Origin: an uncultured Gemmatimonadota bacterium
GTDB taxonomy: Bacteria > Gemmatimonadota > Gemmatimonadetes > Gemmatimonadales > Gemmatimonadaceae
Direction of reading: 5' to 3'
NCBI GenBank assembly: GCA_903910555.1
Contig: CAIVZZ010000008.1
Span: forward strand, 1 to 64,000
DNA: 64,000 nucleotides
Part shown: positions 1 through 64,000 of the stretch, one piece after another
Position numbering within the stretch: the first letter of the stretch is position 1
How the letters are laid out: the number at the start of each line of letters is the position of its first letter
Notes under the pieces: model-generated
The model's input: the letters and a program-made list of their open reading frames with translations, nothing else
What the model was told of the DNA's origin: nothing
The model's database searches: none
Translations under genes and position numbers: made by a program

Positions 1-341
<341 letters not shown>

Positions 342-437
342 ATTTCATGCAGAGTCTTTACTGTCTCACTAATTAACCTACGACGAACAACCGTTGTTAA
401 CTCGCCGTCGGCCTTCCCTTTCTCCCACCATCCTCAG

Positions 438-511
438 TGCGCTCAGAGGGACTCGAACCCCCAACCTTCTGATCCGTAGTCAGATGCTCTATCCAATTGA
501 GCTATGAGCGC
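438..511 (-). tRNA. tRNA-Arg (ACG)
   Basis: The reverse complement gives a 74-nt cloverleaf with acceptor GCGCTCA/TGAGCGC, discriminator A, anticodon arm TCTGA-CTACGGA-TCAGA (anticodon ACG) and T arm GGGGG-TTCGAGT-CCCTC. A34 would be edited to inosine by TadA, which would let it read CGU, CGC and CGA. It lies just downstream of the TPR gene on the same strand. Confidence 0.95.
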
Positions 512-517
512 GTGCTG

Positions 518-556
518 CTGTCCGCCGTCTGCATTTTCCGCCGTCTGCACGGACAG
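518..556. repeat. Short hairpin made of CCGCCGTCTGC repeats
   Basis: CTGTCCG (518-524) pairs with CGGACAG (550-556). Between them the motif TCCGCCGTCTGCA occurs twice. The same CCGCCGTCTG motif forms the large hairpin at 3924-4072. This is a small extragenic repeat between the tRNA-Arg 5' end and the TPR gene 3' end. Confidence 0.55.
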
Positions 557-582
557 CCTTCAAACTTACCCGCGCGAGCCGC

Positions 583-2118
583 TCACTTCAACGGTGCGTA
601 TCTAAATCCGAATACGCCGCCCACCGGGAAATCCACCTTGAAGTTCCCCGTTCCGCCGACCGGAACCGCCGAGACGGTTGCCGTCGACTTCTGCAGCACC
701 GCGCCGTCCTTGCCGAGGAACTCAAACTCGATCGTGTAGTCCTTCACGGCCTTCGAGCGATTCTCAACGTTGCCAACCAGCAGCGTGCGGTTCGGCTGAC
801 GCTGGAAATCCGTAAAGCCAACGCGCATCGGCATGTCTTCCGCGATCTTGCCCCAATACTGCACGGAGTCGATCGCCCACTTCTTGATCGCGACATCTTT
901 CGTTCCGTTGCTCACGCCTGTAAACGCATACGTGAACAGCATCAGGTCGTCCGGGTTGTTCGGATCGAGCTGAACGAGCGAATGCACGATCGGAATCATT
1001 TCTGCAGTGCGCTTCGACTCGTACAGCATCGCGGCCAGGTTGTACTGGTAGTCGCGGAAGTACGGGTTCACTTTCGCCGCTGCGCCGAAGAATGTCACGG
1101 CGTCCGCTGTCTTTCCTGCCGCAGTCGACAACACGCCAGCCTGGCCGAGTGTCTGATCGGTGAACTTCTCCGGCGTCGCCTTGATAATCGCGACAGCTGC
1201 GTTCGAAATCGACGTATCGCTCGTCACCGCCGCGCTGATCGAAATTCCCTGCATCGCGAACGGTGCTTCGTCGCCCGTGGGGAATTCCTTCAGCACCTGC
1301 ATGTACGCCTTCGCCGCGTCCTTATACAGACGCGCCTTCTCGGCCTTGTCCGTCTTGCTGTCGCCGATCTCCTGCTGAATGCGGCCGAGCGTGAAGAGGA
1401 AGTTCGAACGCACAACTGCGTTGAGCGTGTCACCCTCAAGCTTGTCTGCTGCGGTCTGCAAGAAGGAAATCTCTTTCGCTTCGTCCTTCCGGATCTGCGC
1501 GACGCGCCAGAGCACGTCGTACGGCTGCGGGCCCGTGCGATTCAAAATCATCGCGCGGTTCGCGAGCTTCTCGGCCGTGTCAGCTGCGCCGGCGCCAACC
1601 GCTGCATACGCCGCCTTGATGCGCGTCGTGTACGGCGTGTAGTTGCGCCAGCCGATCGTCGTGCCTGCGCACTTCGGTTCGGCTTTCTCGACTTCGGTGA
1701 AGAGCGAGTCCATGACCTTCAGCAGGTCGACGTACTGCGCCTTGTCGCCCGGGAATCCGATGTCGCCGCGCTTTGCCGAGTCGGCGTACTGGATATAGAA
1801 GGTGACAAACTCGGCGAGCAGCAGATCGCGACCCATCGGGTTCGCCTTCTGCTTGTCGTCGAACAACATCTTGGAGACATCCTTCATGACCTTGTTCGCG
1901 TCGTCGACCGACTTGACGTTCGCGAGCTTGGGGCGCTGAAGGTTGGCGACCGCGAGTCCGGTCGGCTGCATCAGATCGATCGGGCACGGATCGACTGGCG
2001 GTGCGGCGGCGGCTGCACCTGCCGCCGGAGCGGCTGGCTTGGTGGGCTGCTGCGCCGAAAGTGCGAACACCGGCGCGGCCAACGCGAAGAGAGAGAGAGC
2101 CCGGAGACGGCGCATCAT
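583..2118 (-). CDS. Secreted TPR-like repeat protein
   Basis: A 511-aa protein of unknown specific function. The chosen start (MMRRLRALSLFALAAPVFALSAQ) gives a clean Sec signal peptide; the open frame runs further upstream only into the tRNA-Val gene. After a Pro/Ala-rich linker and a short conserved-looking segment around a CPID sequence, the middle is alpha-helical with TPR-like repeats (for example the segments around AKAYMQVLKEFPTGDEA and PYFRDYQYNLAAMLYESKR). The last ~80 residues look like a small beta-sandwich (VGNVENRSKAVKDYTIEFEFL). I infer a periplasmic or outer-membrane-associated scaffold. It sits inside a minus-strand tRNA group, so it may be cotranscribed with tRNAs. Confidence 0.8.
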   Translation of the reverse strand: MMRRLRALSLFALAAPVFALSAQQPTKPAAPAAGAAAAAPPVDPCPIDLMQPTGLAVANLQRPKLANVKSVDDANKVMKDVSKMLFDDKQKANPMGRDLLLAEFVTFYIQYADSAKRGDIGFPGDKAQYVDLLKVMDSLFTEVEKAEPKCAGTTIGWRNYTPYTTRIKAAYAAVGAGAADTAEKLANRAMILNRTGPQPYDVLWRVAQIRKDEAKEISFLQTAADKLEGDTLNAVVRSNFLFTLGRIQQEIGDSKTDKAEKARLYKDAAKAYMQVLKEFPTGDEAPFAMQGISISAAVTSDTSISNAAVAIIKATPEKFTDQTLGQAGVLSTAAGKTADAVTFFGAAAKVNPYFRDYQYNLAAMLYESKRTAEMIPIVHSLVQLDPNNPDDLMLFTYAFTGVSNGTKDVAIKKWAIDSVQYWGKIAEDMPMRVGFTDFQRQPNRTLLVGNVENRSKAVKDYTIEFEFLGKDGAVLQKSTATVSAVPVGGTGNFKVDFPVGGVFGFRYAPLK

Positions 2119-2174
2119 ATGATGAGGAACCTTGTGAAAGTTTACGGCGGGGAAACAGTAACGCTGTTCAAAAA

Positions 2175-2248
2175 TGGGCAGTACAAGACTCGAACTTGTG
2201 ACCTCCACGATGTCAACGTGGCGCTCTAACCAACTGAGCTAACTGCCC
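2175..2248 (-). tRNA. tRNA-Val (GAC)
   Basis: A 74-nt cloverleaf on the reverse complement: acceptor GGGCAGT/ACTGCCC, discriminator A, anticodon arm CCACG-TTGACAT-CGTGG with anticodon GAC, and T arm ACAAG-TTCGAGT-CTTGT. It lies 56 nt upstream of the TPR protein start. Confidence 0.96.
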
Positions 2249-2296
2249 GTGTTCGTTTGCTGCTCTTCGTACACTACTGCGCTGTCTGAAGTTTAA

Positions 2297-2369
2297 AGCG
2301 GGAAACGGGACTCGAACCCGCGACCCCAACCTTGGCAAGGTTGTGCTCTACCAACTGAGCTATTCCCGC
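2297..2369 (-). tRNA. tRNA-Gly (GCC)
   Basis: A 73-nt cloverleaf on the reverse complement: acceptor GCGGGAA/TTCCCGC, discriminator T as usual for tRNA-Gly, anticodon arm CAACC-TTGCCAA-GGTTG (GCC), and T arm GCGGG-TTCGAGT-CCCGT. Confidence 0.96.
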
Positions 2370-2472
2370 GAGGAAGCGGGGTGGCGGACGCCGTGACCAA
2401 ACCCGACGTCCGGACCCGCCTAAACAATCAGGGTCCACGTCGCTTCGCCGCCACTGCACGGCCATCCGACGA

Positions 2473-2545
<73 letters not shown>

Positions 2546-2662
2546 GCTGTGGTTACCGTTGATTTTGCGGTCATAACGACCACAAAGTCAGTGTTCTACG
2601 ACGGCGTCCGACAGGAACCAAAGAACCTATCGGAGAGTAGCAGACGGGTCAAGTAGAAAGTG

Positions 2663-2691
2663 TTGAATTTACCACGAGAAAGCGCTATATT
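2663..2691 (+). promoter_or_regulatory. Sigma70-type promoter of the sigma factor gene
   Basis: TTGAAT (2663-2668) and TATATT (2686-2691) are separated by exactly 17 bp, close to the consensus. Transcription from about 2698 would leave a leader of roughly 130 nt before the chosen sigma factor start. No other gene on this strand is nearby, so the sigma gene is the obvious target. Confidence 0.6.
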
Positions 2692-2825
2692 CGTGCACCT
2701 TCTATCCCGCGGATTTTTGAGAGCGTTCTCATAAGCACTCCGTCGGACTCACGAGCGTGACACGCGGTCACTTCAAAACAGATCGACCGCGAAGGCGCGC
2801 ACTTTACTCGGGAGCGGCTGCACTG

Positions 2826-3923
2826 ATGACACGAGGACGTGCCACACGTGCAAAGCCCAACGCAAAGGCCACTGCAAAGGCAAGCGTAAAACCGGTTTCC
2901 AAAGCGGTATCGAAGCCAATCGCAAAGCCTGTCGCAAAAGCCGCAGCCGCACCGCCCCGAGCAAAATCTTCAAAAGCTCAGCCGCCCGTCATACAGGCGC
3001 CTGACGCAAGGAATAGCCCAGCAATGACCGCCGCAGCAGAAGTGAAGCCTCGTCGTCGCCGTCGTGCCGCCCCCACGGGCATCGCACCGAGCGAGCCCGA
3101 GCGCGACATTCTCGACCAGTACCTCTATGAAGTGAGCACGTACCCACTCCTCAAGGGCACCGAGGAGATCGAGGTCGCGCGCCGAATTCGCGCCGGTGAT
3201 CCCGACGCGCTCCAGGAACTCGTGAAGCGCAACCTGCGCTTCGTGATTTCAGTCGCAAAGAAATATCAGAACCGCGGTCTTCCGCTCATCGATCTCATCG
3301 GTGAAGGAAACGTCGGACTGCTCACGGCCGCGCGAAAGTTCGATCCAGATCAGGGCGTAAAATTCATCTCGTACGCCGTGTGGTGGATCCGCCAGGCAAT
3401 CCTTTCGTCGCTCGCACGCCAGGGCCGCACGGTCCGCGTTCCGCTCAACCGCACCGCCGATCTCTCGCGCATTATCAAGGCGAGCGAGATTCTGCGTCAG
3501 AAAATGCGGCGCGAGCCAACGCCTGAAGAGTTGTCGGCGCTCACCGGCCTGTCCGTTGACGTCGTCCAGTCGCTCGCGGCGCTCAACACGGGCGATGTCC
3601 GACTCGACGCACCGATGGATCCGGATGGCGATCGCTCACTGATCGAACGTTTCGTCGCCGACGAAATGCCGGACGCCGAAGAAGAAGCGATGAACCGCTT
3701 CCTCACGGACGAAATCGAACAGGCGCTGAATACGCTGCCGCCGCGTGACGCAAAAGTGCTGCGGTTGTACTTCGGGCTTGAGGGCGGACGGGAGCATACG
3801 CTTGAGGAGATTGGCGCGATGCTGGGCGTAACGCGCGAGCGGGTGCGTCAGCTTCGCGATCGCGCGCTTAAGCGGCTGCGCGAGGGAGATGTCGGGCGCG
3901 CGCTCGGATCGTTTGCGGCTTAA
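2826..3923 (+). CDS. rpoD: Primary-type RNA polymerase sigma factor (RpoD/SigA family)
   Basis: A 365-aa sigma-70 family factor that directs RNA polymerase to -10/-35 promoters. The N-terminal ~80 residues are low-complexity Lys/Ala/Pro, followed by an RRRRR stretch. Region 1.2 starts at DQYLYEVSTYPLL. Region 2 carries NLRFVISVAKKYQNRG, DLIGEGNVGL and the -10 recognition helix with SYAVWWIRQAI. Region 3 follows (EPTPEELSALTG), and region 4 has the helix-turn-helix TLEEIGAMLGVTRERVRQ. Region 1.1 is absent, so a group 2 role is possible; I use the rpoD symbol by family. The ATG at 2826 has GGGAG upstream. A GTG at 2757 would add 23 residues with no clear ribosome site. Confidence 0.88.
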   Translation: MTRGRATRAKPNAKATAKASVKPVSKAVSKPIAKPVAKAAAAPPRAKSSKAQPPVIQAPDARNSPAMTAAAEVKPRRRRRAAPTGIAPSEPERDILDQYLYEVSTYPLLKGTEEIEVARRIRAGDPDALQELVKRNLRFVISVAKKYQNRGLPLIDLIGEGNVGLLTAARKFDPDQGVKFISYAVWWIRQAILSSLARQGRTVRVPLNRTADLSRIIKASEILRQKMRREPTPEELSALTGLSVDVVQSLAALNTGDVRLDAPMDPDGDRSLIERFVADEMPDAEEEAMNRFLTDEIEQALNTLPPRDAKVLRLYFGLEGGREHTLEEIGAMLGVTRERVRQLRDRALKRLREGDVGRALGSFAA

Positions 3924-4072
3924 GGGACGACAGACGGCGGACGACAGACGGCGGCTGGGACAATAGACGACAGAAAGCGGCTCGGAGATTTCCTCCGGGC
4001 CGCTCTGCTTTCTACCGCCGTCTGTCGTCCACAGTCCCAACTGCCGTCCGCCGTCTGCCGTCTGCCGTCCTT
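3924..4072. repeat. Long imperfect inverted repeat of GACGGC-type units
   Basis: The whole gap between the sigma gene and the MlaF-like gene is filled by degenerate repeats of GACGACAGACGGCGG. They are followed by their inverse complement (CCGCCGTCTGTCGTCC and variants), around a small GGAGATTTCCTCC apex near 3985. The folded structure would be a hairpin of about 60-bp arms with mismatches. It could attenuate read-through or act as a processing site; no function is shown. CCGCCGTCTG copies recur at 520-550. Confidence 0.7.
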
Positions 4073-4088
4073 TAATGCATATTCAAGA

Positions 4089-4886
4089 ATGATTTCGTTA
4101 GAGAACATCTACAAATCGTTCGGCGACAAACACGTCCTCAATGGCTTCACCCTCCAGGTCAACGAGGGCGAGACCATGGTCATCATCGGCTATTCAGGTA
4201 CCGGCAAGAGCGTCGCGATCAAACACATCGTCGGCTTGCTCGAGCCGGACAAAGGCACCGTGTTCGTCGACGGCCTCGAAGTTCCGAAACTCCGCCGGCG
4301 CGAGCTCTACGCACTGCGCTCGCAAATCGGCTACGTCTTTCAGTTCTCGGCGCTGTTCGACTCGCTGACCGTCAATGAAAATGTCGCGATGGGCTTGGTG
4401 AAGAGCGGCAAGTTCACACCCAAAGAGATCGACGCCCGCGTGCAGGAATCGCTTGAGCTCGTCGACCTCCCCGCCGCAGGAAAAACGCTTCCTATAGAAC
4501 TTTCCGGCGGCATGCGTAAACGCGTCGGTATCGCACGCTCCATCGCGTTCCGTCCGAAGTACATGCTCTACGACGAACCGACCACCGGCCTCGATCCCGT
4601 CACCGCTGCGGTGATCGACGAACTCATGAAGCGCATGCAGGTCCAGCTCGGCGTCACCAGCATCGTTATCACACACGATATGCGCAGCGCGTACTTCGTG
4701 GGCACGCGCATTGCGATGCTGTTCGAGGGAAAGGTGCGTCAGGTCGGAACCGTCGACGAGATCAAGAGCACCACCGATCCCGTCGTGCGCCAATTCATCG
4801 AAGGGCGCGCCACGCTGCACACCGCGAATCTCTCGATGGACACGATGACCACCGGCGCCACCGCTCCAAGTGGTGCTGTCGTGTGA
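4089..4886 (+). CDS. mlaF: MlaF-like ABC transporter ATP-binding protein
   Basis: A 265-aa ATPase of the Mce/Mla phospholipid-transport type (MlaF, also called Mkl in actinobacteria). It hydrolyses ATP to drive lipid movement between the membranes. Walker A GYSGTGKS is at residues 34-41, signature LSGGM at 138-142 and Walker B with the catalytic Glu at YMLYDEPTTG (about 159-167). Features of the subfamily are the YSGTGKS loop in place of the usual NGAGKS and the PELSGGM-like region. No MlaE permease or MlaD gene is adjacent, so its partners must be elsewhere. The stop overlaps the next gene by 4 nt (GTGA). Confidence 0.88.
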   Translation: MISLENIYKSFGDKHVLNGFTLQVNEGETMVIIGYSGTGKSVAIKHIVGLLEPDKGTVFVDGLEVPKLRRRELYALRSQIGYVFQFSALFDSLTVNENVAMGLVKSGKFTPKEIDARVQESLELVDLPAAGKTLPIELSGGMRKRVGIARSIAFRPKYMLYDEPTTGLDPVTAAVIDELMKRMQVQLGVTSIVITHDMRSAYFVGTRIAMLFEGKVRQVGTVDEIKSTTDPVVRQFIEGRATLHTANLSMDTMTTGATAPSGAVV

Positions 4887-5374
4887 CGCAGGGAAAAAAA
4901 CGGTCACCCCGGGGCCCAAGGGGACGCGATGCCAAACCGCGCGATGAAACGTCGGCGGGCGGGATCGTGTTTCGCATGGAAGGCGCCGAGCCCGTCTATT
5001 TGCTGATTCGCGACAGCTACCAGAACTGGGGCTTTCCGAAAGGACATCTCGAAGCGGGTGAAGAGCCCGATGCCGCGGCGCTGCGTGAGGTTGGCGAGGA
5101 AACAGGGCTCGCGCGGCTCGAGCTGCGCGCGGCGGTCGAGACGATCGACTGGCATTTTCGCTTTCGAGGCCGGCTCATTCATAAAGTCTGCCACTTCTAT
5201 TTGATGGAAGCGGGCGATAGCGCCACGAAGCCGCAGCGCGCCGAGGGAATCACGGCGTGCAAGTGGGCGCGCTACGACGACGCGGCGACGCTGCTTTCGT
5301 ATGAGAACGCGCGCGCGGTGCTCGCGCATGCGCACGAGCTGGTCGGTAACGGCGGCGGGAGCCACGCAGCATGA
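4883..5374 (+). CDS. Nudix hydrolase
   Basis: A 163-aa hydrolase of nucleoside-diphosphate-linked substrates. The full Nudix box GX5EX7REXXEEXG runs from G54 to L76 (GHLEAGEE ... REVGEETGL), so the metal-binding Glu residues are intact. The N-terminus is a basic, disordered stretch (GKKRSPRGPRGR). The FPKGHLEAGE context resembles Ap4A/diadenosine polyphosphate-type members such as MutT/AP4A hydrolases, but the substrate cannot be fixed from sequence. The GTG start overlaps the MlaF-like stop and the stop overlaps the next ATG by 4 nt, which implies one operon. Confidence 0.88.
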   Translation: MTQGKKRSPRGPRGRDAKPRDETSAGGIVFRMEGAEPVYLLIRDSYQNWGFPKGHLEAGEEPDAAALREVGEETGLARLELRAAVETIDWHFRFRGRLIHKVCHFYLMEAGDSATKPQRAEGITACKWARYDDAATLLSYENARAVLAHAHELVGNGGGSHAA

Positions 5375-6180
5375 CCGCGCGCACCGTCATGTTTCCGCTG
5401 GGGCCGAATGTCCTGGCGCTCGCCTCGCGTGACAGAGCGCGCGATATCCTCAAGCGCGCATTTCCCCGGCGGCGCGGAAGACTTTCGCTGACCCGGACAG
5501 TCGGCGAGTTCACAGGCGCATTCAAGAAGGCGCTCGTTGATGCCGTGATCGTCGATCTCGCGCATCCGACGGAGGAGACGTGGAAAGCCGCGGCGCTCGC
5601 GCGAGATTATCCGAGCGTCCCGTTCTTTGCGTTCTGCCCGATGCGAGTCGCCGATACCGCCGCCCTCGCGCGCTGCGTGGATGGCGATTTCGCCGATGTG
5701 CTCGTCGAAGGAATGGACGACTCGGCGATGCGCGATCTGGTTTTACCGCACTGCTTCACCAATCGGTTCGGTTCGGCCCTGCACGACGCGCACCTGGCAC
5801 TCGGACTCGATAACCGCCTTCAGGAACGCGCCTGGCGCGCGATCGTCGCGCACGGCGGGCGCACGGTGCGCACTGAGATGATTGCCGCACAGCTGCACGT
5901 GACGCGCGAACATCTGAGCCGGAGTTTTTCAGCCGCTGGATCACCGAATCTGAAGCGGATTATTGATCTGGTGCGGCTGATTTCCGCCGCTGAGCTGGCG
6001 AAGAATCCGGGGTACGATGTGAGCGAAGTTGCGATGGTGCTGGAGTTTGCGAGCCCGTCGCATCTCACCAGCACCGCGCAAAGGATTGTGGGGACCCGGT
6101 CGGCGTCGCTCGCGCGCCTAAGGACCGGCGATCTAATAGAAAGGTTTCGGCAAGGCAGAGGCCGCAGTCGCACCGCCTAG
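5371..6180 (+). CDS. AraC-type regulator with a receiver-like N-terminus
   Basis: A 269-aa transcription regulator. The C-terminal ~100 residues have the AraC/XylS double helix-turn-helix layout: AAQLHVTREHLSRSFSAAGSP for the first element and SEVAMVLEFASPSHLTSTAQ for the second. The first ~130 residues resemble a response-regulator receiver fold (alternating strands such as VDAVIVDLAHP and VPFFAFCPM). The classic acidic pocket and conserved Lys are not obvious, so phosphorylation is doubtful. It ends 68 nt before atpA and could regulate its neighbours, but that is only position. Its start overlaps the Nudix stop (ATGA). Confidence 0.78.
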   Translation: MTARTVMFPLGPNVLALASRDRARDILKRAFPRRRGRLSLTRTVGEFTGAFKKALVDAVIVDLAHPTEETWKAAALARDYPSVPFFAFCPMRVADTAALARCVDGDFADVLVEGMDDSAMRDLVLPHCFTNRFGSALHDAHLALGLDNRLQERAWRAIVAHGGRTVRTEMIAAQLHVTREHLSRSFSAAGSPNLKRIIDLVRLISAAELAKNPGYDVSEVAMVLEFASPSHLTSTAQRIVGTRSASLARLRTGDLIERFRQGRGRSRTA

Positions 6181-6209
6181 TTGCATGTTCGGAGAGCTTG
6201 TGATATTTT
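6181..6209 (+). promoter_or_regulatory. Candidate promoter of atpAGDC
   Basis: TTGCAT (6181-6186) and TATTTT (6204-6209) are spaced by 17 bp, directly after the stop codon of the AraC-type gene and upstream of atpA. The -10 element forms the central spacer of the palindrome listed next. Transcription would start near 6216, giving a leader of about 30 nt. Confidence 0.5.
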
Positions 6210-6218
6210 TCACAAGCT
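6195..6218. promoter_or_regulatory. CRP/FNR-type palindromic operator before atpA
   Basis: AGCTTGTGA (6195-6203) and TCACAAGCT (6210-6218) form a perfect 9-bp inverted repeat with a 6-bp spacer. It includes TGTGA-N6-TCACA, the established consensus of CRP-family regulators. The spacer is the putative -10 TATTTT, a position expected to block RNA polymerase, so repression of the ATP synthase genes by a CRP/FNR-family protein is a reasonable inference. No crp-like gene lies in the window. Confidence 0.55.
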
Positions 6219-6248
6219 AATCCACCACCACAGTAAAACCGACCAAAA

Positions 6249-7817
6249 ATGGCCTCCCAAAGCAGCCTCCGTCCCGGCGAGATCAAGGACATCCTCCTTC
6301 GAGAAATCGAAGCCGCTGATCTCTCCTCCCTCGATGTTGAGGAAGTCGGTACGGTCCTCGAAGTGAAAGACGGCGTCGCCCGCATTTACGGCCTCCAGAA
6401 AGCGATGGCCGGCGAGATGCTCGAGGTGACGTCCTCGAACACCGGCGAGAAAATCACCGGCCTCGCGCTCAACCTCGAAGAAGACAACATCGGCGCCGTC
6501 ATCCTCGGCGACTATCTGCAGCTGAAAGAAGGCGACGAAGTTCGCCGCACCGCGCGCGTGCTCGAAGTTCCGGTTGGACCGGAGCTGATCGGCCGCGTGG
6601 TCGACGCGCTTGGCCGCCCGATCGATGGCAACGGCCCGATCAACGCGAAGAACACGCGTAAGGTCGAGAGCGAAGCGCCCGGAATTATCGTGCGCTCGCC
6701 CGTGAAAGAGCCGCTCCAGACCGGCATCAAGGCAATCGACTCGATGATCCCGATCGGTCGTGGTCAGCGCGAGCTGATCATCGGCGACCGCGGCACGGGC
6801 AAGACGGCGATCGCGATCGACACGATTATCAACCAGAAGGGCAACGACGTCATTTGCGTCTACGTCGCGATCGGACAGAAGGCGTCCACGGTTGCGGGCG
6901 TCGTCGAGAAACTGAAGTCGGCCGGCGCGATGGAGTACACAATTGTTGTTGTTGCCTCCGCCAGCGACCCGGCGCCGATGCAGTACATCGCGCCGTACAC
7001 GGGCGCGGCGATGGTCGAGTTCTTCATGTATAACGAAGGCAAGGCGACGCTGGCTGTTTACGACGACTTGTCGAAGCAGGCCGCTGCGTATCGCCAGCTC
7101 TCGCTCGTTCTTCGCCGTCCGCCGGGCCGCGAAGCATTCCCGGGCGACGTGTTCTATCTCCACTCTCGTCTCCTCGAGCGCGCGGCGAAGCTGTCGGAAG
7201 ATCCGTCAGTGGTGGACGGCAAGACGATCCTCAAGCCAGGCGGCTCGATGACGGCGCTGCCGATCATTGAAACGCAGGCCGGCGACGTTTCGGCGTACAT
7301 CCCGACGAACGTTATCTCGATCACCGACGGTCAGATCTTCCTCGAAGCCGACCTCTTTTACTCGGGCGTTCGCCCCGCGGTAAACGTCGGCATCTCGGTA
7401 TCGCGCGTCGGTGGATCGGCGCAGACGAAAGCAATGAAGGGCGTGGCCGGGCGTCTTCGCCTCGACCTCGCGCAGTATCGCGAGCTCGAAGCGTTCTCGG
7501 CGTTTGCATCGGATCTCGATGCCGCGACGAAGCGTCAGCTCGAGCGCGGTGCGCGCACGGTTGAAGCGCTGAAGCAGGGGCAGTACATGCCGATGACGAT
7601 GGAAGCGCAGGTCATGATTTTGTACGCGGTGACGAACGGCTTCATTGACGACGTCGCGACGGACAAGGTGCGCGCGTGGGAGAAGGGATTCCACGAGTAC
7701 ATGGCGGCGCAGTTCCCGCAGGTTGCCGATAAGATCAAGACGGAAAAGAAAATTTCCGACACGACTGAGGCGGAGCTCAAGCGCGGGATCGAACAGTACA
7801 AGAAGAGCGTCGCGTAA
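6249..7817 (+). CDS. atpA: F1 ATP synthase subunit alpha
   Basis: A 522-aa alpha subunit, the non-catalytic nucleotide-binding subunit of F1 that alternates with beta around gamma. It has the N-terminal beta-barrel ([17 protein letters not shown]), Walker A GDRGTGKT at residues 179-186, the [13 protein letters not shown] loop and the C-terminal helical domain. Length is normal for the family. It heads atpA-atpG-atpD-atpC. The usual upstream atpH (delta) and F0 genes are missing; the gene before it is a regulator. There is no clear Shine-Dalgarno sequence ahead of the ATG (leader ...ACCGACCAAAA). Confidence 0.98.
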
Positions 7818-7820
7818 CAG

Positions 7821-10137
<2,317 letters not shown>

Positions 10138-10150
10138 GAGCTAACAACCC

Positions 10151-10393
10151 ATGCTGCACATTTCGGTTATCTCGCCTGAGGCGATGCTGTTCGAGGGCGA
10201 TTCGCAGTCGGTGGTCGCGACGGCGTTTGACGGTGAGGTGGGGATTCTCACCGGGCACGCGCCGATGGTGACGCTGCTGGGGACGGGGACGGTTCGGGTT
10301 GGCGACGGGCCGTCGTTCAACGTTTCCGGGGGATTTTTGCAGGTGGTGGATAACCAGGTGCGGGTCGTTACCGAGAGGGCCAGCAAGATCTGA
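10151..10393 (+). CDS. atpC: F1 ATP synthase subunit epsilon, short form
   Basis: An 80-aa epsilon subunit, which links gamma to the c-ring. Only the N-terminal beta-sandwich is present (MLHISVISPEAMLFEGD ... GEVGILTGHAPMVTLLGTG ... GGFLQVVDNQVRVVTE). Typical epsilon subunits are about 130-140 aa and carry a C-terminal two-helix domain that inhibits ATP hydrolysis; here the gene ends right after the sandwich. Short epsilons are known in some other bacteria. No frameshifted continuation follows: the next sequence is a palindromic repeat element. Confidence 0.93.
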   Translation: MLHISVISPEAMLFEGDSQSVVATAFDGEVGILTGHAPMVTLLGTGTVRVGDGPSFNVSGGFLQVVDNQVRVVTERASKI

Positions 10394-10407
10394 AGGTGTA
10401 CGACGAG

Positions 10408-10544
10408 TGCACTGTTAACTACTAACTGTTGGTCGGTGTTCTGTAAGAAAAATTTGTCCTGGCGGCGAACTCGCTCGACGAGGTTCGGTGCCAGGACTGA
10501 TTTTTTAACGGAACACCGACCAACAGTTCGTGGTTAACAGTTCA
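10408..10544. repeat. Nested palindromic extragenic element, copy 1
   Basis: The outer arms (10408-10441 and 10511-10544) are almost perfect inverted copies containing CTGTTAAC and AACTGTTGGTCGGTGTTC. Inner arms pair GTCCTGGC with GCCAGGAC around an apex containing GCTCGACG. Almost the whole 137-bp element would fold into one long stem. It is clearly related to the element at 51755-51896 along its full length. It lies between atpC and the next gene and may terminate or protect the atp mRNA, but no T tract follows. Confidence 0.85.
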
Positions 10545-10593
10545 CTAGCTTGATCGTCATGAGAGTGACCCTTCCTCTCTGCAACCGAGTCCA

Positions 10594-11232
10594 ATGCGCC
10601 TCTCAAAGCTCCTCGCTCTCTCGCTCTTCACTGCCGCGCCACTTGCTGCGCAGGCTTACAACTATCCCGGCCTCCAAACTCCGCGAATTGTCGACCGCGA
10701 ATACAACTTCGCTGCTGCGAGCGCAGGGAATGCCGGCACTTCGCTGGTCTTTCAATGGCGCGAAGGACTGAGTGCTGACTGGCAGTTCTCACTCGACGGC
10801 GGAATCGCGGCGCCCAAAGTTGGCAACACGCGAGTCCTTCTCGCCGGCGGGATCGCTTGGCAGTGGATGCGCGCGACGGCAGATATGCCGTTCGATATTG
10901 CGGCGACAGGAAGCTTGGGGTTTTCGTCCGGCGACAGCTATACCGTCGTGCGCATTCCGGTCGGGATCGCTGTGGGCCATACGTTCAAACTCGACAACGG
11001 CAATGAACTCACTCCGTTCGTCCACCCGAGGCTGTCGTTTGACCACTGCAGCGCGTGTGTCGGTTCGGGCACGAAACTCGACGTCGATGTCGATGTCGGA
11101 GTGAACTACGAAATCACGCCGCAAGTTGCGTTGCGCCTTGCCGCGATTCTCGGTGGCACGTCGTACGTCGGCACGGGGAATGGCATTGGGTTTTCCGTTG
11201 CGTGGACGCCGAAAGGACTGAAGAAATTTTAG
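10594..11232 (+). CDS. Putative outer-membrane beta-barrel protein
   Basis: A 212-aa protein of unknown function. It has a Sec signal peptide (MRLSKLLALSLFTAAPLAAQA) and then amphipathic beta strands with alternating residues (for example DWQFSLDGGIAAP, VRIPVGIAVGHTF, NYEITPQVALRLAAILG). It ends in Phe (KGLKKF), consistent with the aromatic C-terminal signal used by the BAM machinery. The predicted size suggests an 8-10-stranded barrel. Two Cys in FDHCSACVG may form a disulphide. The nearest named idea is a general porin-like beta-barrel; the exact role is unknown. Confidence 0.72.
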   Translation: MRLSKLLALSLFTAAPLAAQAYNYPGLQTPRIVDREYNFAAASAGNAGTSLVFQWREGLSADWQFSLDGGIAAPKVGNTRVLLAGGIAWQWMRATADMPFDIAATGSLGFSSGDSYTVVRIPVGIAVGHTFKLDNGNELTPFVHPRLSFDHCSACVGSGTKLDVDVDVGVNYEITPQVALRLAAILGGTSYVGTGNGIGFSVAWTPKGLKKF

Positions 11233-11260
11233 GGACGGGTGAAAAACAGTAGAGAGTTTT

Positions 11261-11416
11261 GACAACAAAAGGGATGCGTTAACAGGCGTTGGTATTTGGT
11301 TTCGAACTAACGGCGACGGGACAGGTCGGTGCGTGCGAAAATCGCACACTCGACCTGTCCCGTCGCCGTTAGTTCGCTACCAAGTAATTAATGACCGTTA
11401 ACACATCCCTTTTGTT
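11261..11416. repeat. Large extragenic palindrome between convergent genes
   Basis: Arms 11261-11328 and 11351-11416 pair over most of their length; strongly paired segments include ACAAAAGGGATG with CATCCCTTTTGT and AACTAACGGCGACGGGACAG with its complement. The apex is a small GTGCGTGCGAAAATCGCACAC hairpin. It lies between a plus-strand gene ending at 11232 and a minus-strand gene ending at 11444, so a bidirectional terminator is possible. Its layout resembles the 10408 element but its sequence is mostly different. Confidence 0.75.
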
Positions 11417-11443
11417 GTGATAGCTCACAGCTGCCCCCGCCAT

Positions 11444-12730
11444 TCAGCCGCTCAACAACCCCTCCACCAACGCCGCCGAGCGATCCGCCGCACCAAGTCC
11501 GTCCCGTACCAGCGCCCGCGCCCGATCCCCCGCAGCGCGCGCCGCCGTAGGATCCTGAAATAACTCGAGCAGTCGCGCAGCTATTTCCGTCGCCGAGCTC
11601 GCGCTGAACCCACCGCCGCATTCGAGAAGCAATCCCGCATCGCGGCTCGCCGTGTGTCGCGGGCCAAAGAGAACCGGCGCACCGAACGCCGCCGGCTCGA
11701 TCACCGAGTGCAAACCTGCCGAGTGAAATCCGCCGCCGACGTACGCGATGCGAGCGAGCGCGTACAAATCGCCGAGCACTCCGACTCGATCAACCAACAC
11801 GACGCACGCGGAGGCCGAGGCCGGATCGCTGAGCTTCGCGCATTTGAGTCCGTTCGCTGCGGCCCATCGTATGATCGGCTCGAGATGTGATGCTGATGGC
11901 TCGTGCGGCGCGATCACGAGTCGCACGTCGGGCATCCGTTCGTGCACGACGGCCCACGCCTCGAGCAGCGGCGTTTCGTCTGCGGGCCAACTAGAACCGG
12001 CGACAAGAGTCGGCCGATCGCTCATCAACGGTGCGGTCAACGCACGCTGCTGCTCACTCGGCTGCGCGCGCGCCCATGCTTCGTCGTAGCGGGCATCGCC
12101 GGTAACTGAGATTCGATCGCCGCGCACTCCGAGCTGCTGAAGGCGATCACCGTCTTCAAGAGATATCGCGCCGACCGCGTCGAGCGCGCGGTATGCATCG
12201 CGCAGGAGCAGCGCGCCGAGCCCGGAGCGGCGGCCTGATTCATCGGCGAGTGTGGCGGAGACCATACCGAGTTTCACTCCGCGCTGCGCGGCGATCTCGG
12301 TGAGGCGCGGCCAGACGTCGAGCTTGCTGTAGATGAGCGCCGACGGCCGCAGTGCGTCTATCGCGGCGCGCGCATCGCCCGATGAATCGAACGGCAGATA
12401 ATCGCAGAAGTCCGCGCCGATTTTTTTCGCGAACTGCTCGGCACTCGGCGAAAAAAATGTGTAGGCTATTTGTACGTCGGGGCGCTGTGCGCGGAGCCGT
12501 GCAACAACGGGCCGCGCTTGCAGTCCTTCACCAACAGATGGCGCGTGCAGCCAGACCAGCGGACGCGTGGTATCGCGGCCGTGCGCGGCGAACGCGGCGT
12601 AGCGCGCGCGAATCCTGCGGCGCGCGCGCAGTGATGAAACGATTTTTCCGTCGCCGGCCGGTGCCAGCGCCGCGGCGGCGCGTGCGGCGGCCGCGGCGGC
12701 GGCGTACGGAATGCGCAGCAGGAATTGCAT
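11444..12730 (-). CDS. waaA: 3-deoxy-D-manno-octulosonic acid (Kdo) transferase
   Basis: A 428-aa GT-B glycosyltransferase that transfers Kdo from CMP-Kdo to lipid A precursor at the cytoplasmic face of the inner membrane. The N-terminal domain holds WLHAPSVGEGLQARP, the conserved family segment with the catalytic Glu. The C-terminal domain has VAGSSWPADETPLLEAW, IAPHEPS, and the donor-site segment VGGGFHSAGLHSVIEPAAFGAPVLFGP. Length fits WaaA/KdtA. It follows a DsbA-like gene by 25 nt on the same strand. Whether one or more Kdo residues are added cannot be told. Confidence 0.93.
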   Translation of the reverse strand: MQFLLRIPYAAAAAAARAAAALAPAGDGKIVSSLRARRRIRARYAAFAAHGRDTTRPLVWLHAPSVGEGLQARPVVARLRAQRPDVQIAYTFFSPSAEQFAKKIGADFCDYLPFDSSGDARAAIDALRPSALIYSKLDVWPRLTEIAAQRGVKLGMVSATLADESGRRSGLGALLLRDAYRALDAVGAISLEDGDRLQQLGVRGDRISVTGDARYDEAWARAQPSEQQRALTAPLMSDRPTLVAGSSWPADETPLLEAWAVVHERMPDVRLVIAPHEPSASHLEPIIRWAAANGLKCAKLSDPASASACVVLVDRVGVLGDLYALARIAYVGGGFHSAGLHSVIEPAAFGAPVLFGPRHTASRDAGLLLECGGGFSASSATEIAARLLELFQDPTAARAAGDRARALVRDGLGAADRSAALVEGLLSG

Positions 12731-12755
12731 TCGCGTTGCCGAGGGCCGAGCTGCG

Positions 12756-13418
12756 CTACTTGCCCTTGGGTACTGCGGCGAGCAGCGAGTCGATCACATG
12801 GCGGAACATGGCTGGAGGCTGCGCGCCGACGAGCGTCGCGTTTCCTATATAGAACGTGGGTGTTCCGCTGACGCCCGCTTTCTGAAAGCGGACTTGGTCT
12901 GCGGCGATGAGCGGTTGCATCTGCTTGCCATCTTCACACGATTTCAGCTTGCCTGCGTCCGCACCGGAAGCGACGGCGAGCGAGTCGAGATAATGGCGCG
13001 GGTCTTTGAGTGACTTCCACGCGTTTTGCGTATCGAAGATTCTGTCGTGCGTCGGCCAGAACTTTCCCTGCACGGCGGCGCACATGGCGGTGACCGAGGC
13101 GGGGAGCGAGTTCGCGTGCAGAGGGAAATTGATAAATGCCATGCGAAGCTTTCCGGTCTCGACGTAGTTCTTCTCGATCATTTTGTACGTCGAGTCATGC
13201 CAGGCTTTGCAGAACGGGCACTGGAAATCGCTGACCATCACGAACCAGAGCGGCGCGCTGTCTTTGCCGGCGATTCGCCCGCGGTCAGCGGCGTCGGTGA
13301 CAGGGTCGCGAGTAGGGGCACTAGCCAGGGCGTCAACCCGGGCGCCGCCCGGGGTGCTGAGAGGGGCGATTGCGAGAGCGGCAGCGAGGGCGAATGGGAT
13401 CAGCGCGAGTCGTGTCAT
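12756..13418 (-). CDS. DsbA-like thiol oxidoreductase, secreted
   Basis: A 220-aa periplasmic thioredoxin-fold protein. It has an N-terminal signal peptide (MTRLALIPFALAAALAIAP). The active site is CPFC in FVMVSDFQCPFCKAWHD, followed by a DsbA-type helical insert, and the cis-Pro loop is GVSGTPTFYIG. The Thioredoxin_4/DsbA family includes disulphide oxidases and isomerases; which one applies is unknown. It probably forms a two-gene unit with waaA downstream. A possible -10 for this strand (TATAGA, complement of 13461-13466) lies 43 nt upstream of the start, with no good -35. Confidence 0.88.
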   Translation of the reverse strand: MTRLALIPFALAAALAIAPLSTPGGARVDALASAPTRDPVTDAADRGRIAGKDSAPLWFVMVSDFQCPFCKAWHDSTYKMIEKNYVETGKLRMAFINFPLHANSLPASVTAMCAAVQGKFWPTHDRIFDTQNAWKSLKDPRHYLDSLAVASGADAGKLKSCEDGKQMQPLIAADQVRFQKAGVSGTPTFYIGNATLVGAQPPAMFRHVIDSLLAAVPKGK

Positions 13419-13747
13419 TGACTGATTGACGGAGTATCGTGGCCGGGGGTGGGAGCGTCTTCTATATAATGTAGCCGTTGCTGTTGGGCCGCTTTTGCGC
13501 CAATATCGCCCAGGTCACCGCAAGATGCTCATGGGCCGGGGCCCCGGAGGTCGATACGGGGCTAGGGGTTGCGCGATTGCGTCCCATGTGGGAGAATAGG
13601 GCGTCAAGAAATTGTGACACGGGGCACCTTCCTGAGGTATTCATCGACAGGGGGCGGATCCACGTCACGGTTCCTTTCCGTGTTATCAGTTCGACTTGTG
13701 TTCGCAGTAGAAGTCCCCACCCCTTCACCTTCAGTTGAGGGAAAGAG
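13419..13747. other. Divergent intergenic region before the SusC gene
   Basis: A 329-bp gap between the divergent dsbA-like and susC-type genes. It holds a perfect 12-bp palindrome CCGGGGCCCCGG (13536-13547), a candidate susC promoter (listed separately) and a perfect TATAAT on the plus strand (13465-13470) without a suitably spaced -35. The last 20 bp contain a purine-rich ribosome site GAGGGAAAGAG ahead of the susC ATG. No convincing small gene was seen. Confidence 0.5.
13614..13643 (+). promoter_or_regulatory. Candidate susC promoter
   Basis: GTGACA (13614-13619, five of six matches to TTGACA) and TATTCA (13638-13643) are 18 bp apart. Transcription would start about 100 nt upstream of the susC start. 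The -10 match is only partial, so the call is weak. Confidence 0.3.
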
Positions 13748-16700
13748 ATGTCACAGAGTACTCGGTTGCGTAGGTGGCTGACCGTCGTACTGGCCAGCGT
13801 CGGAGTTCCGGCGATGGTGTTCGCTCAGGGCGCTACCATCACTGGTAGAATTCTGGATGACAATCAGACGCCGCTCGTCGGCGCGAATGTCACGATCGAT
13901 GCATTGAACATCTCGATCGGCTCGAACACCGCTGGCACGTACACGATCACCATCCCTGGCGCACGCGTCAGCGGACAGTCGGTTGTTCTTCGCGTCCGCG
14001 CCATCGGCTATACGCCGCAGACGCGCACCATCACGATCACGGCGGGAGCATCCACGCAGAACTTTGCGCTTGCCCCCGACATCAACAAGCTCAGCCAGGT
14101 CGTCGTCACGGGCGTGACGCAGGGCACTGAGCAGAAGATGTTGCCGTTCGTCGTGGCTCAGGTGAGCGCGAGCGACATGCCTGTGCCGAACTCCAACCCG
14201 CTTGCCGAGCTTCAGGGCAAGGTGACGGGTGCGAACATCGTGTCGGCCTCAGGCCGCCCGGGTTCGGTTCCGGCTATCGTTCTGCGTGGCCCCCAGTCGA
14301 TCAACGCTTCGGGCCGCGACCAGTCGCCGATGTTCATCGTCGACGGCGTCGAGCAGATCGCTTCGGCATCACTTTCGGACATCAACCCGAACGACATCGA
14401 TAACATCGAAGTCGTGAAGGGCGCAGCTGCTGCGTCGCTCTACGGATCGCGCGCTGGTTACGGCGTTATCTCGGTGACGACGAAGAGCGGCCGTGCAAGC
14501 GGTGAAGGCGTCCGCTTCACAACGCATGCTGAATTCGGCGTCAGCGACATCGAGCACAAGATTCCGCTCGCGACGACGACCATGATGATGATGGATCCGA
14601 CGAACACGCGCTTCTGCATCACGACGGCCGGTCAGCCGTCCTGCACGCGCACCGTCGACATCTACGCTGAAACGCTCCGCGTCAATCAGGGCGGCAGCGT
14701 CTTCGCATTGAGCCCGGCGCTGTTCACGAACGACGGCGGCATTTCCGCCAACCTCGGCGCTGTGAAGCTCCGCGGTCTGTTCCAGGACAACCCGTGGCCC
14801 ATTCAGTACGATCCCGTCGGCCAGACGATCACGAACGGCCCGTGGAGCAACATCAACGTCGACATGACGGGCAAGTTCGGAAAGGCGAACTTCTTCACGT
14901 CGCTCGGAACGTTCCGTCAGGAAGGTTCGATCGTTTACCTCGACGGATATCGCCGTAACTCGATCCGTATGAACGTGGACAACACGCTCGGCGGCAACTG
15001 GACGTTGTCGGTGCGCGCGTACTACGCCCGCGTTTCGCAGGACAACAGCAGCGGCCAGTTCTTCGACCTTACCCGTCAGCCGGCGTACGCCGACCTGACG
15101 CGTACGGACAGCTTCGGCCGTCTCTTCGTTCGTTCGAACGTTCAGGTGCAGGGCGCTGGAAATCTGAACCCGAACTATTTCGACGCGTCAAACCCGATTC
15201 GCGGCCAGAACGACCGCTTCCAGGGTAATCTTCAGGCCCGTTGGCAGCCGCTCTCGTGGCTCGACGGCGACTTCTCGATCGGCTACGATCGCACGAATGC
15301 GCTGAACAGCAACTTCTACGACAACGGCGAGCGCAGCGGTACGAGCAGCGGCACGAACTATCTCGGCTACATGGACCTGAACACGGCGTTCAGTCAGTCG
15401 TACAATGCCGCAGTGAACTGGACGGCGCGCAAGGATCTCCGCCGTGACCTGAACATGCGCTTTACGGTCCGTGGCTTGTACGAGCAGCAGGACAACAACA
15501 CGAACGACCAGAACGGCGTGAACCTCCTGGTTCCCGGCCTGTTCACGACGAGCAACCTGGTTCCGTCGGCGAGCAACTCGCTCGGTTCGTCCGTCACCTC
15601 GGTTCGTCAGCTCGGTATGTTTGCCGGCATCGACCTCGAGTACAAGGAACGCTACATCCTCAACACGCAGATCCGCCGCGACGGTTCGTCGCTGTTCGGA
15701 TCGCAGAACCAGTGGGCCAACTACGGCCGCGGTTCGTTCGCATGGCGCGCTTCGGAAGAGCCGTTCTGGCCGCTGAAGAACACGATCAACGACTTCAAGG
15801 TTCGCGCGGCAGTTGGTCAGGCCGGCAACCGTCCGAGCTTTGCGCAGCAGTACCAGACGTTCTCGATCGCGAACGGTGCGGTCAGCGCGAGCACGCTCGG
15901 CAACAACAACCTCAAGCCGGAACTTTCGACGGAAGTCGAGTTGGGCTTCGACGCAGAGATCCTGCACAAGTACGGCCTCACGGTCACGCACGCACTGGGC
16001 ATCGTGCAGAGCGAGATCCTGAGCGTTCCGCCGTCGGCATCGTCGGGCTTCTCGAACCAGTGGAAGAACGCCGGCCAGCTGCAGAACGAGACGTGGGAAG
16101 TGTCGCTCAACGTTCCGCTGATCGAGAAGCGCGACCTCCAGTACTCGGCGCGTTTCAACTTTGACCAGACGAAGAGCGAGATCACCGGTATCGCCGCTGG
16201 CATCGCGCCGTTCTACTACACGATGGTCGGCGGCTCGGCAGCAGGATCGAACTACTATGTCGCGCCGAACGTTGCGTACGGTGCGATCTACGGCAAGCAG
16301 TTCATCACGAGCTGCGCGCAGTTGCCGACGAACTTCCAGAGCCAGTGTGGTACGAGCACCAGCAACTTCCAGAAGAACCAGCAGGGCTTGGTCGTCTGGA
16401 CGGGTGGCCTGGGACTCGGCGAAGGCATCACGAAGAACGGCTGGATGGCCGTCAACGGCGCCGCAACGGCACCGTGGGGCCTCGTGGAAAGCTGGGGCAA
16501 TCCGATCGTGCTGCATGATTCGCTTGGCCATGCGGTCACGAATCAGTCGATCGGCGCTTCGCTCCCGGACTTCCGCTACTCGATCGCGCAGAACTTTACG
16601 TTCCGGAAGTTCTCGGCATACGCACTGTTCGACGCAGTCAAGGGCAACAGCGTGTGGAATGAAGGTCGCGCCTGGTCGTACGGCGACTTCATGAACGGTG

Positions 16701-17083
16701 ATGAGAGCCAGGGAGCTAACCAGACGGTCGCTACGGCGCGCCCGCTCGGCTACTTCTTCCGCGGCGGCCCGGGCGATGCCCTGGCTGGTGTCGGTGGCTT
16801 GTATGACGCGCTCGGAACGAACACGGTGTCCGTCGAGAACGCATCGTACGTCAAGCTCCGCGAAGTCAGCCTCGGTTACCGCATTGGCCGGATCGGCGGC
16901 TACGGCGACTGGACGGTCTCGCTGATCGGCCGCAATCTGCACACGTGGACCAAGTACTCGGGCTACGATCCAGAAACCGGCGCAACGGGTGGCAACAGCG
17001 GTTCGGCGGCACTCAACGCTGTCGACAGCTACGGCTTCCCGAACACGCGTAGCTTCACGTTCCAGCTTAGCTCGAGCTTCTAG
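13748..17083 (+). CDS. SusC/RagA-type TonB-dependent outer-membrane receptor
   Basis: A 1111-aa TonB-dependent transporter of the SusC/RagA family. The signal peptide ends near VFAQG. Residues about 28-110 form a CarboxypepD-reg-like domain (GATITGRILDDNQTPLVGANVTI). The plug follows, with VVVTGVTQGTEQKML, VPAIVLRGPQSI, MFIVDGVEQ and NPNDIDNIEVVKGAAAASLYGSRAGYGVISVTTK, which are hallmarks of SusC. The rest is the 22-strand barrel, ending RSFTFQLSSSF with C-terminal Phe. Together with the SusD-like protein it should import an oligosaccharide, peptide or other polymer fragment; the substrate cannot be named. The coding sequence has a strong, uniform codon bias compatible with high expression. 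Confidence 0.95.
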   Translation: MSQSTRLRRWLTVVLASVGVPAMVFAQGATITGRILDDNQTPLVGANVTIDALNISIGSNTAGTYTITIPGARVSGQSVVLRVRAIGYTPQTRTITITAGASTQNFALAPDINKLSQVVVTGVTQGTEQKMLPFVVAQVSASDMPVPNSNPLAELQGKVTGANIVSASGRPGSVPAIVLRGPQSINASGRDQSPMFIVDGVEQIASASLSDINPNDIDNIEVVKGAAAASLYGSRAGYGVISVTTKSGRASGEGVRFTTHAEFGVSDIEHKIPLATTTMMMMDPTNTRFCITTAGQPSCTRTVDIYAETLRVNQGGSVFALSPALFTNDGGISANLGAVKLRGLFQDNPWPIQYDPVGQTITNGPWSNINVDMTGKFGKANFFTSLGTFRQEGSIVYLDGYRRNSIRMNVDNTLGGNWTLSVRAYYARVSQDNSSGQFFDLTRQPAYADLTRTDSFGRLFVRSNVQVQGAGNLNPNYFDASNPIRGQNDRFQGNLQARWQPLSWLDGDFSIGYDRTNALNSNFYDNGERSGTSSGTNYLGYMDLNTAFSQSYNAAVNWTARKDLRRDLNMRFTVRGLYEQQDNNTNDQNGVNLLVPGLFTTSNLVPSASNSLGSSVTSVRQLGMFAGIDLEYKERYILNTQIRRDGSSLFGSQNQWANYGRGSFAWRASEEPFWPLKNTINDFKVRAAVGQAGNRPSFAQQYQTFSIANGAVSASTLGNNNLKPELSTEVELGFDAEILHKYGLTVTHALGIVQSEILSVPPSASSGFSNQWKNAGQLQNETWEVSLNVPLIEKRDLQYSARFNFDQTKSEITGIAAGIAPFYYTMVGGSAAGSNYYVAPNVAYGAIYGKQFITSCAQLPTNFQSQCGTSTSNFQKNQQGLVVWTGGLGLGEGITKNGWMAVNGAATAPWGLVESWGNPIVLHDSLGHAVTNQSIGASLPDFRYSIAQNFTFRKFSAYALFDAVKGNSVWNEGRAWSYGDFMNGDESQGANQTVATARPLGYFFRGGPGDALAGVGGLYDALGTNTVSVENASYVKLREVSLGYRIGRIGGYGDWTVSLIGRNLHTWTKYSGYDPETGATGGNSGSAALNAVDSYGFPNTRSFTFQLSSSF

Positions 17084-17090
17084 ATCCAGT

Positions 17091-17126
17091 GTCCTGCCGC
17101 CCGCCAAACTGGCGGGCGGCCGGGAC
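17091..17126 (+). promoter_or_regulatory. Strong hairpin between susC and susD
   Basis: GTCCTGCCGCCCGCCA (17091-17106) and TGGCGGGCGGCCGGGAC (17110-17126) form a very GC-rich stem with a 3-nt loop immediately after the susC stop. No T tract follows, so complete termination is unlikely. It could protect the 3' end of the susC message or reduce read-through to set the SusC:SusD ratio. Confidence 0.65.
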
Positions 17127-17150
17127 CACCCCCACGAGGATCCAACCACG

Positions 17151-18812
17151 ATGAAAATGAACTTTATTCGAGCAACTTCGGCTGCGACGTGCGCGGTGCT
17201 GCTGGCCGCGTGCACCGCGGGCAACGTGCTCGACGTCAAGGACTTGAACAATCCAGACGTGGCGCGAGCCTACTCGACGCCAGCCGGTGTCGAGAGCATC
17301 ATCGGCACGCTCTACCAGCAGTTCAATAACGGCTGGAACTCCAACCCGGCGGCCGGCAATATTCAGCCGGCGGCAGGGTACATGTCGTTCGAGGGCTTCA
17401 GCACGCTCGCAAACTTCTGCGGCAACTCGCGTGACGCTGTGCCGCCGAATGCGATCATCAACGATCGCGGCAACTCGTGCGATGCGGAAAATCTGTACGA
17501 CTTCGGGCAGTTCCAGAAACTGGCGCGCAACTCTGCCAATCTGGTGCAGGCCATCGACAACATCGTGGCGTCGAACAACACGACGGGCACAGCTGCGGAA
17601 GACATCCGCGACCGCTCGTTCGCGCAGTTCGTGGTCGGCATTTCGCTCGGCTACACCGCGATCATTTATGATTCGGGCGCCATTGTCACGAACAAGGTCG
17701 CCAGCAGCGCGATTCCGCCGCTTTCGGGCTATCAGGCGCTCATGACGGCGGCGCTGGCACAGATCGACTCCGCGATTGCCACTGGCGGCAGCGCGGCGGC
17801 CGCGTCGGCGTTCCCGCTTCCGGCCGCGTGGATCAACGGCAATGGTTTGACGCAGACGCAGTTCGTCCAACTGATGCACTCGTGGAAGGCGCGGCTCCGC
17901 GCGGGCGTCGCCCGCACGCCGGCCGAACGTGCCGCCGTGAGCTGGGCGAGCGTGATTGCCGATGCACAGGCAGGCATCACGTCCGACCTCGTCGTGACGG
18001 TTGGCGGTGGTTGGAACTGCAGTTTCAACTGCAGCACGATTTTCAGCGGAGGCTATCACGAGATGCCGCTGATGATCTTCGGTATGGCAGATACGTCGGG
18101 CACGTACGCGACGTACATCTCGCAGCCGATCGGTTCGCGCGACGGCTCGCAGCTGCTGATCCAGACCCCCGACCTGCGTTTCCCGCAGGGTGCGACGCGT
18201 GCCGCGCAGAACACGGACACGCCGATCGCTGGCACGACATTTACACCGGGCCGCTACTACAGCAATCGCGTTTCGTCGCTCGACGTCGCGGGTCCTGGTT
18301 ACGGCTCGTCGATGTATGATCACCGTCGCTGGCTGGCAATCTTCCGCGCCAGCGGTGTCGGTAACATGGTGCAGTTCCCGAAGGGCGAAAACGACATGCT
18401 TCAGGCCGAGGGCTTGATTTATGCCGGCAACTTTGCGGCAGCGCAGGCGCTGATCGATGCGTCGCGCTCCAAGCACGGTCTGCCGTCGATCGGTACGATC
18501 ACCAGCGCGACGCAGGTGATTCAGGGCGGCATCAACGGCTGCGTTCCGCATGTGCCGCAGCCCCCGGCGTTCACCACGGTGGCGTGCGGGAATATTCTCG
18601 AAGCAATGAAGTGGGAAAAGCGTAATGAAACGGCTTATGCCACTTACGCCGCGTGGTTCCAGGATGGACGCGGCTGGGGTGACATGCTTGCTGGTATGCC
18701 GATCCAGTGGCCGGTTCCGAACGAGGAAATGGATTCCCGTCAGGAGCCGTTCTATAACATGGGTGGCGTTGGCGGCGCGGGCTCGGCAGCCAAGGGGACG
18801 TACGGTTTCTAA
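17151..18812 (+). CDS. SusD/RagB-like outer-membrane lipoprotein
   Basis: A 553-aa surface lipoprotein expected to cap the SusC barrel and bind substrate. The start at 17151 has GAGGA upstream and gives a lipoprotein signal with lipobox LLAAC (residues about 17-21). The N-terminal segment NLNNPDVARAYST and the TPR-like helical core with a long family-typical length support SusD/RagB. The C-terminus (MKWEKRNETAYATYAAWFQDGRGWGDML) matches the family's conserved EKRNE...W.D.RRWGD pattern. A longer open frame from 16989 overlaps susC and is not the start. Confidence 0.88.
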   Translation: MKMNFIRATSAATCAVLLAACTAGNVLDVKDLNNPDVARAYSTPAGVESIIGTLYQQFNNGWNSNPAAGNIQPAAGYMSFEGFSTLANFCGNSRDAVPPNAIINDRGNSCDAENLYDFGQFQKLARNSANLVQAIDNIVASNNTTGTAAEDIRDRSFAQFVVGISLGYTAIIYDSGAIVTNKVASSAIPPLSGYQALMTAALAQIDSAIATGGSAAAASAFPLPAAWINGNGLTQTQFVQLMHSWKARLRAGVARTPAERAAVSWASVIADAQAGITSDLVVTVGGGWNCSFNCSTIFSGGYHEMPLMIFGMADTSGTYATYISQPIGSRDGSQLLIQTPDLRFPQGATRAAQNTDTPIAGTTFTPGRYYSNRVSSLDVAGPGYGSSMYDHRRWLAIFRASGVGNMVQFPKGENDMLQAEGLIYAGNFAAAQALIDASRSKHGLPSIGTITSATQVIQGGINGCVPHVPQPPAFTTVACGNILEAMKWEKRNETAYATYAAWFQDGRGWGDMLAGMPIQWPVPNEEMDSRQEPFYNMGGVGGAGSAAKGTYGF

Positions 18813-19287
18813 TCGCCGACGGACGCGCGTAGTTGGCGCGTTCCTGTCGACGCTGGCCTTATTGCTGCAGGGGTGCTACGAGACGTTGCCCCTGCAGCAG
18901 GGACCGGCACCAGCAACGGTTTCTGTCCAGCTGGTGATGAATGACAAGGGACGCCTGGCGGTTGCAGATAAGCTTGGCGGCTCGGTTGACAGGGTTGAAG
19001 GGGTGGTCACTGCCCAGAACGCGGATACGTACACGATCTCGGTCACGGACGTTTACCAGTTGAACGGTAACGCGGCCAAATGGGAACACGAGTCGGTGAC
19101 GATTTCCAAGGACGGGGTGGAGGGATACAAGATCCATCGCTTCAATCAGGCAAGAACGGTTGTTCTCGCCGCTTCAGTTACCGCTGCACTCGTACTGTTC
19201 GTGGTAACTGCTGGGATCAAGGCAACAGGGTCGTCGGCTACTTCAGGTCCGCCAGGTTCAACAGGTCAAACAGGTCCCTCGCACTAG
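18763..19287 (+). CDS. Small lipoprotein following SusD
   Basis: A hypothetical lipoprotein of about 174 aa. The lipobox LLLQGC is preceded by a basic stretch (RRRTRVVGAFLSTLALLLQGC). After the Cys comes a beta-rich domain (VSVQLVMNDKGRLAVADKLGG, VEGVVTAQNADTYTISV) and then a C-terminal hydrophobic helix (TVVLAASVTAALVLFVVTAGI). The start is uncertain: no ATG is available close to the signal, and the nearest candidates are GTG 18763 or TTG 18769, both overlapping the end of susD. It is probably cotranscribed with susC-susD and may be an accessory subunit, but nothing identifies its function. Confidence 0.65.
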   Translation: MALAARARQPRGRTVSNRRRTRVVGAFLSTLALLLQGCYETLPLQQGPAPATVSVQLVMNDKGRLAVADKLGGSVDRVEGVVTAQNADTYTISVTDVYQLNGNAAKWEHESVTISKDGVEGYKIHRFNQARTVVLAASVTAALVLFVVTAGIKATGSSATSGPPGSTGQTGPSH

Positions 19288-19348
19288 TCCGCAATCCATC
19301 GTAATGATACCCCACCATCATTTCTCTTCGGAGTCTGGAGCCACCCAG

Positions 19349-20203
19349 ATGCGATTTCAGCGTCTTTTCTTCGCAGTGATTCTCGCGTGCGGCGTCACCG
19401 CATGCGCCAAGGACGTCACTGGCGTCACGCATGCACCGCCGCCGCTCGCTTATGTGCGGTATGTCAACGCTGTGCCTGACACGTTCGCGATGGACTTCCG
19501 TGCCGTCGATCAGGTCCAGTATTCCCAGCCGTTCCTCAACACCGCATTCCGCGGTCTTGGCGACGGCAACTATCAGGGATACCAGGCCGGTTCACGCCAC
19601 ATCCGCATCTTCCTCGATCCCAGCCCGAGCAACACGAGTCAGGCGGTTTCGGTGGCAGTTGCGTCGACGATCATGGTCGACACGACGTTCACCTTCACGG
19701 CCGGCACGTACTACACGCTGGTGCACGTTGGCGCTGCCCGGTCGGGCGCCGCGGTGAAGGAACAGCTGTGGATCATTCAGGACGCACTGCCCACGCAGAG
19801 CGCCGCTTCGGTTCAGTACCGTATCATCAACGTCGCCCCGGTTCAGGGCGCGGTTGATGTCTACGTCAACGGCACGACGCCGCTCACGGGCGCGCCGGCA
19901 GCAGCATCGCTCGCGTTCCACAGCGCTACGGCATACCTCTCGCAGGCGCCTGGTCCGCTTGTCATCCGCCTCACGGCGCCTGGCACGCTGAACGCAGTCG
20001 GCGCCGCGGCGGGTTATACGCTGCAGGTTGGAACGGCAGGTACGACGGCCGCGGATCCGATCTTCGGTTCCGGACAGGGCGGATCGATTCTGACGGCGTT
20101 CATTTTCGACGCGTCGGCAGCTGGCACCGTTGGCGCGCCGTTCGCGACGCCCGGCGTTGTATTCTTCCCAGACATGCAGCCCGCGCGCACGACCAGCCCG
20201 TAA
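19349..20203 (+). CDS. DUF4397-domain lipoprotein
   Basis: A 284-aa lipoprotein with lipobox GVTAC (MRFQRLFFAVILACGVTACAKD). The ATG at 19349 has GGAG 8 nt upstream and is preferred to an upstream ATG at 19304. Two repeats of a DUF4397-like beta domain are visible: AYVRYVNAVPDTFAMDFRAV and VQYRIINVAPVQGAVDVYVNG. DUF4397 proteins are cell-envelope proteins of unknown function. Position after susC-susD and the small lipoprotein suggests a surface-exposed accessory protein. Confidence 0.82.
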   Translation: MRFQRLFFAVILACGVTACAKDVTGVTHAPPPLAYVRYVNAVPDTFAMDFRAVDQVQYSQPFLNTAFRGLGDGNYQGYQAGSRHIRIFLDPSPSNTSQAVSVAVASTIMVDTTFTFTAGTYYTLVHVGAARSGAAVKEQLWIIQDALPTQSAASVQYRIINVAPVQGAVDVYVNGTTPLTGAPAAASLAFHSATAYLSQAPGPLVIRLTAPGTLNAVGAAAGYTLQVGTAGTTAADPIFGSGQGGSILTAFIFDASAAGTVGAPFATPGVVFFPDMQPARTTSP

Positions 20204-20236
20204 GGCTCGAGCGCTTGGGGTGAACAGTATGAAGTC

Positions 20237-20281
20237 ACATATGAGGCCGCCGGCGGGAAGTCCGCTTGGCGGCCTCATGTG
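20237..20281 (+). terminator. Hairpin after the SusCD gene group
   Basis: ACATATGAGGCCGCC (20237-20251) pairs with GGCGGCCTCATGTG (20268-20281). No poly-T follows, so it is either a Rho-dependent end, a 3' stabiliser or a processing hairpin. It separates the DUF4397 gene from the next one. Confidence 0.45.
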
Positions 20282-20294
20282 CGTCTCTGAACAA

Positions 20295-21035
20295 ATGCGT
20301 TCGGCACTCCTCGTTTGCGTCGCGCTGCTCATCGTGCTGCCCGCGCACGATCTCGCGGCTCAGATGATCCGCGGCACCGTGCGCGCCGAGGGCACGGAGC
20401 ACGTGCTTCAGGGCGCAAAGATCACCGTGCTCGATTCGCTTGAGCGGCAGCTCTTTGCCGTCACGAGCGACGATAAGGGACGCTTCGTTCTGCCGCTCTC
20501 GAGTGGGTTGCCCTTCAAGGTGACCGTCAAGAAAATCTGGTGGCAGCCGTCGTCCACCGAGCTGATTCACGCTTCGGTCTCGGATACGCTCGAGATGGAC
20601 CTGATGGTTCCGATGAATGGCGTCGTGCTCCCTGGCGTCGAAATCGACGCGGCCAAGACGACCACGCGAAACCAGCTCTATTACGACGAGGCGAAACGGA
20701 ACGGCTGGAAGGTCTATGAGCCATCCGAGATCGCAGCCCGCCGCGAACAGGGTGAGTTCACTGAGTTTGAGAACTTGATGCGGACGCTCTCGGTCACCGG
20801 CGTGAGAATGCCGGCGACGCGAAACGACTGCTACATGAATCTGCGCAACGGGAAGTGCATGACGTTCGTCGTCGACGGCCAGCCGGTCGGCACGATGTGG
20901 GTCGTGAATCCCGCCGATGTATATTTCGTCGCGATTCTACAAGCGACGCAGTCGTCGGTGCAGTTTGGCGACAAGGCGCCTTGGGGTGCGATACTGATCG
21001 TCACGCGGATGAACGGGGACAAAAAGAATCCGTAG
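20295..21035 (+). CDS. CarboxypepD-reg plus plug-like secreted protein
   Basis: A 246-aa exported protein. Signal peptide MRSALLVCVALLIVLPAHDLAAQ, then a carboxypeptidase-regulatory-like beta-sandwich (MIRGTVRAEGTEHVLQGAKITVLDSLERQLF ... DDKGRFVLPL). The C-terminal half resembles a TonB-receptor plug without a barrel (FEN-LMRTLSVTGVRM, CMTFVVDGQPVG, PADVYFVAILQATQSSVQFGDKAPWGAILIVTR). The same N-terminal order is seen in SusC proteins, but here the barrel is absent. Function unknown; it could be a periplasmic partner of TonB-dependent receptors. The longer upstream open frame has no ribosome site. Confidence 0.75.
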   Translation: MRSALLVCVALLIVLPAHDLAAQMIRGTVRAEGTEHVLQGAKITVLDSLERQLFAVTSDDKGRFVLPLSSGLPFKVTVKKIWWQPSSTELIHASVSDTLEMDLMVPMNGVVLPGVEIDAAKTTTRNQLYYDEAKRNGWKVYEPSEIAARREQGEFTEFENLMRTLSVTGVRMPATRNDCYMNLRNGKCMTFVVDGQPVGTMWVVNPADVYFVAILQATQSSVQFGDKAPWGAILIVTRMNGDKKNP

Positions 21036-21090
21036 AGGTCTGCTGGGCTTCGCTCTTGCTGCAGTTCTCGCCGCCTTTCCTTTTGCGCTC

Positions 21091-21855
21091 ATGGCGCAGC
21101 GGGGAGCGGCTGGTCCGGTAATTCCCACACCCCGCGGGATGGTCAACGATTTCGCCAACGTCATTCCAGCCGCTAACGCTGCGCGCATCGAAGCGCTGGC
21201 CACCGACGTGCGCGCGAAATCGAAAGGTGAGATCGCCATCGTCACGATGACGGATTTGGGCGGCCGCGATGTTGGCGATGTCGCGCTGCGAATCGGTCGT
21301 GAGTGGAAGGTCGGCGCCGCAACCAAGATCGGCGATGCCACTCGCAATGCCGGCGTGGTGATTCTCGTTATTCCAAAGGAAACGAGCAGCGACGGTCAGG
21401 GGCACGTCGGAATCCAGAACGGCCAGGGAAGCGAAGGCTTCCTCACCGACGGGCAGACCGGCGACATCATTCGCGAAGCGATCCCGCTCATGAAGCAGCG
21501 CGACTACGGCGCAGCAATCGAGCTGATGACGCAGCGCGTGGCGCAGCACTTTGCGTCGAGCTTCAACTTTTCGCTCGATTCGGCGGTCGCGCCGGCGCAG
21601 GTGCAGCAGCGCGAGGTCTACCGGCAGTCGCGGCCGCTCGGCGGAATTCCTCCGAAACTCATTTTCTATCTCTTTGTATTTCTGATCCTGATTCTTTCGC
21701 GCGGCAGAGGGAGCGGCTGTTTGTGGCTCGCCCTTTCGAGTGGTCGCGGCGGAGGGGGATGGAGCGGAGGCGGTGGTGGATTCGGCAGCGGCGGTGGAGG
21801 CGGTTTCGGCGGGGGCGGAGGTTTCTCTGGCGGCGGCTCGAGCGGGAGCTGGTAA
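21091..21855 (+). CDS. TPM-domain protein with Gly-rich tail (YgcG-like)
   Basis: A protein of about 254 aa from the ATG at 21091. The TPM domain (about residues 15-150) starts VNDFANVIPAANAARIEALATDVRAKSKGEIAIVTM. It is followed by a transmembrane helix (PKLIFYLFVFLILILS) and a Gly/Ser tail ending GGGSSGSW, which is the standard YgcG layout. The sequence just upstream, in frame and without a stop, encodes a good signal peptide (RRGLLGFALAAVLAAFPFALMAQ) but has no ATG, GTG or TTG. The true start may be a non-canonical codon such as ATC 21028. TPM proteins often pair with LemA, which is encoded 0.8 kb downstream. Confidence 0.85.
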   Translation: MAQRGAAGPVIPTPRGMVNDFANVIPAANAARIEALATDVRAKSKGEIAIVTMTDLGGRDVGDVALRIGREWKVGAATKIGDATRNAGVVILVIPKETSSDGQGHVGIQNGQGSEGFLTDGQTGDIIREAIPLMKQRDYGAAIELMTQRVAQHFASSFNFSLDSAVAPAQVQQREVYRQSRPLGGIPPKLIFYLFVFLILILSRGRGSGCLWLALSSGRGGGGWSGGGGGFGSGGGGGFGGGGGFSGGGSSGSW

Positions 21856-21858
21856 TCC

Positions 21859-22587
21859 ATGGCGAAGATGAAGCTAGATGAACTCGTTTCCCAGCTGCGC
21901 ACCGCTTACGGCGATGCGCTGAGCGCTGTCGTGCTCTACGGCTCTGCAGCCGGCGGTGAGCATCACGAGAAACGGTCGGATATGAATGTTCTCGTCATCG
22001 CGAAGAAGCTGACGGTTGCGTCGATGCGCGCCGCGGGCGCCGTTGCGCGCGCGTGGGGCGAGGCGGGGCATCCGCCGCCGCTGACGTTGACAGAGGCCGA
22101 GTGGCGGTCGAGCGTTGATGTGTTCGCGATCGAGCATGCGGATATTCTGCAGCGTCACAAGATTTTGTTCTCGGCGCCGCCATTTGACTTGAAATACGGC
22201 GTGACGGTTTCGCCGCGCGATCTGAGATTGCAGCTCGAATACGAGGCGCTCGGAATGCTGCTGCGTCTGCGCGGGCGAGTGCTGACGTCGGATCACGATG
22301 GCGCGCAGCGGCTGGAGACGCTGGTATCGGGAACGAGTCAGGTGCTGGTGCTGTTCCGTGCCATTCTACGGCTTCGCGATGAAGCGCCTCCTGCGGACAA
22401 CGAGGAGCTGTGCCGGGTTACCGCGCGGCATGCCGGGTTTGATCCGGCGCCGTTTATCGCGGTTCTGGGGCATTGGCGCGGCGGCAAGACGCTGGATGCC
22501 AGCAAGCTGGACGGGGTGCTGGAGACGTATCATCTGGGGCTGGAACAGGTTGTGGCCTATCTAGATGCGCTGCCGGCAGGGGCCTGA
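21859..22587 (+). CDS. Nucleotidyltransferase-fold protein, catalytic motif degenerate
   Basis: A 242-aa protein with an N-terminal polymerase-beta-like nucleotidyltransferase fold (LYGSAAGGEHHEKRSDMNVLVIA). The family pattern is GS followed by SDxDxxV; here the second Asp is replaced by Asn (SDMN), which would weaken metal binding. The remainder is helical and may correspond to the substrate-binding domain. It starts 3 nt after the TPM gene and 75 nt before lemA, so it is part of that group. Its target is unknown and it may be a catalytically inactive binding protein. Confidence 0.75.
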   Translation: MAKMKLDELVSQLRTAYGDALSAVVLYGSAAGGEHHEKRSDMNVLVIAKKLTVASMRAAGAVARAWGEAGHPPPLTLTEAEWRSSVDVFAIEHADILQRHKILFSAPPFDLKYGVTVSPRDLRLQLEYEALGMLLRLRGRVLTSDHDGAQRLETLVSGTSQVLVLFRAILRLRDEAPPADNEELCRVTARHAGFDPAPFIAVLGHWRGGKTLDASKLDGVLETYHLGLEQVVAYLDALPAGA

Positions 22588-22662
22588 TCTAGGTTGAATC
22601 CCGCGGGCACCGGAATCCGTTGTGTAAATTGAGTGCAAGACTGACCTGTAAAGGAGCTTGAT

Positions 22663-23244
22663 ATGAGACTCAAATCATTGATCGTGCTGGCGCTTCCACT
22701 GGCGCTGCCGATGCTGGCTGGCGCGTGCGGCTACAACAACATCCAGAGCATGGACGAGCGTGCGGCGGCGGCACAGAAGCAGATTTCTGTGCAGCTCCAG
22801 CGTCGTGCGGATCTCGTGCCGAATCTCGTGAACACGGTGAAGGGCTTTGCGGCGCAGGAAGCCGAGGTGTTCGAGACGGTCGCGAAAGCGCGCGCGGGGC
22901 TCGCCGGTGCGGTGACGGGCGGCAACGTCACGGAGATGGCAAACGCGAACCAGAATTTGACCGGCGCACTCGGCCGGTTGCTCGCGATTTCAGAGAACTA
23001 TCCGCAGTTGAAGAGCGACCAGAGTTTCCTGCGTTTGCAGGATGAACTCACCGGCACGGAAAACAGGATCGCGGTCGCACGCACCGACTACAATCAGGCC
23101 GTGCAGGATTACAACGGGTATATCCGCAGGTTTCCGGCGGTCATGACGGCGAAAGTCACTGGCGCGAAACCGCGTGATTATTTCGACGTGACGAATCCCG
23201 GCGCGCGCGAAGCACCGACGGTGGATTTCACAAAGAAGCCGTGA
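22663..23244 (+). CDS. lemA: LemA family protein
   Basis: A 193-aa membrane-anchored protein of the LemA family. The N-terminus is a lipoprotein-like signal (LPMLAGACGYNNIQSMDERA), and the body is the LemA helical bundle with VQLQRRADLVPNLVNTVKGFAAQE, the conserved RR.DLIPNLV..VKG motif. It ends RDYFDV, similar to family C-termini with FE/YFE motifs. LemA proteins have no settled biochemical role; they often co-occur with TPM-domain proteins, as here. The ribosome site AAAGGAG is 7 nt upstream of the ATG. Confidence 0.93.
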   Translation: MRLKSLIVLALPLALPMLAGACGYNNIQSMDERAAAAQKQISVQLQRRADLVPNLVNTVKGFAAQEAEVFETVAKARAGLAGAVTGGNVTEMANANQNLTGALGRLLAISENYPQLKSDQSFLRLQDELTGTENRIAVARTDYNQAVQDYNGYIRRFPAVMTAKVTGAKPRDYFDVTNPGAREAPTVDFTKKP

Positions 23245-23261
23245 GTACTTTTTGAGTACGT

Positions 23262-23302
23262 CTGAGAGCTGTCAGCTGAGCACGCTCGGCTGACAGCTCT
23301 CG
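23262..23302 (+). terminator. Perfect-looking hairpin after lemA
   Basis: GAGAGCTGTCAGCTGAGC (23264-23281) pairs with GCTCGGCTGACAGCTCTC (23284-23301) with a single mismatch around a 2-nt loop. It follows the lemA stop by about 20 nt. There is no T run after it, so it may stabilise the mRNA end or stop transcription with Rho. Confidence 0.5.
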
Positions 23303-23323
23303 GCATTTCGGCCGGGGGGCGAT

Positions 23324-23704
23324 ATGAAACGGTTCATTCGGCTGCTCCTGATTTTCGCTGTCACAGGTTGTGCGCTGCACCATACGTCCACAGGTGCGCA
23401 GCACCCGAACGTGATCACGTTCGAAGAGATTGACTCGTCCGGCGAGGCGAACATCTATGACGTCATCGTGAAGCTCCACGCGGAGTATCTGCGCGATCGC
23501 GGACCGCTGTCGGCGGTTTCGAGCAGCCGGGATATCGCCGTCGTGTTCCTGAATGAGCAGGAGTATGGCGCCATCGGAACGCTCTCGAGTTTTCAGGCGC
23601 ACGATATCGAGGAAGTACACTACTTCGCCGGTCCGGACGCGGTGACGAAATTCGGACGGCGCTACGGCGGCGGGGTGATACAGCTGATCACGCGCGTGGA
23701 TTGA
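23324..23704 (+). CDS. Stand-alone plug-domain-like lipoprotein
   Basis: A 126-aa lipoprotein (lipobox VTGC in MKRFIRLLLIFAVTGCALHH). The body resembles the end of a TonB-receptor plug: YDVIVKLHAEYLRDRG, then IAVVFLNEQEYGAIGTLSSFQAHDIEEVHYFAGPDAVTKFGRRYGGGVIQLITR. This corresponds to the D.I..IEVL.GP.A..YG....GGVI.I.T signature of plugs. No barrel follows. The role is unknown; it may contact a TonB-dependent receptor. Its stop overlaps the TTG start of the next gene by 4 nt. Confidence 0.75.
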   Translation: MKRFIRLLLIFAVTGCALHHTSTGAQHPNVITFEEIDSSGEANIYDVIVKLHAEYLRDRGPLSAVSSSRDIAVVFLNEQEYGAIGTLSSFQAHDIEEVHYFAGPDAVTKFGRRYGGGVIQLITRVD

Positions 23705-25029
23705 ACCTGCGGTTGAAGTCGTTCTTTGCGTTGCGTGCGCGAGCCGCTGTTTTCGCGGCGTGTGTGATTGCGGCGTGCGCGCATGTCGCGCCGCGCGAGC
23801 CAAGCGGTGCCGGCGGCGCCGACGCCGCGAGTGAGAACCTCGGCGGGTACTGGGATCTTGTCGCGCGGCTCGATCTCGATCATGCCATGCTCGCGGCGCA
23901 AGCAGGGCACTCGCACGATCAAGAAGCGCTCGCGGGCGCGCTGAAGCGCGTGGTCGCAGGCGACGCGGCGCGCGCGATCGTCTCACTCGATTCGCTCGCG
24001 CGCCGCACGTACACGGACAGCACGGTGCGGCGCGTGGCGGTTGTGGTGCTCGCCGGGCTGCTGCACACGGAGCATAGATGGAGTGAACTTGCCGTGCTTC
24101 CCACAGTACCGGGAATTCATCGCGACAGTGCGGATCTCGCTGGCGTCGAGGCATGGGCGGCGGCGTTCGACGGCGTGCGTGCGCCGCATTCACGATTCCG
24201 CTCGGACTCGGTGATTTTCCCGATTGTCCTCTCGCCGCTCGGAGTGCCGATGCTGCCGGTGGAGATCAACGGCAAGCGGTTCCTGTTCTGGCTCGACACC
24301 GGCGCGAGCATGACGATGATTTCGGCGGACGTCGCGCGCGCGGTGGGGATCGCGCCGCGCACTCCTGACTCGCTGGAGGCCGTGACAGCGGTGGGGCGCG
24401 TGCGCGTCTTGCCTGCGCTCATCGGGTCGCTTCATATAGGCCCGCTCGACTGGAGTGATGCGCCGGCGATGATTGTCGGCGGCGGCGATTTCAGTGTGGC
24501 TGATAGCGCGGCGGCGGGGCGCATGTCACGCGCGAAGATCGACGGGATTATCGGCTGGGATGTGTTGCGGCAGCTCGATGTGCGGATCGATCATCCGCGC
24601 GGCACGCTCACGATGCGGAAGCCGGTGCACGAGCATCTCGCGGCATCGCGGCGAAATTTATTTTGGATCGGCTATCCGATAGTACAGGGTCAGAGCGTGA
24701 ACGGCGCAAAGCTGAATCTTGGATTGGATACAGGATTGCAGGCGACGTTCGTGACGCGCTCGCTGGCTTCGCTCTCCGGCGGGATTGTACTCGGCGTTGA
24801 ACGGCGGCGGCTCGCGTCGATCGCGGGGGATTCGATCGTGCGGGGTGATGTGCTGAACGAAGTGCGCCTGAGAGTCGGCGACGCCGATCTATTGCTGCGC
24901 GGAGTGACTGTTCAAACCGCGGTGAGCGCCGGGTTCGTTGTGCTCGACGGAGTGATTGGGAGCGACGTGGGGTTTGCGGGGGTGGTGCGGATCGATGCCA
25001 CCAATGGGGTGTTTAGTGTGAAGCCGTGA
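23701..25029 (+). CDS. Lipoprotein with two retropepsin-like aspartic protease domains
   Basis: A 442-aa putative aspartic protease anchored as a lipoprotein (VFAACVIAACAHVAP). After a helical N-terminal part, two retropepsin-like domains follow: the first has the DTGAS active-site turn (LFWLDTGASMTMIS) and a closing IIGWDVL motif, the second has LGLDTGLQATFVT and VIGSDVGF. Single-domain retropepsins must dimerise; two domains in one chain could form the active pair internally. The second DTG lacks the usual Ser/Thr after Gly, so it may be less active. TTG start, overlapping the previous stop (TTGA). Confidence 0.8.
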   Translation: MNLRLKSFFALRARAAVFAACVIAACAHVAPREPSGAGGADAASENLGGYWDLVARLDLDHAMLAAQAGHSHDQEALAGALKRVVAGDAARAIVSLDSLARRTYTDSTVRRVAVVVLAGLLHTEHRWSELAVLPTVPGIHRDSADLAGVEAWAAAFDGVRAPHSRFRSDSVIFPIVLSPLGVPMLPVEINGKRFLFWLDTGASMTMISADVARAVGIAPRTPDSLEAVTAVGRVRVLPALIGSLHIGPLDWSDAPAMIVGGGDFSVADSAAAGRMSRAKIDGIIGWDVLRQLDVRIDHPRGTLTMRKPVHEHLAASRRNLFWIGYPIVQGQSVNGAKLNLGLDTGLQATFVTRSLASLSGGIVLGVERRRLASIAGDSIVRGDVLNEVRLRVGDADLLLRGVTVQTAVSAGFVVLDGVIGSDVGFAGVVRIDATNGVFSVKP

Positions 25030-25086
25030 CGGAGTAGTGAGTTGTCAGCGATGAGTTCGATGCGGGACTAAACAACTTGACGCACG

Positions 25087-25494
25087 ACGCGGGAGAGGAA
25101 ATTGGACGCGGGATAAGATTGGAGGGTTGAGATTTGATGTGGGGCGCGGGAAAATGACGGGTACGCCCTCGGCTCAGCGCGTGAGGCCATTGCGTGGTAC
25201 GGAACGCTCGAGGCGGAGCTCGGAGCTGTCGCAAAGGAGCGACAGTCGATGTTCGTGCAAATACGTCGGCTGCTCTTGACGACTCTCAAGAGGGCGCGAG
25301 CGAACAGTGTGAAAGCCCCGCCTCGTCAGACGCGCCGCCGCCCTCGCGGGTCCGAGTCGTAACCCCGCCGTCAATCTCATTACCCACAACTAATCCCGCG
25401 TTCGATTTCCTCTCCTGCATTCTGCGTCAGCAGGTCCTCCCGCGTCCAATTTCCTCTCCCGCGTTCTGCGGCAGCAGGTCCTCCCGCGTCCAAT
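25087..25494. repeat. Inverted and tandem repeats flanking a gene remnant
   Basis: A 27-bp sequence at 25087-25113 (beginning ACGCGGGAGAGGAAATTGG) recurs as an exact inverted copy at 25438-25464. On the right side two near-identical tandem units of about 44 bp (about 25407-25450 and 25451-25494) contain CAGCAGGTCCTCCCGCG. Shorter CGCGGGA fragments lie between. The repeats bracket the remnant described separately, which looks like the trace of a mobile or rearranged segment. The whole gap 25030-25533 has no intact gene. Confidence 0.75.
25138..25362 (+). pseudogene. Possible remnant of a four-helix-bundle protein gene
   Basis: An open frame from after a TGA at 25135 to a TAA at 25360, without a usable start codon at its 5' end. 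It encodes GSAREAIAWYGTLEAELG, then an AKERQSMFVQIRRLLLTTLKRARA helix. This resembles the C-terminal half of the four-helix-bundle proteins related to the 23S rRNA intervening-sequence protein (GSA.E...WY ... L..I..LL..L). The N-terminal helices are absent. The identification is from memory of the family pattern and is tentative. Confidence 0.4.
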
Positions 25495-25533
25495 GGAATC
25501 TTCAGCGTGAAGCCCTAGAAACCGACGCCAACC

Positions 25534-26535
25534 TTAGCGCGCATCCGCGTTCAATACTTTTTCAGGCAGCACGTACTTGAGCGGATCCACAGGCTGCCCA
25601 TTCACATGCACTTCGTAGTGCAGATGCGGCCCGGTCGCGAGGCCGGTATTGCCGACCGTCGCAATCAACTGTCCGCGCGTGACCTGCTGCCCGACATGCA
25701 CGACAATCCGCGAGCAGTGCGCGAACCGGGTGATGATCCCGTTGCCATGATCGATCTGAAATGTGTTGCCATAGCCGGCTTCGTTCGTAACTGAAAGCAC
25801 GCGGCCTGACGCGGGCGCGATGATCGGCGCACCCATCGGCGCCGAGAGATCGATGCCCTCGTGCGGGCGGCTCTGGTGCAGCACCGGATGGAAGCGGCTC
25901 TGCGAGAACTGACTCGAGAGCCAGCCCGTGGTCGGCATGATCGACGGCGTGCTCGCGAGACGTTCGAAATTTTTCGTGAGCGTATCGCTAACGGCGCGGA
26001 AACTCTGCGAGAGTTCGCTCGCACGCGCGATCATCACGTCGATATCGGCGTGGCTCGGCAGGGTGAGGCGGCCGGCGAACGGTTTGGGAAGCCCGTTCGA
26101 TGCCGCAACGGTTGATCCGGATTTGCCGGCGGTGATCGAGTGCGTTTTGGGTGCGTCAGCGATGCCAGTCGCGCTGTCTGCACCGGCTGCAACCGGGCCG
26201 TCCGTGACGGTCGATGCCGGCTCGGTCGGCAGCCCCGCGAGGAGACGGATCTGCTGATCGCGAGCGTCGAGTGAACTGAGTGTGTCGCTCAATGAAGCGA
26301 GGCGCACTCCAATCTGATCGAGCTGGCTCTGAAGGCGCGCGTTCTGCGCCGCGAGAAGCCGCGCGCTGGGCGTGCCGTAGGGCGTGAACAGGATCGTGAT
26401 CGCCGCAATGACCAATAGGGCGCTCGTGATCGCGCCGCCCAGAATTACCTGACGTGCCCGCGGTCCGATATGGATCGTGCGGGCCTCGCCGGTCCCCGGA
26501 GGGACGATGAGGATAGTCCAGTGCTTGGGCGCCAT
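25534..26535 (-). CDS. M23-family metallopeptidase, membrane anchored
   Basis: A 333-aa LytM/M23 endopeptidase likely to cut peptidoglycan cross-links. The N-terminus (MAPKHWTILIVPPGTGEARTI) precedes one transmembrane helix (VILGGAITSALLVIAAITILF) and a coiled coil (LLAAQNARLQSQLDQIGVRLASL). The M23 domain at the C-terminus has the Zn ligands in SRPHEGIDLS and GPHLHYEV, so the catalytic set is complete. The layout matches the MepM/NlpD-like factors that act at division or elongation. It is the last gene of the dnaE-accA-ricT-metG run, 56 nt after metG. A longer frame upstream overlaps metG and is not used. Confidence 0.92.
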   Translation of the reverse strand: MAPKHWTILIVPPGTGEARTIHIGPRARQVILGGAITSALLVIAAITILFTPYGTPSARLLAAQNARLQSQLDQIGVRLASLSDTLSSLDARDQQIRLLAGLPTEPASTVTDGPVAAGADSATGIADAPKTHSITAGKSGSTVAASNGLPKPFAGRLTLPSHADIDVMIARASELSQSFRAVSDTLTKNFERLASTPSIMPTTGWLSSQFSQSRFHPVLHQSRPHEGIDLSAPMGAPIIAPASGRVLSVTNEAGYGNTFQIDHGNGIITRFAHCSRIVVHVGQQVTRGQLIATVGNTGLATGPHLHYEVHVNGQPVDPLKYVLPEKVLNADAR

Positions 26536-26591
26536 GAATCTGTTAATGGTGGGGGGCGCCCATTCGTTCAGCAACCGCCAAAACGCCCGAT

Positions 26592-28154
26592 CTAGCCAGC
26601 CTTCGGTGGCTGCTCGGGACGAGGGAAAAGGCCCCCTTCCTTGTTCACGTGCCAACCAGTGGCACTCAGTTGCTCAACCGTCGCGAACATCGCCTCTGAC
26701 GCCGTTCCGGGCGCTCCGAGCTGGCTCCAGAGCGCCTGAGCCTTGCCGGGCATGAACGGTGCGAGGTACGCGGCCTGGCGGGCGAGTGAGCGGATGAGAA
26801 CGGCGAGAGTTTCGTCCAGTTTCGCCTTGTTCGAAGCGTCTTTCGCGAGCGCCCACGGCTGCGTCTGCTGGATGTGCAGATTCGCGCGCTCGGTCAGACG
26901 CGCGACACATGCAAGTGCTTCGTGACAGAGATAGCCGTGCGAGCCGTCCATTGCTGCCCGCGCGGCGGTGAGATCGGCCGAGTCGAGCGCGTCAAGATCT
27001 ATATGAGCGGCAGCGTTCGGCACGATTCCATCACAGTATTTCTCAACCATCGCGATCACGCGGCTCGCGAGATTTCCCAAACCGTTCGCGAGTTCCGATG
27101 TGTACACGGCGTCGAAGCGCTCGAGCGAGAAGGTGCCGTCGCCGTCGAACGGAATCTCGCGGAGCAGAAAATAGCGGAATGCGTCGGGCCCGAATCGCGA
27201 AATGGTTTCGTCGAGATCGATCTTCACGCCGGCGCTCTTTGAGAAGCGCTCGCCGCCGAACGAAATGAATCCGTGCGCCCACACGCGCTCCGGAAGCGGA
27301 AGTTCTGCGGCCTGCAGCATGGCGGGCCAGATCACGCAGTGCAGCCGCGTGATGTCCTTGCCGACGATGTGCAGCTGCGCCGGCCATCTATTCCGCCACT
27401 CTTTGCCGGGATAGCCCGTTGCCGTGAGATAGTTCGGCAGCGCGTCGAACCAAACCCACGTGCCCTGCTGCTCACCGCTCGCGCTCGCGATGGGGAAGGG
27501 AATCGCCCACGCAAGTTTCGATCGCGTGATGGAAATGTCTTCGAGTCCCTGCGCAAGCAAACCGAGAATTTCATTGCGCCGCGATTCGGGCTGAATGAAA
27601 TCCGGGCGTTCGGCGAGCAGGCGCTCGAGAAAGGGCTGGTACTTGGTCAGCCGAAAAAACCAATTCCGTTCCTGCGTCCATTGCAGCTCGCGCGTCGGAT
27701 GGAGCACGCACTTGCCGTCGACGATTTCATCGTCGCGCTTGAAGAGTTCGCAGCCGACGCAGTACCACCCTTCGTACGTCTTCTCGTAGAAATTGTCGGG
27801 CGACGATTCGTGAATGCGCTTGATGAGCGCGCGCACGCCGCTCTTGTGCGCGCCGTCAGTCGTGCGGATGAACTGATCGTAGGAGATCGACAGCCGGTCC
27901 CACGTGCCGCGAAATCTCGCGGCGACGGCGTCTACAAATGCCTGCGGATCGACGTTCTGCGCGGCCGCAGTCTGCGCGACTTTCTGGCCGTGCTCGTCCA
28001 TCCCGATGAGGAAATGCACGGAGCGGCCGAGCTGGCGGTGGAAGCGCGCGATCGCATCTGCGCCGATCTTTTCAAGTGCGTGCCCAAAGTGCGGATCGCC
28101 GTTGGCGTAGTCGATCGCAGTGGTGATGTAGAATTTTTCGTGCGATTCGGCCAC
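26592..28154 (-). CDS. metG: Methionyl-tRNA synthetase
   Basis: A 520-aa class I aminoacyl-tRNA synthetase that charges tRNA-Met. The HIGH-equivalent signature is DPHFGHAL; the KMSKS-equivalent is ERFSKSAGVKID. A zinc-type knuckle appears at CVGCELFKRDDEIVDGKCVLH. The anticodon-binding helical domain follows; no C-terminal tRNA-binding (EMAP-like) domain is attached. The GTG at 28154 has GGGAG upstream and sits 1 nt after the ricT stop. The upstream extension of the open frame is a His-rich shadow of the ricT tail. Confidence 0.96.
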   Translation of the reverse strand: MAESHEKFYITTAIDYANGDPHFGHALEKIGADAIARFHRQLGRSVHFLIGMDEHGQKVAQTAAAQNVDPQAFVDAVAARFRGTWDRLSISYDQFIRTTDGAHKSGVRALIKRIHESSPDNFYEKTYEGWYCVGCELFKRDDEIVDGKCVLHPTRELQWTQERNWFFRLTKYQPFLERLLAERPDFIQPESRRNEILGLLAQGLEDISITRSKLAWAIPFPIASASGEQQGTWVWFDALPNYLTATGYPGKEWRNRWPAQLHIVGKDITRLHCVIWPAMLQAAELPLPERVWAHGFISFGGERFSKSAGVKIDLDETISRFGPDAFRYFLLREIPFDGDGTFSLERFDAVYTSELANGLGNLASRVIAMVEKYCDGIVPNAAAHIDLDALDSADLTAARAAMDGSHGYLCHEALACVARLTERANLHIQQTQPWALAKDASNKAKLDETLAVLIRSLARQAAYLAPFMPGKAQALWSQLGAPGTASEAMFATVEQLSATGWHVNKEGGLFPRPEQPPKAG

Positions 28155-28155
28155 G

Positions 28156-29538
28156 TCAGCTCCCTGCGGGTGGTGCACTTGGTGGTGCGGGTGGTGATCC
28201 GCCGGGCGCGCCGCCTGGTGCGCCGCCCGGTGCGCCGCCCTCACGGCCACGACGCCCGCCGCGGCGACCGCGGCGACGACGACGGCGGCCTTCGCCGGGC
28301 TGATCCGCGGTCGCGTCGACTGCGTTCTCTGCGGCCGGTGGCCGCGGTGGTTGTTGCTGTTGTGGCGGGCGCTGCTGCTGTTGCTGTTGTTGCTGCGGCG
28401 GGCGCTGTTGTTGTGGTTGCTGCGGACGCTCGCGCTGCGGCCGCTGCTGTTGCGGGCGCTGTTGTTGCTGCTTGGAAGATTCCGCGGCGGGACGCGCAGG
28501 TGGTGTGCCCTGCGACGGCGTTGCGCCGGGGTACGTGCGCGTCGCCGCGCCGCGCGGGGGATCGACCAGATAAATCTCGCTGGTTACTTCTTCGTCGAAA
28601 TCCGCTTCATCGTCGCCGCCGGCCAGATCCGATGCCGCGGTGGCGGGTTCGCCGCCCAGTTCGCGATTGAGCTGAGCGAGCGGCACGATGCGGACCTCGC
28701 CCGTTGCTCCGCGCAGCGTGACCTGCTCGCGGAAAATATCGTTCGAGACGATTTTCTCCTCGCCGGCGAGCGTGACGATGATTTTTCCTTCTTTTGGAAA
28801 ACGCTTTCGCTGCTGGACGTAGAACTCGTGCTCGTATCGCAGGCAGCACATCAACCGGCCGCACGATCCTGAGATCTGCGACGGGTTCAGCGTGGAGAGT
28901 CGCTGATCTTTGGCGACGCTCGATTTCACCGGGCGGAGTTCCGGAAGCCAGCTGGCACTGCAGAACTGACGTGCGCAGCGGCCGATGCCGTCGAGGCGCC
29001 TCGCTTCGTCGCGCACGCCGATGTGCCACATCTGTACGCGAGTTCCGAACAACCCTTCGAGCTGACGCACAAGCTGGCGGAAATCGACGCGCTTCTCGGC
29101 CGTGAAATAAATCGTCAGCTTCTTGCGGTCCCACTGCCACTCGGTGTCCGAGACCTTCATGTCGAGCCCCTGCGCACGAACTTTTTCGATCGCGCGGCGC
29201 CGGACATTGTCTTCGTCTTCGCGAAGATGGCTCCCTTTCTCGATGTCGTCGGCGGTGGCGGCGCGGAGCGCAGGGCGCAGCTGCTCCGGCGACGCTTTGC
29301 CGTGCGGTGTGCCGGCCTTTCGCGTGACGGCCAGTTCGCCGGTCGAGTGCACGGTGCCGAGATCTTCTCCGCGGTCGGCGTCGACGATCACCGGTGTGCG
29401 CAATGTGGGCACCTCGGGGAACGCCCACGTGAAAAACTCGCGGCGATTGCCCTTGAACGCGACCTCAATGAGGTGCGGCGTCGGCTCTGCGACGGCGGCG
29501 GGTTCAGGCGTTTCGGAGATTTCGGACATTCCGCTCAT
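28156..29538 (-). CDS. ricT: PSP1-domain protein (RicT/YaaT-like) with Q/RG-rich tail
   Basis: A 460-aa protein. Residues about 25-290 match the PSP1/RicT family: TEWQWDRKKLTIYFTAEKRVDFRQLVR, GTRVQMWHIGVRDEARRLDGIGRCARQFCSASWL, GSCGRLMCCLRYEHEFY. The clustered Cys fit the [4Fe-4S]-binding residues of RicT, which in Bacillus works with RicA/RicF in RNA processing. The last ~150 residues are unusual: runs of Gln/Pro/Arg (QQQQRPQQQRPQRERPQQ), then RRRRRRGRRGGRRGREGG and GGAPGG repeats. That tail looks disordered and RNA-binding. The start overlaps the accA stop (ATGA). Confidence 0.88.
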   Translation of the reverse strand: MSGMSEISETPEPAAVAEPTPHLIEVAFKGNRREFFTWAFPEVPTLRTPVIVDADRGEDLGTVHSTGELAVTRKAGTPHGKASPEQLRPALRAATADDIEKGSHLREDEDNVRRRAIEKVRAQGLDMKVSDTEWQWDRKKLTIYFTAEKRVDFRQLVRQLEGLFGTRVQMWHIGVRDEARRLDGIGRCARQFCSASWLPELRPVKSSVAKDQRLSTLNPSQISGSCGRLMCCLRYEHEFYVQQRKRFPKEGKIIVTLAGEEKIVSNDIFREQVTLRGATGEVRIVPLAQLNRELGGEPATAASDLAGGDDEADFDEEVTSEIYLVDPPRGAATRTYPGATPSQGTPPARPAAESSKQQQQRPQQQRPQRERPQQPQQQRPPQQQQQQQQRPPQQQQPPRPPAAENAVDATADQPGEGRRRRRRGRRGGRRGREGGAPGGAPGGAPGGSPPAPPSAPPAGS

Positions 29539-30500
29539 TCTTCGAACTGCCCCATACGCAGATATTTCTCCCGGCGGCGGCGCACGAGCTTGTCCGGCTT
29601 GAGGCGGCGCAGCTCGTCGAGATTGCGCAGCAGCGCTTCGCCAACGGCGGCGGCGGTGACTTCCTGATTTGCGTGCGCGCCGCCCGGCGGTTCCGGAATG
29701 ATTTCATCGATGATGCGCAGCTCGAGCAGGTCCTGCGCAGTGATCTTCAGCGCGCTTGCGGCCTTCTCGCGCATTTCCGGACTCTTGCCGTCCTTCCAGA
29801 GAATCGCCGCGCAGCCTTCGACGGTGATCACGGAGTATACGGCGTTCTGCAGCATGAGCACCCGATCGGCGACGCCGAGTGCGAGCGCGCCGCCGGAGCC
29901 GCCTTCGCCAATTACCGTCGCGATAATCGGAACGGTGAGCTGACTCATCTCGAGCAGATTGCGCGCGATCGCCTCGCTCTGGCCGCGCTCCTCGGCGCCG
30001 AGCCCCGCCCACGCGCCCGGCGTGTCGATGCACGTCACGACAGGCACGTGGAATTTCTCGGCGAGCTTCATCAAGCGCAGCGCTTTGCGATACCCCTCGG
30101 GGTGCGGCATCCCGAAGTTGCGATGGAGATTTTCTTTTGTATCGCGGCCGCGCTGCTGGCCGATCACCATGATCGTCTCGCCGTCGATGCGCGCCCAGCC
30201 GCCGACGATTGCGGGATCGTCGCGGTAGGCACGATCACCGTGCAACTCGATCCAATCGGTGAACGCCAGGCGGATGTAGTCGAGCGTGAAGGGGCGCCGC
30301 GGACTGCGCGCGACCTGTACGCGTTGAATCGGCGTGAGGTTCTTATAAATCGATGCGCGCAGTTCGCCGAGTTTTGTCTCGAGCGGCGCGATTTCAGCGT
30401 CGACATTAATTTCGCGTTCCGCCGCCATCGAGCGAAGCTCTTCGATCTGCTTTTCGACTTCGACGAGCGGTTTCTCGAATTCCAAGGCCGATGTTCCCAT
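29535..30500 (-). CDS. accA: Acetyl-CoA carboxylase carboxyltransferase subunit alpha
   Basis: A 321-aa subunit of the carboxyltransferase that makes malonyl-CoA, the first step of fatty-acid synthesis; it works with AccD, which is not in the window. Conserved AccA segments are the N-terminal helical part (LEFEKPLVEVEKQIEELR), RPFTLDYIRLAFTDWIELHGDRAYRDDPAIVGG, GRDTKENLHRNFGMPHPEGYRKALRLM, and GEGGSGGALALGVAD. Length is family-typical. Its ATG lies 1 nt after the dnaE stop, preceded by GGGAG in the end of dnaE. Confidence 0.97.
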   Translation of the reverse strand: MGTSALEFEKPLVEVEKQIEELRSMAAEREINVDAEIAPLETKLGELRASIYKNLTPIQRVQVARSPRRPFTLDYIRLAFTDWIELHGDRAYRDDPAIVGGWARIDGETIMVIGQQRGRDTKENLHRNFGMPHPEGYRKALRLMKLAEKFHVPVVTCIDTPGAWAGLGAEERGQSEAIARNLLEMSQLTVPIIATVIGEGGSGGALALGVADRVLMLQNAVYSVITVEGCAAILWKDGKSPEMREKAASALKITAQDLLELRIIDEIIPEPPGGAHANQEVTAAAVGEALLRNLDELRRLKPDKLVRRRREKYLRMGQFEE

Positions 30501-30501
30501 G

Positions 30502-33500
30502 TCAGCTCCCTCTCACGAGGTGCACACGTTCGGGCCCGAGCAGCGCGCGAAGCTCCAGCAGCGCTGCGGAGGCCGGCGACAATTTCAGAGAAGCAGAGCG
30601 AAGCTTTGCGCGCGAGCCGTCGGCGCCATTCCAGCAGACTTCCAGCGGTGCGGAACCCGGATGCGCATCGACCACGGCACGTACGTCCTGCATCACCAGC
30701 GCCGGAAGCGACGCGCTCTCGGTGAGGTCGAGCGACACGGAGATCTGTCCCTGCGTGCGCAGCTCGGCCAGCCGCGTGATTGACTCGACAATAAATGTTG
30801 CCGACTCCGTGCCCTGGTCGCGCTTTGAATATCCGCCCTTGATCAGCACGGGGACGTCGGCCTGAACGCGATCGTGAATCGCGGCCCACGCTTCAGGGAA
30901 CACGAGCACTTCGCCTGAGCCGGAGAAATCTTCCACGGTGAGACGCGCGAATTCGTTGCCGCTCTTTTTTGAAACCTGTTTCTTGATCGCCGTGACGACG
31001 ACCGTGAGCGACGACGCCTGTTCGCTCCACGCACCAATCTTCGCGACGGTGAGCGTCGCGAGCAGCTCGCACTCCGCGCGGTACGGTTCGAGCGGGTGCC
31101 CGGAGATGTAGAAGCCGATCGTCTCTTTTTCTTTTGTGAGGCGTTCGTGCTCCGACATTGGCGGCACGTTCGGGAGCGACGGCTGCATTGCGTCGGCTTT
31201 GGCTTGCGGGCCGGCATCGCCGAAGAGCGAGCCCTGTCCGGTCGCCGCTTCATCCTGCTTGAGCGAGGCATGCTGAATCGCGCCGTCGAGCGCGGCCGCG
31301 TATTGCGCGCGATGGCCGCCGAGCCCATCCAACGCCCCTGCGTACAGCAGCGCTTCGAACACGCGCTTGTTGCAGGTGCGGAGGTCTACGCGCTCCGCGA
31401 AATCGTAGAGCGATTCGAAAGGTTTATCACCGCGCGCGCCGAGAATCGAGTCGGTGGCAGTGCGTCCGGCATTTCGAACGGCGCCGAGTCCGAAGCGAAT
31501 GCGCTTGTCATCGAGCACGGTGAACTTGTAGCCGCTCTCGTTGACATCCGGCGGCAGAATCTCGATGCCGAGATCGCGCGCTTCGTTGATGTACTTCACG
31601 ACCGCGTCGGTGTCGCCGATGCACGCCGAGAGGAGCGCGGCCATGAACTCGGCGGGGAAGTGTGCCTTGAGGTACGCCGTGTGATACGAGAGGACGGTGT
31701 ACGCCACTGCGTGCGACTTGTTGAAGCCGTACCGGCCAAACGTCTCGATCTGATCGGACAGGTCGCCGACGATTTCCTTGTTGTGTCCGAGCGCGATGGC
31801 CTTCTCGGCGAACTTTCCAATTTCCTTTTTGATCAGCTCGGCGTCCTTCTTGCCGACCGCTTTGCGCAGCACGTCGGCTTCGGCGAGCGAAATGCCGGCG
31901 AGCTTCTGCGCGATGCGCATCACCTGTTCCTGATAGGTGATGACGCCGTACGTCCCTTCGAGAATATCCTTGAGCTCCGGCAGCGCGTACGTGACCGCCT
32001 CTTCGCCGCGCTTGCGCCGGATGTAGACCTTGTGCATCCCCGCGTCGAGCGGGCCTGGACGCATCAGTGCGCTCGCCGCGACGATGTCGTCGAAGGTGTC
32101 AGCGCGCATCGAGCGGATGAGATCGGTCGCGAGCGGCGATTCAAACTGGAACACGCCCGCTGTGCGGCCGGAGCGGAGCATCCTGAAGGTCGCTTCGTCG
32201 TCGAGCGGCAGCGTCTCCAGATTCGGGACATCACGCCCGCGCGCTTTGATCGTCACGAGCGCGTCGTGGATGATCGTGAGCGTCGTAAGGCCGAGGAAGT
32301 CCATCTTGAGCATCCCGGCCTTCTCGAGCGCGTTCATGTCGTACTGCGTGACGACGACGCGTTCGTCGTTGTCCTTGCCGGAGCCCCTGGAGTCCTGCGT
32401 GCAGATCGGGACGTAATCATCGAGCGGACCGGGCGCGATGACGATGCCCGCCGCGTGAATTCCCGCGTGGCGCGAAAGGCCTTCGAGCGAGATCGCGAAG
32501 TCGAGCAGATGCTGATGCCGTTCGTCGCCCTCGTAGAGCTTGCGTACTTCGGGAACTTTCTCGATCGCCTCTTTGACCGTGAGCGAGAAGTTCGGCTGGT
32601 TGGGAATCAGTTTCGCGATCGCGTCGGTTTCGGCGGGCGTGAAGCCCAGCACGCGGCCGATGTCCTTGATGGCGGCGCGTGACTTGAGCGTTCCGAAGGT
32701 GATGATCTGGCCGACGCACTCGCGTCCGTATTTCTCGCGGACGTAGTCGATCACCTCGCCGCGGCGCTCTTCGCAGAAATCGACGTCGATGTCGGGCATC
32801 GACACGCGCTCGGGATTCAGGAATCGTTCGAAGAGGAGATCGAACTTGAGCGGGCAGACGTCGGTGATTCGCAGCGCGTACGCGACGAGCGAACCTGCGG
32901 CGGATCCGCGGCCGGGGCCGACGGGAATTCCTTTTTCACGCGCCGCGCGAATGAAATCCGCGACGATGAGCAGGTAGCCCGAGTAGCCGGTTTTCAGGAT
33001 GACGCCAAGTTCGAAATCGAGCCGTTCTTGGACGTTTGCGGGAAGCTTTTTTGCGCCGGGGGCGTACCGCTCGAATGCGCCGGCCGTGGCGAGCTTTACG
33101 AGGTGATCGTTTTCGGTTTTCGCGCCCTTGGGGAGCGGGAACGACGGGAGATAATATTTTTTCTCAAAGGCAAACCCGGCTTCATCGGCGATGGCGAGCG
33201 TGTTCGTGAGAACGTCGGGCCGGTCGGCGAAGTACTGCCGGATTTCCGGGGCGCTCTTGAAGTAGAGGCCGCGGTCGTACTTCATGCGATTGTCGTCGAG
33301 GCGGTCTTTCTTCAGCCCGATGCAGAGCAGCACGTCGTGCGCGTCGTGATCCTCTTCGCGCAGGAAGTGCGAATCGTTCGTCGCGATGACCGGAAGGCTC
33401 AGCTTTTTCGCGAGCTTGAACACTTCCTTGTTGAGCTTCTTCTGCTCGCCGGCGTCGTGCGCCTGGACCTCGAGGTAGTAGCGGTCTTTGAAGACATTCG

Positions 33501-33990
33501 CATACCACTCGGCGGCTTCCTGCGCTTCATCGAAGCGGTCATCCAGCAGGTGCCGCGCGACTTCGCCGGCCATGCACGCCGACGAGACGATGATTCCTTC
33601 GTTGTACTTGGCGAGCAGTTCGCGATCGACGCGAGGCTTACCGTAGAAGCCTTCGGTGTATGCGAGCGATGAGAGCTTGATGAGGTTCTGGTAGCCGACG
33701 CGGTCACGAGCGAGGAGTACCAGGTGGTAGTATGAACGGTCGCCGGGTGTTGCTCGCGCGCGGGTGCGGCGGTCGCCGGGCGCGACGTACGCTTCCATGC
33801 CGATGATCGGCTTGATGCCCTGTTTGCGGGCCTGTTCCTGGAACTCCCACGCGGCGTGGAGATTGCCGTGATCTGTGATGGCCAGGGCCGGTTGTTCGAA
33901 CTCGACGGCCCTGTTGATCAGGTCGTCGATCCGGTTGGCGCCATCGAGCAGGGAGTACTCGGAGTGGCAGTGGAGGTGTACGAAGGACAT
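30502..33990 (-). CDS. dnaE: DNA polymerase III subunit alpha
   Basis: A 1162-aa replicative polymerase of the DnaE1 type. The N-terminal PHP domain begins FVHLHCHSEYSLLDGA; the polymerase core includes RGSAAGSLVAYALRITDVCPLKFDLLFERFLNPER and the catalytic Asp pair in PDIDVDFCEERR. The FNKSHAVAYTVLSYHTAYLKAHFPAEFMAALLS segment and a C-terminal OB domain (AWSEQASSLTVVVTAIKKQVSKKSGNEFARLTVEDFSG) follow. The start is set by the highly conserved MSFVHLHCHSEYSLLDG and lies 8 nt from a good promoter, so the mRNA is probably leaderless. It heads dnaE-accA-ricT-metG-M23. Confidence 0.98.
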   Translation of the reverse strand: MSFVHLHCHSEYSLLDGANRIDDLINRAVEFEQPALAITDHGNLHAAWEFQEQARKQGIKPIIGMEAYVAPGDRRTRARATPGDRSYYHLVLLARDRVGYQNLIKLSSLAYTEGFYGKPRVDRELLAKYNEGIIVSSACMAGEVARHLLDDRFDEAQEAAEWYANVFKDRYYLEVQAHDAGEQKKLNKEVFKLAKKLSLPVIATNDSHFLREEDHDAHDVLLCIGLKKDRLDDNRMKYDRGLYFKSAPEIRQYFADRPDVLTNTLAIADEAGFAFEKKYYLPSFPLPKGAKTENDHLVKLATAGAFERYAPGAKKLPANVQERLDFELGVILKTGYSGYLLIVADFIRAAREKGIPVGPGRGSAAGSLVAYALRITDVCPLKFDLLFERFLNPERVSMPDIDVDFCEERRGEVIDYVREKYGRECVGQIITFGTLKSRAAIKDIGRVLGFTPAETDAIAKLIPNQPNFSLTVKEAIEKVPEVRKLYEGDERHQHLLDFAISLEGLSRHAGIHAAGIVIAPGPLDDYVPICTQDSRGSGKDNDERVVVTQYDMNALEKAGMLKMDFLGLTTLTIIHDALVTIKARGRDVPNLETLPLDDEATFRMLRSGRTAGVFQFESPLATDLIRSMRADTFDDIVAASALMRPGPLDAGMHKVYIRRKRGEEAVTYALPELKDILEGTYGVITYQEQVMRIAQKLAGISLAEADVLRKAVGKKDAELIKKEIGKFAEKAIALGHNKEIVGDLSDQIETFGRYGFNKSHAVAYTVLSYHTAYLKAHFPAEFMAALLSACIGDTDAVVKYINEARDLGIEILPPDVNESGYKFTVLDDKRIRFGLGAVRNAGRTATDSILGARGDKPFESLYDFAERVDLRTCNKRVFEALLYAGALDGLGGHRAQYAAALDGAIQHASLKQDEAATGQGSLFGDAGPQAKADAMQPSLPNVPPMSEHERLTKEKETIGFYISGHPLEPYRAECELLATLTVAKIGAWSEQASSLTVVVTAIKKQVSKKSGNEFARLTVEDFSGSGEVLVFPEAWAAIHDRVQADVPVLIKGGYSKRDQGTESATFIVESITRLAELRTQGQISVSLDLTESASLPALVMQDVRAVVDAHPGSAPLEVCWNGADGSRAKLRSASLKLSPASAALLELRALLGPERVHLVRGS

Positions 33991-33998
33991 TGGGTTGA

Positions 33999-34028
33999 AA
34001 GCTAGCCGTTGTCGCGCGGCGCTGTCAA
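33999..34028 (-). promoter_or_regulatory. Promoter of dnaE, predicted leaderless
   Basis: On the minus strand a perfect TTGACA (34028-34023) is followed after 18 bp by TAGCTT (34004-33999), and the dnaE ATG begins 8 nt further on. With a start site about 7 nt after the -10, the transcript would begin at or within a base or two of the ATG. No Shine-Dalgarno sequence is present. Confidence 0.65.
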
Positions 34029-34081
34029 AGCGAAATTGGGTGCGAAAACCACTTGCTAAAAGATTGCGGCGCAAAGAGTTA

Positions 34082-36001
34082 ATGAGGCCAATTGGGGTCG
34101 TGACGTTCGGGTTGATTTTTCTCGCCGCGTGCCACCGCGACGGCGTGGAATCGCCTGTGCCCGTGCGGGCCGTTCTGAGCGCGGTGACACCGGCGACTTT
34201 CGGGCCCGGTGATACGGTGACTCTGAGCGGAAATGCGCTCGCGCCGGCAATCGCGGGGGGGAGCGGGACGGTGCTGTTTGGCACGGTGGCCGCACGAGTG
34301 CTTCCGGGGGCGTCCGACACGATCGTTCGGGTGATTGCGCCACCGTGCCTTCCGGGCGGGCCTTTGGAGGTCAGGATCTCGGCTGGCGTTGTGTCGAGCA
34401 ATTCGATCGCGGTGAGTTACACCGCGCGGAGTGCGCCGTTGAGTCTGGCGCCGTATCAGTCGGTCACGGTGAGCAGCGCGGCGCTCGGAACATGCCTGAC
34501 GCTGCCGGGGGATGGATCGACGTATCTCGTGATCGGGCAGTTCGCTGCGGTTGGCGATCCCACCGATGTGGTGAACTGGCAGATCGGCACGGCGGCGGCC
34601 GGTTCGGCGGCGGGTTCGGTTGCCGCGGGCGCTGTGCGCACCACGAGCGACAATCGCGCCGAGCGCGATTTCGAGGCGACGCTGCGCGGGATCGAGCATG
34701 CGGTCGCCCCGCGCGTTCGTGCTCAGCTGGCCGCGAGTGCCGCGGCCGCCAGAGTGAGTGCCGCGCTCGCGCCGCCAGCGCTCGGGACGTTGCGCACGTT
34801 CAAGGTTGTCGCCACCGTGAGTGGATCAAGCTTTACGAGCGCGACTGCGCGGCTCGTATTCGCCGGCGATCATGTCTTGCTGTATGTGGACACGATCGGA
34901 TCGGGATTTTCGAATACGCAGTATCAGGCGCTCGGCGCGCTGTTCGACCGCGACTTGTACGCGATTGATATCAACGCGTTCGGGAGCGTGAGCGATGTTG
35001 ACCAGAACGGCCGCGTGATCGCGCTGTTCACGCCGAAGATCAACGCGCTCGTGCCGACAACCGGGTGCGCATTTGCCGGCTATGTGACGGGATTCTTTTT
35101 TGGAACGGATCTGTTGGTGAGCGATCCGAACTCGAATAAAGGCGAGATTTTCTACTCGTACATTCCGGATTCGACGGGGACGTTCAGCTGCCCGCACACG
35201 GCGGAGTCGGTGCTTCAGGTCGTTGCGGGGACTTTTCTGCACCAACTGCAGCACATGATCTCGTTCAATCAGCATGTGCTCCTCCGCGGCGGCGCGCAGG
35301 AAGACATCTGGCTGAATGAAGGGCTCGGCCAGATCGCCGAAGAACTCGGATCGGAGTACTATGAAACGAAGTACCCGCCGCCGTCGGGGCGCTCGACCAG
35401 CACGCAGCTTTTTCCCGACTCTGCGGGGCCGTTCATTCAGCCACAGCTGCTCGACGCTTACGTTTATCTGAATTCAACGCGTGCGCATTCCGTGACGTCG
35501 TACAACGGTGGCGGGTCGCTTGAGGAGCGCGGAGCGACCTGGCTCTTTCTCCGCTGGCTCGCGTCGCAAAAAGGGGAAGACATTTTCGGACGGCTCGTGC
35601 AGACATCCAACACCGGGGTTGCGAATATCGAAGCTCAGGCGGGCGAACCGTTCGGCGCGCTGTTCGGGGATTTCAGCGCGGCGCTTGTCGTCGACTCGAT
35701 TCCGGGCCTGCCGCGTACGTCGGTTCCGACGCGATTCCGATTTGGTGCGCGCAACCTGAGGCTATTGATGGCACGCGAGGCGGCGGTCGAACAATTCATT
35801 TCTCCGTGGCCGCTGCCGGTGTACATCCTCGGAATTGGCGGCGCACTTTCGTCGAACATGATTCCGGGGACGATGGTGCACTCTTCGCTCACGACGCCGC
35901 TCGGCGGGGCGAATACCGCGCTGACGTTCACTGAGCCGCTCGGCGTGGCGTTTCCGGCGGCGCTTGGCGCGCAGGTGACGATTTTTAGGATGCCGCAGTG
36001 A
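34082..36001 (+). CDS. M30-like metallopeptidase homologue, lipoprotein
   Basis: A 639-aa lipoprotein (lipobox FLAAC in MRPIGVVTFGLIFLAACHRD). Residues about 20-105 form an IPT/TIG-like beta-sandwich (VLSAVTPATFGPGDTVTLSG). The large C-terminal part resembles gluzincin peptidases of the hyicolysin (M30) type: FLHQLQHMISFNQH at 386-399 and WLNEGLGQIAEEL with E413. In an active enzyme the first motif would be HExxH; here residue 388 is Gln, so the catalytic Glu is missing. It heads a three-gene unit with overlapping stop/start codons (GTGA). Substrate unknown. Confidence 0.75.
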   Translation: MRPIGVVTFGLIFLAACHRDGVESPVPVRAVLSAVTPATFGPGDTVTLSGNALAPAIAGGSGTVLFGTVAARVLPGASDTIVRVIAPPCLPGGPLEVRISAGVVSSNSIAVSYTARSAPLSLAPYQSVTVSSAALGTCLTLPGDGSTYLVIGQFAAVGDPTDVVNWQIGTAAAGSAAGSVAAGAVRTTSDNRAERDFEATLRGIEHAVAPRVRAQLAASAAAARVSAALAPPALGTLRTFKVVATVSGSSFTSATARLVFAGDHVLLYVDTIGSGFSNTQYQALGALFDRDLYAIDINAFGSVSDVDQNGRVIALFTPKINALVPTTGCAFAGYVTGFFFGTDLLVSDPNSNKGEIFYSYIPDSTGTFSCPHTAESVLQVVAGTFLHQLQHMISFNQHVLLRGGAQEDIWLNEGLGQIAEELGSEYYETKYPPPSGRSTSTQLFPDSAGPFIQPQLLDAYVYLNSTRAHSVTSYNGGGSLEERGATWLFLRWLASQKGEDIFGRLVQTSNTGVANIEAQAGEPFGALFGDFSAALVVDSIPGLPRTSVPTRFRFGARNLRLLMAREAAVEQFISPWPLPVYILGIGGALSSNMIPGTMVHSSLTTPLGGANTALTFTEPLGVAFPAALGAQVTIFRMPQ

Positions 36002-37008
36002 GGACCCGGGACCGAAAACAAAAAACGCCGCGGGTTACGCGGGTCTTTGCGGTGATCGGCATCGTTGCGGCGTGTGTGGGGCCGATTGTTCTTGGCGCGC
36101 AGACTTCTAACGATACGCGGGCGGCAATTTTGCTTACGCTCCCGGCGAGTACTCGTGCGCTTGGGCTTGGCGAGGCATGGGGTGCGATTGCGGACGATGA
36201 GAGTGCGCTCTTTTACAATCCGGCGCAGCTCGCGCGTGTGCGCGGGTGGTCGGTCGGCGGGTCGCTTCAGAACTACATCGCATCAACCACGCTCGGCGCA
36301 TTCGCGATCGCGGTGCCGCTGCGTCGTGGAACGCTTGGATTTGGAATGCAGCTGCTGGACTACGGCAGTGCGGATGAGATCGTGCCGGCGGAAGGGAGCG
36401 GTGGACAGGTTGGCACGCCGACAGGTTCGACGGTAACCGCCGAGGATATGGTGTTCTCGGTTGGGTACGGAATCGCACTCGGCGCGCGGCACCAACTGCG
36501 GGTTGGCGGAGCGATTAAGTACGCGCGCCAGGAAGTCGCGACGTATTCCGGCGGCGCGCTGGCTGGTGATATCGGTGCGGCCTACACGTTTCTCAACGGG
36601 TGGGAAATGAGCGCGGCGCTGCAGCACATGGGGTCGAGTCTCACGCTCGCGTCGGTGAGTGCTCCGTTGCCTGTGACGTGGCGGGCCGCTGTCGCTGCAC
36701 CGCTTGTCACTGCGAATGCGTTCGCGCTGCGCCCGATCGCCGAAGTCCGGCAGGTGAGCGGTGCCGATGTGACCGGCGTGCTCGCCGCGGAAGCGAGTTG
36801 GCATACCGGGACAAGCGGCACGCTGCTTTCCGCGCGCGCGGGGTACGCATTTCGTGGTTCGACGGATGCGCGCGCTCCGTTCACAGTTGGCGCGGGAATC
36901 ACGCTTGGGCGGCTGCAAGTCGACTATGCGTACGAGGGCTTTGACCTGATCGGTGGTGCGACGAATCGCGTTGGCGTGCGGTTCGCCGCTCTGCCGCGCA
37001 GCCCGTGA
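35998..37008 (+). CDS. PorV/PorQ-like outer-membrane beta-barrel protein
   Basis: A 336-aa protein of the PorV/PorQ family (FadL-like barrels used in type IX secretion and other outer-membrane functions). The signal peptide ends near VLGAQ, then comes the diagnostic segment FLLTLPASTRALGLGEAWGAIADDESALFYNPAQLA-like motif (ASTRALGLGEA ... DDESALFYNPAQL). The rest is amphipathic beta strands. The first 16 residues before the signal peptide (MRTRDRKQKTPRVTRV) are encoded by a CCGCGGGTTACGCGGG-type repeat also found at 45447-45528. GTG start overlapping the previous stop. Confidence 0.82.
   Translation: MRTRDRKQKTPRVTRVFAVIGIVAACVGPIVLGAQTSNDTRAAILLTLPASTRALGLGEAWGAIADDESALFYNPAQLARVRGWSVGGSLQNYIASTTLGAFAIAVPLRRGTLGFGMQLLDYGSADEIVPAEGSGGQVGTPTGSTVTAEDMVFSVGYGIALGARHQLRVGGAIKYARQEVATYSGGALAGDIGAAYTFLNGWEMSAALQHMGSSLTLASVSAPLPVTWRAAVAAPLVTANAFALRPIAEVRQVSGADVTGVLAAEASWHTGTSGTLLSARAGYAFRGSTDARAPFTVGAGITLGRLQVDYAYEGFDLIGGATNRVGVRFAALPRSP
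36026..36045. repeat. CCCGCG repeat copy within the PorV-like gene
   Basis: CGCCGCGGGTTACGCGGGTC is the inverse complement, with small differences, of the repeat core at 45507-45525 between lipB and lpdA. Here it forms part of the N-terminal coding region, translated as TPRVTRV. Confidence 0.6.
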
Positions 37009-38060
37009 CGAGGCGGAACATCGTGCGAGTTCGCTGGGGCGGCATCCTCTTTGTTCTGCTCGGCGTGCTCGCCGGCATCGCGCTCCTCACCGCGGCGACG
37101 CCGATGGGACGCTATCTCGCGCGTGGTGCTGCCGCCGAAGCAAGGATTCTCGCGCACCGGCAGTCGATCGCGAAGCTCGCAGCGGATAGTTCTACGCCGC
37201 CCGCGGTTCGGGCGAAGCTGCAGCTGGTACTCCAGGCGCGCGCTTTTGCGGCCGACTCACTCGGCCTGCCGGCGAAAAATGCATTTACGCAGTACACGAA
37301 ACTCGAACACGACACGCTCGTGCTGGTGCTCTCCGGCGCGTATCGTGACGAGCTCCGTCCGGTAACGTGGTGGTTTCCCGTTGTCGGGCGTGTGCCGTAT
37401 AGAGGCTACTTCGATTTTGCAGAGGCGAAAGCTGCAGAGACTGAGCTCGCGAACCAGGGATTCGACACCTATCTGCGTCCGTCGCCGGCGTTTAGTACGC
37501 TGGGGTTTTTCAACGATCCGCTGCTCTCGACAACGCTGGGTGAGGACTCGCTCGAAATCGTGAATACGGTCGTTCACGAGCTGACGCACAACAAGTTCTA
37601 TGCAAAAGGCGAGGCGGTTTTCAATGAGAGCTTCGCGAGTTTTGTGGGCGCGCGCGGCGCGGAGCGGTTCTTTGCTTCGCGCGGTGATACCGCGACTGCG
37701 CGGCGGACCGCGGCGCGTTGGCATGACGATCTGCTGCTCGCGGATATTTGGGAGCGCACTTTTCACTCGCTCGATTCTGCGTACCGCGCGCATCCCGGCG
37801 ATTCGGCGCGCACCGTTCGCTACGCCGCGCGCGATTCTGTTTATGCACGCACGCGGGGCCTGCTCGTGGATTCAGTCGGGCCGCAGCTGCAGACGATCGA
37901 TGCGCGGTATATGTCGCGCGTGCGGCTGGATAACGCATCGCTGCTCGCGCGGCTGATTTACGCGACGGGGCTGCCGAAATTCGAAGCCGTGTATGCGAGT
38001 GACGCGCGCGACGTTCGCCGCGCGCTCGAGCAGATCATCCGGGAGAAAAGCGCCCCTTAA
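37005..38060 (+). CDS. Aminopep-family putative aminopeptidase
   Basis: A 351-aa membrane-anchored protein resembling the Pfam Aminopep family (putative aminopeptidases). It has an N-terminal transmembrane helix (WGGILFVLLGVLAGIALL) and family-like segments such as YRGYFDFAEAKAAETELANQGFDTYLRP and FSTLGFFNDPLL. The zinc motif HELTH is intact, followed by FNESFASFVG. Peptidase activity has not been shown for most of the family. The GTG start overlaps the PorV-like stop. Its 3' end overlaps the convergent helicase gene by 26 nt. Confidence 0.82.
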   Translation: MTRRNIVRVRWGGILFVLLGVLAGIALLTAATPMGRYLARGAAAEARILAHRQSIAKLAADSSTPPAVRAKLQLVLQARAFAADSLGLPAKNAFTQYTKLEHDTLVLVLSGAYRDELRPVTWWFPVVGRVPYRGYFDFAEAKAAETELANQGFDTYLRPSPAFSTLGFFNDPLLSTTLGEDSLEIVNTVVHELTHNKFYAKGEAVFNESFASFVGARGAERFFASRGDTATARRTAARWHDDLLLADIWERTFHSLDSAYRAHPGDSARTVRYAARDSVYARTRGLLVDSVGPQLQTIDARYMSRVRLDNASLLARLIYATGLPKFEAVYASDARDVRRALEQIIREKSAP

Positions 38061-40116
38061 GCATCGCCCGCAGATCGACCACCGGCAGCGGGCCAGTCGC
38101 CGGATCGGGCGGTGCGGACTCGGGGCGATCGACTACCACGCGCTGCATTCCTTCGCGCACGCCGCGGTCGATGAATCGCGAGAGCTGATCCATCGAATAA
38201 TCTGCGCCACGCCGCGTGTCGTATACGTTGAGCGGATACGTCACGAACAGATGATTGCGCGGCCGCGTCATCGCGACGTACAACAAGCGGCGTTCTTCTT
38301 CGATCTGCTCTTCGTCGCCGAGTGAGCGGGCGGATGGGAACCAGCCGTCGACCGCCCAGATCACGAAGACCGCGTCCCACTCACGTCCTTTCGCGCTGTG
38401 CGCCGTGCTCAAGACGAGGACGTCATCTTCCGAGTTGCCGCCGAAGCCGAAGTCTTGTGTGGATGATGGCGGTTCGAGGGCGAGTGCGGAAAGAAACGCA
38501 GCGCGGCTCGGGTAGCCGCCGGCGATTGTCTGAAGCTGGTCCAGATCGGCGAGGCGCGGCTCGACGCGATCGTAGCGCTCGCGCAGAACATCATCGTAGA
38601 GACCGCGGACGCGCGCGATCTCTACCGTCACGGCGCCGTCGACGTCGGTTGGGTTATTGCGCAGGACGACCAGCAGCTCGGCGAGCGCCTTGTGGGCGGC
38701 GCGTGCGCGCGGCGGCGGCTCGTAACGGGCGAACGCATCGTCGCCCCACGCGGCCATCGTCATCGAGTCGATCGCACCGCGCGCGGTGGCCTCACCAATT
38801 CCCGGCATGAGCATCAGCAGGCGGTACCAGCTGACTTCATCGCGCGGATTTTCGAGAATGCGCAGGAAGGCGAGCACGTCTTTCACGTGCGCTGCCTCGA
38901 GGAATTTAATCCCGCCCCACTTCTCGAACGGAATTCCGCGGGCGGTGAGCTCGATTTCGAGATCGGCGCTCATGTAGCCTGCGCGAAAGAGCACGGCCAT
39001 CTCGCGGAGCGGCACGCCCTCTTCGTGCAGTTCCAAAATCCGATCCACAACAAATCGCGTTTGCGCCTGTTCATCATGCGCGGTCACGAGCCACGGTTTC
39101 TCGCCGCCGGTGCGCTTGGTGAAGAGATTCTTGGTGTAGCGCTCCTCGGCACGCGAAATCACCGTGTTCGTGACATCGAGAATCGGCTGCGTGGAACGGT
39201 AGTTCTCTTCGAGCGGCACAACCGCGGCGCCGTCGAACTGCGCGGGGAAATCGAGGATGTTGCGGATCGTCGCGCCGCGGAACGAATAAATGCTCTGCGC
39301 GTCGTCGCCGACCACCGTAATGTTGCGATGCGTCAGGCACATGCCGCGCAGGATGCGCGACTGGAGCTGGTTGGTGTCCTGGTATTCGTCGACGAGGATG
39401 TGGTCATACAGGCCGGCGATCTGGCCGGCGAGTGCGCTGTTCGACTCGACGAGCATTGCCCAAAAGAGCAGGAGATCGTCGTAATCGACCAAGTTGCGCT
39501 GGCTTTTCCGTTCAGTGTAATCCGCAAAAATTTTCGAGAACTCTTCCTCGAATTCCCGAAACTGCGGGTAGTCCTCGCTGAGAATCGCGGGAACGGGAAT
39601 CTCCGTGTTCACATGCCGCGAATAGACCTGATGCAGCGTGGCTTTCTTGGGGAAGCGTTTTTTCTTCTCCGAATAGCCCAGCTTGGCACGCGAGAGTTGC
39701 ATGAGATCTTCCGCGTCAGACTGGTCCATGATCGTGAAATCCGCGGGTAGGCCCGCGGCCTGACCGAAACGGCGGAGCAGGCGGTGCGCAGTAGCGTGAA
39801 AGGTGCCCCCGTGCACCGCGCGGCTCGCGCTGCCAACGAGACGCTCGGCGCGGCCAAGCATTTCCTGCGCCGAGCGGCGCGTAAATGTCAGGAGGAGAAT
39901 GCGCTCCGGGCGAACCCCTTTCTCGAGCAAATGCGCGACGCGGTACACCAGCGTGCGCGTTTTTCCCGTGCCGGCGCCCGCGATGATCAACAGCGGGCCG
40001 TCCGGGTGCGTAGCCGCTTTCAACTGCGCCGCATTCAAGTCCGCGGCAAAATCAGTCGTGCGCTTGGCTTCGACTTCGCGGATGCGGGGCGGGTAGACGC
40101 GCGCGTCGTCATGCAT
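38035..40116 (-). CDS. UvrD/PcrA-type 3'-5' DNA helicase
   Basis: A 693-aa superfamily 1A helicase. Motif I is AGAGTGKTRTL, motif Ia LLLTFTRRSAQEM, motif II VDEYQDTN, motif III VVGDDAQSIYSFRGA, motif IV EENYRST, and the C-terminal motifs TAHSAKGREWDAVFVIW and EERRLLYVAMTRPRNHL. This arrangement fits UvrD/PcrA/Rep, which act in repair and at stalled forks. The start chosen (MHDDARVYPP) lies 9 nt after TATATT on this strand; upstream starts overlap the divergent gene. The exact paralogue (UvrD or PcrA) is not resolved. Confidence 0.93.
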   Translation of the reverse strand: MHDDARVYPPRIREVEAKRTTDFAADLNAAQLKAATHPDGPLLIIAGAGTGKTRTLVYRVAHLLEKGVRPERILLLTFTRRSAQEMLGRAERLVGSASRAVHGGTFHATAHRLLRRFGQAAGLPADFTIMDQSDAEDLMQLSRAKLGYSEKKKRFPKKATLHQVYSRHVNTEIPVPAILSEDYPQFREFEEEFSKIFADYTERKSQRNLVDYDDLLLFWAMLVESNSALAGQIAGLYDHILVDEYQDTNQLQSRILRGMCLTHRNITVVGDDAQSIYSFRGATIRNILDFPAQFDGAAVVPLEENYRSTQPILDVTNTVISRAEERYTKNLFTKRTGGEKPWLVTAHDEQAQTRFVVDRILELHEEGVPLREMAVLFRAGYMSADLEIELTARGIPFEKWGGIKFLEAAHVKDVLAFLRILENPRDEVSWYRLLMLMPGIGEATARGAIDSMTMAAWGDDAFARYEPPPRARAAHKALAELLVVLRNNPTDVDGAVTVEIARVRGLYDDVLRERYDRVEPRLADLDQLQTIAGGYPSRAAFLSALALEPPSSTQDFGFGGNSEDDVLVLSTAHSAKGREWDAVFVIWAVDGWFPSARSLGDEEQIEEERRLLYVAMTRPRNHLFVTYPLNVYDTRRGADYSMDQLSRFIDRGVREGMQRVVVDRPESAPPDPATGPLPVVDLRAMLKGRFSPG

Positions 40117-40130
40117 GAGATTCGAATATA

Positions 40131-41720
40131 GTGACACCACCACCCAACGACCCGCGACGGCCGAAGACGGCGGCTTTATCATTTTCCTTCAGGGAATTTG
40201 ATGCGCGGTCGGTCGTCATCGTCGTCCTTGCCGTCGGGACGCTCCTCCGCTTTTTCGTCGCCGCGTCGACGGGGCTGGGTGTGGACGAGTCGTACGCGGT
40301 GGCCGTCGCCCGCCAGTTCTCGCTCTCGTACTTCGACCATCCGCCGCTCCACTTTTGGATAGCGGGGACGATCGCGAAGCTCGCGCACAGCGAGACCGCC
40401 AAAGTCGTGCGGTTCCCATTCGTGATCTGTTTTGCCGCGACGACGTGGATCATGTATCGGCTGACGGCGCGATTCTTTGGCGAGCACGCGGGCGCGCTCG
40501 CGGCGATCGTACTCAACATCTCGGCCGTGTTCAGCGTCACCACCGGCGGTTGGGTGCTTCCGGACGGTCCGCTCATGCTGTTCATGCTGGCATCGGCGGC
40601 GGTGATCGCGGATGTGTTATTCGATCTCCCATCGCGAGCGCTCCGCGGGTCCGACACATTCAAATGGATCGTCGCGGGAGTATTTGCAGGGCTCGCGATG
40701 CTCTCGAAGTATCACGGCGTGTTCGTTCTCGCCGGAACGTTCCTCTTTTTGCTCACGAGCGCTCCGCATCGGAAATGGCTCGCACGGCCCGGACCGTACA
40801 TAGGCGCGGCAATCGCCGTCGCCATGTTCGCTCCGGTGATCCTCTGGAATCGTGAGCATGGCTGGACATCGTTCGTCTTTCAGGGCGGTCGCGCCGCGGG
40901 ACGCGGTGGTGTGCACCTCGACACGATGCTCGCGACCATCGGAGGACAGGCGGCGTACGTGCTGCCGTGGATCTGGGTGCCGCTTGTCGTCGTGATGTGG
41001 AACGCATTCCGCGGCGGACCGCGCGATCCACAGCGCTGGTTCCTGCTCTGCGTTGGCATCGGGCCGGTCGCGGCGTTCACGCTGATTGCACTGCGCGGTG
41101 ACGCCGGGCTCCCGCACTGGGAGGCGCCCGGGTATCTGATGTTTTTCCCGATTCTCGGTGCGGCTGTTGCGACGCGGCTCGAACGCGGAGATGAGACCAC
41201 CAGGCGCTGGCTCAAGAGCAGCGCATGGTCATTCATTTGGCTGGTGGTTTTTCTGGCGACGCAGACCGAGAGCGGCTGGATCCAGCGCGTCGCGCCGTCG
41301 CTGCTCGCGAAAGGCGATCCAACGACCGATATGATTTCGTGGCGCGAACTTCGCCCGGTTCTCGACGCGAAAGGAATGCTCGCGCACGGTGAGTTTCTCG
41401 CGGCGCCGAGCTGGATTCAGGCGGGGCAGGCAGCGCTCGGTGTAGGCCCGGACATTCCGGTGCTCTGCCTCTGCGCCGATCCGCATCACTTCTATTACAT
41501 GATCGACGACCGGACCTTTCTCGGCCGCGACGCGGTGTTCGTGAAGAAGATGAAGGCGAACGATGATGTGGTGAAGACATTCTCACCGTACTTCGAGTCG
41601 CTCGAGATCGTCGACTCGGTCGTGATTCACCGCGTGCGCGGAAGCGAAGCGGCGTTTCGCGTCGGGGTCTACCGGGCGCGCGGGTTCAAGAAAGTTTTCC
41701 CGACGGCGCAGCCGCGGTAG
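40131..41720 (+). CDS. GT39-type polytopic glycosyltransferase (ArnT/PMT-like)
   Basis: A 529-aa membrane protein with about ten to twelve hydrophobic segments. The N-terminal loop GLGVDESYAVAVARQFSLSYFDHPPLHFW has the DE/D acidic motif of the PMT/ArnT superfamily, which transfers sugars from polyprenyl-phosphate donors on the periplasmic side. Loops RLTARFFGEHAGALAAI and WVLPDGPLMLFMLASA are also typical. The C-terminal ~150 residues are soluble. The acceptor is unknown; lipid A, a cell-wall polymer or protein are options. GTG start, 14 nt from the divergent helicase start. Confidence 0.82.
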   Translation: MTPPPNDPRRPKTAALSFSFREFDARSVVIVVLAVGTLLRFFVAASTGLGVDESYAVAVARQFSLSYFDHPPLHFWIAGTIAKLAHSETAKVVRFPFVICFAATTWIMYRLTARFFGEHAGALAAIVLNISAVFSVTTGGWVLPDGPLMLFMLASAAVIADVLFDLPSRALRGSDTFKWIVAGVFAGLAMLSKYHGVFVLAGTFLFLLTSAPHRKWLARPGPYIGAAIAVAMFAPVILWNREHGWTSFVFQGGRAAGRGGVHLDTMLATIGGQAAYVLPWIWVPLVVVMWNAFRGGPRDPQRWFLLCVGIGPVAAFTLIALRGDAGLPHWEAPGYLMFFPILGAAVATRLERGDETTRRWLKSSAWSFIWLVVFLATQTESGWIQRVAPSLLAKGDPTTDMISWRELRPVLDAKGMLAHGEFLAAPSWIQAGQAALGVGPDIPVLCLCADPHHFYYMIDDRTFLGRDAVFVKKMKANDDVVKTFSPYFESLEIVDSVVIHRVRGSEAAFRVGVYRARGFKKVFPTAQPR

Positions 41721-41797
41721 GGGCTCCGCACCGCGGCCCGCTGCCACGCTGTTCGCCGGTAGGTCGTTGGTTCGTCGTGGCAGGTCGTTCGCGACCG

Positions 41798-42775
41798 CTA
41801 TCTAACGTGTGCAATAAAGAACTGCCACATCAACACCGACGCGTTGATCTCGTTCATCGGCGGCTGGGACCCCGGGTCGTCGGGGCCGCCGGGCCATCCA
41901 TGCGTTCCGCCCGAAATCGAGTAGAAGTCGACGTCAGCCGACGTGCAGCTGGTGAAGTTCGTCTGCACGACATGCGCCGACGTCGTTTTCGTCGAAGCTT
42001 TCGCGGCTTTCGCCGCGCAGCCATCGAGCGCACTCCAGAACTGAACCGACGGCGGCAGCGCTGCCGCCAGCGCGGGCACGGTGCCCGGCGGTGGCGGCGC
42101 GCTCTGGTCATACGGAACTTCGGGGTCGTCGGTGCCGTGCACCGCAAAGAGCGGAACGGCCTTCGGCGGATGACACGAATCGTAGGCGAGACTTCCTGAG
42201 ACAACGCCGATCGCCGCGATGGTCGGCGAGAGCTGGCACCCCGCGTAGTACGCCATGTAGCCGCCCGACGAGAAACCGGCGACGTAGACGCGACGCGTAT
42301 CGAGCGGCATGTGGGCACCGACGAGCCCGACGAGCGCTGAAATAAATCCGAGATCGTCGATGTTGTCGCGGTTCGCGCCGCCGCAGCAGTTGCCGGCGTT
42401 CCAGTCGGATGGATACAGGCCGAAGTCGCCGCCGGTTCCGTTTGGATACGCGACGAGAAAGCGCTGCGCGTCCGCGAGCGAGTCCATGTTCGACTGATGC
42501 TCGATTGCCGTTGCATCACCGGAACTTCCGTGCAGCACGATCACGAGCGGCCACGCGAGCGTCAGCCCTGCGGTGCTCACGCGGCGGTGTGCGGGGACAT
42601 GAACGAGAAATGTTCGGGTCAGCGGGCCGACGACAGTCGAGTGGAGAGCGGTGCCGGCCGACCAGACGCCGCTTTCCGTGCCGGCGGTGGGCCCATAGTT
42701 GGAACACGCCAGACCGAGCGACGCGGCGCCCATCAGAGCGAACTGCTGAAGCGTGTGCCATGCGCGCGTATTCAC
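41798..42775 (-). CDS. PHB-depolymerase-type esterase, lipoprotein
   Basis: A 325-aa alpha/beta hydrolase of the esterase PHB-depolymerase (LpqC) family. Lipobox SLGLAC near residue 22. The oxyanion segment is LVIVLHGSSGD; the nucleophile elbow GFSSGGYMAYY; the acid GTDDPEVPY; the His in GGTHGWPG. The family hydrolyses polyhydroxybutyrate oligomers or feruloyl/acetyl esters in sugars; the substrate is open. Two Cys pairs (NCCGG, DGCA ... SCTS) suggest disulphides. The GTG start overlaps the previous gene's stop, so it is the last gene of the run starting at lipA. Confidence 0.85.
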   Translation of the reverse strand: MNTRAWHTLQQFALMGAASLGLACSNYGPTAGTESGVWSAGTALHSTVVGPLTRTFLVHVPAHRRVSTAGLTLAWPLVIVLHGSSGDATAIEHQSNMDSLADAQRFLVAYPNGTGGDFGLYPSDWNAGNCCGGANRDNIDDLGFISALVGLVGAHMPLDTRRVYVAGFSSGGYMAYYAGCQLSPTIAAIGVVSGSLAYDSCHPPKAVPLFAVHGTDDPEVPYDQSAPPPPGTVPALAAALPPSVQFWSALDGCAAKAAKASTKTTSAHVVQTNFTSCTSADVDFYSISGGTHGWPGGPDDPGSQPPMNEINASVLMWQFFIAHVR

Positions 42776-43554
42776 GGCGCCGCCTGCTTTGCAGAGCCGA
42801 GCCTGAACGATATTGCCGCGCCGACCTGCGTTGGTGCGCCTGAGAGGAACACGCGTTGCGCGCCGACGTTCAGCGATACTCTCGCGACGGTCCACGAAAA
42901 TGCGGCGCCCGTCATCGGAAGAAATCCGCCGGCGCCGAAATCCGTTCCGGTGACATGGCCGAAGCCGAGCCCGGGCACGAGCATCGCGCTCAGGTGCGAC
43001 GATCGCCAGAGCGGAAAGGTGATATCGAGCGGCACCGTGACTGTCGCGGATCCGGCCGTTGACGCCTCGGCGCCGAGATATTTCGCGCCCCCCAGGCTCA
43101 GTTTGACGGCGAGTCCGGTCTGAACTGATGTGTAGTCCGCGTTCGCAATCGTCCGACCCAGCAGCGTCGATTGCGCGCTGACCTCACCCGAGGCCCATGC
43201 GGAGCAAGTCGGACATTCCACCAGTGCGTACGCGCCGGTGATTGAGATTTCGGCGTGCGCGAATCGAATCCCACGAGTCCACGTGATGCCGAAGGTGTCG
43301 TGGATGGCGTCGTCTGAGTCGTAGCTCCAGCGGCCATATCGCAACGAGATCTCATTCGCGCCTGGCGCCAGGCTGCCGGGCCCGCGTGCAACCGGCGCGA
43401 CCGCGCCGATGGGTGAGAGCATCAGCCCGTCCCACGCGCCCAGCTGGTTGGTGCTTTGCGCGACAGCGCTGAGTGGCGCGAGGGTTGCTGCGATTGTGAG
43501 TGCGAACAGTGCCAAAAACGCGGCAGCGACGCCGCGCACCGGACGAAGTCTCAC
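42772..43554 (-). CDS. Putative outer-membrane barrel protein
   Basis: A 260-aa exported protein of unknown function. Signal peptide MRLRPVRGVAAAFLALFALTIAATLAPLSAVAQS; then glycine-rich amphipathic strands (ANEISLRYGRWSYDS, FGITWTRGIRFAHAEISITGAYA, TVTVPLDITFPLW, VGAAISFRLG). This fits a beta-barrel similar in size to the protein at 10594-11232 but without clear sequence similarity. ECPTC may form a disulphide. GTG start directly abuts the preceding gene's stop. Confidence 0.68.
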   Translation of the reverse strand: MRLRPVRGVAAAFLALFALTIAATLAPLSAVAQSTNQLGAWDGLMLSPIGAVAPVARGPGSLAPGANEISLRYGRWSYDSDDAIHDTFGITWTRGIRFAHAEISITGAYALVECPTCSAWASGEVSAQSTLLGRTIANADYTSVQTGLAVKLSLGGAKYLGAEASTAGSATVTVPLDITFPLWRSSHLSAMLVPGLGFGHVTGTDFGAGGFLPMTGAAFSWTVARVSLNVGAQRVFLSGAPTQVGAAISFRLGSAKQAAP

Positions 43555-44706
43555 TTAGCGCGGATCTCCGCGAAACCGGAAGAAAACGAGATCGCCGCGT
43601 TTCACCGCGAGCAGTCGTCGCTCGGCGGGAGATTTTCCATCGGCGAGAAGCGCGGAGAGATCGGCGAGAAAAGCCTGATTGCCAAACAGCGTATGACCGA
43701 GCGCGTCGGCGCGAACGCGCGTTGCGTCGATCGTATCCATCCCCTTGAGCACGACGAGCGAATCACCGCCGAGTCCGAGGCGCCAGACGCCGTTGACAGC
43801 GCGGGATGCGCGAAGCGCGTCGTCGTCGTTGGACGCGTAGAGTGTGACGCGCGCGGCGCGGGTTTCGAGGCGTGGGAGAATCTCGCGGCCAAACACGCGG
43901 CGATCGAGATCCGGGGCCGCAAACACGACTTGATCGAAGCGCGGGAACGAATCGATGGCGGGGGCGAGGCTGAGTGCCTTGGCGACTGTCTCCGATCCCA
44001 TAGAATGGGCGAGCAGTTCGATGTGATCCGGCTGCGCGGCGACGAGCGTGCCCCGGAGAAGCCGCAGGAGATGAAAACCGGCGTTGCGTGCGGCCTGCTG
44101 ATCGCGAACGTAGCTGGTGACTGAGGCTGCGGAGGGCCAGGAGAAGAGCACGACCGAGCCGTCAAAGTTGAGATCGGCGGCGATTTGCGCGGCGCGAACG
44201 GCTGCATCTTCGAACGACGTGTTGAAGCCGTGCACGAAGACGAGAAGGTTGCGCGAGCGTGAGTTGGCGAGATCCGTCGCGATGCGCTGCACGAATCGAT
44301 TCGAGTCCGCGGGAATCACAGACGCGACAAAAAACTCTTTCGCCGGATTGGGCGCGGAAGAGAACGCGCTGCTCAGCGAACTCTGCCGCGTGATTTCGCC
44401 GGTGCCGCGCGCGCTGTATGGCGGCACGTTCACGGTGACGGCGGCGAACTGGAGCGAGTCGGCGTCGTCGGGGCCGAAGCGATCGCCGGGACGGTCGCTC
44501 TGCACGCCGCGGCGTGTTGTCGCGAGGAAAATCGTGACGCGGCTCGAGCCGCTATCCAGCACGGCGTAGGAGCGGGGTGTGGCTGAGCGCGGCGGCGGCG
44601 CAGGTGCGGCGGGGAGCACTACTGGCGGCGCGGGTGCCGCGCCATGGCACGCCGCAGCACAGAACAGTGCGGCGATGATCACGAAGCGCTTGTTCATGCC
44701 GGTCAC
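43555..44706 (-). CDS. DUF900-type alpha/beta hydrolase, lipoprotein
   Basis: A 383-aa lipoprotein (ALFCAAAC lipobox). The core has FLATTRRGVQSDR at the N-terminal end, LLVFVHGFNTSFEDAAVRAAQIAADL and the nucleophile elbow LLAHSMGSETVAKAL, which are the marks of the DUF900 hydrolases. SPVVLFSWPS-like (SVVLFSWPSAASVTSY) and VVFAAPDLDRRVF follow. The biological substrate is unknown. GTG 44706 overlaps the lipB stop (GTGA); the ATG 9 nt downstream (MNKRF) is also possible. Confidence 0.82.
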   Translation of the reverse strand: MTGMNKRFVIIAALFCAAACHGAAPAPPVVLPAAPAPPPRSATPRSYAVLDSGSSRVTIFLATTRRGVQSDRPGDRFGPDDADSLQFAAVTVNVPPYSARGTGEITRQSSLSSAFSSAPNPAKEFFVASVIPADSNRFVQRIATDLANSRSRNLLVFVHGFNTSFEDAAVRAAQIAADLNFDGSVVLFSWPSAASVTSYVRDQQAARNAGFHLLRLLRGTLVAAQPDHIELLAHSMGSETVAKALSLAPAIDSFPRFDQVVFAAPDLDRRVFGREILPRLETRAARVTLYASNDDDALRASRAVNGVWRLGLGGDSLVVLKGMDTIDATRVRADALGHTLFGNQAFLADLSALLADGKSPAERRLLAVKRGDLVFFRFRGDPR

Positions 44707-45443
44707 GGCTGCGCCGCCGTCGCGAGCTGCGAGCGCAGTTCATCGATCGAATATTCCGTGGGTGACCAGCCGAATGTCTCCGCCAATCCCGCCACGACCG
44801 CGTCGCGAGCTTCTTCGCCGAGCGCAGGCGACGGCGCGAAGCATGTGCCGGCCGTCTCGCGCCGCAGCAATTCCTGTTCGATCGACGTCATCGTCACATT
44901 TGCGATCCCGCACGGGACGAGCATGTCGAAATAGGAGAGATCGGTCGTCACGTTCAGCGCGAAGCCGTGCCATGTGATCCACTGGCGGGCGTGTACGCCG
45001 ATCGACGCGATTTTCCGCCCGAGTGTCCAGACGCCGGTGAGCCCGGGACTTTGCTCGCCGCGAATATCGAATGATGCGAGCGCGCGAATGAGACTGGTCT
45101 CGAGCTGGCGCAAATACCAGTGCAAGTCTGCCTTGTGATTTTCAAGATTGACGATCGGATAGCCGACGAGCTGACCGGGGCCGTGAAACGTTACGTCACC
45201 ACCGCGATCGACATCGAACAGTTCCACGCCGCGCTCTGCGAACGCCTCGGGAGTGAGCAGCACATTCGCCGCTTTCGTGGAGCGCCCGGTAGTCACGACC
45301 GCGGGATGCTCGACGAGCAACAGGAGATCGTCCGCAATGACGCCGTCGATACGAGCCCGCGCGGTGGCGCGCTGAACTTCAAGCGCGTCGGCGTACGACA
45401 TCGTGCCGAGTGAGGTGACGAGAAGCGGGCGGGTGGGATTCAC
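44703..45443 (-). CDS. lipB: Octanoyl-[ACP]:protein N-octanoyltransferase
   Basis: A 246-aa enzyme that moves octanoate from acyl carrier protein to lipoyl domains, the first step of lipoate assembly finished by LipA. Conserved residues are present: RGGDVTFHGPGQLVGYPI, the Lys of GRKIASIGVH (K144) and the catalytic Cys of VPCGIANVTMTS (C178). The start is GTG at 45443. It lies downstream of lpdA with a hairpin repeat between them. The targets are likely PdhC and other lipoyl domains encoded in the genome. Confidence 0.95.
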   Translation of the reverse strand: MNPTRPLLVTSLGTMSYADALEVQRATARARIDGVIADDLLLLVEHPAVVTTGRSTKAANVLLTPEAFAERGVELFDVDRGGDVTFHGPGQLVGYPIVNLENHKADLHWYLRQLETSLIRALASFDIRGEQSPGLTGVWTLGRKIASIGVHARQWITWHGFALNVTTDLSYFDMLVPCGIANVTMTSIEQELLRRETAGTCFAPSPALGEEARDAVVAGLAETFGWSPTEYSIDELRSQLATAAQP

Positions 45444-45446
45444 TAA

Positions 45447-45528
45447 CGCCTTTTGCCGCGGGTTTTCGCAGGTTAGCGCGGGTCGTCGTTGTTTGACCCG
45501 CGGGTACCCGCGTAAACCCGCGGCGTGT
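45447..45528. repeat. CCCGCG-rich hairpin between lpdA and lipB
   Basis: CGCCTTTTGCCGCGGGTTTTCGCAGG ... GCGCGGGTC (45447-45484) pairs imperfectly with GACCCGCG ... AAACCCGCGGCG (45495-45528). The unit ACCCGCG occurs several times. A related core is found within the PorV-like gene at 36026-36045. It sits inside the apparent operon between lpdA and lipB and could affect relative mRNA levels. Confidence 0.65.
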
Positions 45529-45536
45529 TGTTGTTA

Positions 45537-46940
45537 CTAAATGTGTATCGCGCGGCCGAGCGAATCGAGTACGGCTTCCGCGATCGACTCCGACAGTGTC
45601 GGATGCGCGTGAATGGCGAGCTCGATTTCCTCAACCGTAAACTCATTCTCCCGTGCGACCGCGAGCTCATGAATGAGCTCCGTTGCATGCGCACCAACAA
45701 TATGCGCGCCGAGGATTTCGCCGTACTTGGCGTCGCGGATGATCTTCACGAAACCTTCCGTTTCACCTGACGTGCGCGCGCGGCCGTTGGCGCTGTACGG
45801 GAATTTGCCGACCTTGTAGTCGATCTTCTTTTCCTTGACCTGCGCCTCCGTCATGCCGATCGATGCGACTTCGGGGTGGCAGTAAGTCGCGTTCGGAACG
45901 TTGCCGTAGTTCAGCGGATGGAAGTGTTTCCCCGCCAGCACCTCGGCGACGATCATTCCCTCGCGCTCGCCCTTGTGTGCGAGCATCGGCGGCCCGGCGA
46001 CGTCTCCGATCGCATACAATCCCTTCGCGCTCGTCTCCATCTTCTCGTTGATCTTGATGAAGCCGCGGTCCGTCAGTGCGACGCCGGCCTCCTTGAGACC
46101 GATGTTCTCGACGTTTGCCGCACGACCGGTGGCGACGAGCACGCGCTCGACGACAATGTCTTCTTTGGCGCCCTGCGCTTCGACTGTGAGGGTCACGGAA
46201 TCCTTCGCGACCTTCGCCGACGTCATCTTGGCGCCGGCCATCACGTTCATGCCGCGCTTCTTGAAGCTGCGCTGAACTTCGCTCGACGAATCTTCGTCCT
46301 CGAGCGGAAGGATCCGCGGCATCGCTTCGATGAGCGTGACCTTCGAGCCGAACGCCGTGAACACGTCGGCGAACTCGCAGCCGACCGCGCCGGCGCCGAC
46401 AATCGCGATGGTTTTTGGCGCCTTCTCGAGGATCAGCGCTTCGTCCGATGAGATCACCGTCGTCTTGTTCAGCTCAAGCCCCGCCTGCGGCAATCCACGC
46501 ACGCGCGAGCCCGTCGAGATCACAACGCCTTTGGTCGCAGTGTGCGTCTCTGACTTTCCATCGGCCGTCGTGACCTTCACCGATTTGTTCGGCGCAAGCG
46601 TTCCGACGCCTTTGATCCAGGTGATCTTGTTCTTCTTGAAGAGGAACTCGACGCCCTTTGAGTTTTTGGTGCTCACGTCTCGCGACCGTTTCATCGCGAC
46701 GCCGTAGTCGAGCTTTACTTCGCCGACATTTACGCCGAACTCGGCGGAGTGTGCTACGCGCGTCGCGAGGTTCGCCGCTTCGAGCAGCGCTTTCGCGGGA
46801 ATGCATCCCCATAAAACGCAGGTGCCCCCGAGCCCTTCGCGCTCGATGACTGCGACGTTCATGCCGAGCTGTGCAGAGCGGATCGCGCCCACATAACCAG
46901 CCGGGCCGCCGCCGAGGAAAATCACGTCAAAGGATGCCAT
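45537..46940 (-). CDS. lpdA: Dihydrolipoyl dehydrogenase (E3)
   Basis: A 467-aa flavoprotein that reoxidises dihydrolipoyl groups of PDH and related complexes, giving NADH. FAD site FLGGGPAGYVGAIRSAQLG; redox disulphide in GGTCVLWGCIPAKA; NAD site IAIVGAGAVGCEFADVF; second FAD motif GLYAIGDVAG; active-site base in HAHPTLSESIAEA. Length is normal. It is 9 nt downstream of pdhC in the PDH operon. Confidence 0.96.
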   Translation of the reverse strand: MASFDVIFLGGGPAGYVGAIRSAQLGMNVAVIEREGLGGTCVLWGCIPAKALLEAANLATRVAHSAEFGVNVGEVKLDYGVAMKRSRDVSTKNSKGVEFLFKKNKITWIKGVGTLAPNKSVKVTTADGKSETHTATKGVVISTGSRVRGLPQAGLELNKTTVISSDEALILEKAPKTIAIVGAGAVGCEFADVFTAFGSKVTLIEAMPRILPLEDEDSSSEVQRSFKKRGMNVMAGAKMTSAKVAKDSVTLTVEAQGAKEDIVVERVLVATGRAANVENIGLKEAGVALTDRGFIKINEKMETSAKGLYAIGDVAGPPMLAHKGEREGMIVAEVLAGKHFHPLNYGNVPNATYCHPEVASIGMTEAQVKEKKIDYKVGKFPYSANGRARTSGETEGFVKIIRDAKYGEILGAHIVGAHATELIHELAVARENEFTVEEIELAIHAHPTLSESIAEAVLDSLGRAIHI

Positions 46941-46949
46941 TTTATAGAC

Positions 46950-48257
46950 CTAGTAAACGAGCATGAGGGGATTTTCGATCATGCGGCGCAGCGTCTGCAG
47001 GAATCGTGCGCCAACCGCGCCGTCGATCGCGCGGTGATCGCAGCTCATCGTGACGCGGAGCCGTTTGCGTGTTTCGAGCGAGCCATCTGCTGCGACGATC
47101 ACTTTGTCTTCGATCGCGCCGATCGCGAGGATGCCGCATTCGGGCGGATTAATGATCGCCGTGAACTGTTCGATCTGCATCATCCCGAGATTCGAAACCG
47201 AGAACGTCGAGCCGGTGTACTCGGCCGGCGTGAGTTTCCGCTCGCGCGCTTTCTTGGCGAGCGCTTTCGACTCGATCGCGATTTCGCTCATCCGTTTCTT
47301 GTCGGCATCAAAGATCACCGGAACGATCAGGCCGTCGTCTGTTGCGACTGCCATGCCGAGGTGAACGCGATTGTGGAGGCGGATGTGATCGCCGAGCCAG
47401 TGCGCGTTGACTTCGGGATGTTGTGCGAGCGCGGTGGCGGTGGCCTTCAGGATGATGTCGTTGAAGGAGACTTTATAGTCGTCGCCCATCGCGGTCATGG
47501 CGGCGCGCATTTCGGACGCGCGCTGGAGATCGAACTCAGCCGTGAGATAGAACGTGGGGATCGGGCCGATGGATTCGGCCAAGCGCCGGGCTATTGTCTT
47601 GCGAATCAACGTCAGTGGTAAGTCTTGAAAATCGACTGATGTTTTCAGACTCGAGACGGAAGACGCTGGACGTGAGACTGAACTGCCGCTTGCGACGGCG
47701 GCTTCGATGTCGCGTTTGATGATGCGGCCGCCGGGGCCGCTTCCTGACACGCGCGATAGGTCCAGGCCTTTTTCATCGGCGAGCCGTTTTGCGAGCGGGC
47801 TCGAGAGAGTGCGGCCGCCATTTGCAGCGGGGGAAGCCTGAGCAGCGGGTGTCAGCGGAGCGGCAGGAGTCGCAGCCACCGCCGGCGCGGCAGGTGCCGC
47901 CGCTACGGGAGCCGCAACCGCAGGCGTAGCGTTGGCGTCTGCAGTCTGGGGTCTTGAGTCTTGCGTCTGAGAACCTTTTGTCGGGCCAGCACTCGCAACC
48001 AGCGAAGCGATGTCCTCATCCTTCGCGCCAATCACTCCAACAAGCGTTCCAACCGGCACCGCCTCGCCTTCATTCACGAGGCGTTTGCGCAGAAGACCCT
48101 CTCCGCGCGCGGCGAGCTCCATCACGGCTTTGTCGGTCTCGACTTCAGCGAGAACGTCTCCGCTCTTCACCGCGTCGCCTTCGTTCTTGAGCCACTTCAC
48201 GAGGCGCCCCTCTTCCATCGTGGGGGAGAGGGCCTCCATAAAAATCTTCGTAGCCAT
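46950..48257 (-). CDS. pdhC: Pyruvate dehydrogenase E2, dihydrolipoyl acetyltransferase
   Basis: A 435-aa E2 component. Residues about 1-80 are one lipoyl domain with the modified Lys in VETDKAVMEL. A Pro/Ala linker follows, then the E1/E3-binding domain (SPLAKRLADEKGLDLSRVSGSGPGGRIIKRDIE), another linker, and the acetyltransferase domain ending with the catalytic MSCDHRAIDGAVGARF. Both linkers contain degenerate GAC-type repeats seen also in non-coding DNA (GSQTQDSRPQTADAN in the first, SSVSRPASSVSSLKTS in the second). The start at 48257 is set by MATKIFMEALSPTMEEG, 2 nt after pdhB. Confidence 0.95.
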   Translation of the reverse strand: MATKIFMEALSPTMEEGRLVKWLKNEGDAVKSGDVLAEVETDKAVMELAARGEGLLRKRLVNEGEAVPVGTLVGVIGAKDEDIASLVASAGPTKGSQTQDSRPQTADANATPAVAAPVAAAPAAPAVAATPAAPLTPAAQASPAANGGRTLSSPLAKRLADEKGLDLSRVSGSGPGGRIIKRDIEAAVASGSSVSRPASSVSSLKTSVDFQDLPLTLIRKTIARRLAESIGPIPTFYLTAEFDLQRASEMRAAMTAMGDDYKVSFNDIILKATATALAQHPEVNAHWLGDHIRLHNRVHLGMAVATDDGLIVPVIFDADKKRMSEIAIESKALAKKARERKLTPAEYTGSTFSVSNLGMMQIEQFTAIINPPECGILAIGAIEDKVIVAADGSLETRKRLRVTMSCDHRAIDGAVGARFLQTLRRMIENPLMLVY

Positions 48258-48259
48258 CG

Positions 48260-49243
<984 letters not shown>

Positions 49244-49256
49244 TGTAGTGTCAAAC

Positions 49257-49376
49257 GAGTTAACTGTTTTCCGTGCGTCGGTTAACGAAGGTATTCCGTC
49301 CGAAATTCCTGCTGTGTCGACCGGCTTGAAGTCAGGACGGAAAACCTTACTTAACCGACCAACAGAAAACAGTTCA
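49257..49376. repeat. Nested palindromic element, copy 3, inside the PDH operon
   Basis: Left arm 49257-49300 and right arm 49335-49376 are inverted copies containing GTTAACTGTTTTC/GAAAACAGTTCAC and GTCGGTTAA/TTAACCGAC. The right arm carries TTAACCGACCAACAG, as in the copy at 51861-51896, and the apex has TCGACC. It lies between pdhA and pdhB, genes that are otherwise expected to be cotranscribed. Confidence 0.8.
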
Positions 49377-49392
49377 CGTCAGTACGCAGTCT

Positions 49393-50412
49393 TTAACCCG
49401 AAGTGGTTTCTACCAGCACATCCTCATACAACGCCTCCAACGGCGGCTCCGGACTAGCATCCGCAAAATCCCACGCATCCTGGACCACCACCCCGATCTC
49501 CTTCTCCATATCCGCGATCTGCGCGCCGGTGATCTCCCCGGCCGCTTTCATTTTCGCTTCGAGAATGTTGATCGGATCGCGCTTCAGATATTCCTCGAGC
49601 TCTGCCTTGGTGCGGTACGTTCCGCTGACCGCATCGGACATCGAGTGCCCCATGAAGCGATACGTGCGGATCTCGAGCAGCGTCGGCTGGTAGTCGTCGC
49701 GCGCACGCTCGAGTGCAGCGCTCATTGCGTCGCGCACGGCGAGAACATCCTGGCCGTCGACTTCGGCATTCGCGATCGAGTATGTATCGCCACGCTTGTA
49801 CATGTCTTTGATCGACGAGGCGCGCTCGACGGCGGTTCCCATGCCGTACTTGTTGTTCTCGATCACATAAATCACCGGGAGCTTCCAGAGCCCCGCCATG
49901 TTCAGCGATTCGTGAAACGCGCCGTTGTTCACCGCGGCTTCGCCCATGAAGCAGACGATGGCCTGATTCCCGCCGCGATACTTGATCGCGAACGCGACGC
50001 CGGTCGCCATCGGCACGTGGCCGCCGACGATTCCGTGGCCGCCCAGAAAATTCACATTGCGATCGAAAATGTGCATGGAGCCGCCCTTTCCCTTCGAGCA
50101 GCCATCAACGCGCCCGAACAACTCGGCCATCACGCTGCGCGGAGAAACTCCGCGCGCGATCGCCTGCCCGTGATCGCGATACGTGGTGATCACGTAGTCG
50201 TCATCGCGCAGCATCGAGATGCAGCCGGTGCCGACCGCTTCCTGCCCGATATACAAATGGCAGAAGCCGCCGATCTTACCCAGCGCGTACGCCTCGGCGA
50301 CCTTCTCTTCGAAGCGGCGCTGCAGGATCATCGAGTGCAGCAGCTCTGTATGCAGCGCTGCGTTCGACTTTCCGGCTTCCACGCTTCCGGCGTCCTTCTT
50401 CTTGGCGGCCAT
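49393..50412 (-). CDS. pdhA: Pyruvate dehydrogenase E1 subunit alpha
   Basis: A 339-aa alpha subunit of E1. The thiamine-diphosphate motif is GEAAVNNGAFHESLNMAGLWKLPVIYVIENN (GDG...NN-type with E replacing D). Phosphorylation-loop region YRFMGHSMSDAVSGTYRTKAE and N-terminal FCHLYIGQEAVGTG are typical. A short Lys-rich leader (MAAKKKDAGSVEAGKS) precedes the core. The start shares one base with the lipA stop (TGATG). Confidence 0.96.
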   Translation of the reverse strand: MAAKKKDAGSVEAGKSNAALHTELLHSMILQRRFEEKVAEAYALGKIGGFCHLYIGQEAVGTGCISMLRDDDYVITTYRDHGQAIARGVSPRSVMAELFGRVDGCSKGKGGSMHIFDRNVNFLGGHGIVGGHVPMATGVAFAIKYRGGNQAIVCFMGEAAVNNGAFHESLNMAGLWKLPVIYVIENNKYGMGTAVERASSIKDMYKRGDTYSIANAEVDGQDVLAVRDAMSAALERARDDYQPTLLEIRTYRFMGHSMSDAVSGTYRTKAELEEYLKRDPINILEAKMKAAGEITGAQIADMEKEIGVVVQDAWDFADASPEPPLEALYEDVLVETTSG

Positions 50413-51320
50413 CAGACCCCCGCCGCCTGGACTTGCTCCCAGGCATGGTAGCTCGAGCGCACGAGCGGTCCGCTCTCAACGTGCTTGAATCCCATCTGCA
50501 TTCCCTCGCGGTAAAGCATCTTGAACTCGTCCGGCGTGACGTAGCGGTCGAGCTCGATGTGGTCGTTCGATGGACGGAGATATTGGCCGAGCGTCAGGAT
50601 GTCGACGTCGACTTCGCGCAGCTCGCGCATGGTTTTTAGAACTTCTTCGATGGTCTCACCCATGCCGAGGATCATTCCGGTCTTGGTCGGGATGTTCGGC
50701 GCGATCGACTTACAGTCGCGGAAGATCTGCATCACCCGCTCGTAGCGGCCGCCCGGGCGCGCCTTCTTGTAGAGGCGCGGGACGGTCTCGGTGTTGTGAT
50801 TGTAGATCTCGGGGCGCGCTTCGAGCACGGCGCGGATCGAGTCGACGTTGCCCTGAAAGTCGGGGACGAGCACTTCCACTGAGCAGCCAGGCACGCGCTC
50901 GTGAACCAAACGGATCGTCTCGGCGAAAGCCCATGCGCCGAAGTCCGGGAGATCGTCGCGGTCGACGGAAGTAAGAACGAGATGGCGAAGTGACATCCGC
51001 GCGGTTGCGTCGGCCACACGCGCGGGTTCCGCGGCGTCGAACTTCGGCGGCCGGCCGTGGGCGACGGCGCAGTACGCGCAGTTTCTCGTGCAGACATCGC
51101 CGAGGATCATGAAGGTCGCGGTGCCGTGCTCCCAGCACTCGCCGACGTTGGGGCAATGCGCTTCCTCGCAGACCGTGTGAAGGTCGAGTTCGCGCATGAG
51201 GTTTTTCAGGTGGAGATAGTTCGGGCCGCCTGGGGCCTTCACCTTTAGCCAACTGGGCTTTCGCTCCGGCAACGGTTCGCTGCGGTGCCTGCCCATGATG
51301 TGGTAGAGGGTCTCAGCCAT
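50412..51320 (-). CDS. lipA: Lipoyl synthase
   Basis: A 302-aa radical-SAM enzyme that inserts two sulphurs into protein-bound octanoate. The auxiliary cluster motif CEEAHCPNVGECW and the radical-SAM motif CTRNCAYC are complete, as is the family segment FNHN-type HNTETVPRLYKKARPGGRY and ESGPLVRSSYHA near the end. It is first in the PDH operon. TACATT lies 6 nt upstream of the ATG, which may be a -10 of a leaderless start. An inner ATG at MGRHRSEP is also possible. Confidence 0.97.
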   Translation of the reverse strand: MAETLYHIMGRHRSEPLPERKPSWLKVKAPGGPNYLHLKNLMRELDLHTVCEEAHCPNVGECWEHGTATFMILGDVCTRNCAYCAVAHGRPPKFDAAEPARVADATARMSLRHLVLTSVDRDDLPDFGAWAFAETIRLVHERVPGCSVEVLVPDFQGNVDSIRAVLEARPEIYNHNTETVPRLYKKARPGGRYERVMQIFRDCKSIAPNIPTKTGMILGMGETIEEVLKTMRELREVDVDILTLGQYLRPSNDHIELDRYVTPDEFKMLYREGMQMGFKHVESGPLVRSSYHAWEQVQAAGV

Positions 51321-51507
51321 TTCTCAAATGTAGGGACGGCAAACGGCGGGCGCCAGAGTGTGATAACCTATATAACGCAGTTAGATGGTTACTATATTTT
51401 AGGTGTTTTTGGTGGCCGTTTCAGTGGGTGTCGTGCGGACTAACCCGGCGTGAAACAGTTTATTGCCGTACGGCGTAAGGCCATCAGACCCAGTCGAGGA
51501 TTCCACT

Positions 51508-51738
51508 ATGCTGCGCACACTGTTCACGATCGGCGTTATGGCCATACTCGGCCTCTTCGCGATGAGGCTGGTATTCGGGATTCTCGGTGGAGTCCTGGGG
51601 CTGTTCATCGGACTCGCGTTCCTGGCGGTCAAAATCGTTTTGATCGGCGGCGTGGCGTACGTGGTGATCGCGGTGGTGAGTCCGAGTTCGGCGAGGCGGC
51701 TGCGCGAACGGTTCTCGGGGGCGCCGACTACTTACTGA
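51508..51738 (+). CDS. Small hydrophobic membrane protein
   Basis: A 76-aa protein with two hydrophobic stretches (TLFTIGVMAILGLFAMRLVFGILGG and LFIGLAFLAVKIVLIGGVAYVVIAVV) and a basic C-terminus (RRLRERFSG). GAGGA stands ahead of the ATG at 51508; a TTG start at 51463 would add 15 unconvincing residues. No known family recognised. It stands alone, followed by a palindromic repeat. Confidence 0.65.
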   Translation: MLRTLFTIGVMAILGLFAMRLVFGILGGVLGLFIGLAFLAVKIVLIGGVAYVVIAVVSPSSARRLRERFSGAPTTY

Positions 51739-51754
51739 AAAAAAACTCACGGCG

Positions 51755-51896
51755 AGTGAACGGTTAGCTACTAACTGTTGGTCGGTTAACCACAGTAAGA
51801 AAATTCGTCCTGGCCGTGAACGCGCTCGACGCGCTTCGGCCAGGACGAATTATTTAACCTTGGTTAACCGACCAACAGTTAGTGGTTAACAGTTCA
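51755..51896. repeat. Nested palindromic extragenic element, copy 2
   Basis: Outer arms 51755-51791 and 51861-51896 pair almost completely (CTAACTGTTGGTCGGTTAACC with its complement). Inner arms AATTCGTCCTGGCC and GGCCAGGACGAATT are exact inverses around an apex containing GCTCGACGC. The element matches copy 1 (10408-10544) along its length, including AGTAAGAAAA after the left arm. It lies between convergent genes. Confidence 0.87.
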
Positions 51897-51923
51897 CTGC
51901 TTTAGCCTTCGGCCCCGAAAGGT

Positions 51924-52901
51924 TTATCGGCCGCCCGCGTCGAGCCTGTCGGCCACCGCCCACGCCAGCATCGGCACCATGATTTCATGGTGCCCCGTGA
52001 TCTCATAGCCTTTGCCGCTATCAAGAGTCGGTCTCCGCACCACGTTCATGTGCGGCCGATAGTGCCGCTGCATATCCAGATCGCACGTGACGAACCCCCG
52101 TGGCGCCCCGGCATTCACATTGCGAGCGATCGTGAGCGCCTTCAAGAACACCTCCGGCATGATCACCGCGCTGCCGAGGTTTAGCACTACGCCACCGTCG
52201 TCGATCCGCTCGATGCTCGCGGCAAGCCGCCGGAAATCGCGGTGGCTCGTATCGCCGATCGCTGCGCCACTCGCGGCCGGGTGCTGATGAATGATCTCGG
52301 CGCCGAGCGCGGCATGCACTGACGTTGGGATATCGAGCTTCCACGCGTTGAGCAGGATTGAAAGCTCGGGGTGAGCGAGTGACTTCTCAGCGTCGAGCGC
52401 GACGGCGACTGCCTCGCCCATTCCGCGCTCCTCTTTCATGCCGCGAATGAACGCCTCGTTCATGCCGCGCCCGGTTTCTTCGGCCATTCCGAAGGTGCCG
52501 TCGCGCAACCCGGCCTGCACGTCTTCCGACGTGCCGCCAAAGCGGGCGATTTCATAATCGTGGATCGCGGCGGAGCCGTTCATCGCGAGATGCGTGATCA
52601 CGCCGCGTTTCATCAAGTCGATGAGAACAGGCGCGAGTCCCGTCTTCACGATGTGCCCGCCGAGCATCACGATCACTCCGCGCTTGTTTCGAGCGGCGGC
52701 GGCGATCGCGTCTGCTACGAGAAGGAAATCGCGTGCGACGAGGACATCCGGCAGCGCGCGAAGAAAGGCGGCAAAGGAGCGGTCGTCAGCGGGTGGGGAA
52801 GAGAACTCCTCAGCCCGAACCTTGTTCGGGCGCTTCGCGATTGGCACGGTGCGGACGCGCGAAAGATCCGTTTCGGCGGCGCGCTTCTTCCCGCTGCTCA
52901 A
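51924..52901 (-). CDS. Deoxyhypusine-synthase-like conserved protein
   Basis: A 325-aa conserved protein. The core VIVMLGGHIVKTGLAPVLIDLMKRGVITHLAMNGSAAIHDYEIARFGGTSEDV and LNLGSAVIMPEVFLKALTIARN recall deoxyhypusine/homospermidine synthase folds (NAD-dependent), but bacteria lack hypusinated eIF5A and the match is by impression. Similar proteins occur across several phyla as conserved hypotheticals ending in HYRPHMNVV. It could be an NAD-using enzyme of unknown substrate. TTG start overlapping the DUF3108 stop by 4 nt (TTGA). Confidence 0.65.
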   Translation of the reverse strand: MSSGKKRAAETDLSRVRTVPIAKRPNKVRAEEFSSPPADDRSFAAFLRALPDVLVARDFLLVADAIAAAARNKRGVIVMLGGHIVKTGLAPVLIDLMKRGVITHLAMNGSAAIHDYEIARFGGTSEDVQAGLRDGTFGMAEETGRGMNEAFIRGMKEERGMGEAVAVALDAEKSLAHPELSILLNAWKLDIPTSVHAALGAEIIHQHPAASGAAIGDTSHRDFRRLAASIERIDDGGVVLNLGSAVIMPEVFLKALTIARNVNAGAPRGFVTCDLDMQRHYRPHMNVVRRPTLDSGKGYEITGHHEIMVPMLAWAVADRLDAGGR

Positions 52902-53689
52902 TGGCTGGGTGCCCCCGCGGGCGTCCCGTAAGTCACCTTGCTCAGCGTCAGTCCGAGTTTCACGATCGAAAAGTGGGTGTCCATCCGCAGGAGAATTCGG
53001 TGCTCGTCGTCGGAGAGCCAGATCTCGGCGTGGCCGTCCTCCGAAAAGAGTCCGTTCGTCTTGAACGTGGGCTGAAGGACGATCGCTGGAAACTTTCCGG
53101 CCGGAACTTCGACGATTTCCCTGCGAAGCACTTTGATCGTGACGGGATTGGCTTTTGGGTCGAAGTACTTGTTGAACGAATATTCCTTCCCGACTTCGAG
53201 CGGCAGCGTGCGCACGAAGAAAAAGAAAGAGGCGTCGTCGAGCGGATCAGGGACGGACGGTTTTTCGTCTCTCCCCTCTTGATGGAAAATTCCGCGCCCG
53301 GGGAAAATGTCAAAATTGCGATTGACGTGTTTCCCGCCCTCGTACAGACGCTGTTCAAAGCGCAGCGAGTTGAGCGACTCGACGTCCATCCAGCTGTCGT
53401 ACGAATCGTCGACGTGGTACGTGCCGAGCGGCGTGCTGCCCTTGATGTTGAAGTGCAGTCGCCACGACGGATGGCCGCGCATCGTGTCGACGCCGGTGAC
53501 CTGCATGACGCCAACGCCGCTCTTGAGTCCGATGATTCTGACGGTGTACTCGAGGTGCTCGCCAACCGCCCACGGCACTTTCGACTGGGCGGCGGTCTGG
53601 CCGGCGAGCGGCGCGGGTGCAGCAACGAAACTCAGCCCCGCGAACGCGGCGACGCGCAACGCGAGTGCGAGCTTCGGTACCCGTTTCAA
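52898..53689 (-). CDS. DUF3108-domain exported protein
   Basis: A 263-aa exported protein. Signal-like start KRVPKLALALRVAAFAGLSFVAAPAPLAGQ; then the DUF3108 beta-rich domain (WAVGEHLEYTVRIIGLKSGVGVMQV, YDSWMDVESLNSLRFEQRLYEGGKH, AEIWLSDDEHRILLRMDTHF). DUF3108 proteins are envelope proteins of unknown role. The TTG start at 53689 overlaps the GT2 gene stop (TTGA); longer frames lie within the GT2 gene. Confidence 0.82.
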   Translation of the reverse strand: MKRVPKLALALRVAAFAGLSFVAAPAPLAGQTAAQSKVPWAVGEHLEYTVRIIGLKSGVGVMQVTGVDTMRGHPSWRLHFNIKGSTPLGTYHVDDSYDSWMDVESLNSLRFEQRLYEGGKHVNRNFDIFPGRGIFHQEGRDEKPSVPDPLDDASFFFFVRTLPLEVGKEYSFNKYFDPKANPVTIKVLRREIVEVPAGKFPAIVLQPTFKTNGLFSEDGHAEIWLSDDEHRILLRMDTHFSIVKLGLTLSKVTYGTPAGAPSH

Positions 53690-54450
53690 GCGGCCTTGTC
53701 GGGAGAGCGCTTCGAGCGCGCCGCCCAGCCGCGCTTCGCGAGATCGATCAGATCCGGCCATGCGCGCACACGCGTTTCGCGCGGGCGCACATCGTAGCGC
53801 GATTCGAGCGAGACGCTTTCGGTGCGGCGCGCGAGGCGGACCGCGGTGCGAAGCAACTCGACGTTCGTCGCCCACACTGGAGCGTTGGTAAACGGCCGCT
53901 CGAGATGCGCCTTGAGCATGTCGCGGACGATGCTGATGCGAAGGAGGCGATAGCCACCGAACGGATCGTTGATCCCCGGCACCGTAACAAACGAGCGGAT
54001 CGGCCAGAGCCGCGGCAGCCAGCGGGTCAGCTTCGCGAGCTTTTTCACCGGATCGGGCGCGGCGTTGTTCATGAGGCGCTCGACGACGACCACGTCTGCG
54101 CCGCCTTCGAACCGTTTGACGAGTTCGGGGAGATGCTCCGGTTGGTCGGTGAAATCGGCCTGCATGATCACGACGGCGTCGCGTCGAGGATACTTCGTTT
54201 TGTCGCTTGCGGCCTTCAGCAGCGCTTCCACCGCGCGCGTGTAGCCAACGTGCTCGCGGCCGCCGATAACAGTCAGCGGCATGACTTTCTTATATGGGTC
54301 GAGCGTCTCGCGCGTACCGTCGGTGCTCGCGTCATCGTAGACGATGATTTCGTATTCGCGCGAGTACTCCTGGAACACCTTTCGGATGCGCCAGAGCAAC
54401 ACGCCTACGGTCGGAGCTTCGTTGTACGACGGAATGCAGAGGTAGAGCAC
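53686..54450 (-). CDS. Family 2 glycosyltransferase
   Basis: A 254-aa GT-A enzyme. It begins MLYLCIPSYNEAPTVGVLLWRI, has the first Asp motif IIVYDDASTDGT and the metal-binding region AVVIMQADFTDQPEHLPELV (QADFTDQP in place of DADLQ.P). It resembles dolichol-phosphate-mannose-synthase-like polyprenyl sugar transferases but lacks C-terminal transmembrane helices. Its product could feed polytopic GT39 enzymes such as the one at 40131; that link is inference. It shares a 4-nt overlap with the DUF3108 gene. Confidence 0.85.
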   Translation of the reverse strand: MLYLCIPSYNEAPTVGVLLWRIRKVFQEYSREYEIIVYDDASTDGTRETLDPYKKVMPLTVIGGREHVGYTRAVEALLKAASDKTKYPRRDAVVIMQADFTDQPEHLPELVKRFEGGADVVVVERLMNNAAPDPVKKLAKLTRWLPRLWPIRSFVTVPGINDPFGGYRLLRISIVRDMLKAHLERPFTNAPVWATNVELLRTAVRLARRTESVSLESRYDVRPRETRVRAWPDLIDLAKRGWAARSKRSPDKAA

Positions 54451-54502
54451 GCGGTCTCTTCGGGGTTAGTCCCGAATAGTAGACGAGCGGCGGGCCTACT
54501 CG

Positions 54503-55246
54503 CTACGGGGTGTTCGCGGCGGAGCCCGCCGAACGCGCTGCATAGCTCGCCACTTCGGCCGCGAATGCCTTGAAGATCCCGCGGTCCCACGTCCGGACGT
54601 CGGTGGTGAGGTCCTCGGGGTGCCACTGGACGCTCAGTACCCACCAGTGCGGATCTTCGACTTCGACGCCCTCGATCACGCCGTCGGGAGCGACCGCGGT
54701 GACTCGCAGACCGGCGCCGAGCTCGCGGACGGCCTGATGGTGGTAGGAGTTCACCGCCATAGCGGTCACACCGGTCGCCGCGGCGAGGCGGGTACCCGCC
54801 GTGATCTTGACGTCGTGCGTGCGCGAGTCGCGCGATTTCTCAGAGTCGTGATTCACGGACGATGGATGCTCGCTCGGCAGATCCTGATAGAGCGTTCCGC
54901 CATAGGCCACGTTGAGCAGCTGAATTCCGCGGCAGATTGCGAGGACTGGCAGGCCGCGATCGCGCGCGGCTTTGAGCAGGGCCAGTTCGGTCGCGTCGCG
55001 CGTCGGCTGGATTTCGCCGAGCTTCGGGTGCGGTGTTGCGCCGTACAGCTCGGGATTGAGGTCTTCGCCACCGGTGAGCAACAGGCCGCCGGCTGAATCC
55101 AAAATCGCCCCCGCACGCGTAGGGTCGTTGAGGGGCGGCACAATCAGCGGGATGAGTCCCGCGCCCTCGATCGATCTCGCGTAGTTCAGCGAGAGGCGGA
55201 TCTTCGAACCGTCGGTCGTGGCGCTGATGGCGATGATCTTCGACAT
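54503..55246 (-). CDS. Class I glutamine amidotransferase-like hydrolase (PuuD-like)
   Basis: A 247-aa peptidase C26 enzyme of the gamma-glutamyl-gamma-aminobutyrate hydrolase type. GGLLLTGGEDLNPELYG and the nucleophile region PVLAICRGIQLLNVAYGGTLYQDL contain the catalytic Cys; the His-Glu pair is in SVQWHPED. The N-terminus (MSKIIAISATTDGSKIRLSLNYARSIEGAGLIPLIVPPL) is typical of the family. In polyamine catabolism PuuD releases GABA, but no puu genes are adjacent. The start at 55246 is 18 nt from a divergent gene. Confidence 0.88.
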   Translation of the reverse strand: MSKIIAISATTDGSKIRLSLNYARSIEGAGLIPLIVPPLNDPTRAGAILDSAGGLLLTGGEDLNPELYGATPHPKLGEIQPTRDATELALLKAARDRGLPVLAICRGIQLLNVAYGGTLYQDLPSEHPSSVNHDSEKSRDSRTHDVKITAGTRLAAATGVTAMAVNSYHHQAVRELGAGLRVTAVAPDGVIEGVEVEDPHWWVLSVQWHPEDLTTDVRTWDRGIFKAFAAEVASYAARSAGSAANTP

Positions 55247-55264
55247 CCTATATTCTAACGCATC

Positions 55265-55837
55265 GTGTTTGAGTCGCTGAAGGGCACCATTCAGGATCTG
55301 CTGAGCGGTCGCGTGAACCCCGCCGACCGCCGCGCCGCCATCTACTCCATGAAGAGCGCGCTCGTCAGCGCCAAGCTCGGCGTTGAGGATTTGCGCGAGG
55401 GCGTGGAGATCACCCGCCGAAAGCTCAACACGGAACGCGAGCAGCTCGCCACGGTTCAGCGCCGCAAAACGCTCGCCGAAGGAATCAACGACGCCGAAAC
55501 CGTCGCGCTCGCGGTGAAGTACGAGCAGCAGCACGGCGAACATGTGAGTGTGCTCGAGCGGAAACTCGAGGCTCAGGAAGCCGAGGCCGAGCTCGCCGAG
55601 CGCGAACTCGCCGAGATGATGACGGCGCTCAAATCGGCGAATGCCGGAGTGGGATCGAACACCGATCCCACCGCGCCGCCGCGGGGGACGATCAGCGATG
55701 ACGAGCTGGGGCTGCCGAACGATTCAAAGCTGAATGACGAGCTCAACAATCTCGCGCGCGCGACGAAACGAAACGCGGCCGACGCCGATGCGGACGCGAA
55801 GCTTGCCGAGTTGAAAAAGAGAATGGGGCAGCAGTAG
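55265..55837 (+). CDS. Coiled-coil protein of unknown function
   Basis: A 190-aa protein, helical and highly charged throughout. Residues about 25-125 form heptad-like coiled coils (VEITRRKLNTEREQLATVQRRKTLAEGINDAET ... LERKLEAQEAEAELAERELAEMM). It is loosely like PspA/IM30 or ATPase-associated coiled-coil proteins but is not recognised. GTG start; TATATT (55249-55254) lies 10 nt upstream, so the mRNA may be nearly leaderless. It ends exactly where the convergent POT transporter gene ends. Confidence 0.68.
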   Translation: MFESLKGTIQDLLSGRVNPADRRAAIYSMKSALVSAKLGVEDLREGVEITRRKLNTEREQLATVQRRKTLAEGINDAETVALAVKYEQQHGEHVSVLERKLEAQEAEAELAERELAEMMTALKSANAGVGSNTDPTAPPRGTISDDELGLPNDSKLNDELNNLARATKRNAADADADAKLAELKKRMGQQ

Positions 55838-57319
55838 TTACGCCTTCACACTGGAAGTCAGCCTCTTCAGCAGCGGCACACAGAACAGCATCAGAAACGC
55901 CGCGCTGAACGATGAGATCACGAAGATCGTGTAGAACTGCGTAAGCGTCGGAATTTTCTCGACCATCGCCGCGATCGTACCGGCGAGTTTGTTCGCTGCG
56001 GCGTTCGCGAGGAACCAGACGCCCATCATGAGTGAGGCGAACCGCACCGGCGCGACTTTCGTGACGTACGAAAGGCCGATCGGTGAGAGGCACAACTCGC
56101 CGAGCGTGTGAAAGAGATATGCCGTGGTGAGCCAGATCCAGCTCACGCGGATACCCTGATCTGCGCCCTTCGCGCCGATCACCATGAACACGAAGCCGGT
56201 GCCGAGCAGCATGAGCCCGATCACCATTTTCATCGCGGTCGACGGCTCCAGCTTCCGTTTTGCAAGCATCGTCCACATCAACGCGAAGATCGGCGCGAAT
56301 ATCAGGATGAACGCCGAGTTCACCGACTGAAACCAGGCAGCCGGAATCGGCGTCGAAAGCCGACCGCCGAGCGTGAGGTCCGTGTTCCGATCGGCGAACA
56401 GATTCATCGAGCTGCCGGCCTGCTCGTACGCAGCCCAAAAGAACACCACGAAAAACGCAACGATGAAAATCGCGTAGACACGCCGGCGTTCCTCTCCGTG
56501 TGATCCGAGAATCGCGATTCCCAATGCGCCGCCGATCACCGCGCACATCGCCAGACCCAGCCAACCGCCGCCGACGAATCCAATAACGCCGCCGACGACC
56601 GCTCCGCCGACGCCGTGCATCGGGTTCGAGCCCGCGATTCCCGAGCTCTTGATTCCGTCGGTCTTCGATTCCGTCATGCCGAAATTCGGAAGGCCAATTC
56701 CCGGCAAATACTTCTCGCGACCCCAAAGGTAGGTGATCAGTCCGAGCACCATTCCCACACCGGCAGCGGCGAATCCGTAGTGCCATCCGAAGTTCGGACT
56801 CGCTGCGAGATATCCGCAGACGATGGGACCCAGGAACGCGCCGGTGTTGATGCCGACGTAGAAAATCGTGAATCCCGCGTCGCGGCGCGCGTCGCCGTCA
56901 GCATAGATCTGGCCGACCTGTGTCGAAACATTCGATTTGAAGAAACCGGTGCCGAGGATGATCAGGCCGAGTCCGGTGTAGAACGCCGCGTCGCCCTGGA
57001 GCGCGAGCGTGAAGTGTCCGGCGGCGATGATGATGCCGCCGATGACCAATGATCGCCGCGTGCCGATGACCCGGTCGGCGAGATATCCGCCGACGAGTGG
57101 CGTGAGGAAGGCCAGCATCGTGTAGTTGCCGTACAGCGTCGCGGCGCGCGCCGTCGTCCAGTGCTGCGCGTTGACGAGGTACAACACGAGCAGCGCGCGC
57201 ATTCCGTAGTAGGAGAAGCGTTCCCACATCTCCGTGATGAACAGCAGGCCGAGTCCTTTCGGATGGCCGAAGAGGGAGCGATCGGCAAAGACTTCAGAGC
57301 GGGCGACTGGCGAAGACAT
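55838..57319 (-). CDS. POT-family proton-dependent peptide transporter
   Basis: A 493-aa MFS protein of the POT/PTR type that imports di- and tripeptides with protons. The conserved ITEMWERFSYYGMRALLVLYL carries the ExxERFxYYG motif for proton coupling. GYLADRVIGTRRSLVIGGIIIAAGH is the MFS loop motif, GTGFFKSNVSTQVGQIY and FTIFYVGINTGAF match the PTR2 signatures. About 14 hydrophobic segments are present. It lies directly downstream of the oligopeptide ABC transporter genes, forming a peptide-uptake locus. Confidence 0.93.
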   Translation of the reverse strand: MSSPVARSEVFADRSLFGHPKGLGLLFITEMWERFSYYGMRALLVLYLVNAQHWTTARAATLYGNYTMLAFLTPLVGGYLADRVIGTRRSLVIGGIIIAAGHFTLALQGDAAFYTGLGLIILGTGFFKSNVSTQVGQIYADGDARRDAGFTIFYVGINTGAFLGPIVCGYLAASPNFGWHYGFAAAGVGMVLGLITYLWGREKYLPGIGLPNFGMTESKTDGIKSSGIAGSNPMHGVGGAVVGGVIGFVGGGWLGLAMCAVIGGALGIAILGSHGEERRRVYAIFIVAFFVVFFWAAYEQAGSSMNLFADRNTDLTLGGRLSTPIPAAWFQSVNSAFILIFAPIFALMWTMLAKRKLEPSTAMKMVIGLMLLGTGFVFMVIGAKGADQGIRVSWIWLTTAYLFHTLGELCLSPIGLSYVTKVAPVRFASLMMGVWFLANAAANKLAGTIAAMVEKIPTLTQFYTIFVISSFSAAFLMLFCVPLLKRLTSSVKA

Positions 57320-57370
57320 GAGATATGAGAGTGGGAGAAACTGCCGACGTCAGACGATAGCTGCGGGTTG

Positions 57371-58243
57371 TTAGCTGCCAGTGGTGTTCCACTTCAGGCG
57401 TTGCTTCCGTACTCTCGGATCGGGAACGGGCACGGCGGACAGTAATGCTTGGGTGTACCCGTGCTGCGGCGAGGCATACAGCGTCTTTGCGTCGGCCAAT
57501 TCTACGATGCGCCCAAAGTACATCACGGCGACGCGCGTGGCGATCTGCTCGACCACCGCGAGATTGTGCGCGATGAACAGGTAGGTGAGGCCGCGATCGC
57601 GCTGGAGCTTCACGAGCAGTGCGAGGACCTCTGCCTGCACGATCACATCAAGGGCAGACACCGCTTCGTCGAGCACGATGAACTCCGGCTCGACTGCAAG
57701 CGCGCGGGCAATCGCGATGCGCTGGCGCTGACCGCCGGAAAACTCATGCGGAAGTTTCGTGGCGTCGCTCGCGCGCAGCCCGACTTCTTCGAGCGCACGC
57801 GCGACGCGCGCGTCGGCCTCGGCGCCTTCGGCCAGTTGATGCGCCTCGATTCCCTCGCGCACCGTGCGCCCAACGCGCATGCGCGGGTCGAGCGAGGTGT
57901 GCGGATCCTGAAAAACGATCTGCATCCGGCGCCGCAGTCTTCGGAGCGGCTCGCGTTCGAGCGCGAGCACGTCGGTTCCGTCGAAAGTCACGCGGCCCGA
58001 CGTTGGCTCGATCAACCGAAGGATCGCGCGGCCGGTTGTCGTCTTGCCGCTGCCGGATTCACCGACGAGTGCGAGTGTCTCGCCGCGTGCGATGTCGAAG
58101 CTCACGTCGTTCACGGCGACCTTTGCGGCGTGCTGCGCGCCGAAGAGTGAACGGCGCGCGGGAAATTCATGTGTGAGATGGGCAACCGAGACGAGCGTAA
58201 TCGGTCCTCGGCCCTCGGCCGTCGGTCCTCGGTCTTCCATCAT
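57371..58243 (-). CDS. Oligopeptide ABC transporter ATP-binding protein (DppF/OppF-like)
   Basis: A 290-aa ATPase of the Opp/Dpp/Nik peptide importers. Walker [13 protein letters not shown]-loop [18 protein letters not shown], signature [16 protein letters not shown] and Walker [14 protein letters not shown] are intact; a typical C-terminal region ([19 protein letters not shown]) follows. The N-terminus [15 protein letters not shown] is encoded by GAC/GGC-type degenerate repeats, so the true start may have been altered. Start overlaps the dppD-like stop. Confidence 0.92.
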
Positions 58244-59051
58244 CTGTCCGCCGTCAACCGCGGAACCGCGCGCAGCAACTCGGCGGTATACGGATCCTGC
58301 GGCGCGTGAAAAATCTGATCGACTGGCGCGTCTTCGAGAATTCTTCCGCTGCGCATGACGATGGCGCGGGAGCAGAGCTCTGCGACCACGCCGAAGTCGT
58401 GCGTGATGAGCAGCACGGCCATTCCCGTTTCCTTCTGGAGATCACGCAACAGATCGAGAATCTGCGCCTGCACGGTGACGTCGAGCGCCGAGGTCGGCTC
58501 GTCGGCAATCACGAGCGCGGGCCGCATCATCAGCGCCATGGCGATCAACACGCGCTGGCGCATGCCGCCGGACAGCTCGTGCGGATACTGGTGCGTGCAG
58601 CGTGCCGCATCCGTGATGCCGGTGCGATCGAGCATCGCCACCGCGCGATCCCACGCCGCAGACTTGATTTCTCGCCGTGCAGCAGCGCGACCTCCGCCAC
58701 CTGAGCGCCCACCTTCATTACCGGGTTGAGCGCAGACGCCGGCTCCTGAAAAATCATCGCGATCTTTCGGCCGCGCAGATCGCGCATCGCGCGTTCGTCG
58801 AGCGTGAGAAGGTCGGTGCCGTCGAACGTGATGCGGCTCGACGCGCCAATCCGCGCGCCGTCCGCCATGACCCGCATCAGCGCAAACGCGACAGAGGTCT
58901 TGCCGCAGCCGGATTCGCCGACGAGCGCCACTGTCTCACCAGTATGAACCGCAAACGAAACGCCGTCGACAGCACGCACCACGCCGCCATCACCAGCGTA
59001 CGACACGGTGAGATCGCGCACGTCCAGCAGAACCGTCGCCGGTGCACTCAT
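58240..59051 (-). pseudogene. DppD/OppD-like ATPase gene with a frameshift
   Basis: The N-terminal part (start 59051, MSAPATVLLDVRDLTVSYAG) has Walker [10 protein letters not shown] and Q-loop [17 protein letters not shown]. The C-terminal part is in another frame and has [19 protein letters not shown], Walker [14 protein letters not shown] and a normal C-terminus ([18 protein letters not shown]). The switch lies at about 58664-58671, in GAGAAATCAAGTCTG on the minus strand. Adding one base would restore [26 protein letters not shown]. Without the shift, the first frame runs into nonsense sequence to about 58545. It is either a true pseudogene or a sequencing error. Confidence 0.85.
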
Positions 59052-59875
59052 GAGATTGGGTCGCGCCTGGCGGTCCGCGCTGCGGACCGCGCATCGAATT
59101 GAATCCGTAACCGTTCGCCAATGGTGTTCACAGCAAGGACAGTGCACACGATGGCGAGTCCAGGGAAGAGCACGACCCACCATGCATCGCCGGGGCGCTC
59201 GGCAGCATCGCTGATAATATTTCCCCAACTCGCCGTCGGCGGCTGTACGCCGAGCCCGAGAAACGAGAGCCCGGCTTCGAGCGGAATCACCGTCGCGAGC
59301 GCGATCGTTGCCGAGACGAGAATCTGCGGAATGATGCCGGGCAAAACGTGCGTGACGAACACGCGCCATTCGGGAGTCCCGGTCGCCCGCGAAGCGAGGA
59401 CGAAATCGCGTTCCTTCAGCTGGCGCACCTCCGCGCGAATCAGCCGGCTCGTGGTGGCCCAGCCCGTAAGGCCGAGGAGCAGAATAATTCCGGGGACCGT
59501 GAGCGGTCCGGTCGTCGCGACGAGCACCAGCAAGAGCAGTACCCGCGGAACCGAGAGCATCGCATCGACGAGGCGCATGCAGATCGAATCCGTCCAGCCG
59601 CCTGCGTAGCCGGCGAGCGAACCGACGGCAGCGCCGAGCGTGAGCGCGAGCAGCACGGCGAGCGTTGCAACGCCGAGCGAGACGCGCGCGCCATAAATCA
59701 CGCGGCTCAGCACGTCGCGCGAGAACTGATCGGTTCCAAACGGATGCGACGCCGTGGGCGCGAGATTCTTCTGCGTTTCAGATTGCGGCGTCGCGCGCGG
59801 GTCGTACGGCGCGATCGCGGGCGCTGCGAATGCAACGAGCGTGAAAATGAGCAGCACGGCTGCGGCGAGCTTCAT
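59048..59875 (-). CDS. Oligopeptide ABC transporter permease (DppC/OppC-like)
   Basis: A 275-aa inner-membrane permease of the BPD transport type. N-terminal helix LAAAVLLIFTLVAFAAPAIAPYDP, HPFGTDQFSRDVLSRVIYGARVSLGVA (the OppC signature), and the EAA loop RATGTPEWRVFVTHVLPG. About six transmembrane helices are visible. The 4-nt overlaps on both sides (ATGA) couple it to the DppB-like and DppD-like genes. Confidence 0.92.
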   Translation of the reverse strand: MKLAAAVLLIFTLVAFAAPAIAPYDPRATPQSETQKNLAPTASHPFGTDQFSRDVLSRVIYGARVSLGVATLAVLLALTLGAAVGSLAGYAGGWTDSICMRLVDAMLSVPRVLLLLVLVATTGPLTVPGIILLLGLTGWATTSRLIRAEVRQLKERDFVLASRATGTPEWRVFVTHVLPGIIPQILVSATIALATVIPLEAGLSFLGLGVQPPTASWGNIISDAAERPGDAWWVVLFPGLAIVCTVLAVNTIGERLRIQFDARSAARTARRDPIS

Positions 59876-60852
59876 GCGCCCGTCCGCACGCGCGGATCGA
59901 CGAGAGCGAGCAGAACATCCGCGAGTGTGCTCCCGGCGACGACGAGCACACTGCCGACGATCACGCCCGCGAGCACCAGCGGATAGTCGTTGCCGTGAAC
60001 GGCATCGAACATCATCCGGCCGACGCCGGGCCAGCTGAAAATCGTTTCGACGAACACCGCGCCGCCAAAGAGCGCGGGCACGAGCACGCCGATAATCGTG
60101 GTCAGCGGTCCGAGCGAATTTGCGAGCGCATGTCGCACGACAGCGCCGAACTCGCTCGCGCCCTTCACGCGCGCCGTGCGAACGAACTCTTCCGGGAGCA
60201 CCGCGAGCATCGCGGTGCGGTGATACCGCGAGATCGCAGCGGCGGCCAGCAGCGCGAGTGTGCCGGCAGGCAATGCCAGATGCCAGAGCACATCGCCTGC
60301 GCGCGCCAGCGCATTCATTGAATCTTGGCCGGCGGGATCGGCCATGCCGCTCACTGGAAACCAATGCCAGCGCGCAGCGGGAAGCGCCAGCGCCGCAAGC
60401 GCGACGAGAAACTCGGGCACAGAAAGCAGCGTCAGCGCGACCGCGCCGGACACACGCTCCGCAATCGTTCCACGCCGCGCGGCTTGCCACGTGCCGAGCG
60501 CGACACCGCCCAGCAGCCCGATCAGCAGCGCGGTGCCCATCAGCAGCAGCGTACGCGGAATCGTCGCGCGCAGCACCTCACCCACGGGTCGGTTTCTCGA
60601 GTGCGACCAGCCGAAATTTCCCCGCGCGAGATTTCCAATCCACTTTACGTATTGCACCGGCAGCGGCTGATCGTAGCCCCACGTGTGCATCTGCTGTGCG
60701 TGCAAGGCGGCGGTATTTGTCGGATCGTCGAGTGATTCGCCGAACGGATCGCCCGGCGCGACGTGAACGTGAACGAGAGCGAACGCGAGCGTCGCGACGA
60801 TCGCGATGACCCCGAGTGCCTGGGCGCCGCGCGCCACGAGAAAGCGACGCAC
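59872..60852 (-). CDS. Oligopeptide ABC transporter permease (DppB/OppB-like)
   Basis: A 326-aa inner-membrane permease. After a short start (MRRFLVARGAQALGVIAIV) comes the family motif HVAPGDPFGESLDDP and the extracellular loop with YDQPLPVQYVKWIGNLARGNFGWS. The EAA loop RVKGASEFGAVVRHALANSLGPLTTIIG is typical. About six helices. The GTG at 60852 is 14 nt after the substrate-binding protein stop; an upstream ATG (60948) would overlap that gene. Confidence 0.9.
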   Translation of the reverse strand: MRRFLVARGAQALGVIAIVATLAFALVHVHVAPGDPFGESLDDPTNTAALHAQQMHTWGYDQPLPVQYVKWIGNLARGNFGWSHSRNRPVGEVLRATIPRTLLLMGTALLIGLLGGVALGTWQAARRGTIAERVSGAVALTLLSVPEFLVALAALALPAARWHWFPVSGMADPAGQDSMNALARAGDVLWHLALPAGTLALLAAAAISRYHRTAMLAVLPEEFVRTARVKGASEFGAVVRHALANSLGPLTTIIGVLVPALFGGAVFVETIFSWPGVGRMMFDAVHGNDYPLVLAGVIVGSVLVVAGSTLADVLLALVDPRVRTGA

Positions 60853-60866
60853 TAGCGGCGCACCAG

Positions 60867-62537
60867 CTAGGGTGACTTTGTCGGTGCGGCGTCGCGCGGA
60901 AGGTGCTTTCCGGGCGCGATCGACCAGCCGGCGAGTCCGAACCACCATGTATCGGGGCGAACGGCACCCGTCTGTACTCGCGTGTTGGCGACAGCAAGGA
61001 GGGGCGGCTCGTACAGCCAGATGGCCGGCGCATCATCGACGATGATCTGATACGCCGCGCGATAGTGTGCCTTCGCAGCCGCTTTCCCGCGCGAGGTGAG
61101 CGCACTGTCGGTCTGCGCGTCGAACGTTTTGCTCTCGTAGCGGCCGTAGTTGAACCCGCCCTCGCGCGCCGCGGTGCTCGTCCACGTCTGCTTCAGACCG
61201 CTCGGAGACGGCGATGAATTCAACCCTCCCATCACGGCGTCGAACGCGTGCGCTTTGACGCGATCACCCATCGCCTTGTTGTCGAGCTTTTCGATCTCGA
61301 GCTTCACACCGGCGAGGCGGAGCTGTTCCTGAATGAGCACGGCAAATGATTGACGCGGCGCACTCGACGCAGGCACGAGGAGTTTGAACGAGAGCGCGTG
61401 TCCATTCCGCGCGCGCATCCCTTCCGCTCCAGCGCGCCAGCCGAGCGAATCGAGCAGCTTTGCGGCGGCCGGGCGATCGAATCCGATTTGCGTGATTGTG
61501 GTGTCGGCCGCCCACTGCGCGCGCACAAACGGGCCGAGTCCGACGCGGCCGAGTGAATCGAATACGCTGCGGACGAGCAGCTGCCGGTCGAGCGCCATCG
61601 TGAGGGCGCGGCGGAGCGCGCGATCGGCGAACAGCGGATGCGGGCGCTCGCTCGCGCCGTCGAAAAGATTGAACTGGAGATAATTGTACGCGTATCGGCC
61701 GAGCGGGATCACGCGAAGGTTCGGCTCTTTTGCGGCAGCGGTTGCATCGCCGATGGGAACGTTCTCGACGAAGTCCGATTCCCCCGCAATGACCTGTTTC
61801 GTGAGCGTTTGCGCATCCGGAGCGAACGTCCAGATCACACGGTCGAGTTTCGCGCGCTCGCCGCCGTACGACGGGCTCGGCGCAATTTCCAGGCGGACAC
61901 TCTCTTCCCACTTCACGAGCGTGAACGCGCCATTGCCGACTGGATTGCGCGAAAAAGAATTAACGGCCAGCGAGTCACGCCATTTCTCGCTCAGGATGTG
62001 AGCGGGCAGTGGCGTGAGCGACGTGACGAGTTCATCGAACTGTTCGGGGGACCGCTGATGAAACCATGCGGTGCAGGTCGCGGAATCGGCAACTGTAATT
62101 GAATCCACCACCGCGCGAAGCTCCGCACCTGTGCGCGCGCCCACGCTTTTCTCGGTGTACACGGCGAACGCGAACTTCACATCTTCGGCCGAGACCGCGT
62201 GGCCGTCCTGCCACCGCGCGCGCGGATCGATGTGGAAGGTGATGCGCAAAGAATCCGGCGACCATTCCCAGCGCTCTGCGAGGCGGGGGATGTAGCCCGA
62301 ATCTCCGAGGGTGTTGAGCGAAGGACCACGATCCGCCAGCCGCTGGAACAGCAGCTGCGTGATCTCGGTGGCTTGTGCGTTGTCGGCGGTCGGCGGATAC
62401 AGCGTTTTGGGATCCTGGCCTGAGCCGATGATCACCGTACCACCGCCGGCGGTTCCTTCTGCGCCTTTGCATCCGGCGACGAGTGCGATTGAGGAGACCA
62501 TCACCAACGCGCAGCGCCTGACCGAATGAAATCGCAT
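60867..62537 (-). CDS. Peptide-binding lipoprotein of an ABC importer (SBP family 5)
   Basis: A 556-aa extracytoplasmic solute-binding protein for the DppBCDF-like transporter. The lipobox is ALVAGC. Family 5 segments include IIGSGQDPKTLYPPTADNAQATEITQLLFQRL, RLAERWEWSPDSLRITFHIDPRARWQDGHAVSAEDVKFAF, FVENVPIGDATAA and LFADRALRRALTMALDRQLLV. GGAG is 5 nt from the ATG at 62537; longer upstream frames are rejected. It is the first gene of the transporter operon. Confidence 0.94.
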   Translation of the reverse strand: MRFHSVRRCALVMVSSIALVAGCKGAEGTAGGGTVIIGSGQDPKTLYPPTADNAQATEITQLLFQRLADRGPSLNTLGDSGYIPRLAERWEWSPDSLRITFHIDPRARWQDGHAVSAEDVKFAFAVYTEKSVGARTGAELRAVVDSITVADSATCTAWFHQRSPEQFDELVTSLTPLPAHILSEKWRDSLAVNSFSRNPVGNGAFTLVKWEESVRLEIAPSPSYGGERAKLDRVIWTFAPDAQTLTKQVIAGESDFVENVPIGDATAAAKEPNLRVIPLGRYAYNYLQFNLFDGASERPHPLFADRALRRALTMALDRQLLVRSVFDSLGRVGLGPFVRAQWAADTTITQIGFDRPAAAKLLDSLGWRAGAEGMRARNGHALSFKLLVPASSAPRQSFAVLIQEQLRLAGVKLEIEKLDNKAMGDRVKAHAFDAVMGGLNSSPSPSGLKQTWTSTAAREGGFNYGRYESKTFDAQTDSALTSRGKAAAKAHYRAAYQIIVDDAPAIWLYEPPLLAVANTRVQTGAVRPDTWWFGLAGWSIAPGKHLPRDAAPTKSP

Positions 62538-62571
62538 TGTACTCCGGAGAGAGACGGCCAACATTATCCGG

Positions 62572-63333
62572 CTAACTGCGCCACGTCCACTCCGCGCTAT
62601 TGAAGCGCTCGCGATACGTTGCAGCGAACGCGCTTGCTTCATGACAATCCAATGGCAGCGGTTCACTCGCGGCGGCGGCGAGTGCGTCGTGGAGCGCATC
62701 GCGCACTTCATTGTAAGAAGGACGGCGACCGAGGCACGAGTGCAACGTCGCCGCGGGGAGGGCGGGCGTCAGCGGCAGTGACGCGAGCTCGGCGATTCGA
62801 GGCTGGTCGTCGTCTATAAGAATCGATCCGTGCTGGAGCAGTGCGCCGCGCTCGCGCAGCTGCGCGCTCCCGACGAGTTTCCGCCCGTCAACGACGAGCT
62901 CGCCTTTGGCAGGTTCCGCAAAACAGGCGGCACCTCCGGGACGTCGTGCCGCGGATCCAACCGATTCCGCGACTTTCACGCCAAGCTTCGCGATCGCTGC
63001 CAGGAGAATGCCGTTGATGCGGCGGTAACTTTCTTTGAGGCGCTCATCTTCGGGTGCCGGCGCGGTCACGCTGTACGTGACCTCGCGATCGTGAAGGAGG
63101 ACGCGGCCGCCGGTCGGACGTCGCACTGCGCCGACCTTTGCGCGATCGAGCGATTCGGGAGTGAACTGGCCGCGAACGGATTCATGCCGCCCGAACGAGA
63201 GCGTCGGGCGCGACCACGCATACACCCGAAGCAGCGATTCCCCGGTCTCGCGGGCGCGATCCATCAGTCCCGCATCGAGCGCCATCTGTTCGGCGCCGTC
63301 GAGCGCGCCCGAGTCGAGAAATCGCCAGCGCAA
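62572..63333 (-). CDS. LipM-like octanoyltransferase / lipoate-protein ligase family
   Basis: A 253-aa member of the BPL/LplA/LipB family. Seen: RRPTGGRVLLHDREVTYSV (ligase-fold motif), ACFAEPAKGELVVDGRKLVGSAQLRERGALLQHGSIL. The Cys at 137 in ACF.EP and Lys 152 match the catalytic Cys/Lys arrangement of LipM-type octanoyltransferases rather than ATP-dependent LplA. Established: LipM in Bacillus loads octanoate on GcvH. The gene is 334 bp from gcvP, so a role in lipoylating GcvH is a reasonable inference. Confidence 0.83.
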   Translation of the reverse strand: MRWRFLDSGALDGAEQMALDAGLMDRARETGESLLRVYAWSRPTLSFGRHESVRGQFTPESLDRAKVGAVRRPTGGRVLLHDREVTYSVTAPAPEDERLKESYRRINGILLAAIAKLGVKVAESVGSAARRPGGAACFAEPAKGELVVDGRKLVGSAQLRERGALLQHGSILIDDDQPRIAELASLPLTPALPAATLHSCLGRRPSYNEVRDALHDALAAAASEPLPLDCHEASAFAATYRERFNSAEWTWRS

Positions 63334-63358
63334 CGCCGGCGTTCCGCGAATCCGCCTG

Positions 63359-63517
63359 TCAGCGCGTAATGGCGTAGTAGATGACGTAGAACCAGCTGAA
63401 AAAGCCCTGGATGATCGCCCAGATGATGGAGTGATGCTGGCTCCAGGAAATCACCACCGCGAGTGCGCTTCCCATGCTGACGCCAGCACGCGCGGCTTCG
63501 GAACGATAACTCATCAT
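63359..63517 (-). CDS. 52-aa hydrophobic membrane protein
   Basis: A small protein (MMSYRSEAARAGVSMGSALAVVISWSQHH ... WAIIQGFFSWFYVIYYAITR) with one or two hydrophobic helices. GGGAG stands 7 nt upstream of the ATG at 63517, so it is likely translated. It resembles short conserved membrane proteins with SMGS..AVVISW..HHS..WAI.H motifs, of unknown role. It is transcribed divergently from gcvP. Confidence 0.65.
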   Translation of the reverse strand: MMSYRSEAARAGVSMGSALAVVISWSQHHSIIWAIIQGFFSWFYVIYYAITR

Positions 63518-63667
63518 GTGGATTCTCCCAGGTTCGGACATGGGTGAAAGATAATGTCGCAACGGCTGTTGGCTAACAGCCAATGGCTGTGTGCTAACCG
63601 CCGTTTTGCCCTTTTATTAGCTTTCAGATGTGAACTCTCCCCGTCCTACGTGCAGGAGCTTCGCTAA

Positions 63668-64000
63668 GTGTCCAAGGCAACCCCGCAACCCGATTCGTTC
63701 GTTTCGCGCCACATCGGCCCGTCCGATTCCGACGTCAGCGCCATGCTCGATACCCTCGGCTATCCCACACTGGACGCATTCATAGATGCCGTGATTCCGG
63801 CGAGCATCCGCTTCAAGAGCGCGCTTGCCGTGCCGGGCGAGCGGTCTGAGCAGGAGGCGCTCGCGTCGTTCAAGGCCGAGATGTCGCAGAATGAGATTTG
63901 GCGCTCATTCATCGGCATGGGCTACTCCGGAACGCACACGCCGGCCGTGATCCAGCGAAACATTCTCGAGAATCCCGGCTGGTACACGGCATACACGCCG
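63668..64000 (+). CDS. gcvP: Glycine dehydrogenase (P protein), 5' part
   Basis: The first 111 codons of GcvP, the PLP-dependent decarboxylase of the glycine cleavage system; the gene continues past the window. Family-specific start: FVSRHIGPSDSDVSAMLDTLGYPTLDAFIDAVIPASIR, then FIGMGYSGTHTPAVIQRNILENPGWYTAYTP, matching the Y.GT.TP.VI.RN..ENP.WYTAYTPYQ signature. GTG start with GGAG about 13 nt upstream. Confidence 0.96.
   Translation, partial: MSKATPQPDSFVSRHIGPSDSDVSAMLDTLGYPTLDAFIDAVIPASIRFKSALAVPGERSEQEALASFKAEMSQNEIWRSFIGMGYSGTHTPAVIQRNILENPGWYTAYTP

Follow-up and report, generated by a model that had tools for sequence, protein, structure and literature searches.

Among the described systems closest to the DNA studied here are the intervening sequences (IVS) of rRNA. 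IVS with an S23p/IVP open reading frame (ORF) occur in Leptospira, Coxiella, Xanthomonas, and Brucella, and the mobility of rRNA IVS was proposed long ago (PMC4990558 and work cited therein). In the Coxiella 23S rRNA IVS, RNase III cuts in the stem, and 7-bp repeats (GACAGAT) precede the IVP-like ORF (PMC4990558). Heptamer repeats have been reported from Cyanobacteria and Beggiatoaceae (TAACTGA; PMC4679880) and from Xanthomonas and Nostoc (GGGAATC and GGGGAYT), with at least 70 close inverted heptamer pairs per Xanthomonas genome (PMC4692102). Avd of diversity-generating retroelements is a reported homolog of PF05635 (PMC10053308), the family of the IVP genes discussed below. Two solved structures, 2GSC (XCC0516 of Xanthomonas campestris) and 2RLD, belong to proteins that this family matches. 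To our knowledge, PF05635 has no agreed function, and the origin of rRNA IVS and of heptamer repeats has so far been without explanation.

The window, that is, the whole 64-kb stretch analyzed here (contig 8, bases 1–64000, of a 3.2-Mb genome in 32 contigs), contains palindromes that belong to elements resembling rRNA IVS in having a PF05635 protein between inverted terminal repeats and a long stem, which for the window copies is a predicted stem only. These elements differ from known rRNA IVS, which lie in helices 9, 25, or 45 of the 23S rRNA, whereas the window copies lie between protein genes; they also comprise many arm families, and their gene-less derivatives are present in multiple copies. 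With the heptamer repeats they share 7-bp tandem arrays in intergenic DNA; however, PMC4679880 and PMC4692102 link no mobile element or protein to the repeats, and the link to IVP made here comes from the arrays of other genomes. Avd is alike as a PF05635 homolog whose function involves nucleic acid and a reverse transcriptase, but no reverse transcriptase gene was detected in this genome, and no template/variable repeat pair was seen in it. Our literature search, which covered few subscription papers and left preprints and many journals outside, found the Coxiella paper (PMC4990558) alone to be directly relevant to IVP with palindromes or heptamers, and no work that connects gene-less palindromes with non-rRNA IVP genes and their inverted heptamer arms. 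Within the literature searched, rRNA IVS with an IVP ORF and heptamer arrays are already known, and the joining of IVP genes outside rRNA, their arms, and gene-less palindromes appears new.

Palindromes of the window and their family

The features of the window to which we refer are the following.

3926..4062, no strand: gene-less palindrome with 7-bp units (GACGACA GACGGCG GACGACA GACGGCG ...), 137 bp
10397..10405, plus strand: outer extension TGTACGACG of copy 1, inverse of CGTCGTACA
10406..10546, no strand: copy 1 of the gene-less palindromic element (141 bp), made up of outer arms, spacers that are A-rich/T-rich, an inner stem (GTCCTGGC..GCCAGGAC), and an apex (GCTCGACG)
11247..11433, no strand: gene-less palindrome of the L097 IVP arm family, its arms matching those of the L097 IVP gene on contig 15
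25078..25473, plus strand: decaying gene-bearing element with 36-bp arms, 92% complementary and 324 bp apart
25138..25359, plus strand: IVP gene remnant, C-terminal half only, inside the 25078..25473 element
51755..51898, no strand: copy 2 of the gene-less palindromic element (144 bp)

Copies 1 and 2, which an earlier note had described as two nested palindromes of about 140 bp, are present as it said. They are 80% identical, their outer arms are 87% complementary with the inner stem nested between them, and their RNA folding energies (−95.9 kcal/mol for copy 1 and −99.7 kcal/mol for copy 2) were equaled by none of 200 dinucleotide shuffles (z −15.6 and −16.8). The inner part of the arms is either of variant A (TTAACCAAGGT) or of variant B (GTTCTGT), and the combinations AA, AB, BA, and BB all occur in the genome; copy 1 has the B variant (GTTCTGT-like) in both arms and copy 2 the A variant (TTAACCA...) in both. 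The sequence CGTCGTACA adjoins the right arm in other copies, and copy 1 has the extension on the left only. Convergent genes flank copy 2 at distances of about 17 and 25 bp. Rfam matches in the window are to tRNAs only, five genes for which are clustered on the minus strand at 268–2545, and the palindromes match no Rfam family.

The family is not limited to the two copies of the earlier note. BLAST places it at about 39 separate sites in this genome, a lower bound given that part of the candidates was scored, and it is also numerous in two congeners, G002 and G012. By size, 28 copies measure 136–146 bp, four measure 92 bp and are without the inner stem, one measures 613 bp, and the others are partial; a further copy lies on the same contig just beyond the window (C8:66596-66739). 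When the 28 medium copies are aligned, 90.3% of cells are paired versus 87.2% after shuffling, and 55 cells are changed on both sides versus a shuffled mean of 30, values reached by none of 500 shuffles in either case. Sliding the partners lowers pairing to 45% or less. Compensatory changes are strong in the inner stem, where 12 of 20 pairs are changed on both sides. With genes assigned by a rough ORF rule, convergent genes flank 15 copies, co-directional genes 12, and divergent genes two, and a stop codon is often found 5–20 bp from a copy; this distribution fits insertion behind stop codons and would also suit a side role in two-way termination. Given that the copies are about 80% alike, their spread is not very recent.

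IVP genes between inverted arms

The 613-bp copy (L061, contig 11) is the gene-bearing member of the family, which the earlier note missed together with the wide bacterial spread of its architecture. The arms of the family here enclose an ORF for a "four helix bundle protein" (23S_rRNA_IVP; PF05635, E 3.8e-31; TIGR02436, E 1.9e-31), situated between ychF and pth, and about 45–50 bp of arm are common to this copy and the gene-less ones. The element encodes IVP only, with no transposase within it. The 7-bp period in the arms of this family is weak (shuffle p 0.05).

The genome has 11 PF05635 genes (up to 12 per genome are found in this order), and long inverted repeats, with an arm sequence particular to each, surround all 11. 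A longer IVP subfamily of about 160 residues (L099–L102) likewise lies between inverted arms. Gene-less copies exist for other arm families as well, and the counts are lower bounds: about 17 for L096, several for L100, at least two for L097, and one for L093. The palindrome at 11247–11433 is a copy of the L097 type, with 31 identical bases in a row (GGTTTCGAACTAACGGCGACGGGACAGGTCG) in common with the L097 arms. The decaying element at 25078–25473 has a right arm that aligns with an arm of the IVP gene L101, and the remnant inside it is 64% identical to the L101 IVP over 50 residues (pairwise E 4e-21), although on its own it gives no Pfam or NCBIfam match. The palindrome at 3926–4062 is probably another member of the IVP-type elements; no IVP gene with arms like it was identified. 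A short run of TCGGTCC-like 7-bp units is also found close to a gene boundary at 58195–58235.

Among 18 congeners, this genome included, 12 have an orthologue of the ychF–pth IVP, 53–86% identical to the one considered here. Full arms of the present type surround it only in this genome and in G002, those of G012 match in part, and the genomes with many palindromes of the family are these same three. In G001, G005, G009, and others, the inverted arms around the ychF–pth IVP differ in sequence from these, and the palindrome family is absent. The family is therefore numerous, among congeners, only where the ychF–pth IVP has this arm type. The arm type differs among congeners at this one site, so that both arms change in concert around a gene that persists. 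We note that one weak copy of the palindrome is present in G010, a genome with no ychF-type IVP orthologue, that this counts against derivation of the palindromes from IVP elements, and that some IVP genes of G007 and G013 are without clear arms. The ychF–pth IVP is old and vertically inherited, so that it may be a resident gene whose arms are maintained and not an active parasite.

From named genomes, a scan for SIPANIAE-like proteins yielded 80 IVP loci in many phyla, 77 of them usable; given this search target, the loci do not sample the PF05635 family at random. A strict 99% inverted-repeat limit is passed by only 31 of the 77, because many arms are short. In the arms that pass, identity is 0.58 at lag 7, 0.52 at lag 14, and 0.48 at lag 21, versus a control of about 0.26–0.30. 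When all 77 loci are taken together, the best lag-7 run is elevated on either side of the gene, with lags 5, 6, and 9 flat, and in 51 of 77 the upstream lag-7 value is unmatched by any other 150-bp window of the locus. Within Gemmatimonadota, an inverted-repeat score of at least 24 is reached by 22 of 32 IVP loci versus none of 23 PIN-domain control loci from the same genomes (p 2e-7). Most sampled IVP genes across bacteria sit between inverted arms, usually 7-bp repeats. In one Nitrospira genome, most of the 10 IVP genes have visible arms particular to them. The arm units of two loci of the survey (L312 and L254) are 8 bp (GGGCAGTA) rather than 7. One locus (L115) that might have exemplified an insertion in 23S rRNA was set aside, given that the 3′ end of the 23S gene is missing after the IVP, era comes next, and the contig may be a chimera.

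Occupied and empty insertion sites

Empty counterparts of occupied sites are found in several groups. Copy 1 lies behind atpC, and G012 has the element at the same place; in G006 the intergenic region behind atpC is short, and the insertion is absent there and in most congeners. Two Nostoc plasmids have one common operon, and the site of each plasmid's IVP element is empty in the other. Among 61 Mesorhizobium genomes, 31 have a contiguous junction downstream of an acyl-CoA dehydrogenase gene and 30 a split one. Twenty split sites were read: nine hold full elements of 432–577 bp, mostly with GGCAGTA units; one holds a 322-bp element from which most of the IVP gene is deleted; eight hold gene-less inserts of 83–151 bp, mostly foldbacks of 7-bp units; and two (L302 and L303) hold an unrelated conserved palindrome (ATGCATGTCGCCCAAAAG...CGACATGCAT). 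A further locus counted as contiguous (L300) keeps a small foldback at the junction. The Mesorhizobium insertion begins at the stop codon and spares the ribosome-binding site of the next gene. As for target-site duplications, which the earlier note had proposed to look for, there is a possible 3-bp one (ATG) in one Nostoc case and none clear at the Mesorhizobium site.

IVP genes also lie within operons. On cyanobacterial plasmids, IVP elements lie between cas6 and cas4, between cas10 and cmr3, or between two ribonucleotide-reductase subunit genes, and the IVP genes of three loci (L133, L136, and L139) are within cas operons. The 23S rRNA IVP is listed among CRISPR-linked domains (PMC10910872), and insertions of this kind may be the source of that listing. 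In Devosia, Bosea, and Aquamicrobium (L180, L184, and L202), an IVP gene lies between nuoC and nuoD, with heptamer arms that differ per genus. A phage origin was rejected given that 50,697 phage records contain no IVP relatives, though the gene is frequent on cyanobacterial plasmids.

Origin of the palindromes and reach of the IVP elements

The palindromes could be bidirectional terminators or 3′-end stabilizers that are selected by the host and only seemingly mobile, the ychF–pth IVP having been inserted in one of them by chance. A G+C-rich inner stem flanked by A-runs and T-runs, the compensatory changes in the stem, and the position of about half of the classifiable copies between convergent genes, with only two between divergent genes, all agree with this explanation. 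We nevertheless think it unlikely: it does not account for inverted arms around all 11 IVP genes or for gene-less copies in several unrelated arm families, the palindrome family is absent from most congeners that have the same genes, and a terminator does not need the 31 conserved bases of the outer arm. A side role as two-way terminators may exist as a by-product that makes the insertions tolerable. The earlier note's preference for mobile elements over simple terminators is upheld to the extent that the family is dispersed and MITE-like; its suggestion of a REPIN system with a RAYT transposase fails, as we explain next.

REPINs are inverted REP pairs that a Y1 tyrosine transposase moves, and the present copies resemble them as inverted arm pairs that are extragenic and occur in tens per genome; yet the genome has no RAYT gene, and PF01797 (Y1) is absent from it and from 12 congeners searched, so that we attach almost no weight to this origin. 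Ordinary MITEs moved by a DDE transposase, with IVP as a passenger gene, would explain inverted ends, size classes of 92, 140, and 613 bp, multiple copies, and intergenic positions. The likeness to MITEs goes further, in that the copies are short and gene-less, have inverted ends in common with a gene-bearing parent, and have lost the inner gene, but the parent is without a known transposase, nearly the whole element is palindromic, and the arms differ without limit between families. Movement by a DDE enzyme seems very unlikely to us given that IVP recurs inside such arms in many phyla, that arm sequences are wholly different between elements, and that no consistent target-site duplication is seen at the Nostoc and Mesorhizobium sites. 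Reverse transcription by a resident enzyme was rejected because the genome has no PF00078 match; among relatives, PF00078 is found in nine of 61 versus IVP in 49 of 61. The lack of both PF00078 and Y1 genes makes a resident reverse transcriptase or RAYT unlikely. Integron attC sites, suggested by GTTAAC-like motifs, were dropped because the copies occur singly and have conserved arms, and because arrays of cassettes were not observed.

We regard it as probable that the window palindromes are non-autonomous, gene-less, MITE-like derivatives of IVP elements. Sequence comparisons show that a full IVP element is a PF05635/TIGR02436 four-helix-bundle gene between long inverted arms, mostly 7-bp arrays; that elements are located directly downstream of stop codons, in intergenic DNA or within operons; that orthologous sites are empty in relatives and loss of the gene can leave the arms behind as a hairpin; and that arms vary between elements, even at one orthologous site, yet match within an element. 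We infer mobility from the empty sites and the copy number. In RNA, the arms would form a long stem cut by RNase III, as measured for the Coxiella 23S rRNA IVS, and such cutting would make insertion in operons and rRNA do little harm and hence be tolerable. The IVP protein may bind the arms of its own family and aid the spread of that family in trans, with a host enzyme presumably doing the cutting and joining. The arm family of the ychF–pth IVP has multiplied to about 39 places in the genome, and arm identity is probably kept by arm-to-arm copying in the hairpin together with slippage of the 7-bp units. We know of no recognised catalytic site in IVP, which counts against the IVP-element reading. 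Under the IVP-element reading, rRNA IVS would be known members of the class.

On balance, we are inclined to extend this proposal to the whole family: PF05635 genes throughout bacteria, together with those of at least one archaeal assembly, may be the coding part of one very widespread, unrecognized class of mobile elements with inverted heptameric arms that insert directly behind stop codons, rRNA IVS being its few members inserted in rRNA, and its gene-less relics making up many of the heptamer arrays and intergenic palindromes of bacterial genomes. If true, IVP genes in cas, nuo, and ribonucleotide-reductase operons would be insertions and not functional partners, and the class would provide a natural series of states in which to examine the mobility of an element without a known nuclease. 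One class would then account for the abundant PF05635 genes, the rRNA IVS, and the heptamer repeats of several phyla.
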